Of a DNA stretch of 34,685 nucleotides, positions 1-34,685 are shown piece by piece. The position numbers were made by a program, and so were the translations under genes. The notes under the pieces were generated by a model, which saw only the letters and a list, made by a program, of their open reading frames with translations, made no database searches and had not been told where the DNA came from. The stretch is from Lachnospiraceae bacterium (GTDB taxonomy: Bacteria > Bacillota > Clostridia > Lachnospirales > Lachnospiraceae). The stretch's first letter is position 1; the number at the start of each line of letters is the position of its first letter. Location of the stretch: positions 83,433 through 118,117 of the forward strand of contig JAAVBZ010000026.1 in assembly GCA_014803415.1 (NCBI GenBank). The letters run 5' to 3'.

Positions 1-127
1 CCGGATTGAGGTATCATACAAAATATCGAAGAAAATCAGGAGAGTATGGAATATGCATACTGAAATGATTATAATTAAGTGGAGAAGATTTACCATATGT
101 CAGCAGACTTTACGGAGGATAATGCGC

Positions 128-3100
128 ATGAGGGATAAAAGGATCGCCCTGCCTGGGGGAACCAGGCTGTATACTAACGATAACAGGACTATTCAGATCC
201 GCGGTGAGGTGGGAAGAGGGGCCAGTTGCATCGTATATGATGCAGCTTATGAGGATAATATTGGCGTATGGCACGATATTCGGATCAAAGAATGTTATCC
301 GGTTTATCTGCCTGTAGACAGGGAGACTGACGGCTCTCTTAAAATAGACGAAGACCATGAGGCAGACCTTTCCAGGGCAAAGCAGAGTTTTCTCCTGTCA
401 TATAAAAGAAATACTGAGATAAGAAATACCCTGGGATTGACCAATTCGACAGTTAATGCCACGAATATCCTTCATTACAACAACACGATCTACATAGTCA
501 TGGCTCTGGATGAGGGGACTGACTACAGGGTTTATGAGGACGGGTCGCTTAAAGAATTGTTCGTCCATGTTAAAAGTCTGGCAGAACTGATCAAGAAATA
601 TCATCAGAATGGTTTTTTACATCTGGATATCAAGCCGGAAAATATATTGATCCTTCCTGAAACACAGGAGCATATCCTATTGTTTGATTTTGACTCGATC
701 ATAGCAATAGATGAACTTGCCAAAACAGACAAAGTCAGGCTGTCATTTTCCGATGGATTTTCAGCGCCGGAACAGGTGCGGGGAGAGATCAACAAGATCG
801 GAAAGACGACAGATATCTATTCTATTGGAGCACTGGTATTTTTTAAGTTATTTGGAAGAAAACCGGTTTTGAAGGATTGCAAGATATCAAGTGTATTTCA
901 CTTTGAGAGCATGAAATATGCCAGTGAAAAATACCGGCCAAAGATGTATAGGAGCCTGTCGGTATTTTTCAGGAAAACCTTATCTGCGTCCACCGTATCA
1001 AGATGGAATGATGTGCAGACGGTCATAGATGCATTAGAGGAATTGATCGCATACGCAGATATTGACGGCGTATATTTACTGGATTCTTTTCATTATAATT
1101 CTGCCTGTTTTGTGGGGCGGTGTCAGGAAATTGAAAAAACAGACGCTGCTTTGCAGGAAGAAGGGCTGGTATTTCTTTCAGGGATCGGAGGCATAGGAAA
1201 AACCGAGGTTGCCAGGCGATATGCTTTTAATAACCGGGACAGATATGATACGATAACCTTTTCGGTGTTTGAATCTTCCATAAAGGAGCTTGTCTGTAAT
1301 GAGGTAAAGATCAACGGGGTCACAAGAGAGGAAAAAGAGAGTGATGAGGATTATTTTAAAAGAAAACTGGAGATCTTGAAAAATATCCTGACGCCAAAGG
1401 ATCTGCTGATCATAGATAATTTTGATGTAGAGATGGATGAGGATCTGGAACTGTTATTAGAATGTCCATGTAAATTCATTGTTACCACAAGAGAGGACTT
1501 CCGGGATTTTAATTATCCCCAGATCAATATTGACAAAATTGATGATATAGAAGAGATTCTGGAACTGTTTCGCAGCTACAATGATATTATCTATTCTCCA
1601 GATGAGGATATCGCCGTCAAAAGGATAATAGACCTGGTGGATCATCATACCATGACGGTAGAGCTGATCGCCAAGTATTTACGGGATGCGAATGAATCGC
1701 CTGAAAGCTTATATGGGCGGTTCCTTCAAAAAGAAGGGATCACCGGAGCTGATCAGATCAATGTAAAGCAAAGGAAAGACAGTCGTCTGCGTATTCAGAG
1801 CATCAATACCCATTTGAGGATATTGTTTGACGTCTCAGGCTTCGATCATTATGAAAGCGAGATTATAAGCAGTCTTTCTTTGTTTGCCGGGATACGGATG
1901 AAAAAGTCCAAATTTGAAGAGCTATGCGCTGTGGAAGAAGTGGAAATCAGATTGGAAGCGCTCATAAAGCGAGGATGGATAGAGTTTGATGACCAGACAG
2001 AAAAGATATCTCTGCATCAGGTGATACAGGATCTGATCTATAAAGAACTGCATCCAGATACATCCGGCTGTCCTCATATTGTCGCAGGGATAAACAGATA
2101 TCTATCTGCGGAAATGTCAAATGAAGCAGAGAGAAATATCAGGAGCCAGGTATTTGACGTGTTCATGAGGAGAATATCAGGCAATGATATTCCCTATGTC
2201 AGGCTTTGTCTGAAATATGGAAAAGAAGATAAATTGGATGAAGCTAATGAGATATGTCTTAAAAGCAGTGATGAAGAAGCATTTGACCTGCTCTATAGGA
2301 TATACAGGAAAAAAATACTATTCGTGGAAGAATGCAAGGATTTGTTCCAAACAGATCTGGATCTTAATGAGTATCAGAAAAGCAAATATATAGAAATTGC
2401 CGGACTGCTGGATAAGGCGTCGGAGTATTGTAACATGTATTCAGATGCACCGGAGTATATTGCCAGAGAATTTGTTGAAATGGGAATAGAGGTGGAGGAT
2501 GGATTAACTTATGGAATGCTGGACCGTCCGGGAGAGACCCAGGTTCCGGAATTAGATGAAATCTACGTAAGGATCATAAAGTTATTTGATATCGCTACAG
2601 AAAAATTACCTTATGCAAAGCTTGGAGTTAAGGAGAAGGAAGTTTTGTATGAGAAAATGCAGGTATTTTACGAGGGTACAGGGTTTTATGGGGCGATTTA
2701 CGGGGATGAAAATTTCACTGACATAGAAAAAGCGCTTTGGTATCAGGAGCAGATAGACGCCTTAAAAGATGATGACTCACCCTATGCATACCTTTTGCGC
2801 AATGTATCCAACATGGATCTGGCAAGTGAGTACATGCAAAAAGGAAATTATGAAAAGGCGATCGAATGCTGTGAGAAGGCCTGCCGGAATGGAGAGGAAA
2901 TTTTTTCAGTGATCATGGCCTGTAAATCGGAAGCATATTTAGAAATGGGGAATGTAGAAAAAGCCATTGAATGTCTGGAGCAGATTCAGGTAGCAGAAAA
3001 AAAAGACTCATATTATTCAGGTAATAAGTGTCTTGATCTGATAAAATTGCTGATCGAACAGAAGGAATATGAAAGAGCAAGAGACCATGCACTTGAATTG

Positions 3101-4360
3101 CTGCATTATAAGGAAAAGGAATTAGAAAAGGGAGAATACATGGAGGCAGTCAAAAAAGCCTTGGGAGCAGATTATTATCTGTTTTTACTGGAAGAAGATC
3201 CCGATAAAAAGGAGAACCTTTGGGCGGAATGTGTGAATTATTATGAAAGACTTGAAGAAGAGATGATAGATGAGGATCTGTACGACTTTTTGCTGCTGTA
3301 TGTACAAAAAACTGATATTCCCTATGCTGAGATCATAAAACTCCTGGACAGGATTTATGATTTTGAAAAGAAAGGAAGAGTTACAAGAGAAAAAATCTTA
3401 CTGCTGTCTATCCAAAAGTACAGCGGCCGGGAGAGTTTTGGTAAATGGCATGTCATTTTTTTACTCAGGCTTTCGGAAATGTCAAATGATCCCTTATGCC
3501 GGGAGAGAGAAAAAGCTTTGCAATACTTCTCTATGGCGCAGGAAATATCTGACAGATATAAACTGGAGGATGCGTATATTAAGAGTCTGCTCTGCAATGT
3601 GATGGCGGATATTTTGCTAAATGATGATGACAATGATTATGAACAGATAAGAGAGCTGAAAGAGCAATGTGATTATGAACTCATGGCCGAAAGAGAGATC
3701 CAATATGGAGGATATTCTGATGAAAGAAAGATTGATGCATGGAGAGATGCTGCGAATAAATATCAGGGGATCAATAGATATGAGAAAAGGAACATTTGCT
3801 TAAGACGGGCAGTCGGGATACTGTCTTTAGCATTGGACAGATACGAATACTATGAATTTGACAGAAAGTATTGGCCGGTCATAACAGAACTTATTGAAGC
3901 TTATATATATTGCGGCGAACCAGAAGCTGCTTATGCAGAGCTTAATAAACTATACGGTAATATCATAGATTGCTTCATGCGGGATAAGGAAGAGAAGGAT
4001 CTTTGGAACATCGTCTCCAAAACAGTGAGGATAGCAGGGTATCTGGAAGAAACAGGTAAAAGGACAATAGCCTTAAAGCTTTATACAGCGGCAATGTATC
4101 TGGCGGTAGAAGCAGAGCCGGATCTGGAACTGGTAAGTAAGATGGATATTCCTAATGCATGTCTTGACCGGATCTGTGATGAGATCTGTATGCATCTTAA
4201 GAAAGGAATAGAACCTCAGACCATAGACAGGCTGATAGAAATAAAAGATAAGATGCTCAAGGAAAGCGGTGAAGGCGATGATATCGGAAGGTATCTTCCG
4301 ATTATTCGGATAATAGTTAAGGAGTATCAATATCAGGAAATAGAATTTAAAAGGATCTGA
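128..4360 (+). CDS. Protein kinase - NB-ARC (STAND) ATPase - TPR-like fusion protein
   Basis: Predicted cytoplasmic 1,410-residue signalling ATPase. The N-terminal third is a Ser/Thr kinase domain: glycine loop GRGASCIV, lysine in IRIKE, catalytic loop HLDIKPEN (165-172), metal-binding DFD (187-189, in place of DFG) and an APEQ motif. A STAND/NB-ARC-like ATPase follows, with P-loop GIGGIGKT (352-359), Walker B LLIIDNFD near 425 and a winged-helix-like stretch. The remaining ~750 residues are helical with TPR-like units, for example near 885-955 (YEKAIECCEKA, VEKAIECLEQ). No signal peptide or membrane segment is visible. The frame is open to the left edge and an ATG also lies at 53; I chose 128 because GGAGG at 114-118 is well spaced and the kinase homology begins just after it. 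In STAND proteins the C-terminal repeats usually sense a trigger and the ATPase oligomerises. A defence or conflict role is inferred from architecture and neighbours. Confidence 0.85.
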   Translation: MRDKRIALPGGTRLYTNDNRTIQIRGEVGRGASCIVYDAAYEDNIGVWHDIRIKECYPVYLPVDRETDGSLKIDEDHEADLSRAKQSFLLSYKRNTEIRNTLGLTNSTVNATNILHYNNTIYIVMALDEGTDYRVYEDGSLKELFVHVKSLAELIKKYHQNGFLHLDIKPENILILPETQEHILLFDFDSIIAIDELAKTDKVRLSFSDGFSAPEQVRGEINKIGKTTDIYSIGALVFFKLFGRKPVLKDCKISSVFHFESMKYASEKYRPKMYRSLSVFFRKTLSASTVSRWNDVQTVIDALEELIAYADIDGVYLLDSFHYNSACFVGRCQEIEKTDAALQEEGLVFLSGIGGIGKTEVARRYAFNNRDRYDTITFSVFESSIKELVCNEVKINGVTREEKESDEDYFKRKLEILKNILTPKDLLIIDNFDVEMDEDLELLLECPCKFIVTTREDFRDFNYPQINIDKIDDIEEILELFRSYNDIIYSPDEDIAVKRIIDLVDHHTMTVELIAKYLRDANESPESLYGRFLQKEGITGADQINVKQRKDSRLRIQSINTHLRILFDVSGFDHYESEIISSLSLFAGIRMKKSKFEELCAVEEVEIRLEALIKRGWIEFDDQTEKISLHQVIQDLIYKELHPDTSGCPHIVAGINRYLSAEMSNEAERNIRSQVFDVFMRRISGNDIPYVRLCLKYGKEDKLDEANEICLKSSDEEAFDLLYRIYRKKILFVEECKDLFQTDLDLNEYQKSKYIEIAGLLDKASEYCNMYSDAPEYIAREFVEMGIEVEDGLTYGMLDRPGETQVPELDEIYVRIIKLFDIATEKLPYAKLGVKEKEVLYEKMQVFYEGTGFYGAIYGDENFTDIEKALWYQEQIDALKDDDSPYAYLLRNVSNMDLASEYMQKGNYEKAIECCEKACRNGEEIFSVIMACKSEAYLEMGNVEKAIECLEQIQVAEKKDSYYSGNKCLDLIKLLIEQKEYERARDHALELLHYKEKELEKGEYMEAVKKALGADYYLFLLEEDPDKKENLWAECVNYYERLEEEMIDEDLYDFLLLYVQKTDIPYAEIIKLLDRIYDFEKKGRVTREKILLLSIQKYSGRESFGKWHVIFLLRLSEMSNDPLCREREKALQYFSMAQEISDRYKLEDAYIKSLLCNVMADILLNDDDNDYEQIRELKEQCDYELMAEREIQYGGYSDERKIDAWRDAANKYQGINRYEKRNICLRRAVGILSLALDRYEYYEFDRKYWPVITELIEAYIYCGEPEAAYAELNKLYGNIIDCFMRDKEEKDLWNIVSKTVRIAGYLEETGKRTIALKLYTAAMYLAVEAEPDLELVSKMDIPNACLDRICDEICMHLKKGIEPQTIDRLIEIKDKMLKESGEGDDIGRYLPIIRIIVKEYQYQEIEFKRI

Positions 4361-4452
4361 TCCCGCAGTCGGAATCACTTTCACAGATCGGGCATTCCCA
4401 AAGGATATAATGGATTTATCAATCAATAATATGATAAAGGAGTGGGATTGCC

Positions 4453-6165
4453 ATGAAACTGAAACCAATAGAATTTGGAGCAAAAACTATCGTTCCGGAA
4501 AATCCGAACGATACAGGAAAAATCGATGCTATTAAGGAAAGGATCCTGTTATCCGATACTGAGAGTCTGGATCTGAAAGGGATCACAGCCTTAAGTAAAT
4601 TCCAAGTGATACTTTTTCCGGAGATCAAGTGGAAACTGTTACATATGGAGAGTGAACTTCCCCGTTTTTTAACGGTTATCGGGATCAAAAAGTGGGAAAA
4701 TACCTGGATGTTTCTATGTGGTTCCCAGGAAACTTTTCTCAGTATTGCGAATGAATTTGCGCTTTCATTTAGATTGAAAGAGACGGACGGTCAGGAGATG
4801 GTGTCTTATATAAAAATCAAAAAGGGCCATGCGGAAATTTCCCTGGAACGCGCATATAGTGAGGCCGAACGCGCATTTGCAGGATTTTTGCTGAAAGCAT
4901 CCGACCCTGTTGTAGAAAGCTGCCTGATCAGCGATATCTGGAACTTGGACAAAGTGTATGAGATACTCCTTAGTTTCCTGCCTCACAACACAGATAAAAA
5001 AGCAATTTTTGAGATGAAGCAGCTCAAAGCGGAATATGGCAAGGATTTTGCCAGAAAAAAAGAGCTGCTGGAAAGCTACAGGCAATCTGTCTCAGAGGAT
5101 AATTTCCTGTCTCAGGCGGAGAATATTCAAAAAGAGATGGAGCGCTGGATAAGGCTGACAAGGGAGAAGAAAATTGACAGGGAATTTGGAGAAGCGTATG
5201 TAGAAATCCTTCAGGAGAAAATGGAGATCATAAAGGATGAAGTCCGCAATTATTTAAATAGGACAGATTTTGTTCCCGGGTCAGAGCAGGATTGTAAGAG
5301 CAGACTGCTTGAGCAGTTGGAAAGCATTCCAAGATCCTGCCGGGATAAAATGGTGAGTCTGTACAGGGATTATTGTGACTGGGAAAACAGACTGGAAGAG
5401 ATAGACAGAAAATTTCCCCAAGATACTGTAGATCTGAAGATTCCGCAATACCTTAAGTTCTATCATTTGGGAAGGATCATGATCGGTAAATATCTTGATC
5501 AGGGGGAGAGCGATTACGATGAGGAGAAGCAGATCCTGCAGGAAGAGCTGGATCAGGCAATGATCTACTTTTATGAAACGGATACTGCGCAGGAAGCCTG
5601 GAAAATGGAAAAATATATGAAAAGCAGAAGGAAAGGACTGCGTGGTGAAAAGGAAGTGGACTATGCGCTTAAGTGGCTGGATAAAAACTATGTCACTGTT
5701 CCGAAAATAACAGACAGAAGGCACAGGATGAAAACCATCGCATTGATCAATCCTGATTTTAAAGATGAATCCCAGGAATACGATCATATTGTGATAGGAA
5801 GACAGGGCGTATTTGCAATAGAAACCAAGGACTATTCAGGGAGCCTGAACATTGATACCTATGGTAATTGGATAAGAAGGAAAGAAGACGGCATACGTGT
5901 AGGGGAAAGAAATCCGTTACAGCAGATAGACAGGCATGTAAAACTATTGCGGTCCTTTCTGAAAGATGATATTCCCGTAATTGCAGTGATCTGTATAGCA
6001 AATCGGGAGACGATCATAGAGGGGCAGGAACATTGTCCCATTCCACTTATCAAAAGCGATATGCTGGCCAGATTTATAGAGGACTATCCTTTAGGCGGCA
6101 GGGAACTTTCAGAGGATGAAATAAAGGAATGCTTATCAGCAATTGAAGATCACAGATATAGATAA
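4453..6165 (+). CDS. NERD (nuclease-related) domain protein
   Basis: A 570-residue protein. The first ~390 residues match no family I recognise; they are charged, largely helical and probably coiled-coil around 195-390. The C-terminal part is a NERD domain: GLRGEKEV near 398, then EYDHIVIGRQGVFAIETKDYSG spread over about 442-463 with the E-x-K of ETK at 457-459, and a later NPLQQIDRHVKLL helix. NERD belongs to the restriction-endonuclease-like fold, and the D...ExK residues needed for metal-dependent DNA cleavage are present. AAAGGAG lies about 10 bases before the ATG. The gene sits 92 bases after the kinase-ATPase gene with no terminator seen between them, so co-transcription is likely. NERD domains are known to occur fused to protein kinases, which supports a shared function with the upstream gene. 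Nuclease activity is inferred. Confidence 0.82.
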   Translation: MKLKPIEFGAKTIVPENPNDTGKIDAIKERILLSDTESLDLKGITALSKFQVILFPEIKWKLLHMESELPRFLTVIGIKKWENTWMFLCGSQETFLSIANEFALSFRLKETDGQEMVSYIKIKKGHAEISLERAYSEAERAFAGFLLKASDPVVESCLISDIWNLDKVYEILLSFLPHNTDKKAIFEMKQLKAEYGKDFARKKELLESYRQSVSEDNFLSQAENIQKEMERWIRLTREKKIDREFGEAYVEILQEKMEIIKDEVRNYLNRTDFVPGSEQDCKSRLLEQLESIPRSCRDKMVSLYRDYCDWENRLEEIDRKFPQDTVDLKIPQYLKFYHLGRIMIGKYLDQGESDYDEEKQILQEELDQAMIYFYETDTAQEAWKMEKYMKSRRKGLRGEKEVDYALKWLDKNYVTVPKITDRRHRMKTIALINPDFKDESQEYDHIVIGRQGVFAIETKDYSGSLNIDTYGNWIRRKEDGIRVGERNPLQQIDRHVKLLRSFLKDDIPVIAVICIANRETIIEGQEHCPIPLIKSDMLARFIEDYPLGGRELSEDEIKECLSAIEDHRYR

Positions 6166-7795
6166 AACACAGTTTATCAAAGAATGGTGGGAGCAGGGAG
6201 ACAGTGTGACGCTGATCACCCGTCCCAGAAGATTTGGGAAAACGCTGACCATGAATATGGTGGAGAAGTTTTTCTCGGTGGATTATGCAGGGAGAAAGGA
6301 ATTATTTGAAGGTCTGTCCATCTGGCAGGAGGACAAATACAGAAAGCTGCAGGGAACGTATCCCGTAATTTCCATTAGCTTTGCGGATGTAAAAGAAACT
6401 TCTTTTTTACAGACACGTAAATCTATATGCCGTATCATCAAAGCACTTTACAATAAGTATGACTTTTTATTAAGGACGGATCTGCTGAATGATGATGAGA
6501 AGCAGGAATTCAGAAAGATTGCGGTGGATATGGAGGATAGCGAAGCATCATTTTCATTGAAAGCGTTGTCAGATTATCTTTGCCGTTATTATGGTAAAAA
6601 AGTGATCATCTTATTGGATGAATATGATACGCCCATGCAGGAGGCTTATGTCAATGGATATTGGGGAGAGCTTTCTTCCTTTATCAGAGGTTTATTTAAT
6701 GCGGCCTTTAAGACCAATCCTTATTTGGAGCGGGCAATCATGACAGGGATAACCAGAATCAGCAGAGAGTCGATTTTTTCCGATTTAAATAACCTGGAAA
6801 TAGTAACCACAACCTCTGAAAAATATGCGAGTGTTTTTGGATTTATGCAGGAGGAAGTTTTTGCAGCACTTAATGAATTTGGTTTATCTGAAAAGCGTGA
6901 AGAAGTAAAACGCTGGTATGATGGTTTTAGTTTCGGAAAAAGAGAGGATATTTATAATCCATGGTCCATACTGAATTATCTGGATAAAAGGAAAGTGGGG
7001 GCATATTGGGCAAATTCCAGTTCCAACAATCTGGTTGGAAAACTGCTGCGGGAAGGAAATAAAAGCATTAAGCAGGATTTCGAAACGCTGCTGCGAGGAG
7101 GATCCATCTATGCGGAAGTAGACGAGCAGATCATTTATGAACAATTGGACTATGACGAACAGGCGGTTTGGAGTCTTTTACTTTCCAGTGGTTATTTGAA
7201 GACGAAAAATCTTGAAAGTTGTTCTTCTGATTATCAGGAATGGAAAATAATATATGAATTGGAGATTACGAATTTTGAAGTTAAAGTCATGTTCCGCAGT
7301 ATGGTGAAAAAATGGTTTGGCGGCGTTTCCTCGGCGTATAATGATTTTGTTAAAGCATTGCTGAATGATGATCTGAAAGCAATGAACATCTATATGAATG
7401 ATATAGCTATGGCGACATTCAGTTATTTTGATACAGGTAAAAATCCTGCGCGGACTGAGCCGGAGCGGTTTTATCACGGATTTGTTTTAGGATTGCTGGT
7501 AGAACTTTCAGACAAGTATCTGCTTACTTCTAACAGAGAGAGCGGTTTTGGGCGGTATGATGTGATGCTTGAGGCCAAAAACAAAAACGGAAGTACCATG
7601 GATGACTGTATCATTATGGAATTTAAGGTACAGGATACGGAGGAAGAAGATTTGTCTGATACCGTGAAGAGAGCGCTGGAACAGATAGAAGAGCAGGAGT
7701 ATGCATCTATACTTTCTGCCAGGGGGATTCCCGAAGAAAATATCAGAAAATATGGATTTGCCTTTTGCGGAAAAAAAGTTCTGATCGGCAGTTAA
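6143..7795 (+). CDS. AAA-ATPase-like / PD-(D/E)XK nuclease family protein, N-terminus apparently shortened
   Basis: A 550-residue member of the predicted AAA-ATPase plus PD-(D/E)XK nuclease family (AAA-ATPase_like with a C-terminal nuclease domain), often multi-copy in gut Firmicutes and Bacteroidetes and of unknown function. P-loop-like ITRPRRFGKTLTM has G32-K33-T34, Walker B is IILLDEYD with D159-E160, and the nuclease core shows GRYDVML (D473) and MEFKV (E493-F494-K495). Family members normally begin with about 15-20 residues leading to a YYVDKTxFI motif; here the protein opens at ITDIDKTQFI. The only usable start is TTG at 6143, 23 bases inside the NERD gene in another frame; an in-frame stop at 6122-6124 blocks any longer form, and the ribosome site is weak. 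It may be translationally coupled, or a 5'-truncated gene joined to the NERD gene by deletion. Confidence 0.8.
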   Translation: MKITDIDKTQFIKEWWEQGDSVTLITRPRRFGKTLTMNMVEKFFSVDYAGRKELFEGLSIWQEDKYRKLQGTYPVISISFADVKETSFLQTRKSICRIIKALYNKYDFLLRTDLLNDDEKQEFRKIAVDMEDSEASFSLKALSDYLCRYYGKKVIILLDEYDTPMQEAYVNGYWGELSSFIRGLFNAAFKTNPYLERAIMTGITRISRESIFSDLNNLEIVTTTSEKYASVFGFMQEEVFAALNEFGLSEKREEVKRWYDGFSFGKREDIYNPWSILNYLDKRKVGAYWANSSSNNLVGKLLREGNKSIKQDFETLLRGGSIYAEVDEQIIYEQLDYDEQAVWSLLLSSGYLKTKNLESCSSDYQEWKIIYELEITNFEVKVMFRSMVKKWFGGVSSAYNDFVKALLNDDLKAMNIYMNDIAMATFSYFDTGKNPARTEPERFYHGFVLGLLVELSDKYLLTSNRESGFGRYDVMLEAKNKNGSTMDDCIIMEFKVQDTEEEDLSDTVKRALEQIEEQEYASILSARGIPEENIRKYGFAFCGKKVLIGS

Positions 7796-7807
7796 GAACG
7801 CAAATAA

Positions 7808-7836
7808 AAGGAAGCATGTTATCCACATGCTTCCTT
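7808..7836. terminator. Bidirectional hairpin terminator inside the end of the acyltransferase gene
   Basis: A perfect 12-bp stem (AAGGAAGCATGT / ACATGCTTCCTT) encloses a 5-base loop. On the minus strand it is followed by TTTTATTT, giving a standard intrinsic terminator. The hairpin contains the last codons and the stop codon of the minus-strand acyltransferase gene. It also lies 12 bases after the stop of the plus-strand ATPase/nuclease gene, so it may stop transcription from both sides. Confidence 0.85.
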
Positions 7837-8532
7837 AATTGTTTCTATTATCTGGTTTCTGATCAGGTCGGAAATTTCTCTGGAGTTCATTTCCTTATAA
7901 TCCTCATAATAAAGCGGCGGTAAAAAGTGCACCTGTGTTGTTACAGGTTTTAAAGAATTGACGCCGAAAGGTTTGTAAGAATCAATAAGGGCCACCGGTA
8001 TGATCGGACTTTGGGATTTCATGGCACATTTGAAGGCTCCGGGTAAAAAATCGTGGACTTCATTTTTATTGTTATCGTATCCGCCTTCGGGAAAGACAAT
8101 ATATTTTCGTCCAGCCTTAACTTCATCGGCAACACTTAGAATAGTTTTTAACTGATTTTTCATATTGGTCCGATCCAGTCTGCTGCCTTTAAGAAGTGTA
8201 ATGAATTCATTGGTTATGGGAAGATAGGACCTTTTTTCATCGATCAGGATAGTACAGGGAGTATGGTGAGCTGATATGATCCCTATAGCATCATATTTCC
8301 CCTGATGATTTGCATACATCACATATCCGCCGCATTCAGGCAGATTTTCCTTTCCGTATACATTAGTATGGATAAAGCCGTTGCGCTGCATAATGGAAAC
8401 AGCATGTTTTGCCACTTCATATCTTTCTTCTTCGGTATAGCGCTCATCATGCTTATCAATATACGCAATCCTGCACAGGTAGTATAAGACAAAGGGTAAT
8501 GAAATTAAGACTACATAACAAATCCTTAACAC
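7819..8532 (-). CDS. plsC: 1-acyl-sn-glycerol-3-phosphate acyltransferase (PlsC family)
   Basis: A 237-residue membrane-associated acyltransferase expected to convert lysophosphatidic acid to phosphatidic acid in phospholipid synthesis. An N-terminal hydrophobic segment (about 5-24) anchors it. The catalytic NHQGKYD motif (H76-x4-D81) and the substrate-binding motif FPEGG (147-151) are both present, and the length is usual for the family. The start is GTG at 8532, with GAGG eight bases before it. It is transcribed alone, diverging from rarA, from a well-formed promoter, and ends within its own terminator hairpin. The PlsC superfamily includes other lysophospholipid acyltransferases, so exact substrate is inferred. 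Confidence 0.88.
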   Translation of the reverse strand: MLRICYVVLISLPFVLYYLCRIAYIDKHDERYTEEERYEVAKHAVSIMQRNGFIHTNVYGKENLPECGGYVMYANHQGKYDAIGIISAHHTPCTILIDEKRSYLPITNEFITLLKGSRLDRTNMKNQLKTILSVADEVKAGRKYIVFPEGGYDNNKNEVHDFLPGAFKCAMKSQSPIIPVALIDSYKPFGVNSLKPVTTQVHFLPPLYYEDYKEMNSREISDLIRNQIIETIKEACG

Positions 8533-8562
8533 AAGATCAACCTCACATTTCTAACATTAAAG

Positions 8563-8591
8563 ACTATACCACATCCCAAGATTGTTTTCAA
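8563..8591 (-). promoter_or_regulatory. Promoter of the plsC-family gene
   Basis: Read on the minus strand, -35 TTGAAA (8586-8591) and -10 TATAGT (8563-8568) are separated by exactly 17 bases. This is a good sigma-A match and the plsC-family start codon lies about 30 bases downstream. Confidence 0.7.
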
Positions 8592-8605
8592 CAAACAAAC
8601 GTTCT
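8592..8605. promoter_or_regulatory. LexA/DinR-type SOS box 1
   Basis: CAAACAAACGTTCT matches 12 of 14 positions of the Gram-positive LexA consensus CGAACRNRYGTTYC; only the second base and the last base differ. It sits between the -35 elements of the divergent plsC-family and rarA promoters. It is flanked by a further inverted repeat, GTTTTCA (8584-8590) and TGAAAAC (8605-8611). Confidence 0.6.
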
Positions 8606-8613
8606 GAAAACTA

Positions 8614-8642
8614 TTGCTAATTTCTCAATTATATGATACTAT
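8614..8642 (+). promoter_or_regulatory. Promoter of rarA
   Basis: -35 TTGCTA (8614-8619) and -10 TACTAT (8637-8642) have a 17-base spacer. The predicted transcription start falls near 8649, inside SOS box 2, so a repressor bound there would block initiation. Confidence 0.55.
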
Positions 8643-8646
8643 TTAA

Positions 8647-8660
8647 CAAACAAATGTTCT
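8647..8660. promoter_or_regulatory. LexA/DinR-type SOS box 2
   Basis: CAAACAAATGTTCT is a second copy of the box 55 bases downstream of the first, again 12 of 14 matches to the consensus. The two copies share a longer common word (AACAAACAAA followed by C or T, then GTTCTGA). This one overlaps the predicted +1 of rarA. Confidence 0.6.
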
Positions 8661-8687
8661 GACACAATAGATAGTTAAGGGAAATAT

Positions 8688-10010
8688 ATGGAACAATTAT
8701 CACTTTTTTCAGAGGAAATAAATAGAAATGCACCATTGGCAAGCCGGCTCAGACCGGAGACTTTGGATGACTATATCGGTCAGGAGCATCTGGTAGGAGA
8801 GGGGAAGGTACTCAGGCAGATGCTGGATAAGGATCTGATCACATCTATGATCTTCTGGGGACCTCCCGGCGTGGGTAAGACCACGCTTGCACGTATAATC
8901 GCCCATAGGACCAGAGCTTCCTTTATTGATTTCAGCGCTGTTACGAGCGGCATTAAGGAGATCAAAGAGGTAATGAAGCAGGCTGAAAATGACAGAATGA
9001 TGGGACTTAAGACCATTGTATTTGTAGATGAGATCCATCGTTTCAATAAGGCCCAGCAGGATGCTTTTCTCCCCTATGTGGAAAAGGGAAGCATCATTCT
9101 GATCGGAGCTACAACAGAGAATCCGTCTTTTGAAATTAATTCTGCTCTTTTATCAAGGTGCAAAGTATTTGTACTTCAAGCGTTGACTGAGGGAGACATG
9201 GAAAAACTTCTTCATAGAGCTTTGACTGATACAAGAGGACTTGGCAGCAGTATTATTAACATAGAGGAAAAACTGATCCATGCCATTGCTGTATTCAGTG
9301 ACGGGGATGCCAGAACGGCGCTGAATACCCTGGATATGGCAGTATTGAACGGCAGGATTGACCCGGATGGTTCTATTACCGTATTGCCGGAGATGCTGGA
9401 ACAATGTACCGGAAAAAAGATGCTGCTCTATGACAGAAATGGAGAGGAGCATTACAATCTTATATCTGCACTGCATAAGTCAATGAGAAACAGCGATCCT
9501 GATGCAGCCGTTTACTGGCTCTCCAGAATGCTGGAGGCAGGAGAGGATCCCCTTTATGTGGCCAGGCGCCTGATCCGGTTTGCAAGTGAAGATGTGGGAA
9601 TGGCGGACTCTCAGGCACTGCAGGTAGCAGTGGCGGCTTATCAGGCGTGTCATTTTAACGGAATGCCGGAATGTGACGTGAATCTGGCTCATGCTGTAGT
9701 GTATCTTTCCATGGCGCCTAAATCTAATGCGCTTTATCTAGGATATGGAAAGGCAAAAGAAGATGCAAAAAGAATGTTGACCGAACCGGTACCACTTCAA
9801 ATACGCAACGGTGTTACATCTCTTATGCGGGAACTGCATTATGGAGAGGGATATCAGTATGCCCATGACACACAGGAGAAGCTGACCCGTATGAAATGTC
9901 TGCCTGAGTCCCTGCAGGGCCGAAAGTATTATGAACCTGCAGGGGAAGGACAGGAAGCCGAAATCAGAACAAGACTGGAAGAAATAGAAAAATTCCGGAG
10001 TGAGGATTAA
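8688..10010 (+). CDS. rarA: Replication-associated recombination protein A (RarA/MgsA), AAA+ ATPase
   Basis: A 440-residue clamp-loader-like AAA+ ATPase that acts at stalled replication forks with SSB and recombination proteins. It has the typical start (LASRLRPETLDDYIGQEHL), Walker A GPPGVGKT (58-65), Walker B VFVDEIHRF, sensor-1 region GATTENPSFEINSALLSRC and the C-terminal RarA-specific region with RRLIRFASEDVGMAD. The length is normal for the family. GTTAAGGGA precedes the ATG. The radical SAM gene starts just after its stop, which points to one operon of DNA-maintenance genes. Two LexA-like boxes upstream suggest SOS control, which is an inference. Confidence 0.95.
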   Translation: MEQLSLFSEEINRNAPLASRLRPETLDDYIGQEHLVGEGKVLRQMLDKDLITSMIFWGPPGVGKTTLARIIAHRTRASFIDFSAVTSGIKEIKEVMKQAENDRMMGLKTIVFVDEIHRFNKAQQDAFLPYVEKGSIILIGATTENPSFEINSALLSRCKVFVLQALTEGDMEKLLHRALTDTRGLGSSIINIEEKLIHAIAVFSDGDARTALNTLDMAVLNGRIDPDGSITVLPEMLEQCTGKKMLLYDRNGEEHYNLISALHKSMRNSDPDAAVYWLSRMLEAGEDPLYVARRLIRFASEDVGMADSQALQVAVAAYQACHFNGMPECDVNLAHAVVYLSMAPKSNALYLGYGKAKEDAKRMLTEPVPLQIRNGVTSLMRELHYGEGYQYAHDTQEKLTRMKCLPESLQGRKYYEPAGEGQEAEIRTRLEEIEKFRSED

Positions 10011-10011
10011 A

Positions 10012-11373
10012 ATGGAACTTGAAGTAAAACAGACTGCGCTGCCTGTTATGGCAGGATCAGCAGGAAAGAAAATGTCACTTATGGAAAAGCTGGAGATCCT
10101 TTCTGATGCCGCCAAATATGATGTATCCTGCTCCTCGAGCGGCGTAGGACGTAAGGGAGACGGAACGGGTATCGGTAATACTGTTGCAGCCGGAATCTGT
10201 CACAGTTTTGGCGCTGACGGAAGATGCATTTCTTTGCTTAAGATTTTGTTTACCAATGAATGCATTTATGACTGCAAATACTGCATCAACAGGAAATCCA
10301 ATGATGTTCCCAGAGCATCTTTTACGCCGGATGAGGTATGCGAACTGACGATCCAGTTCTACAGAAGAAATTATATTGAAGGCCTGTTTTTAAGTTCCGG
10401 CATCATCAACAATCCCACTTATACCATGGAACTGATCTATGAGGCCGTTTATAAACTGCGGACCATGTATCGATTTCAGGGGTACATTCATGTGAAAGCC
10501 ATACCGGGAGCAGATCCCATGATCATTCAGAGGCTTGGACTGCTGGCAGATCGAATGAGTGTGAATCTGGAGCTCCCTACGGCGGATGGACTTAGCAGGC
10601 TTGCACCCAATAAACACAGGAAGAGTATTCTGACTCCCATGAGACAGATCCAGACCGGAATCACACAGCACAAAGATGAGATTGCGGTATATAAACATGC
10701 AGCTTCTTTTGTACCGGCCGGACAGTCCACCCAGATGATCGTAGGAGCTACGCCGGAAAGCGACTATCAGGTTATGATGGTTGCAGAGAACCTGTATAAG
10801 AAATTTGATCTGAAACGTGTCTATTATTCAGCCTTTGTCAGTGTCAATGAAGACAAAGAGCTTCCCGCCCTGCCGGGAGGCCCTCCCCTTCTTAGGGAAC
10901 ACCGCTTATATCAGGCGGATTGGCTTTTGCGGTTCTATGGATTCGAGGCCAATGAACTTTTAAGTGAACAGAAACCCAATTTCAATATTCTGCTGGATCC
11001 TAAAGCAGACTGGGCATTGCGGCATCTGGAGCTGTTTCCTGTGGAGATCAACAGGGCAGATTATCAGACCATTCTGAGAGTACCGGGAATCGGAGTAAAG
11101 AGCGCGCAGCGGATCCTGCGGGCCAGAAGGAACGGGAATCTTAACTTTGAGGATCTTAAGAAAATAGGAGTTACTTTAAAACGCGCTCTGTTTTTTATTA
11201 CATGCAGCGGTAAAATGATGTATCCTACTAAAATAGAAGAGGACTATATTACCAGAAATCTGATCTCAAATGAAAAGAAACTGCCCTTTGACAAAGACGG
11301 CCTAACTTACCGGCAATTGTCTTTGTTTGACGATGATATGGTCATGCAATGGAATCAGGCTGTCAGCGGATAG
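10012..11373 (+). CDS. Putative DNA modification/repair radical SAM protein with helix-hairpin-helix
   Basis: A 453-residue radical SAM enzyme of the family described as putative DNA modification/repair radical SAM protein, usually paired with a DUF4130 protein as here. The cluster-binding C-x3-C-x2-C motif is at C84, C88 and C91 (ECIYDCKYCINR). A helix-hairpin-helix DNA-binding motif, VPGIGVKSAQRILRARR, lies near 357. The reaction is unknown for the family. A GTG at 10000 overlaps the rarA end, but the ATG at 10012 is preferred because GGAGTGAGGA sits directly before it. The gene begins 1 base after the rarA stop and is probably co-transcribed with it, so it likely shares any damage-induced control. 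Confidence 0.9.
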   Translation: MELEVKQTALPVMAGSAGKKMSLMEKLEILSDAAKYDVSCSSSGVGRKGDGTGIGNTVAAGICHSFGADGRCISLLKILFTNECIYDCKYCINRKSNDVPRASFTPDEVCELTIQFYRRNYIEGLFLSSGIINNPTYTMELIYEAVYKLRTMYRFQGYIHVKAIPGADPMIIQRLGLLADRMSVNLELPTADGLSRLAPNKHRKSILTPMRQIQTGITQHKDEIAVYKHAASFVPAGQSTQMIVGATPESDYQVMMVAENLYKKFDLKRVYYSAFVSVNEDKELPALPGGPPLLREHRLYQADWLLRFYGFEANELLSEQKPNFNILLDPKADWALRHLELFPVEINRADYQTILRVPGIGVKSAQRILRARRNGNLNFEDLKKIGVTLKRALFFITCSGKMMYPTKIEEDYITRNLISNEKKLPFDKDGLTYRQLSLFDDDMVMQWNQAVSG

Positions 11374-11392
11374 ACCGCGGAAAGTGGAAGAA

Positions 11393-12169
11393 ATGGAAGA
11401 ATATTATATCATGTGCGAGGATTCACTGGAAGGAATTTTTACAGGGATCTATAATGCATATCTGTTGAAAAAACCTCATAGTAAAGTGCATATTTGCGTG
11501 GGGGAAGAAGATAACTATCGTCTGTTTGCTGTCTATGAAGAGTGTAGGGCGGATGAAAAGAAAGCTGCAAGCGTGGCAGGAACCGTTATCAGAGAATTTG
11601 GAGAGGAAGCATATCTTGCTATCTGCAGGGCGTTAGCCTCCCCCGAGCCGGATAAGGGTGAGGCAGTATATAAAGCTGTAGTGACCGGATTTCATATGAA
11701 GAACCGAAAAGAACTGATGGGAAATCTGGCGGATCAGTATGTACACAGAGTATTTGAGCTGGCACGTTTTACGGCAAATGAGGCACATTTTCATGTAGAG
11801 TTTTTAAGATTCAGAGAGCTTGAAAGCGGTATCCTTTATGCACCTATGGGACCGAAGAATAATATTATAACTTTTATTATGCCCCATTTTGCAGACAGGC
11901 TTCCGCTTGAAAATTTCGTGATTCATGATGAGGTCAGAAATATTTTTGCAGTTCACCCAAAGGGTCGGGAATGGTTCCTGACTTCTGAGGAACCGGAAAC
12001 AGCGATACAGGATCTGTGCTTCTCTAAGGGAGAAGAGGAGTATAGCGAACTGTTTTCCAGCTTTTTTCATACCATAGCCATAAAGGAACGTAAAAATTAT
12101 GTGCTTCAAAGAGGAATGCTTCCTTTACGATACAGAAAATACATGACGGAATTCGTGAAAAATGAATAG
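11393..12169 (+). CDS. DUF4130 family probable DNA metabolism protein, partner of the radical SAM protein
   Basis: A 258-residue protein of the family annotated as probable DNA metabolism protein (DUF4130), which in other bacteria is found next to, or linked with, the radical SAM protein and uracil-DNA-glycosylase-like domains. Recognisable parts are the opening YYIMCEDSLEGIFTGIYNAYL, the central HFHVEFLRFRELESGILYAPM and the DIA-like C-terminal half with HPKGREWFLT. No catalytic motif can be named. It starts 19 bases after the radical SAM stop. The ATG at 11393 is favoured over an upstream in-frame start at 11327 because the shared family sequence begins there and GTGGAAG precedes it. It is likely the last gene of the rarA operon. 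Confidence 0.85.
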   Translation: MEEYYIMCEDSLEGIFTGIYNAYLLKKPHSKVHICVGEEDNYRLFAVYEECRADEKKAASVAGTVIREFGEEAYLAICRALASPEPDKGEAVYKAVVTGFHMKNRKELMGNLADQYVHRVFELARFTANEAHFHVEFLRFRELESGILYAPMGPKNNIITFIMPHFADRLPLENFVIHDEVRNIFAVHPKGREWFLTSEEPETAIQDLCFSKGEEEYSELFSSFFHTIAIKERKNYVLQRGMLPLRYRKYMTEFVKNE

Positions 12170-12332
12170 GGCCGGAATTTTTGGCAATAATGTACAGATA
12201 AACCGGTAAGAAGCAGGTATTTGTGTTAAAAAAGGTGATTTACAAATTCAAAAACGGGTGGTAATCTTTCTTAAAAGCACAAGTAAACGTATTTCATATG
12301 ACCTGTAAAAGAAACAGGAGAAAGGTGATGTT

Positions 12333-12560
12333 ATGATAACTCATAAAATCAAATTGAGACTGGATGAGGTAAATGAATTTGTTTCGGCAGCTGCCAGGTG
12401 CGACTTTGATATTGACATATCGTACAACAGCTTTGTTGTAGATGCCAAATCAATCGTAGGAGTACTTGGTCTGGATTTAAACCAAATTTTGACAGTCTCC
12501 TGTAACGGATATGATCCGGAATTTGAAAAATATATGAGTCGTTTTGCTCTGGCCTGCTGA
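12333..12560 (+). CDS. HPr-like protein lacking the active-site histidine
   Basis: A 75-residue protein of the PTS HPr fold: the segment VDAKSIVGVLGLDLNQILTVSCNG matches the second helix and following strand of HPr (given here as its key words VDAKSIVGVLGLDL). The phosphorylated His15 of real HPr, normally in a G-H-A-R-P context, is missing; the equivalent region reads LDEVNEFVSAAARC. It therefore cannot be a PTS phosphocarrier, and a regulatory or unknown role is likely. AGGAGAAAGGTG precedes the ATG. It has its own strong terminator, so it is probably a single-gene unit; I see no convincing promoter in the 163 bases upstream. Confidence 0.75.
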   Translation: MITHKIKLRLDEVNEFVSAAARCDFDIDISYNSFVVDAKSIVGVLGLDLNQILTVSCNGYDPEFEKYMSRFALAC

Positions 12561-12605
12561 TCAGATCAGTCAAGCAGGCAAAATGAATGATGCTGTAATC
12601 AGATT

Positions 12606-12651
12606 GACTCCCGAAAAAAGATAGCGTACTATCTTTTTAGGGAGTCTTTTT
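12606..12651 (+). terminator. Intrinsic terminator after the HPr-like gene
   Basis: GACTCCC (12606-12612) pairs with GGGAGTC (12640-12646), and inside it AAAAAGATAG pairs with CTATCTTTTT around a CGTA loop. TTTTT follows at 12647-12651. Confidence 0.88.
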
Positions 12652-12678
12652 GTAATATAGGAAATTCCTCCAAAGAGC

Positions 12679-12726
12679 GGAAGAACCGAAGGTTCTTCCC
12701 AAGATAATCGCGAAGCGATTTTCTTG
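12679..12726. repeat. Two tandem GAA-loop hairpins before the helicase gene
   Basis: GGAAGAACC-gaa-GGTTCTTCC (12679-12699) is followed by a second hairpin with core AATCGC-gaa-GCGATT (12706-12720), extended by CAAGA and TCTTG flanks. Both have the same GAA loop and they are back to back. They lie 34-80 bases before the helicase start and could be a 5' leader structure, a terminator remnant or a dispersed repeat. The right half resembles GCGATTTTATCTTTATTCC near 15681. Confidence 0.55.
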
Positions 12727-12759
12727 TTATTCCAAAACAGCCTGAAGGTGGTACATACT

Positions 12760-15174
12760 GTGGAAATTCAAATTTCTGTAAGAAATCTTGTAGAATTCAT
12801 ATTGCGCAGCGGGAATATTGACAATAGAAGAGCAAAGTCGCCTGACAATGCCATGCAGGAAGGCGGGCGGATACACCGCATGATTCAAAGAAGGATGGGA
12901 TCTGATTATCATGCGGAGGTCTTTTTACGCCACTTAGTGGAAACAGGAGATTATACTATAGTGATAGAGGGAAGGGCCGACGGCATCATTACACAAAGAG
13001 AGGGGGCCATATCGGAAGTGCCCGAGCTTGCAGTGGAGGAAAGCAGGCCGGCCTATGACGATCTGGTGACCGTAACGATAGATGAGATCAAAGGAACTTA
13101 TCGGGAAGTTTATAAGATCAAGGAGGCTGTACCCGTGCATCTGGCCCAGGCCCAATGCTATGCCTATATATATGGGATACAGAATAATCTGAAAAATATC
13201 CGTATTCGCATTACATATTGCAATATTGATACAGAGGAAATTAAATATTTTCACTTTGAGTATAGTATTGGCGAATTGACTGAGTGGTTCAATGATATTA
13301 TTGAAAGCTATCGCAAGTGGGCGGATTTTCAATATGAATGGCAGAAGATACGGCAGGAATCCATAAAAAAGCTGATTTTTCCATTTGAGTACCGAAGTGG
13401 TCAAAAGGATCTGGCAACTTACGTATATCAGACCATATATCATAAAAGAAAGCTTTTTATAGAGGCTCCGACGGGAGTGGGCAAAACTATTTCCACCATG
13501 TTTCCCGCCATAAAAGCTATGGGAGAGGGGATGGCGTCGAAGATATTTTATCTTACTGCCAAGACTATTACCAGAACTGTGGCAGAAAATACACTTAATA
13601 TTATGCGGGATGGGGGTCTTAAATTTAAATCCGTGATACTGACAGCCAAAGACAAGATCTGCTTTATGGAGGAGCGGGAATGTAATCCGGAGTACTGCCC
13701 TTATGCAAAGGGGCACTATGACAGGATCAATGATGCTGTTTATGATTTATTGACCCATTCGGACAACTTTAACAGGGAAGCCATTGAGGAGTACGCCGTC
13801 AAGCATCAGGTCTGTCCCTTTGAGATGTGTCTGGATATCAGTTTGTTTGCAGATGCTGTTATCTGTGATTATAATTACCTGTTCGACCCCCATGTTTATT
13901 TAAAGCGTTTCTTTGCAGAGGGAGTCAGAGAAGATTATATTTTTCTGATCGATGAAGCTCATAATCTGGTTGAGCGGGGCAGGGAGATGTATAGTGCTGT
14001 ATTAAAAAAGGAAGATTTTCTGGTCCTGAAAAAGATCGTAAAGGACTATGACAGTAAAATGTACAGACAGCTTGAAAAGTGCAACAGAGAGATGCTTGAG
14101 CTGAAAAGGAACTGTGAAAATTATACTTATGAAGATGAAATGTCCATTGCTCCCTTTGTCAGGACACTGATGAAATTATCCTCATTGATCGAGGATTATC
14201 TGGAAGAGCATGAAGAAAGCCCGGTGAAGAGCGATATACTGGATTTTTATTTTGAAGTTTCCCATTTTCTGCTGATGCACGAAAACTTAAATAAGAATTA
14301 TGTGATCTATACACAGATGGAGTCGGATGGCGGATTTATCATAAAACTGTTTTGTGTGAATCCTTCCGGGAACCTGAAGGAGTGTATGATGAGAGGAAGG
14401 AGTACCATACTTTTTTCGGCAACCCTCCTGCCTATTCAGTATTATAAAAGACTTTTGGGGGCAGATGAAGGAGATTATGAAGTTTATGCAAGATCTGTCT
14501 TTGATCCTTCCAGGAAAGGACTTTTTATTTCCGGTGATGTGACCAGTAAATATACAAGACGAACGGATTCGGAATATTACAAAATTGCGGAATATATTTA
14601 CAGGACCATTAATAGGCGCGCCGGAAATTATATGATATTTTTTCCGTCTCATGTATTTTTGCAGAATGTTTATGAAGTGTTTGCAGCGCAGTTCATGGAT
14701 GAAGAGGAAGTGGAATGTATTTTGCAGGAAGAATACATGAATGAGCAGAGCAGAGAAAGCTTCCTTGCAAGATTTGATGAGAAAGATAGGACATTGATAG
14801 GATTCTGTGTGCTGGGAGGAATCTTCAGTGAAGGAATCGACCTTAAAAATGACAGCCTGATCGGGGCAGTTATTGTGGGGACGGGCCTTCCCATGGTATG
14901 TAATGAGAGAGAGATATTGAAGCATTATTTTGACAGTCAGGGAGATAACGGCTTTGATTTTGCCTATAAATATCCCGGTATGAACAAAGTGCTTCAGGCT
15001 GCAGGAAGAGTGATCAGAACTGTAGATGATGTGGGGATCATTGTCCTTCTTGACGAGAGGTTTCTTACTCCATCTTACTTAAGAATGTTTCCAAGGGAAT
15101 GGAAAGAATATGAAAGAGTCACACTGGACCTGATTGGAAAGAGGGTAGAAAATTTTTGGAATGAATGGCTATAA
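12760..15174 (+). CDS. Cas4-like PD-(D/E)XK nuclease fused to XPD/DinG-family Fe-S helicase
   Basis: An 804-residue superfamily 2 ATP-dependent DNA helicase of the Rad3/XPD/DinG group. The N-terminal ~170 residues look like a RecB/Cas4-type nuclease: GRIHRMIQ, D74 in EGRADGII, D108-E109-I110-K111 (ExK) and the helix HLAQAQCYAYIY. The helicase core has APTGVGKT (236-243), DEAH (398-401) and late motifs including GGIFSEGIDL and QAAGRVIR. Between motifs I and II are cysteines C301, C308, C313, C352 and C357, fitting the iron-sulphur domain of XPD/DinG. It probably unwinds, and perhaps trims, damaged or branched DNA. An in-frame TTG exists at 12724, but GTG at 12760 is preferred because GAAGGTGG precedes it. 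It is monocistronic by its surroundings. Confidence 0.88.
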   Translation: MEIQISVRNLVEFILRSGNIDNRRAKSPDNAMQEGGRIHRMIQRRMGSDYHAEVFLRHLVETGDYTIVIEGRADGIITQREGAISEVPELAVEESRPAYDDLVTVTIDEIKGTYREVYKIKEAVPVHLAQAQCYAYIYGIQNNLKNIRIRITYCNIDTEEIKYFHFEYSIGELTEWFNDIIESYRKWADFQYEWQKIRQESIKKLIFPFEYRSGQKDLATYVYQTIYHKRKLFIEAPTGVGKTISTMFPAIKAMGEGMASKIFYLTAKTITRTVAENTLNIMRDGGLKFKSVILTAKDKICFMEERECNPEYCPYAKGHYDRINDAVYDLLTHSDNFNREAIEEYAVKHQVCPFEMCLDISLFADAVICDYNYLFDPHVYLKRFFAEGVREDYIFLIDEAHNLVERGREMYSAVLKKEDFLVLKKIVKDYDSKMYRQLEKCNREMLELKRNCENYTYEDEMSIAPFVRTLMKLSSLIEDYLEEHEESPVKSDILDFYFEVSHFLLMHENLNKNYVIYTQMESDGGFIIKLFCVNPSGNLKECMMRGRSTILFSATLLPIQYYKRLLGADEGDYEVYARSVFDPSRKGLFISGDVTSKYTRRTDSEYYKIAEYIYRTINRRAGNYMIFFPSHVFLQNVYEVFAAQFMDEEEVECILQEEYMNEQSRESFLARFDEKDRTLIGFCVLGGIFSEGIDLKNDSLIGAVIVGTGLPMVCNEREILKHYFDSQGDNGFDFAYKYPGMNKVLQAAGRVIRTVDDVGIIVLLDERFLTPSYLRMFPREWKEYERVTLDLIGKRVENFWNEWL

Positions 15175-15460
15175 ATTGCAAATTATCTGCTAAATGAAAG
15201 AAATCGAAAAAAATGACGTCGGGTTTTAATTAAAAAAACATGTGGATTACTCTATATGACATAAGTGTCATTGTGGATAACTCTGTGGAAATTGGGGATT
15301 TCTTTTATTTTATCAAAATTTAGTTATAAATTTTTAAATGTTTTTCAGTTAAATTCTGCAAGTAAGAAATTTCAAAAAATGAAAAATACCAGATTAGTCA
15401 ATCAGCTGAATTTCAAATTGACCATAAGGATTAATGAAGGCTCAAATTAATAATTGAAGA
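15175..15460. other. AT-rich intergenic stretch with DnaA-box-like words
   Basis: No believable gene is present. TGTGGATAA at 15272-15280 is a perfect DnaA box on the minus strand (TTATCCACA). One-mismatch relatives occur at 15241-15249 (TGTGGATTA) and, more weakly, at 15284-15292. The remainder is A/T-rich with no clear structure. It is not accompanied by dnaA, dnaN, rpmH or other origin genes. Confidence 0.4.
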
Positions 15461-15506
15461 AAAAGACCATTATAAAACGTTAAATATTTTATAATGGTCT
15501 TTTTTG
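15461..15506. terminator. Strong bidirectional terminator hairpin
   Basis: A perfect 17-bp stem: AAAAGACCATTATAAAA (15461-15477) pairs with TTTTATAATGGTCTTTT (15487-15503) around a 9-base loop, with T residues on both exits. It is 286 bases after the helicase stop and shields the padR region from upstream transcription. Confidence 0.85.
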
Positions 15507-15508
15507 CT

Positions 15509-15711
15509 GTAGCAGTTTCAGTTCGGCGCTCACATGTTGTAACAGTTTCAGTTCGGCTCTCACATTCATAAAAGCGTCTGCTTCGCATCCGGCGCTGCAT
15601 TCGCGGCTCATTTTTTATTTCATGTGAGGGCGCTCCGCTTATGGAATAGAGATAAATTCGCTTAGTGAGCAAGCTCCCACGCGATTTTATCTTTATTCCA
15701 TAGCCGAACTG
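15509..15711. repeat. Nested inverted-repeat element with an internal direct repeat
   Basis: A 27-base unit occurs twice (15509-15535 and 15539-15565, two differences), built around CAGTTTCAGTTCGGC and CTCACAT. The second copy contains CAGTTCGGCT (15547-15556), whose exact reverse complement AGCCGAACTG is at 15702-15711. Inside this outer pair are two arms: CTCACAT-tc-ATAAAA (15559-15573) with TTTTAT-ttc-ATGTGAG (15613-15628), and TATGGAATAGAGATAAA (15640-15656) with its near-complement at 15681-15702. The result is a three-way-junction fold. A miniature mobile element or structured RNA is possible; open frames here are by-products of the repeats. Confidence 0.65.
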
Positions 15712-15722
15712 ATAATAAGGTA

Positions 15723-15752
15723 TTGACATTATAATATTATATGCCGTATAGT
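15723..15752 (+). promoter_or_regulatory. padR operon promoter and possible PadR operators
   Basis: -35 TTGACA (15723-15728) and -10 TATAGT (15747-15752) have an 18-base spacer. The palindrome ATAATATTAT overlaps the spacer at 15731-15740 and recurs exactly 50 bases later at 15781-15790 in the leader. PadR repressors usually bind palindromic A/T-rich sites at their own promoters, so these two copies are candidate operators. Confidence 0.6.
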
Positions 15753-15841
15753 ATATATCAACAGCTATATTATACAACATATAATATTATAGGACATATT
15801 TATCTTATAGAAACTCTGTAAGGTAAGAAAGGAGGAACACG

Positions 15842-16165
15842 ATGGTTTTTAATACAGGTGCGGCATTGCTTGATGCAATCGTGCTGGCGGTAGTATCCAG
15901 GGAGCCCGAGGGGGCATATGGTTATAAGATAACCCAGGATGTAAGGCAGGTAATAGAGCTATCGGAATCCACACTTTATCCTGTGCTCAGGCGGCTTCAG
16001 AAAGATGAATGCCTTGAGGTCTATGATAAGGAGTGTGCGGGCAGGAACAGGAGATATTATAAAGCAACGGAAAAAGGGCGTTTACAGCTGAATTTATATG
16101 AAAGCGAATGGCGAAAATATTCCGCTAAGATCAACAGCATTTTTGAGGGAGGAATGAATAAATGA
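15842..16165 (+). CDS. PadR-family transcriptional regulator
   Basis: A 107-residue winged-helix repressor of the short PadR subfamily. Family landmarks are GAYGYKITQDV, the recognition-helix region ESTLYPVLRRLQKD and the wing NRRYYKATEKGR. AAGGAGG is six bases before the ATG. Its stop overlaps the ATG of the following DUF1700 gene by four bases (ATGA), indicating translational coupling. It probably represses its own operon, with relief by an envelope or drug signal; the inducer is not evident. Confidence 0.92.
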   Translation: MVFNTGAALLDAIVLAVVSREPEGAYGYKITQDVRQVIELSESTLYPVLRRLQKDECLEVYDKECAGRNRRYYKATEKGRLQLNLYESEWRKYSAKINSIFEGGMNK

Positions 16166-16920
16166 GCAGATGGGAATTTATGAGACAGCTTGAAGAACTG
16201 CTTTCCGATATATCGCCCAGCGAAAGAGAAGAAGCGCTTCAATATTATAATGATTATTTTAATGACGCAGGAAGAGAGAATGAACAGTCTGTGATCGAGG
16301 CCCTTGGATCGCCAAAGCAGGTGGCGAAAATTGTAAAAGAAGGACTTGACAGCAGTGTGAGCCAGGGAGAATTTACGGAATACGGTTTTACCAGTACTTC
16401 GGCAGAAGAAAGCAAAAATGAAATAATAAAAAGTGCCGGCGTAAGAAAAGAAGACGATCATGATAAAATAGATGAAAAGAAAGAGACTTCATCAGAAAGT
16501 GCTCAGGTAAATTCGACTGCAAAAGAAGAGAATAAAAAGGAAGATATGCCTGCCTGGGCGATTGTTTTGATCGTTATTGGCTGCATCTTTTTATCTCCTG
16601 CAATTTTAGGGGCCGCAGCCGGCGGCGCAGGAGTACTGCTGGGAATTGCAATGACATTTTTAGGGCTGATCATTGGTTTTGGGGTTACTGCGGCGGTACT
16701 TATCATTGTAGCGATCGGACTCGTGATCGCAGGGATCGTAACTATGGTAACAGATCCTTTCAGCGCAGTGGGATTGATCGGGGCGGCGTTTGTCTGTGCG
16801 GCAGTCGGTATTTTGTTTATGCTGCTGACCGTGCTGATCATAGGAAAAGTCATTCCGTGGGTATGTAAAGGAATTTCTTATATTTATCACAAAATATTCC
16901 CTAAAAAGGAGGAAGTATAA
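16162..16920 (+). CDS. DUF1700 (HAAS domain) membrane protein
   Basis: A 252-residue protein. The first ~75 residues are the HAAS/DUF1700 helical domain (FMRQLEELLSDISPSEREEALQYYNDYFNDAG...EALGSPKQVAKIVKEGL, quoted in parts). A charged linker to about residue 130 is rich in E, K and D. The C-terminal half is very hydrophobic, with about four membrane segments rich in G, A and I. HAAS-domain proteins are typically encoded next to PadR regulators and are thought to tune or partner them. It overlaps padR by four bases and precedes the DUF4097 gene by two bases, so these are one operon. Confidence 0.88.
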   Translation: MSRWEFMRQLEELLSDISPSEREEALQYYNDYFNDAGRENEQSVIEALGSPKQVAKIVKEGLDSSVSQGEFTEYGFTSTSAEESKNEIIKSAGVRKEDDHDKIDEKKETSSESAQVNSTAKEENKKEDMPAWAIVLIVIGCIFLSPAILGAAAGGAGVLLGIAMTFLGLIIGFGVTAAVLIIVAIGLVIAGIVTMVTDPFSAVGLIGAAFVCAAVGILFMLLTVLIIGKVIPWVCKGISYIYHKIFPKKEEV

Positions 16921-16922
16921 TT

Positions 16923-17777
16923 ATGAATAAATTTGTAAAAGTCAGTCTGATCACTGCAGGAATTTTGCTTGCAATAGGCTGTGTATTGGGAATGATCAGC
17001 AGCATAGCCGGAAAACACATATTTTTCAGATTAAAAGACGATCTGGTTTCTTTTGCTGACAGAGCGGCTGGGGGAAAGACTTATCAGGTGCCTGCAGAGG
17101 GGATCAATAACATGGAACTGAAGCTGGGAGCCGGTACTTTTATCATAAGCGAAAAAGAAGAAGCGGATGGCATGATCGATATCACTGTATCAGGAAAAGG
17201 GCGATTTGATTATCAGACCAAGAAAGATACGCTTTTTGTTGAAGGATTTAAGGGACAGAAGTGGGGCATTTGGAATGAGGCAAATGATAATCTGGTTACG
17301 ATATATGTTCCGAAAGGCAGCAGATTCCACGAGGTGGAGCTTGAAACAGGAGCAAGTCTTGTGGATATCATAACAGTTAAAATTGACAAACTGGACGCGG
17401 CAGTGGGCGCCGGAGAACTTTTTATCAGTAATATGGAAATAGAAGATATATCTGTGGAGATCGGAGCAGGAAAACTGGAGGCCGAAAATGTCAGTGCAAA
17501 AGAGGCAGAATTTAATGTGGGAGTAGGGGAATGTTCCTACAGCGGCGCCATAACAGGAAAACTGGATCTGGAATGCGGTATGGGAAATGTAGATTTTATG
17601 CTGAAAGGCAGAGAAACAGATCATGATTATGAAATTGAATGTAATATGGGAAACATTGACGTAGGAAGTTATTCTGCCACTGCCCTTGCATCTGAAAAAA
17701 GAATTAATAATAATGCAAGGAGCAAATTTGACATAGCATGTAACATGGGAAATGTTTCCATTCAGTTTGAGGATTAG
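16923..17777 (+). CDS. DUF4097 family beta-strand repeat protein, membrane anchored
   Basis: A 284-residue protein with an N-terminal hydrophobic segment (about 5-27) acting as signal anchor, then an outside domain of repeating short beta strands: LKLGAGTF, LETGASL, AAVGAGEL, VEIGAGKL, FNVGVGEC, LECGMGNVDF, IECNMGNIDV and IACNMGNVSI. This G-x-G/M-G-N spacing is typical of DUF4097, a beta-solenoid-like fold related to the C-terminal part of LiaX-type envelope-stress proteins. AAAGGAGG precedes the ATG. Its place after PadR and DUF1700 genes suggests an envelope-stress sensing or protective module. That role is inferred from family context. Confidence 0.87.
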   Translation: MNKFVKVSLITAGILLAIGCVLGMISSIAGKHIFFRLKDDLVSFADRAAGGKTYQVPAEGINNMELKLGAGTFIISEKEEADGMIDITVSGKGRFDYQTKKDTLFVEGFKGQKWGIWNEANDNLVTIYVPKGSRFHEVELETGASLVDIITVKIDKLDAAVGAGELFISNMEIEDISVEIGAGKLEAENVSAKEAEFNVGVGECSYSGAITGKLDLECGMGNVDFMLKGRETDHDYEIECNMGNIDVGSYSATALASEKRINNNARSKFDIACNMGNVSIQFED

Positions 17778-17806
17778 GTGAAAATAACAGATAAAGGAGA
17801 AGGAAT

Positions 17807-18046
17807 ATGATCATAATTACAATAATAGCTGTTTTTATACTGATTGTGGTGTTTTCTGTACTTTCCCTGTGCTTTCATGTAGCAGGGGGAGTGCTGAAGC
17901 TGGCACTGAAATTGTTGGTATGCCTGCCTGCAGCACTTCTTATTTCAGCAGTGGGCGTGGCACTGTGCTGTACATTGCTTTTGATTCCCCTGGGATTTTG
18001 CTGCTTTAAACTGGCCGGGAGCCTTATGAATCCCTTTCACGCCTGA
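17807..18046 (+). CDS. Small hydrophobic membrane protein
   Basis: A 79-residue protein almost wholly hydrophobic, with about two membrane segments (3-24 and 33-65). I do not recognise a family. AAAGGAGAAGG precedes the ATG and it follows the DUF4097 stop by 29 bases, so it is probably the last gene of the padR operon. Its final ten bases overlap the end of the convergent ECF transporter gene. Confidence 0.65.
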   Translation: MIIITIIAVFILIVVFSVLSLCFHVAGGVLKLALKLLVCLPAALLISAVGVALCCTLLLIPLGFCCFKLAGSLMNPFHA

Positions 18047-18639
18047 CCAGTTTTTGGGTTAGACAGGTCAAAGAAGAAACCGGCTTTTTTCAGTGCGGGG
18101 CGAAGTGCCATGTAAATAACGGAAGAAACAATAGCAGAAGTAACGGCGTTGATAGATGTGGAAGCGATGTTCCATGCAAGTGTCAATTCTGCTGCAGGTT
18201 TACCCAAAACTGCAAGTTTATAGAAATAACCGATCAGGGGATCGAAGATCACATTGAATAATAAGCCGCCGGCTGCGGCCAGAACAGTAAAGATAAGAAC
18301 CTTTTTCGTGTTCTTTTCCACAGAGATCCTGCCGATCCTGTGAGCGATCAGTCCGGTGATCAGGCCAATGCACAGCTTCAGGATGAAAGTCTTGGGGGCA
18401 TAAACGATATACTGAGGATCGAGCAGATCGCCAATGGTCATTCCGATAGCGCCGCCTAAGCCTCCATATACGCCGCCTAAAAGAAGCGCTGCGAGAATAC
18501 AGACTGCGTTTCCCAGGTGGATAGAGGTGGCGTCGCCTCCGGGCAGCTGGATCCTTATCTGTAAAAAGGTAAAGACAACATAGGATAAAGCAGCCATGAG
18601 GCCCGTTAATGCAATTTTTTGTGCAGTTTGATTTTTCAT
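18037..18639 (-). CDS. ECF transporter S component (substrate-binding membrane subunit)
   Basis: A 200-residue integral membrane protein with about six hydrophobic segments. The pattern SIHLGNAVCILAALLLGG, followed by GLGGAIGMTIGDLLD, is typical of vitamin-type S components of energy-coupling factor transporters, which deliver substrates to a shared EcfA/A'/T module encoded elsewhere. The substrate cannot be read from the sequence and no riboswitch is evident in the short leader. An in-frame ATG at 18651 exists, but the ATG at 18639 is chosen because GGAG lies seven bases before it. It converges with the padR operon, with a 10-base 3' overlap. Confidence 0.85.
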   Translation of the reverse strand: MKNQTAQKIALTGLMAALSYVVFTFLQIRIQLPGGDATSIHLGNAVCILAALLLGGVYGGLGGAIGMTIGDLLDPQYIVYAPKTFILKLCIGLITGLIAHRIGRISVEKNTKKVLIFTVLAAAGGLLFNVIFDPLIGYFYKLAVLGKPAAELTLAWNIASTSINAVTSAIVSSVIYMALRPALKKAGFFFDLSNPKTGQA

Positions 18640-18726
18640 AATAATCTCCATTCATTTAATACTGGTTGCTAGAAATAAGTATACTCATAAGTGGCATTGC
18701 AAAAAGTGCCAAATTACAATTTTCCG

Positions 18727-18765
18727 ACTGGTCCAGTTGAAAAACAGACCAGATTCGTGTAGTAT
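18727..18765 (+). promoter_or_regulatory. Promoter with palindromes upstream of the TraX-family gene
   Basis: -35 TTGAAA (18737-18742) and -10 TAGTAT (18760-18765) are 17 bases apart. ACTGGTCCAGT (18727-18737) is a palindrome touching the -35, and CTGGTC (18728-18733) is mirrored by GACCAG (18747-18752) in the spacer. Either arrangement could be an operator. Confidence 0.5.
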
Positions 18766-18798
18766 AGAACGGTAAAATGAAGCGGGAGGTTATGAAAA

Positions 18799-19497
18799 AT
18801 GCTGAAAAACAGAGGCCTGAGCGGCAGCACACTTAAGATCATCGCGATGATATCCATGCTGGTGGATCATACGGGAGAAGTTTTATTAAGAAGTATACTT
18901 ACAGGAGAAGCATATATCACTGCCTATAAGATCATGCGTCTTTGGATAGGCAGGATTGCTTTTCCTGTTTTTTGCTTTCTTCTGGTGGAGGGATTCCAAA
19001 GAACCGGAAACAGAGCAAAGTATGCATTCAGACTGTTTTTATTTGCATTGATTTCGGAAATCCCCTTTGATCTTGCTTTTAATGGAAAAATATGGGATAC
19101 AGGATATCAGAATGTTTTCTTTACTTTGTGGATAGGGCTTCTTATGCTGACGGGTATGGCAGAATTGGAAAAAAGGTGCAGGAATATTTGGATCGCTTTT
19201 CTGGGAAAAGCCGGGATATTTTTGGCGGCAGCTTTTATTTCAGAACTGATCTGTTGTGATTATGGTGCTCACGGTATCATCGCAATTGCACTTCTTTACC
19301 TGTTTCGAAAGAACAAACTGGAACAGATCATTGCAGGCTGCGTGGCTTTTCTGTGGGAAGTCACAGCGCCACTTGCCTTCATACCAGTTGCATTTTACAA
19401 CGGAAAAAGAGGACTGAAATTAAAATATGTCTTCTATGCATTTTATCCTGTTCACCTGCTTATTCTGCATTTTCTGCGGGTATGGATATTTGTATGA
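18799..19497 (+). CDS. TraX family membrane protein
   Basis: A 232-residue integral membrane protein with about seven hydrophobic segments. It opens with the family signature LSGSTLKIIAMISMLVDHTG, followed by RIAFPVFCFLLVEGFQRTGN and ALISEIPFDLAF. F-plasmid TraX acetylates pilin, and the fold is related to membrane acyltransferases, but chromosomal Firmicute members are common and their targets are unknown. GCGGGAGG precedes the ATG. No conjugation genes are nearby. It is probably a single-gene unit. Confidence 0.88.
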   Translation: MLKNRGLSGSTLKIIAMISMLVDHTGEVLLRSILTGEAYITAYKIMRLWIGRIAFPVFCFLLVEGFQRTGNRAKYAFRLFLFALISEIPFDLAFNGKIWDTGYQNVFFTLWIGLLMLTGMAELEKRCRNIWIAFLGKAGIFLAAAFISELICCDYGAHGIIAIALLYLFRKNKLEQIIAGCVAFLWEVTAPLAFIPVAFYNGKRGLKLKYVFYAFYPVHLLILHFLRVWIFV

Positions 19498-19509
19498 TGG
19501 AAAATATAC

Positions 19510-19539
19510 TTGACAGTATTTTCCGGGCAGGAGTATAAT
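19510..19539 (+). promoter_or_regulatory. Promoter of the marR-ABC exporter operon
   Basis: -35 TTGACA (19510-19515) and -10 TATAAT (19534-19539) are both perfect consensus, with an 18-base spacer. It begins just after the TraX-family stop and is one of the strongest promoters in the window. Confidence 0.82.
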
Positions 19540-19548
19540 GTCAAAAGG

Positions 19549-19575
19549 TTAACTAGTTAAATATTAATTAATTAA
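19549..19575. promoter_or_regulatory. Paired palindromic operators for the MarR repressor
   Basis: TTAACTAGTTAA (19549-19560) and TTAATTAATTAA (19564-19575) are both perfect 12-base palindromes with centres 15 bases apart. They cover the transcription start and early leader. MarR proteins bind such sites as dimers, so autorepression of this operon is likely. Confidence 0.68.
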
Positions 19576-19594
19576 CAAAAGGAGGCGGATAACA

Positions 19595-20050
19595 GTGGGG
19601 GATCATCAGCATCGGATCATTAATCTGTTCCGTGCGGCGGACCAGACGCTGAAGCGTTCCATCGATAAAAGAGTGGAGGGTACCGGTGTCTACAGGAGTC
19701 AACACAGACTGCTCATGATATTGGGAAAGCATCCGGAGTGTTCCCAGACAGAACTTGCAGAGATACTGGATATTTCACCGGCAGCTGTAGCTGTATCTTT
19801 AAAAAAACTTGAAAAAGCAGGGGTTATCAGAAGACAATGCAAGGAAAATGATAACCGTGTCAATCATGTGGACATCACGGAAAAAGGACGGAAAGCAATT
19901 GATGTCAGTATTCATTACTTCATGGAAATGGAGAATGCCTTTTTCCTGGGCTTTTCGGAAGATGAAATGGAACAGCTGGAATGTTTTTTCAGACGTATCA
20001 TAGAAAATGGAGAGAAGTATTATCAAAACTTATTAAAACAGGAGAATTAG
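19595..20050 (+). CDS. MarR-family transcriptional regulator
   Basis: A 151-residue winged-helix regulator. The recognition region is CSQTELAEILDISPAAVAVS with LKKLEKAGVI, and the wing carries the family motif DNRVNHVDITEKGR. The start is GTG, with GGAGG nine bases before it. It is the first gene of an operon with two ABC exporter genes (spacing four bases) and probably represses it until a toxic ligand binds. Confidence 0.92.
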   Translation: MGDHQHRIINLFRAADQTLKRSIDKRVEGTGVYRSQHRLLMILGKHPECSQTELAEILDISPAAVAVSLKKLEKAGVIRRQCKENDNRVNHVDITEKGRKAIDVSIHYFMEMENAFFLGFSEDEMEQLECFFRRIIENGEKYYQNLLKQEN

Positions 20051-20054
20051 AATT

Positions 20055-21791
20055 ATGAAAAGATATTGGAAATATATAAAACCGTATCTGGCGGCTTTTA
20101 TATGCGGACCTATTCTTATGATCACAGAGGTCTTAGGAGAAGTACTGCTGCCCAAGTTTATGGCAAATATCATAAATAACGGAGCAGCGGGCAGGGATGT
20201 TCCTTATATTATAGGAATGGGAGTTATTATGGTGCTTACGGCGCTGCTTATGATGGCAGGCGGTATCGGCGGTGCCTATTTTGCGGCAAAAGCAGCTATC
20301 AGCTTTGCCTCGGACTTAAGAAGCGATGTATTTGACAAAGTGCAGAAATTTTCATTTGCCAATCTTGACCAGTTCAGTACCGGCTCACTGGTAACCAGGC
20401 TGACCAATGATATTACTCAGGTACAGAATCTGATCAATATGGCTCTTCGCATGATGCTGCGTGCACCGGGCATGCTGATCGGCGCGCTGATCATGGCTAT
20501 CATGATGAATGCACAGCTGACTATTGTAATTATCGTAGTCATACCGATTCTGGTAACGTTGATCGCACTGGTCATTAAAACAGCTTTCCCAAGGTTTGAG
20601 ATCATGCAGAAGAAACTGGATATCCTGAATTCCAATATTCAGGAAATGCTGACCAACGTGCGTGTTATCAAATCTTTCGTAAGAGGAAGCTATGAGGAAG
20701 AAAAGTTTGCAGCCTCCAATGAAGATTTAAAACAGTCCAGCCTGAGTGCATTTAAAGTGGTCATTTTAAATATGCCTATCATGATGCTGCTGATGAACGC
20801 CACCACCCTTGCTGTTGTATGGTTCGGCGGCAGGCAGATTCTGGCGGGAAATATGCCGGTAGGCGATCTGACGGCATTTACTACTTATATTGTGCAGATA
20901 TTGATGTCACTTATGATGCTTGCCATGGTACTTCTTCAGAGTTCCAGAGCGCTGGCTTCCCTGCACCGGATCACAGAGGTGTTGGATACAGAAGTGGATC
21001 TGACAGACGTAAATTGCAGACTTCCGGAAAAAACGGTTGAAAAGGGCAGGGTAGAATTTAAGGATGTATCCTTCCGTTATTATAAAGATAATAAGGAAAA
21101 GGTACTTGACCGGATCAGCTTCAAAATTGAGAGCGGACAGATCCTGGGTATCATCGGATCTACAGGCAGCGGTAAGACAACATTGGTACAGATGATCCCA
21201 AGGCTTTATGATGCCGATGAAGGGGAAGTTCTTGTGGACGGCGTAAATGTCAGAGATTATTCTTTAAGAAATCTCCGTGAAGGCGTGGGCATGGTCCTGC
21301 AAAAGAACGTGCTATTTTCCGGCAGTATCATGGAAAATCTCATGTGGGGAGATGAAAATGCTTCTTACGAGGAAATCACACATGCTGCCATGGATGCGCA
21401 GGCAGCGCCTTTTATCGAGACTTTTACGGAAGGCTATGAGACAGAATTGGGTCAGGGCGGCGTCAATGTTTCTGGCGGCCAGAAACAGAGACTTTGTATT
21501 GCAAGGGCCTTATTAAAGAAACCTAAAATACTGATCCTGGATGATTCTACCAGCGCAGTCGATACTGCTACGGAGGCAAAGATAAGGGAAAGCTTTAAAG
21601 GAAACTTAAAAGATACTACCAAGATCATTATTGCCCAGAGAATCACCTCAGTTATGGAGGCGGATACCATACTGGTACTGGATGAAGGCAGTGTGGCAGG
21701 AATGGGAACACATGAAGAACTTCTGAAGAGCTGTGAGGCTTATCAGGAGATCTATTATTCCCAGATGGATAAGGAGGTGAGCGCATCATGA
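20055..21791 (+). CDS. ABC exporter half-transporter with degenerate ATP site (subunit 1)
   Basis: A 578-residue membrane/ATPase fusion: six membrane segments (about 1-320), then a nucleotide-binding domain with Walker A GSTGSGKT (368-375), signature VSGGQ (472-476) and Walker B ending LDD. The catalytic glutamate after Walker B is replaced by Asp (D497) and the switch histidine by Gln (Q528, IIAQRIT). Those changes are typical of the degenerate half of heterodimeric exporters such as TM287/288 and BmrCD. It overlaps the next gene by four bases (ATGA), matching equal production of both halves. MarR control suggests drug or toxic-compound efflux; the substrate is unknown. Confidence 0.93.
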   Translation: MKRYWKYIKPYLAAFICGPILMITEVLGEVLLPKFMANIINNGAAGRDVPYIIGMGVIMVLTALLMMAGGIGGAYFAAKAAISFASDLRSDVFDKVQKFSFANLDQFSTGSLVTRLTNDITQVQNLINMALRMMLRAPGMLIGALIMAIMMNAQLTIVIIVVIPILVTLIALVIKTAFPRFEIMQKKLDILNSNIQEMLTNVRVIKSFVRGSYEEEKFAASNEDLKQSSLSAFKVVILNMPIMMLLMNATTLAVVWFGGRQILAGNMPVGDLTAFTTYIVQILMSLMMLAMVLLQSSRALASLHRITEVLDTEVDLTDVNCRLPEKTVEKGRVEFKDVSFRYYKDNKEKVLDRISFKIESGQILGIIGSTGSGKTTLVQMIPRLYDADEGEVLVDGVNVRDYSLRNLREGVGMVLQKNVLFSGSIMENLMWGDENASYEEITHAAMDAQAAPFIETFTEGYETELGQGGVNVSGGQKQRLCIARALLKKPKILILDDSTSAVDTATEAKIRESFKGNLKDTTKIIIAQRITSVMEADTILVLDEGSVAGMGTHEELLKSCEAYQEIYYSQMDKEVSAS

Positions 21792-23785
21792 CGAAAGGAA
21801 AGCTGGAATATTTACAGAAAAAGTATGAAAGTAAATTGAGTACTGCAAGTGATGAAATGCCCAAGGGCGGCCCCGGGCATAAAGGACCGGGCGGTCCGGG
21901 AGGCAGAAACGCCAGAGGTATGGCAGGCAGTAAACCAAAGAATGTAAAGAAAAGTGTTAAAAGACTGTTTGGCTATATATCTGAAAGTAAATGGAAGTTG
22001 GGAATTGTTGTACTTTGTGTCATCGGAGGAACTGTTGCGAACCTTGCAGGATCCTACATGCTGCGCCCTATCATTAACGGTCTGACTTCAGAAAACGGCA
22101 GTGTTTCTTCTTTATTAAAAGGGATACTTACCATGTTGTGTATTTATATTGGGGCCGTTGCGGCTCAGTATCTGCAGCAGAGAATTATGATCACAGTATC
22201 CCAGAACGCGATTCAAAAGCTGCGTAATGATCTTTTTCAGAAGATGCAAAAGCTTCCTGTACGGTATTATGATACCAACAATCACGGTGATGTAATGAGC
22301 CGGTTTACCAACGATGTGGATGCGATCGGAGAAATGCTGAATAACACAGTAGTGCAGTTGATATCCGGTACCATCACCATAATAGGTACTTTTGCGCTTA
22401 TGATCTACACCAACATATGGCTTACACTGATCACCATTGCAATGATCCCTATCATGCTGAAAGCTGTTCAGACCGTGGGCGGCAGAAGCCGGAAATATTA
22501 CAGGGCGCAGCAGGCAGCCATCGGTACATTGAACGGATATATTGAAGAAACGGTAACGGGACAGAAGGTAGTAAAGGTATTCTGTCATGAAGATAATGCC
22601 AGAGATGAATTTGAATATCTGAATCAGGATCTGCGGGGCAAACAGATCAAGGCCCAGTTCTTCGGAGGAATCATGGGACCGGTCATGGGAAATTTAAGCC
22701 AGGTAAGCTATTCCCTGACAGCCTGCATCGGAGGTATTCTTTGTGTGCTCAGGGGATTTGATATCGGAGGTCTTACCGTATTTGTCAATTATTCCAGGCA
22801 GTTTTCACGTCCCATTAATGAAGTGGCTATGCAGGTCAATACTATTTTTTCCGCACTGGCAGGTGCAGAACGGGTATTCGCGGTTATGGATGAAGAACCT
22901 GAAAAAGAGGATGAAGAGTGCGCTGTCCGCATTGAGGAAACGGCAGAAGGCAAGCTTTGTTATGTGATCCCCAGAAAGAGTGCAGCTGCGGCCAGAGAAG
23001 AATTGCTGACAGATATTGTAAAAGAAACGAAAGAGGCTTATTATAAAGAAGTAAAAGGCGCTGTGACTTTATCCGATGTGACCTTTGGGTATAATCCTGA
23101 TAAGACTATCTTAAAGCATGTATCCCTTTATGCGAAACCGGGACAGAAGATAGCGTTTGTAGGTTCTACCGGAGCCGGCAAGACTACGATAACAAACCTG
23201 ATCAACCGATTCTATGATATTGACTCAGGCAGTATTACCATAGATGGTATCCCGGTCACGGAGTTAGAGAGGGATTCTCTTCGCCGGAATATTTCCATGG
23301 TACTGCAGGATACCCATTTGTTTACGGGAACGGTGCGTGATAATATCAGATACGGCAGACTGGATGCCACTGACGAAGAGGTGGAACAGGCAGCAAGAAC
23401 TGCCAGCGCCCATTCCTTTATCATGCGTCTTGAGAACGGTTATGATACCATGCTGGAGGGAGACGGAGCCAACTTAAGTCAGGGACAGAGGCAGCTTATC
23501 AATATTGCCAGAGCAGCCATTTCCAAAGCGCCCATTCTTATTCTGGATGAAGCGACAAGTTCCGTAGATACCAGAACGGAAAAGCATATTGAAAAGGGCA
23601 TGGACCGTCTGATGGAACAGCGGACTACTCTGGTGATCGCACACAGGTTATCCACCGTAAGAAATGCCAATGCGATCATGGTACTGGAAAACGGCGAGAT
23701 CATTGAGCGGGGCGATCATGACGATCTTCTTGAACAAAAAGGACGGTATTATGAATTGTATACCGGACTCAGCGAACTGGATTAA
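21788..23785 (+). CDS. ABC exporter half-transporter with consensus ATP site residues (subunit 2)
   Basis: A 665-residue partner of the upstream half. It has a Gly/Pro-rich N-terminal extension (about 24-45), six membrane segments, a charged insert of roughly 60 residues before the ATPase domain, Walker A GSTGAGKT (459-466), Walker B LDE with catalytic E588, and switch H619 (IAHRLS). Its signature is LSQGQ (563-567) instead of LSGGQ. Paired with subunit 1 this gives one intact ATP site (this Walker A/B with subunit 1 VSGGQ) and one degenerate site. Start overlap of four bases implies translational coupling. Confidence 0.93.
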   Translation: MTKGKLEYLQKKYESKLSTASDEMPKGGPGHKGPGGPGGRNARGMAGSKPKNVKKSVKRLFGYISESKWKLGIVVLCVIGGTVANLAGSYMLRPIINGLTSENGSVSSLLKGILTMLCIYIGAVAAQYLQQRIMITVSQNAIQKLRNDLFQKMQKLPVRYYDTNNHGDVMSRFTNDVDAIGEMLNNTVVQLISGTITIIGTFALMIYTNIWLTLITIAMIPIMLKAVQTVGGRSRKYYRAQQAAIGTLNGYIEETVTGQKVVKVFCHEDNARDEFEYLNQDLRGKQIKAQFFGGIMGPVMGNLSQVSYSLTACIGGILCVLRGFDIGGLTVFVNYSRQFSRPINEVAMQVNTIFSALAGAERVFAVMDEEPEKEDEECAVRIEETAEGKLCYVIPRKSAAAAREELLTDIVKETKEAYYKEVKGAVTLSDVTFGYNPDKTILKHVSLYAKPGQKIAFVGSTGAGKTTITNLINRFYDIDSGSITIDGIPVTELERDSLRRNISMVLQDTHLFTGTVRDNIRYGRLDATDEEVEQAARTASAHSFIMRLENGYDTMLEGDGANLSQGQRQLINIARAAISKAPILILDEATSSVDTRTEKHIEKGMDRLMEQRTTLVIAHRLSTVRNANAIMVLENGEIIERGDHDDLLEQKGRYYELYTGLSELD

Positions 23786-23806
23786 AAGAAAACGAGGGGT
23801 AAGTTT

Positions 23807-25450
23807 ATGTATTGTGAAAACAAAATCCTGGTGGGAAAGTCAGGAGAAGAAAATGTTTATATTTATCCGAAGATGGCCAACCGCCACGGTATGATCGCAG
23901 GCGCTACAGGTACGGGCAAGACCATTACGTTAAAGGTTCTTGCGGAGTCCTTTAGTGACTGCGGAGTTCCGGTCTTTCTTGCGGATGTCAAGGGAGATCT
24001 GGCAGGTATGTGCAGGCCGGGCGTAGAAAATGACAGTGTTAAAAGCAGAATGGATACAATGGATCTTATGCAGACAGGTTTTCGTCTGCATGAGTATCCT
24101 GTTAATTTCTGGGATGTCTATGGAGAGAAAGGAATGCCTCTTCGGACCACAGTTTCCGAAATGGGTCCGCTGCTGCTTTCCAGGATCCTGGGCCTGAATG
24201 AAACGCAGTCAGATATCCTGTCAGTTCTTTTTAAAATCGCAGATGATGAAAATCTGCTTCTGATCGACAGTAAGGATCTGCGCGCCATGCTTCAGTATGT
24301 AGGTGAAAATGCCAAAGAATATTCACTTACTTATGGAAATATTTCCAAGCAGAGCCTTGGCGCCATTATCAGGGCAGTGATCGCTCTGGAAGAAGAAGGA
24401 GCGGAGTATTTTTTCGGAGAACCGGCTCTTAACATTGCCGACTGGCTTTGCACAGATTGTAACGGCAAAGGAGTCATTCAGATTCTGGACTGTCAGAGGC
24501 TGATCAACAATCCGACTATGTACGCCACATTCCTGCTGTGGATGATCTCGGAGCTTTTTGAAACACTGCCTGAGGCGGGAGACAGAGAAAAACCCAAGAT
24601 GGTCTTCTTCTTTGACGAAGCGCATCTTCTGTTTCGTTCAGCGCCAAAGGTGCTTCTGGAAAAGATTGAGCAGGTGGTAAAACTGATCCGTTCTAAGGGC
24701 GTGGGAATTTATTTTATCACCCAGAATCCCAAGGATATTCCGGATGGCGTACTGGGACAGCTTGGAAATAAAATTCAGCATGCGCTCCATGCATATACGC
24801 CGGCAGAACAGAAAGGAGCCAAGGCAGCGGCCCAGTCCTTCAGGGAAAATCCTGAATTTGATACCTATAATACCCTGACCGGACTTGGAATCGGTGAGGC
24901 ACTGATTTCCGTACTGGATGAGGAGGGTATTCCTACCATTGTGAAAAAGTGCAATATTCTGCCGCCCCAGAGTCTGATGGGAGCAATCGATGATGAAACC
25001 AGGAAAAATGAAATGGTAAATAATCTGCTCTATAGCCGGTATTTTGAAATGATAGACAGAGATTCAGCCTATGAATTCCTGCAGAGAAAAGCGTTGGCCG
25101 ATGAGCAAAGCGCCCGTAAACAGGAGGAGGAGGCAGCGGCCCAAAAGCAGCGGCTCAAGGAAGAAGAGGCAGCTGAAAAACAGCGTCAAAAGGAAGAAGC
25201 AGCGGCTGAAAAGCAACGGATCAGGCAGGAAGAAGCAGCCAGAAAAGAAGAAGAGAAAAAAGCGGCTGCAAAGGAAAGACAGGTAAAATCAGCGGCTAAA
25301 AGCGTAGCAAGCTCGGCTGCCGGTACCATTGGCAGAGAGCTTGGCAATAATATCGGTAAAACGGTTGGAGGCAGCTTCGGCAAGAAGCTGGGAGGTAATG
25401 TAGGAGCTTCCCTTGGAAGAGGAATTTTGAGTACATTATTTAAATCATAA
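23807..25450 (+). CDS. HerA-like helicase domain protein (DUF853/YjgR family)
   Basis: A 547-residue cytoplasmic P-loop ATPase of the DUF853/YjgR group, related to HerA/FtsK-type DNA translocases. Walker A is GATGTGKT (32-39), Walker B FFFDEAHLLF has DEAH at 270-273, and further family patches are KGVGIYFITQNPKDIPDGVLGQLG (quoted from its ends) and HALHAYTP. About residues 428-495 form a highly charged coiled coil of E/A/K/Q, and the tail is Gly-rich (GRELGNNIGKTVGGSFGKK). The precise cellular role is not known. It begins 21 bases after the ABC operon with GAGGGG before the ATG and may be read through from it; a terminator follows. Confidence 0.9.
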   Translation: MYCENKILVGKSGEENVYIYPKMANRHGMIAGATGTGKTITLKVLAESFSDCGVPVFLADVKGDLAGMCRPGVENDSVKSRMDTMDLMQTGFRLHEYPVNFWDVYGEKGMPLRTTVSEMGPLLLSRILGLNETQSDILSVLFKIADDENLLLIDSKDLRAMLQYVGENAKEYSLTYGNISKQSLGAIIRAVIALEEEGAEYFFGEPALNIADWLCTDCNGKGVIQILDCQRLINNPTMYATFLLWMISELFETLPEAGDREKPKMVFFFDEAHLLFRSAPKVLLEKIEQVVKLIRSKGVGIYFITQNPKDIPDGVLGQLGNKIQHALHAYTPAEQKGAKAAAQSFRENPEFDTYNTLTGLGIGEALISVLDEEGIPTIVKKCNILPPQSLMGAIDDETRKNEMVNNLLYSRYFEMIDRDSAYEFLQRKALADEQSARKQEEEAAAQKQRLKEEEAAEKQRQKEEAAAEKQRIRQEEAARKEEEKKAAAKERQVKSAAKSVASSAAGTIGRELGNNIGKTVGGSFGKKLGGNVGASLGRGILSTLFKS

Positions 25451-25455
25451 ACATG

Positions 25456-25490
25456 ACAAAAGAAAGTTCGTTTTACGGACTTTCTTTTGT
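25456..25490. terminator. Terminator after the HerA-like gene
   Basis: ACAAAAGAAAGT (25456-25467) pairs with ACTTTCTTTTGT (25479-25490), with a short inner CG pair and a small loop. A T-rich exit is built into the 3' arm, and the structure is near symmetrical on both strands. Confidence 0.78.
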
Positions 25491-25507
25491 TCGTGAGGAT
25501 TCTTTTG

Positions 25508-25536
25508 TTTACATGGTTTTATACTTGTGCTATAAT
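25508..25536 (+). promoter_or_regulatory. Promoter of the sulphur amino acid operon
   Basis: -35 TTTACA (25508-25513) and a perfect -10 TATAAT (25531-25536) have a 17-base spacer. Confidence 0.72.
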
Positions 25537-25554
25537 CAGAACAAAATATACACT

Positions 25555-25574
25555 ACTAATCCTATAGGATTAGT
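25555..25574. promoter_or_regulatory. Perfect 20-bp palindrome, likely operator
   Basis: ACTAATCCTATAGGATTAGT is its own reverse complement and begins about 12 bases after the expected transcription start. A position just downstream of +1 is typical of a repressor site. Rrf2-type cysteine regulators such as CymR bind AT-rich dyads of this general kind, but the protein is not identified. Confidence 0.6.
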
Positions 25575-25628
25575 TTGAAAGAAATAGTCCTGATGTTGAC
25601 AGATGAAGAAATCAAAGGAGGATCTTCC

Positions 25629-26792
25629 ATGGGATATAGTATTGAAACAAGGTGCCTCCACCTTGAAGAAGAGAAAAAAGGCGATATTTACGGTGCAGTC
25701 AGCTTCCCGATCTATCAGACAGCGACCTTTGCACATAAAGGAGTAGGGGGAAGTACAGGATATGATTACAGCAGACTGCAGAATCCTACAAGAGAGCAGC
25801 TTGAGAAAACAGTGGCATCTTTGGAAAAAGGTATTGATGCACTGGCTTTTTCCAGCGGAATGGCGGCTATAGCCACACTGATGGAGTGTTTTAAGCCGGG
25901 AGATCATCTAATTGTGGATTCTGATCTGTATGGCGGAAGTATCCGTCTGTTTCAAAATATCAGTGAAAAGAATGGAATTGAAATAAGCAGTGTGGATCTT
26001 TACCGGGAAAGCGCGGCAGAGTATGTGAAGGACAATACTAAAGCAGTTTACATAGAAACACCTACAAATCCCATGATGAATGTTACGGATATCAGGAAGC
26101 TGGCTGATTTTACAAAAAGCAGGGATTTGATGCTGATCGTAGATAATACTTTTCTGTCCCCTTATTTTCAGAATCCGCTGGAACTGGGAGCGGATGTCGT
26201 AGTCCACAGCGGAACGAAATATCTTGGCGGACACAATGACACCATAGCAGGCTTCCTGGTTACCGGCAGAGTGGATATCAGTGAAAAGCTGCGGTTTCTG
26301 ATCAAAACAACAGGTGCGGGTCTTGCCCCCTTTGACAGCTGGCTGATCCTGCGGGGAATCAAGACCCTGGCGCTTCGTATGGAGCGTGCCCAGGAAAATG
26401 CCATGGCCATTGCATTATGGTTAAAGGAACAGGAGCATGTGACCAGAGTCATCTATACGGGACTTAAGGAGAATCCGGGTTATGAGATCATGAAGAAACA
26501 GGCCAGAGGCTTTGGGGGAATGCTGACTTTCGAAGTAGATACAAAAGAATTTGCACTTTCCATATTGAATCATGTAAAATTGATACAGTTTGCGGAGAGC
26601 CTTGGAGGAACGGAGACCCTGATCACTTATCCCATTACCCAGACCCATGCGGATGTACCGCCGGATAAATTGGCGGCAAACGGAATCAGCGATCGAATTC
26701 TCAGAGTATCTGTAGGAATCGAGGGAAAAGAAGATCTGATAGGTGAACTTAAGAGGGTATTTCAATTAGCGAAGGAGGAGAATTATGGCTGA
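25629..26792 (+). CDS. Cys/Met metabolism PLP-dependent enzyme (cystathionine gamma-synthase/lyase type)
   Basis: A 387-residue trans-sulphuration enzyme. The PLP lysine is K197 in SGTKYLGGHND; other family landmarks are YDYSRLQNPTREQLE, FSSGMAAI, YIETPTNPMM and the C-terminal ESLGGTETLITYP. Family members act as cystathionine gamma-synthase, cystathionine beta- or gamma-lyase, or methionine gamma-lyase, and the sequence alone does not settle which. The frame is open from 25575, but the ATG at 25629 is chosen because AAAGGAGGA lies six bases before it and the homology starts there. It overlaps the next gene by eight bases. A palindromic site near its promoter suggests control by sulphur supply. 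Confidence 0.9.
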   Translation: MGYSIETRCLHLEEEKKGDIYGAVSFPIYQTATFAHKGVGGSTGYDYSRLQNPTREQLEKTVASLEKGIDALAFSSGMAAIATLMECFKPGDHLIVDSDLYGGSIRLFQNISEKNGIEISSVDLYRESAAEYVKDNTKAVYIETPTNPMMNVTDIRKLADFTKSRDLMLIVDNTFLSPYFQNPLELGADVVVHSGTKYLGGHNDTIAGFLVTGRVDISEKLRFLIKTTGAGLAPFDSWLILRGIKTLALRMERAQENAMAIALWLKEQEHVTRVIYTGLKENPGYEIMKKQARGFGGMLTFEVDTKEFALSILNHVKLIQFAESLGGTETLITYPITQTHADVPPDKLAANGISDRILRVSVGIEGKEDLIGELKRVFQLAKEENYG

Positions 26793-27963
26793 AAGAAATC
26801 TTGATTTTGATGCGATAGTAGACAGGAAAAATACAAACTGTCTGAAGTATGATTTTGCAGTAGAAAGAGGAATGCCGGAAGATATTCTGCCCCTTTGGGT
26901 AGCAGATATGGATTTTAAGACTTCGTCTTATGTTCAGGACGCCCTTAAAGCCCAGGCTGAGCATGGAATCTATGGTTACAGTGATTCCAAGGAAGGATAT
27001 TTCGAGGCTGTACAGTCATGGATCTTAAAACGCCATGGCGTTAAGGTGGAAAAGGAATGGCTGGTGAAAACGCCGGGTATTGTATTTGCACTTGCTATGG
27101 CAGTACAATCATATACCCGCGAGGGAGAGGCTGTAATGATCCAGCAGCCTGTGTATTATCCTTTTAAATCTGTTATAAAAGAGAATAACAGAAAAGTTGT
27201 GAATAATACACTGGTGCAAAAAGAAGATGGACGCTATTATATGGATCTTACGGATTTTGAGGATAAGATCAAAAAGGAAAATGTAAAAATGTTTATCCTG
27301 TGTAATCCGCACAATCCTGTGGGCAGAGTATGGAGCAGGGAAGAACTGGAAAGGATCGGAGACATCTGCTATAAGCATCACGTATTGATCATCAGCGATG
27401 AGATTCATTCGGATTTTGTATTCAGCGGAAAACATCATGTTCTTGCAGCATTGAAAGAGGAGTATAAAGAAATTACCGTAACCTGTACGGCGCCCAGCAA
27501 GACATTTAATATTGCGGGTCTTCAGGTATCCAATATCTTTATTCCCAATGAGGATCTTCGCAGGAAATTTACCGCAAGGATTCAGGCGTCAGGCTACAGT
27601 GAAGTGAATTCTGCGGGTCTTACAGCCTGTGAAGCAGCCTATAGATACGGGGAAGAATGGTATCAGGGAATGAAAGCTTACGTTAGAGAAAATTTCAGTT
27701 TCATGAAGAAATTTTTAGAAGAACATGTTCCTCAGGTAAAAATGCTTGAGCCGGAAGGAACTTATCTGGTGTGGCTGGATTTCAGGGCTCTTAATCTGTC
27801 TCATCAGGAACTGGAGGATCTGATCGTACATAAAGCAGGACTGTGGCTTGACAGAGGCACGATGTTTGGCGAAGCCGGGGAAGGCTTTCAGAGGGTCAAT
27901 GCGGCATGCCCGAGAACTACGCTGGAAGAAGCACTTAAGAGAATCGAAAAAGCGATAAAATAA
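26785..27963 (+). CDS. MalY/PatB-family aminotransferase / C-S lyase
   Basis: A 392-residue fold-type I PLP enzyme. The characteristic opening PLWVADMDF, the NPHNPVGRVW loop, SDEIHSDFVF and PLP lysine K239 in APSKTFNIAGLQ are all present. MalY and PatB cleave cystathionine or cysteine C-S bonds, giving homocysteine or sulphide plus pyruvate. The ATG lies inside the last codons of the preceding gene, whose GAAGGAGGAG serves as ribosome site, so the two are coupled. The pair could interconvert homocysteine and cysteine or release sulphide from cystathionine. Confidence 0.92.
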   Translation: MAERNLDFDAIVDRKNTNCLKYDFAVERGMPEDILPLWVADMDFKTSSYVQDALKAQAEHGIYGYSDSKEGYFEAVQSWILKRHGVKVEKEWLVKTPGIVFALAMAVQSYTREGEAVMIQQPVYYPFKSVIKENNRKVVNNTLVQKEDGRYYMDLTDFEDKIKKENVKMFILCNPHNPVGRVWSREELERIGDICYKHHVLIISDEIHSDFVFSGKHHVLAALKEEYKEITVTCTAPSKTFNIAGLQVSNIFIPNEDLRRKFTARIQASGYSEVNSAGLTACEAAYRYGEEWYQGMKAYVRENFSFMKKFLEEHVPQVKMLEPEGTYLVWLDFRALNLSHQELEDLIVHKAGLWLDRGTMFGEAGEGFQRVNAACPRTTLEEALKRIEKAIK

Positions 27964-28046
27964 ATATTGCAATTGCCATCATTGAGGCCGGGGCAGGATT
28001 TCAATGAACTGGAGGAAAATACATGTTGCCCGCAAAAATCAACAAG

Positions 28047-28092
28047 CAGCCGCCCGATCCCTTCTGAAGGGATTCGGACGGCTGTTTTGTTT
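28047..28092. terminator. Terminator between the converging PLP operon and signal peptidase gene
   Basis: CAGCCG (28047-28052) pairs with CGGCTG (28079-28084), with an inner stem of CCGATCCCTT against AAGGGATtCGG carrying one bulge. TTTTGTTTT follows on the plus strand. Being between convergent genes, it may serve both. Confidence 0.82.
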
Positions 28093-28098
28093 TATATT

Positions 28099-28623
28099 CT
28101 AAAAAGTCCTGCTGATCCGGAACAATATTTTTCCTTTGATCTGTCTTTTGCCGACGGCACCAAAATTTCGGGAATCCATGGACTCAGAGCGGTTATCCCC
28201 CATTATGAAAACCTGCCCTTTCTGCAGAGTATAAGGATACCTGACAATCCCACCGTCTGGTTCAGTCAGTTGAACATTCAGGTAAGGTTCTGAGATAAGT
28301 TCATCATTGACATATACTTTTCCATCTTTTAAGTCGACAGTGTCGCCCTCCATCGCAATGATCCGCTTTACATAATATTCACCCGAGGGTATCTTGACAG
28401 ATACAATGTCGCCTCTTTGATAAGAGAGATTAAACCTTATATATAGAACGAGATCACCCTCCATCAGGGTAGGCTGCATGGAATAGCCTTTTATAAATGA
28501 GAATCCGATCACGCTGTGAAAGATAAAAAGAAGTACTATTAAAAGCAGTAAAAATTTCTTGATATTATTCAGCCAGCCATATTTAAGACCATCATATTTT
28601 TTTAAGAAACGTCGTTTTTTCAA
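28099..28623 (-). CDS. lepB: Signal peptidase I
   Basis: A 174-residue type I signal peptidase with a single N-terminal membrane anchor (about 23-41) and outside catalytic domain, the usual Gram-positive form. The Ser/Lys dyad is S48 in GYSMQPTL and K86 in YYVKRIIA; box E reads GDNRSESMDSR. It removes signal peptides from exported proteins. The start is TTG at 28623, preceded by AAGGAAAG; the only nearby upstream ATG is in another frame. It diverges from the giant secreted protein gene. Position beside that gene suggests, but does not prove, that the peptidase processes it. Confidence 0.93.
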   Translation of the reverse strand: MKKRRFLKKYDGLKYGWLNNIKKFLLLLIVLLFIFHSVIGFSFIKGYSMQPTLMEGDLVLYIRFNLSYQRGDIVSVKIPSGEYYVKRIIAMEGDTVDLKDGKVYVNDELISEPYLNVQLTEPDGGIVRYPYTLQKGQVFIMGDNRSESMDSRNFGAVGKRQIKGKILFRISRTF

Positions 28624-28858
28624 TTTTTCTTTCCTTTTTCTTCATTTTTTATATGCTCAATTGTGTTGCATATCTGAGATATCGTTTCAGTGCGGGGCGA
28701 TAATTACAGTATGATTATCCACGATAGAAAAGGAAATTGTCAATAGGGTATATACTTTTATAAAAAAAATAAAAAAATTTAACATTTTCTGACCTTTTTT
28801 TGTCTTTCGTGCACACTTAATATATAGGAATAAAAATTTATTTTAAAAGGAGGAAAAA
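28624..28858. promoter_or_regulatory. Divergent promoter region between lepB and the giant surface protein
   Basis: A 235-base A/T-rich gap with no gene. For the plus-strand gene, TTGTCT (28800-28805) and TATAGG (28823-28828) are spaced by 17 bases but are only moderate matches. Runs of A and T at 28762-28801 may act as an UP-like element. AAGGAGGA at 28847-28854 is a strong ribosome site for the surface protein. Confidence 0.4.
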
Positions 28859-31800
28859 ATGAAGAAAGTGTTTAAATCTAAAAGATTGTTAGCATTCGTT
28901 CTGGCGCTTGTTCTTATAGCGACCACATGCGTAAGTTCTTCCGATGCATTCCTGCGGGCTGAATCGGGAACTGAAGCAGACGGATCTACAGAAGAAACAC
29001 AGCTGGCGACAGTTGACGCTGGTGATTCATCCGATGATGCAGGTGATTCATCGGATTATGAAGATGATTCATCGGATTATATAGATGATTCATCGGATTA
29101 TGAAGATGATTCATCGGGTGATGCAGATGATTCATCGGGTGATACGGATGATTCATCGACTGATGCAGGTGAACCATCGGATGATGCAGATGAATCATCA
29201 GATGATTCAGATGATGAGACAGACGAATCATTGACTGATGCAGACGAAACAGTGGAAATAGAAGTAGAAGACCCTGACGCTGCAACAGACAAGGAAGAAG
29301 AAAAAGCAGAGTTGACTGAGTCGGTCGAGAGATTTGTAGAAGAAATGAAGAATCTGCTCGGGGCTGATGAGATCACGTTGGACAATGCAGCTGAGGTATA
29401 TGAACTGCTCATCGGCGGTGAGATGTCTGACGGCTATGACCAGGCACTGGCATATCTGGAATCTCAGGAAGACGAAGAAGTTCAGGGAGCCTGCGATAAA
29501 TATGAAGCAGTTCTTGCAGCTGTGAAGAAGATGATGGATATCAGAAGCTTCGTAGATGAAATGCAGAAGCTGCCTGAAGCTGACAAGATCACGAAGGACA
29601 ATGCAGCCGATGTATTAGAAGTGCTCGGCAGCGAAGAGATGTCTGACGGCTATGTTCTGGCAGTTGAATATCTGGAATCTCAGGAAGATGAAGAAGTTCA
29701 GGAAGCCTGCGATAAGTATGAAGCTCTTTTCTTTGCTACACAGAAGCTGCTGGAGTTAGAAAACAATAAATATGACGATCTAACAGGCGGACTTAATGAT
29801 GGCTGGTCATTTGCTGATATGGCAGCCTGGTTCAATGAAAAGGCACAGCCAGGCACGACTATTACCCTTGAGGCAAGCCAGGGTGCTACGGACTATACAT
29901 TTCAGGGTACACTGACTATCCCTACCGGTGTAACGCTTATTGTTAAAAATATTGGTATTTGGCGTGGGGATGGAGCATTTGGCGGCCCACTGTTTAATGT
30001 GACAGCCGGAGGTACGCTGGTTCTGGAATCCATGAGCTTACATGGCACGAAGCAAGATGAGTGTGGTATGCGTTATGACCAGCAGGGTCTTTGGGCATCC
30101 GGCCCCTTGGTTAGTGTTGGACCGGGCGGAACTTTTAATATGGGAAGTGGTGCCTACCTGCATGGCAACGGCAATAAGAGTAATGGCGGCGGCGTATACG
30201 TAGATAACGGCGGAACTTTCAATTTTAATTCAGGATCTATTGTAAACTGTGATGCGCTATATGGCGGCGGTGTGTTCTTGGAACCTGATGCCACTTATAA
30301 TAATAACGGCGGCAGTATCACAGGTTGTCGTGGGACTAAGGACGGCGATGATGTTTACAGGGGACCAATTCCTGTAGAGATTGGCGATGATATTCTGACT
30401 AACAAGAAGATAGTCATTGCTATCATAAAAGATCCAACTTCTATTCCAAATGAGCCTTCCGTATCGGATCGGCAATATGTGTGGATAACTAACGAGTATG
30501 TCATAGCTCCGGAAGGGCTATACCCCGAATTCTCCACTAATGCAGCTGACTACATAGATCCTGCGATTTTCGATGATCCCAACTTTAAGATTAACGGAGC
30601 AGCACGAGGCGTGAGCGATTCGGCGTCACGTTATGTGAGGGGAATTGACTGGGATAGAGTCCTTGAAGCTGTTGCAAGCGCAAACAGAGGTGTGGCAACT
30701 GAAGATGGAAATGTGATCACTATGGATAATAAAAACAGTTATAAAATTTATCCATATGTAGCTAAGTATCAAGATCCAACTGATGATGACACCTGGCATG
30801 TTGACTGCGTTATCATTCCTGCAAATCGTCCTAAACTGATCTATCAGTTAAATCTGCAGGGAAATACTGACAGCCTTGTTGGCTTTGAGGCTCCCGCGGG
30901 TAATACATACGAACCTGGAACGAATGTCACTGTTGGAAGTGTGAAGTATAATAGTGCGAATATTGCAGTCGGTCAAGCAATTAGCGTGAAGAAGGATGGC
31001 GTGGATGCGACTTTGTATTTCGTTGGCTGGAGTGAATCGATTAATGGTACAGCACCGATTTATAAGCCGGGTGAAATATTCCAGATTAATAACGACACCA
31101 CCCTGTATGGCGTGTGGACGACCGAGTATGAAATGCATGACATTAGTTACACGGTTGAATATTATAAGGATGGCGTGAAAGCCGATACTGATACATTTAC
31201 GGAGAGTGTGCTGTCCAACAGAAATACGCTGACAGTGCAACCAATCGATAAGAATAAGTATACAGATTATGAGTTTGACCATTATGAGGTTGATGGTGTA
31301 GAAGTGTCCGAATTGCCTGAAACGGTGGAGAATGGCGCTGTCATTAAAGTATACTATAAATCCATGACAGCGATATACACAGTGAGACATCTATATCAGA
31401 ATATAACAGATGATGGATATACAGAGACTGTGGCTTATAGACAGGAATTGTCTGGAACAATAGGAGCTAAGACGAATGCACAGGCCAAGACGGAAACCGG
31501 CTTTACTGCAAAAGCGGTAACTCAGGAGACGATTAAAGCAGACGGAACAACAATAGTAAATATCTACTATGACCGTAACGTGCATACAGTAACCTATGAG
31601 ATCACAGGAAGCCATTTTAATAATCCTTCCTATTATAAAGAGACCAAGAAATACGGAGCTCCACTGACACTGATTGGCAACGACATGGAAAAAGCCGGTT
31701 ATGAGTGGAGTGGTTGGAGCGGTCTGCCCACAATAATGCCTGACAATGATGTGACAGTTACAGGGCACTATTCGACCAAGGATGATACAGCATATAGGGT

Positions 31801-34685
31801 AGAGTATTTCTGGCAGAATACAGATAATGATGAGTATGCCCTGCATGAAACAAAGGTCCTGGCAGGTGTGACGGGAGCAGATGTAACAGCAACCATCATA
31901 GCTTATGAAGGATTTAAGCATGTAACAGTAACAGGAAGGTCTGTAGAAAGCGGAAATATTGCAGCAGACGGAAGCCTTGTGCTGAAAGTATATTATGACA
32001 GAGAAACATACAAGATCACCTATGCAATAACAGGTGAGCTGTTCGCTAAAGATCCGTATAAGACGGTTGGAGACGTAAGGTACGGAGCAAACCTGAGCCT
32101 GATCACAGACAACATGCAGAAGACCGGATATGTATGGAGCGGCTGGAAGGGACTGCCTGGCACTATGCCGAACCATGATGTAAGAGTTGAAGGTTCCTAC
32201 AGTGCAGCAACAAATACAAAGTATACAGTAAAGCATTGGTATCAGAATCTGGAAGATGACGACTACACAGAGAAAGAGACAGAAACTCAGACCCTGACAG
32301 GAACGACCGGAGCGAAGACAGCTGCAGAAGCTAAGACTGTAACCGGATTTACTGCAAAAACAGTAGAACAGCAGACAATCAAAGCAGACGGAACAACAGT
32401 AGTAAACATCTACTATGACCGCAACGTACATACAGTAACCTATCAGATTACAGGAACCTATTTCAGAGATGATGCCTTTAGCGTGCAGAATGATGTGAAA
32501 TACGGAGCAAACCTGACCCTGATCACTAATAACATGATAAAAGCCGGTTACACGTGGAGTGGTTGGAGCGGCCTGCCCACAACAATGCCTGACAATGATG
32601 TGATAGTAACAGGTTACTATTCAACGAATAAAGATACGCAATACAAAGTAGAGTATTACTGGCAGAACGCAAACAATGATGAGTATGCTATACATGAAAC
32701 AAAGATCATGAAAGGTGAGACAGGTGCGTCAGTAACAGCATCTATTATAGCTTATGAAGGATTTAAGCATGTAACAGTAGCAGGAAGGTCTGTAGAAAGC
32801 GGAAATATTGCAGCAGACGGAAGCCTTGTGCTGAAAGTATATTATGACAGAGAAACATACAAGATCACCTATGCAATAACAGGTGAGGTAGATCCTGTAG
32901 ATCCGTATACGACAGTTGAAAATGTGCGGTTCGGAACAAATCTGAGCCTGATCACAGATGACATGGAGAAACAGGGATATGTATGGAGCGGCTGGAAGGG
33001 ACTGCCTGGCACAATGCCGAGCGGAGATGTAAGAGTCACAGGTTCCTACAGTGCAGCAACAAATACAGCATATACTGTAAAGCATTGGTATCAGAATCTG
33101 GAAGATGACGACTACACAGAGGAAGAGACAGAAACTCAGACCTTGACAGGAACAACCGGAGCGCAGACAGCTGCAGAAGCTAAGAAAGTTACCGGATTTA
33201 CCGCAAAAACGTTTGTACAGGAAACAATCAAAGCAGACGGAAGTACAGTAGTAAACATCTACTATGACCGCAACTTGCATACAGTGACCTACGAGATCAC
33301 AGGAAGCCATTTCACAAACCCTGAATTTAGAGTGCAGAATAATGTGAAATACGGAGCAAGCTTAACCCTGATCGGCGACAACATGGCAAAAGAAGGATAT
33401 ACCTGGAGCGAGTGGAGCGGCCTGCCCGAAACAATGCCTGATAATGATGTGACAGTAGAAGGTTACTATTCAACAAAAGATGATACGAAATATACTGTAG
33501 AGTATTACTGGCAGAACGTAGAAAATGATGAGTACACTAAGCATGATACAAAGATTTTCGCAGGTGTGACAGAGGATCTGGTAACAGCGCCTATCGAAAC
33601 CTATGAAGGATTGAATCATGTGACAGTAGAAGGAAAGTCTGTAGAAAGCGGAAATATTGCAGCAGACGGAAGCCTTGTACTGAAAGTATACTATAACAGG
33701 AATACCTATAAGATCACCTATGCAGTAACAGGAGAGCTGTTCGCAGCAGATCCGTATGATACAGTTGAAAATGTGCGGTTCGGAACAAAACTGAGCCTGA
33801 TCACAGACAACATGGAGAAACAGGGATATGTATGGAGCGGCTGGAGTGGACTGCCTGGCACAATGCCGAGCGGAGATGTAAGAGTCACAGGTTCCTACAG
33901 TGCAGCAACAAATACAGCATATGAAGTAAGGCATCTGTATCAGAACATAGCAGCTGACGAATACGCAGAGAACGAGTCAGAGAGAGAGAACCTGACAGGA
34001 ACAACCGGAGCGCAGACAGCTGCAAAGGCGAAGACCGGAGTAACTGGCTTTACCGCAAAAGAAGTAGAGCAGCAGACAATCGCAGCAGACGGAACGACAG
34101 TAGTAAATATCTACTATGACCGCATCAGATATGATGTGACAGGTACGATTGATAATGGCGGTAGTGTAACAAATGCCAACCAGGAAGTAGCTTACGAAGG
34201 CAATTCCCAGTCAATGACATTTACAGCAGCAGACGGCTATATCATAAAGACCATCAAGGTTAATGGTATAGACCAGAAGGTAGCTTATGACCAGACAACA
34301 TATACCTATGACGCACAGACCAATGTTACAGAAGACATCACAGTAGTAGTGACAACTGCGGCAAAGAATCCTGAGCTGAGCCTGAGCAAGGAACGTACGA
34401 ATGAACCGGAAAACGGAACAGGATACAAGCTTGGAGAAGAGATCACTTATACGATCACAGCAGCAAACACAGGAAATGTGACACTGAGCGGTATTACGGT
34501 AAAAGATGAACTGGTTAGTTTCGAAAGAGAGATCGAAGGCAGTCTGGCACCGGGCGAATCCCAGAAATTTGACGTTTCCTATACGGTAACGGCAGAGGAT
34601 ATAGCAGCCGGCCATGTACTGAATGTGGCAACTGCAGAAGGTCCCGATGAACCGAAGATCATACCTGATGAGGAAGATACCCCTA
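28859..34685 (+). CDS. Giant secreted/surface repeat protein with InlB- and MucBP-like repeats, 3' end beyond the window
   Basis: At least 1,942 residues, still open at the window edge. The order is: signal peptide with hydrophobic core LLAFVLALVLIATT (about 1-36); acidic Asp/Ser tract of 7-residue repeats (55-117); a duplicated 72-residue helical module (156-299); a probable right-handed beta-helix rich in GGT and GGGVY turns (about 341-491); a first InlB-type unit ending YFVGWSESI and TLYGVWT (to about 757); seven alternating MucBP/InlB-like repeats, the last incomplete (840 to about 1757); then a DUF11-like beta domain ending in NPELSLSKERTNEP and YTITAANTGNVTLSGI. Such proteins are usually adhesins, often attached by a C-terminal LPXTG or similar signal, which would lie outside this window. 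AAGGAGGA precedes the ATG. The frame was read through without a stop. lepB diverges from it. Confidence 0.9.
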   Translation, partial: MKKVFKSKRLLAFVLALVLIATTCVSSSDAFLRAESGTEADGSTEETQLATVDAGDSSDDAGDSSDYEDDSSDYIDDSSDYEDDSSGDADDSSGDTDDSSTDAGEPSDDADESSDDSDDETDESLTDADETVEIEVEDPDAATDKEEEKAELTESVERFVEEMKNLLGADEITLDNAAEVYELLIGGEMSDGYDQALAYLESQEDEEVQGACDKYEAVLAAVKKMMDIRSFVDEMQKLPEADKITKDNAADVLEVLGSEEMSDGYVLAVEYLESQEDEEVQEACDKYEALFFATQKLLELENNKYDDLTGGLNDGWSFADMAAWFNEKAQPGTTITLEASQGATDYTFQGTLTIPTGVTLIVKNIGIWRGDGAFGGPLFNVTAGGTLVLESMSLHGTKQDECGMRYDQQGLWASGPLVSVGPGGTFNMGSGAYLHGNGNKSNGGGVYVDNGGTFNFNSGSIVNCDALYGGGVFLEPDATYNNNGGSITGCRGTKDGDDVYRGPIPVEIGDDILTNKKIVIAIIKDPTSIPNEPSVSDRQYVWITNEYVIAPEGLYPEFSTNAADYIDPAIFDDPNFKINGAARGVSDSASRYVRGIDWDRVLEAVASANRGVATEDGNVITMDNKNSYKIYPYVAKYQDPTDDDTWHVDCVIIPANRPKLIYQLNLQGNTDSLVGFEAPAGNTYEPGTNVTVGSVKYNSANIAVGQAISVKKDGVDATLYFVGWSESINGTAPIYKPGEIFQINNDTTLYGVWTTEYEMHDISYTVEYYKDGVKADTDTFTESVLSNRNTLTVQPIDKNKYTDYEFDHYEVDGVEVSELPETVENGAVIKVYYKSMTAIYTVRHLYQNITDDGYTETVAYRQELSGTIGAKTNAQAKTETGFTAKAVTQETIKADGTTIVNIYYDRNVHTVTYEITGSHFNNPSYYKETKKYGAPLTLIGNDMEKAGYEWSGWSGLPTIMPDNDVTVTGHYSTKDDTAYRVEYFWQNTDNDEYALHETKVLAGVTGADVTATIIAYEGFKHVTVTGRSVESGNIAADGSLVLKVYYDRETYKITYAITGELFAKDPYKTVGDVRYGANLSLITDNMQKTGYVWSGWKGLPGTMPNHDVRVEGSYSAATNTKYTVKHWYQNLEDDDYTEKETETQTLTGTTGAKTAAEAKTVTGFTAKTVEQQTIKADGTTVVNIYYDRNVHTVTYQITGTYFRDDAFSVQNDVKYGANLTLITNNMIKAGYTWSGWSGLPTTMPDNDVIVTGYYSTNKDTQYKVEYYWQNANNDEYAIHETKIMKGETGASVTASIIAYEGFKHVTVAGRSVESGNIAADGSLVLKVYYDRETYKITYAITGEVDPVDPYTTVENVRFGTNLSLITDDMEKQGYVWSGWKGLPGTMPSGDVRVTGSYSAATNTAYTVKHWYQNLEDDDYTEEETETQTLTGTTGAQTAAEAKKVTGFTAKTFVQETIKADGSTVVNIYYDRNLHTVTYEITGSHFTNPEFRVQNNVKYGASLTLIGDNMAKEGYTWSEWSGLPETMPDNDVTVEGYYSTKDDTKYTVEYYWQNVENDEYTKHDTKIFAGVTEDLVTAPIETYEGLNHVTVEGKSVESGNIAADGSLVLKVYYNRNTYKITYAVTGELFAADPYDTVENVRFGTKLSLITDNMEKQGYVWSGWSGLPGTMPSGDVRVTGSYSAATNTAYEVRHLYQNIAADEYAENESERENLTGTTGAQTAAKAKTGVTGFTAKEVEQQTIAADGTTVVNIYYDRIRYDVTGTIDNGGSVTNANQEVAYEGNSQSMTFTAADGYIIKTIKVNGIDQKVAYDQTTYTYDAQTNVTEDITVVVTTAAKNPELSLSKERTNEPENGTGYKLGEEITYTITAANTGNVTLSGITVKDELVSFEREIEGSLAPGESQKFDVSYTVTAEDIAAGHVLNVATAEGPDEPKIIPDEEDTP
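29021..29209 (+). repeat. Nine tandem 21-base repeats coding an acidic Asp/Ser tract
   Basis: Nine consecutive 7-codon units follow the pattern [D/G]-[D/E]-S-S-x-x-x, for example GDSSDYE, DDSSDYI, DDSSDYE, DDSSGDA and DDSSGDT. The core GATGATTCATCGG is strongly conserved at DNA level. Unit length is a multiple of three, so gain or loss of copies would keep the frame. The tract probably acts as an extended, acidic, possibly ion-binding or glycosylated spacer. Confidence 0.85.
29324..29755 (+). repeat. Tandem duplication of a 216-base helical module
   Basis: Two 72-residue copies (29324-29539 and 29540-29755) share FVxEM, ITxDNAAxV, EMSDGY, YLESQEDEEVQ and ACDKYEA in the same order. They are probably helical and I do not recognise a named family. 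Confidence 0.8.
31376..34125 (+). repeat. Seven alternating A/B surface-protein repeats of 417-429 bases
   Basis: Units start at 31376, 31793, 32222, 32642, 33071, 33491 and 33920. Odd units (type A) are 417-420 bases and even units (type B) are exactly 429 bases. Type A opens Y-T-V-x-H-x-Y-Q-N and carries GFTAK and IKADGTT; type B opens V-E-Y-x-W-Q-N and carries YEGFKHVTV and SVESGNIAADGSL. Every complete unit ends in an InlB-like W-S-x-W-x-GLP-x-x-MP motif followed by a Y-S linker. Unit 7 is type A but lacks the InlB half and passes into a different domain. Confidence 0.88.

Follow-up and report, generated by a model that had tools for sequence, protein, structure and literature searches.

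The kinase-STAND gene at the left end of the analysed stretch of DNA (34,685 nucleotides; here termed the window), which comes from a gut-type bacterium, is paired with a divergently oriented gene for an unnamed protein of ~440 aa, designated here as X437, and the two genes probably, though not provably, constitute a kinase signalling system used against invading DNA. The pairing of the two genes, their co-inheritance, the retention of kinase and P-loop motifs and the association of X437 with the kinase instead of the STAND part were all observed directly. The following features were assigned:

1..127, unstranded: the part inside the window of the 221-bp intergenic region separating the divergent kinase-STAND and X437 genes
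128..4360, + strand: kinase-STAND-TPR protein, 1410 aa (ORF scan, Pfam, ortholog in genome G022)
158..1057, + strand: Ser/Thr protein kinase domain (Pfam Pkinase, 1.4e-15; residue check, 23 loci)
1082..2227, + strand: NB-ARC-like STAND NTPase region (AAA_22/NB-ARC below threshold; alignments)
2228..4357, + strand: TPR-like C-terminal tail (Pfam TPR_19, 4.9e-7; alignments)
4453..6165, + strand: NERD protein, 570 aa (Pfam NERD, 4.5e-19, residues 394-515)
5632..5997, + strand: NERD domain of this protein (Pfam)
6143..7795, + strand: AAA-ATPase_like/PDDEXK_9 protein (Pfam AAA-ATPase_like, 4.7e-42; PDDEXK_9, 7.9e-18)
G000:C26:82025-83338 (= L005:16026-17339), - strand, outside the window: X437 gene (tblastn, HMM)

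Architecture of the kinase-STAND protein

The ORF of the first gene ends at position 4360 and has alternative starts at positions 53 and 128, the longer version encoding 1435 aa. Position 128 was taken as the better start, because the ortholog encoded by G022 (57% identity) opens with the identical MRDKR sequence. An initial reading made from the sequence only had placed a protein kinase, an NB-ARC-type ATPase and a TPR-like tail in a single protein, and this domain order was recovered here, with AAA_22 (E=1.2e-5) and NB-ARC (E=1.3e-4) both falling slightly short of the Pfam cut-off. The catalytic motifs of the kinase domain are intact (K of IRIKEC, HLDIKPEN, DFD, APE and TD), and the STAND region carries a P-loop (LSGIGGIGKTE), a Walker B motif (LLIIDNF), TTRED and HTMTVEL.

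Residue and distance checks were performed on 23 loci with aligned kinase-STAND relatives, L141, L221 and L228 being excluded by length filters. The Hanks-type residues D, K, N, D and E were retained at all 23 loci and the VAIK Lys at 22, while the HxD His was represented by H in 17, Y in five and L in one. The P-loop Lys (23/23) and the Walker B Asp (22/23) were likewise retained, as befits a STAND NTPase core. Such conservation of kinase and P-loop residues, in 22 or 23 of the 23 relatives, indicates that the domain make-up of the protein is not due to chance. The L228 protein, outside this set, has a STAND part without the P-loop Lys.

The TPR-like tail was shown to be the least conserved section: proteins from L102, L103 and L104 share 24-32% identity with the G022 protein in the tail, compared with 48-51% in the kinase and 47-53% in the NB part. 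Judged by its sequence, the protein is a STAND-type kinase with a receptor-like build. Its distribution is patchy, the gene being present in two of 37 genomes of the genus, including the source genome.

A conserved partner of the kinase

The X437 gene of the source genome encodes 437 aa on the minus strand, divergently from the kinase-STAND gene, and ends 94 bp to the left of the first base of the window; this constant partner therefore lay beyond the view of the sequence-only reading. X437 was found at 28 of the 30 loci retrieved with kinase/STAND queries (G715 and G573, retrieved through X437 itself, are left out of this count), the exceptions being L147, which has just 1 kb of flank on one side, and L231. 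At L156, the X437 match is weak, scoring 1e-7 in the 22-sequence model and 0.065 in the initial one. X437 was absent from all 13 loci of related STAND proteins that lack a kinase, 12 of which have at least 4.8 kb of flank on each side, and it thus tracks the kinase rather than the STAND part. Eight further kinase-less STAND loci on IMG/VR contigs also lacked X437. At the sister locus L223, the kinase is fused to a NACHT domain exceeding the Pfam cut-off, and at L257 and L061 the STAND part is encoded by a separate ORF with X437 and the kinase retained; the STAND part varies while X437 and the kinase are constant.

The association was also apparent when X437 served as the starting point. The sampled family comprises 54 loci from 45 of 382 genomes, of which 12 loci were already known and all encode a kinase. 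Among the 42 additional loci, a kinase is located within 2 kb in 35 and at 2.2-2.3 kb in two more; no kinase lies within 2.4 kb at the other five (L268, L276, L291, L293 and L297), of which L291 is at a contig edge. Two extra kinase-STAND loci met in this way, L270 and L278, which fall outside all locus counts, both carry X437 and have no NERD gene among the neighbours listed. Furthermore, across the 23 loci the divergence of X437 correlated with that of the kinase (r=0.84) to the same extent as the kinase did with the NB part inside one protein (0.83), and none of 5000 permutations was equally high, a signal to which co-evolution and shared ancestry would give rise alike.

The N-terminus of X437 resembles an XRE-like HTH (hhalign Prob 85, P=6.3e-6 against just six XRE sequences; best of 20 column shuffles, 7.7e-3), a Pfam scan of X437 reporting no HTH, and is followed by a C-terminal region of ~250 aa of unassigned fold. 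Searches of Pfam, PADLOC, NCBIfam and PDB sequences with 22 X437 sequences returned nothing convincing; the best scores (PADLOC PbeD, 2.8e-5; Pfam CDI_toxin_EC869_like, 5.4e-4; NCBIfam, 0.009) were each obtained for one of the 22 members, and PDB sequences gave zero matches at E 10. A search of 13 X437 upstream regions for a common operator motif yielded nothing beyond a -10-like element. In a literature search covering mainly open-access papers, no description of the kinase-STAND and X437 pair was found.

HipBA is an HTH-kinase toxin-antitoxin pair, and by analogy X437 might act as an inhibitor or antitoxin silencing a growth-arresting kinase, to be released or overridden by the triggered STAND part. 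The near-constant pairing and the HTH-like N-terminus would agree with such a role, as would the kinase domain, whose top-scoring PADLOC models belong to single-kinase defence families (PD-T4-6, 1.8e-19). However, X437 is a large protein, and the two genes of the closest group are mostly divergent and up to 4 kb apart (L138) rather than in a tight operon; an antitoxin function is regarded as unlikely.

The NERD and AAA/PDDEXK genes

The three window genes were correctly described at the outset as same-direction ORFs with short or overlapping junctions (92 bp between the first two, 23 bp shared by the last two), with a NERD protein and an AAA/PD-(D/E)XK protein downstream of the kinase-STAND gene. 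They had been proposed to form one system, in which the kinase-STAND protein senses, the NERD protein is the nuclease effector and the AAA/PDDEXK protein assists. In line with this, visual inspection of the gap between the first two genes showed a ribosome-binding-site-like AAAGGAG, and a terminator-like site on the plus strand was not found between them. Conservation of the kinase-STAND and NERD genes as neighbours, a check set beforehand, was nevertheless observed at just two of 32 loci, i.e. the window locus and L225, and the locus of the 57% identical G022 ortholog has no NERD gene. Conversely, at seven loci of relatives of the window NERD protein (P0002; a set that leaves out genomes G190, G321 and G373), kinase, STAND and X437 genes were absent within three genes, two of the seven loci ending at a contig edge.

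At L225, the NERD gene is located 183 bp downstream of the kinase-STAND gene, and its product matches P0002 weakly (4e-5). Based on ~25 clear NERD matches (E<1e-8) in 60 genomes, ~0.01 NERD neighbours would be expected among the other 31 loci; L225 exceeds this rough chance estimate, which leaves room for an optional NERD link. Pfam reported no domain in the first ~390 residues of P0002.

The third gene starts with TTG, and the N-terminus of its product is ~17 residues shorter than those of paralogs L129 and L130, so that its overlap with the NERD gene may represent a truncation junction. It belongs to a multi-copy family, being one of 10 related places in the source genome, and is probably unrelated to the kinase-STAND/X437 unit. 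For these reasons, neither the NERD gene nor the AAA/PDDEXK gene was retained as a core part. The presence of NERD at so few loci and the multi-copy nature of the third gene argue against the proposed three-gene unit, which is now highly improbable; the AAA/PDDEXK gene is taken as a bystander, and NERD as a bystander or, at most, an optional add-on. The reading of the locus is thereby corrected, in that the effector-like neighbour is not the conserved partner.

Comparison with known systems

In PADLOC profile searches, the kinase-STAND protein as a whole matched no named system, in agreement with the sequence-only reading. Avs/AVAST and other NLR-like STAND defence proteins possess a central STAND ATPase and a long repeat tail. 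The protein studied here has the same two elements, the tail being the presumed sensor, but differs in its N-terminal protein kinase and its separate conserved partner, and its STAND and tail fragments gave no match to PADLOC models at E 0.1. Mokosh combines an RNA helicase domain with a kinase; Pfam listed no helicase family for the kinase-STAND protein. PD-T4-6 is the best PADLOC match of the kinase domain, yet the models listed span 292-564 positions and the match covers just residues 134-333 of the 1435-aa ORF. The kinase described here is joined to STAND and a tail in a single protein and has X437 as a partner. The FxSxx-COOH system TPR protein (NF040586) matches the STAND part (9.8e-10, residues 327-645), but its 37.5 bits fall below the cut-off of 300 and the kinase is not covered.

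Weak partial matches to both the kinase-STAND and NERD proteins were obtained for BREX PglW, MADS MAD6 and Mokosh MkoA. According to PMC12839542, PglW carries kinase and NERD modules in one protein. PglW thus differs from the window genes, where kinase and NERD are separate ORFs whose link is not conserved, and it has other partners; the matches listed for a scan of eight proteins included no other BREX family. In PMC13373217, the kinase CapK, which resembles anti-sigma kinases, is described as phosphorylating a paired DNA-binding repressor, the STAS-like CapS, beside immune operons. The likeness to X437, compared by description alone, lies in a kinase with a paired DNA-binding repressor.

Genomic context

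Certain relatives are located beside defence or mobility genes. For example, L234 lies beside two N6/N4 methylases and two MvaI/BcnI nucleases, L233 beside a phage integrase and an HTH_3 repressor, and the copy on the R. albus plasmid pRUMAL01 lies near brxL, ThiF, Mov34 and PIN/phd. These restriction-modification, brxL and integrase neighbours suggest a defence role for the kinase-STAND/X437 pair; the original proposal of a defence system is thus partly upheld, although not for the gene set put forward. Both L235 proteins matched one plasmid record each, the kinase-STAND protein matching no phage record, while G022 X437 matched neither plasmid nor phage records.

Many other pairs have ordinary neighbours. 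The window site is the interval between gltD and mgsA, whose length varies between 1.7 kb in G012 and about 30 kb in G013. Its interpretation as a defence island was dropped, as the cargo of relatives there, judged by eye from the beginnings of the ORFs (all of L245 and some of L244 and L246 being left out), is mainly transporter-, regulator- and flagellin-like and looks mainly metabolic.

X437 is also paired, in its wider family, with STAND-less kinases, some of them near PP2C or FHA-like genes (the latter recognized by eye), and X437 with its kinase may therefore be a general signalling module. Ordinary cell signalling, in which the pair would regulate envelope, differentiation or stress and the STAND/TPR part would sense an internal cue, could likewise account for the PP2C genes close to two kinase-STAND loci and for the metabolic-looking neighbours at the window site and several other loci. 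The patchy presence within the genus and the copies on a plasmid, on a prophage-like contig and next to restriction-modification genes speak against this explanation, which is considered doubtful.

Proposed mechanism

The best explanation, with roughly even chances of being correct, is a two-gene unit in which the kinase is activated by the STAND/TPR part and acts with X437, with a putative invader-directed output. The variable TPR-like tail would sense a trigger, upon which the STAND part would exchange nucleotide, oligomerize and gather the kinase domains. The active kinase would then phosphorylate X437, and perhaps other proteins, altering the DNA or partner binding of X437. Less certainly, the STAND-fused form may be triggered by an invading phage or plasmid, with an output that may slow or kill the cell or derepress other genes.

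The substrates of many bacterial Hanks-type kinases are an open question, as is the role of a kinase-bearing STAND receptor. More tentatively, X437 could be the dedicated substrate of a large, apparently undescribed family of Clostridia kinase modules, of which the STAND/TPR-fused form would be an NLR-kinase immune receptor with an exchangeable sensor (NB-ARC-like, NACHT or separate STAND) and a constant kinase-X437 output. A fixed partner that follows the kinase across Clostridia, plasmid and prophage-like contigs provides a specific candidate substrate or regulator. Named carriers of the pair are Ruminococcus albus 7, Butyribacter intestini TF01-11 and Intestinibacter bartlettii N19.

The kinase-STAND gene and its neighbours

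The three ORFs that the sequence-only reading had described in the window, in a source genome of 4.26 Mb (completeness 97%, contamination 9%), were recovered with the same domain content, and a fourth gene of interest was identified beyond the left end.

128-4360: gene 1, Ser/Thr kinase, NB-ARC-like STAND ATPase and TPR-like tail
4453-6165: gene 2, NERD domain at the C-terminal end
6143-7795: gene 3, AAA-ATPase_like and PDDEXK_9 domains
L005:16026-17339, minus strand: X437, 437 aa, outside the window on the left, divergent to gene 1

The proposal that genes 1 to 3 constitute a candidate defence system was not borne out as a conserved set. Among 98 relatives, the window's own genome aside, a single full-length gene 1 ortholog was found (57%, genome G022; present in one of 36 further genomes in the genus), which lacks a NERD neighbour, being followed by an ORF of 81 aa and then, by eye, radical-SAM-like ones. 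Gene 3 belongs to a multi-copy family (10 matching places in the source genome, including gene 3 itself and one fragment; family loci L129-L135), and its N-terminus is ~17 residues short relative to the paralogs at L129 and L130; the overlapping junction between genes 2 and 3 may therefore be accidental. Elsewhere in the window, a very long ORF (28859-34684, 1942 aa, running off the window) showed a DUF7507 match and weak SPOCS and ArsD matches.

A NERD gene was present in two of 32 kinase-STAND loci (27 in which both models hit a single ORF at 1e-5, plus L233-L235, L252 and L267; some with short flanks), namely the window and L225, so that the two genes are not conserved neighbours.

L225:5609-6634: second NERD neighbour (Pfam NERD, 3e-14), 183 bp downstream of the kinase-STAND gene, in a locus that also has X437

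About 25 NERD matches below 1e-8 were found in 60 genomes, weaker ones being mostly ORFs of 120-150 aa. For the 31 loci other than the window, ~0.01 adjacencies would be expected versus the one seen at L225, a rough figure for which genomes were taken to have ~3000 genes placed at random, an assumption that does not hold in accessory regions. NERD may be an occasional accessory. Seven loci carrying NERD relatives of gene 2, two of which are truncated by a contig end, had no kinase, STAND or X437 gene within three genes.

Four more gene 1 orthologs were identified in 397 family genomes (G345, G256, G185 and G314), and further ones in a genome-contig collection. The P-loop Lys and kinase catalytic residues were conserved in 22-23 of 23 loci, the HxD His being variable; this check excluded L228, whose STAND part lacks the P-loop Lys. 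Divergence is greatest in the tail, which has 24-32% identity to the G022 protein in L102, L103 and L104, compared with 48-51% for the kinase and 47-53% for the STAND part, as might be expected of a sensor. Homologous ~85-aa HTH-like ORFs lie immediately 3' of two kinase-STAND genes (L102:8759-9013 and L143:14662-14910).

X437 as the constant partner

X437, which has an open frame despite some ambiguous bases in the source assembly, was shown by tblastn to adjoin each of the six closest kinase-STAND genes, convergently in G345 and divergently in the others. An HMM built on seven X437 sequences detected it in further loci, giving 28 of 30 loci recovered with kinase or STAND queries (weakly at L156); it was missing from L147, where the left flank is 1 kb, and from L231. 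G715 and G573 were excluded from the 30 because an X437 search had brought them in, and L233-L235 were first met via X437 and then again via a kinase-STAND query. The two genes are mostly adjacent, with one intervening ORF at L233, two at L136, four at L139 and five at L138. Two P-loop GTPase-like genes fall within this interval (L139:2916-4668, IIGP/AIG1-like by Pfam; L138:5773-7623, by eye).

X437 was absent from all 13 loci encoding related STAND proteins that lack a kinase domain and from eight more kinase-less STAND loci in IMG/VR contigs; X437 therefore tracks the kinase. In searches starting from X437, all three positives among 98 relatives lay beside a kinase, as did five of six among 391 class genomes (kinase gene or fragment; G816 without). 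Among 382 family genomes, 45 encoded X437, at 54 loci, many of them only distantly related (E about 1e-7 to 1e-35): a kinase was present at 12 of the 12 loci met earlier and within 2 kb at 35 of the 42 newly fetched, lay 2.2-2.3 kb away at L292 and L300, and the remaining exceptions were L268, L276, L291, L293 and L297.

Pairwise distances across 23 loci (from 26, with three removed by length, L228 among them) were correlated between X437 and kinase (r=0.84), X437 and STAND part (0.80), and kinase and STAND part (0.83), with none of 5000 permutations as high; X437 is thereby matched to each part as closely as these two parts of a single protein are to one another. This shows that X437 and kinase-STAND are co-inherited, which plain common descent would also fit.

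No convincing match to X437 was found in Pfam, PADLOC, NCBIfam or PDB sequences. Residues ~42-115 of the G022 protein aligned to an XRE-type HTH (Prob 85, P 6.3e-6; only six XRE sequences), controls (20 shuffles, reversal and other profiles) being far worse; a search for an X437 operator found none.

Novelty and possible role of the pair

Among the defence models listed, gene 1 matched PD-T4-6, MkoA and mad6 within the kinase domain alone, and none matched its STAND part and tail. No description of the pair was found in the literature, and we call it a STAND receptor with kinase output and a dedicated partner, new to the literature searched.

X437 and a kinase also occur in other arrangements: at L223 the kinase is fused to NACHT, at L257 the STAND ORF is separate and NACHT-like, and at L061 an nSTAND5-TPR protein is encoded separately, a few genes off. 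PP2C genes lie near two kinase-STAND loci (L230 and L231) and FHA-like ORFs, by eye only, near remote X437 relatives, and in its wider range the X437 family resembles general kinase signalling.

That resemblance weighs against a defence function, as do ordinary neighbours at many other pair loci and the mainly metabolic-looking cargo, in relatives seen, of the window's site between gltD (ending at G000:C26 position 81088) and mgsA (starting at 92120). Within the genus this interval is variable, measuring between 1.7 kb (G012) and ~30 kb (G013) (L236-L247); at G008:C1:1183466-1215757, gltD is apparently in two pieces ~31 kb apart. Conversely, the distribution of the pair is patchy; at L234 it is adjoined by two N6/N4 methylases and two MvaI/BcnI nucleases, and at L233 a phage integrase and HTH_3 repressor lie on the X437 side. 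R. albus 7 carries the pair (WP_013483441.1 and WP_013483440.1) on pRUMAL01, with PIN/phd on one side and, on the other, two hypothetical genes followed by brxL-ThiF-Mov34. On balance, use in defence appears slightly favoured.

Kinase-less NB-ARC/TPR STAND genes recur on IMG/VR contigs (L254-L256, L258 and L260-L263), several near phage-like ORFs as judged by eye.
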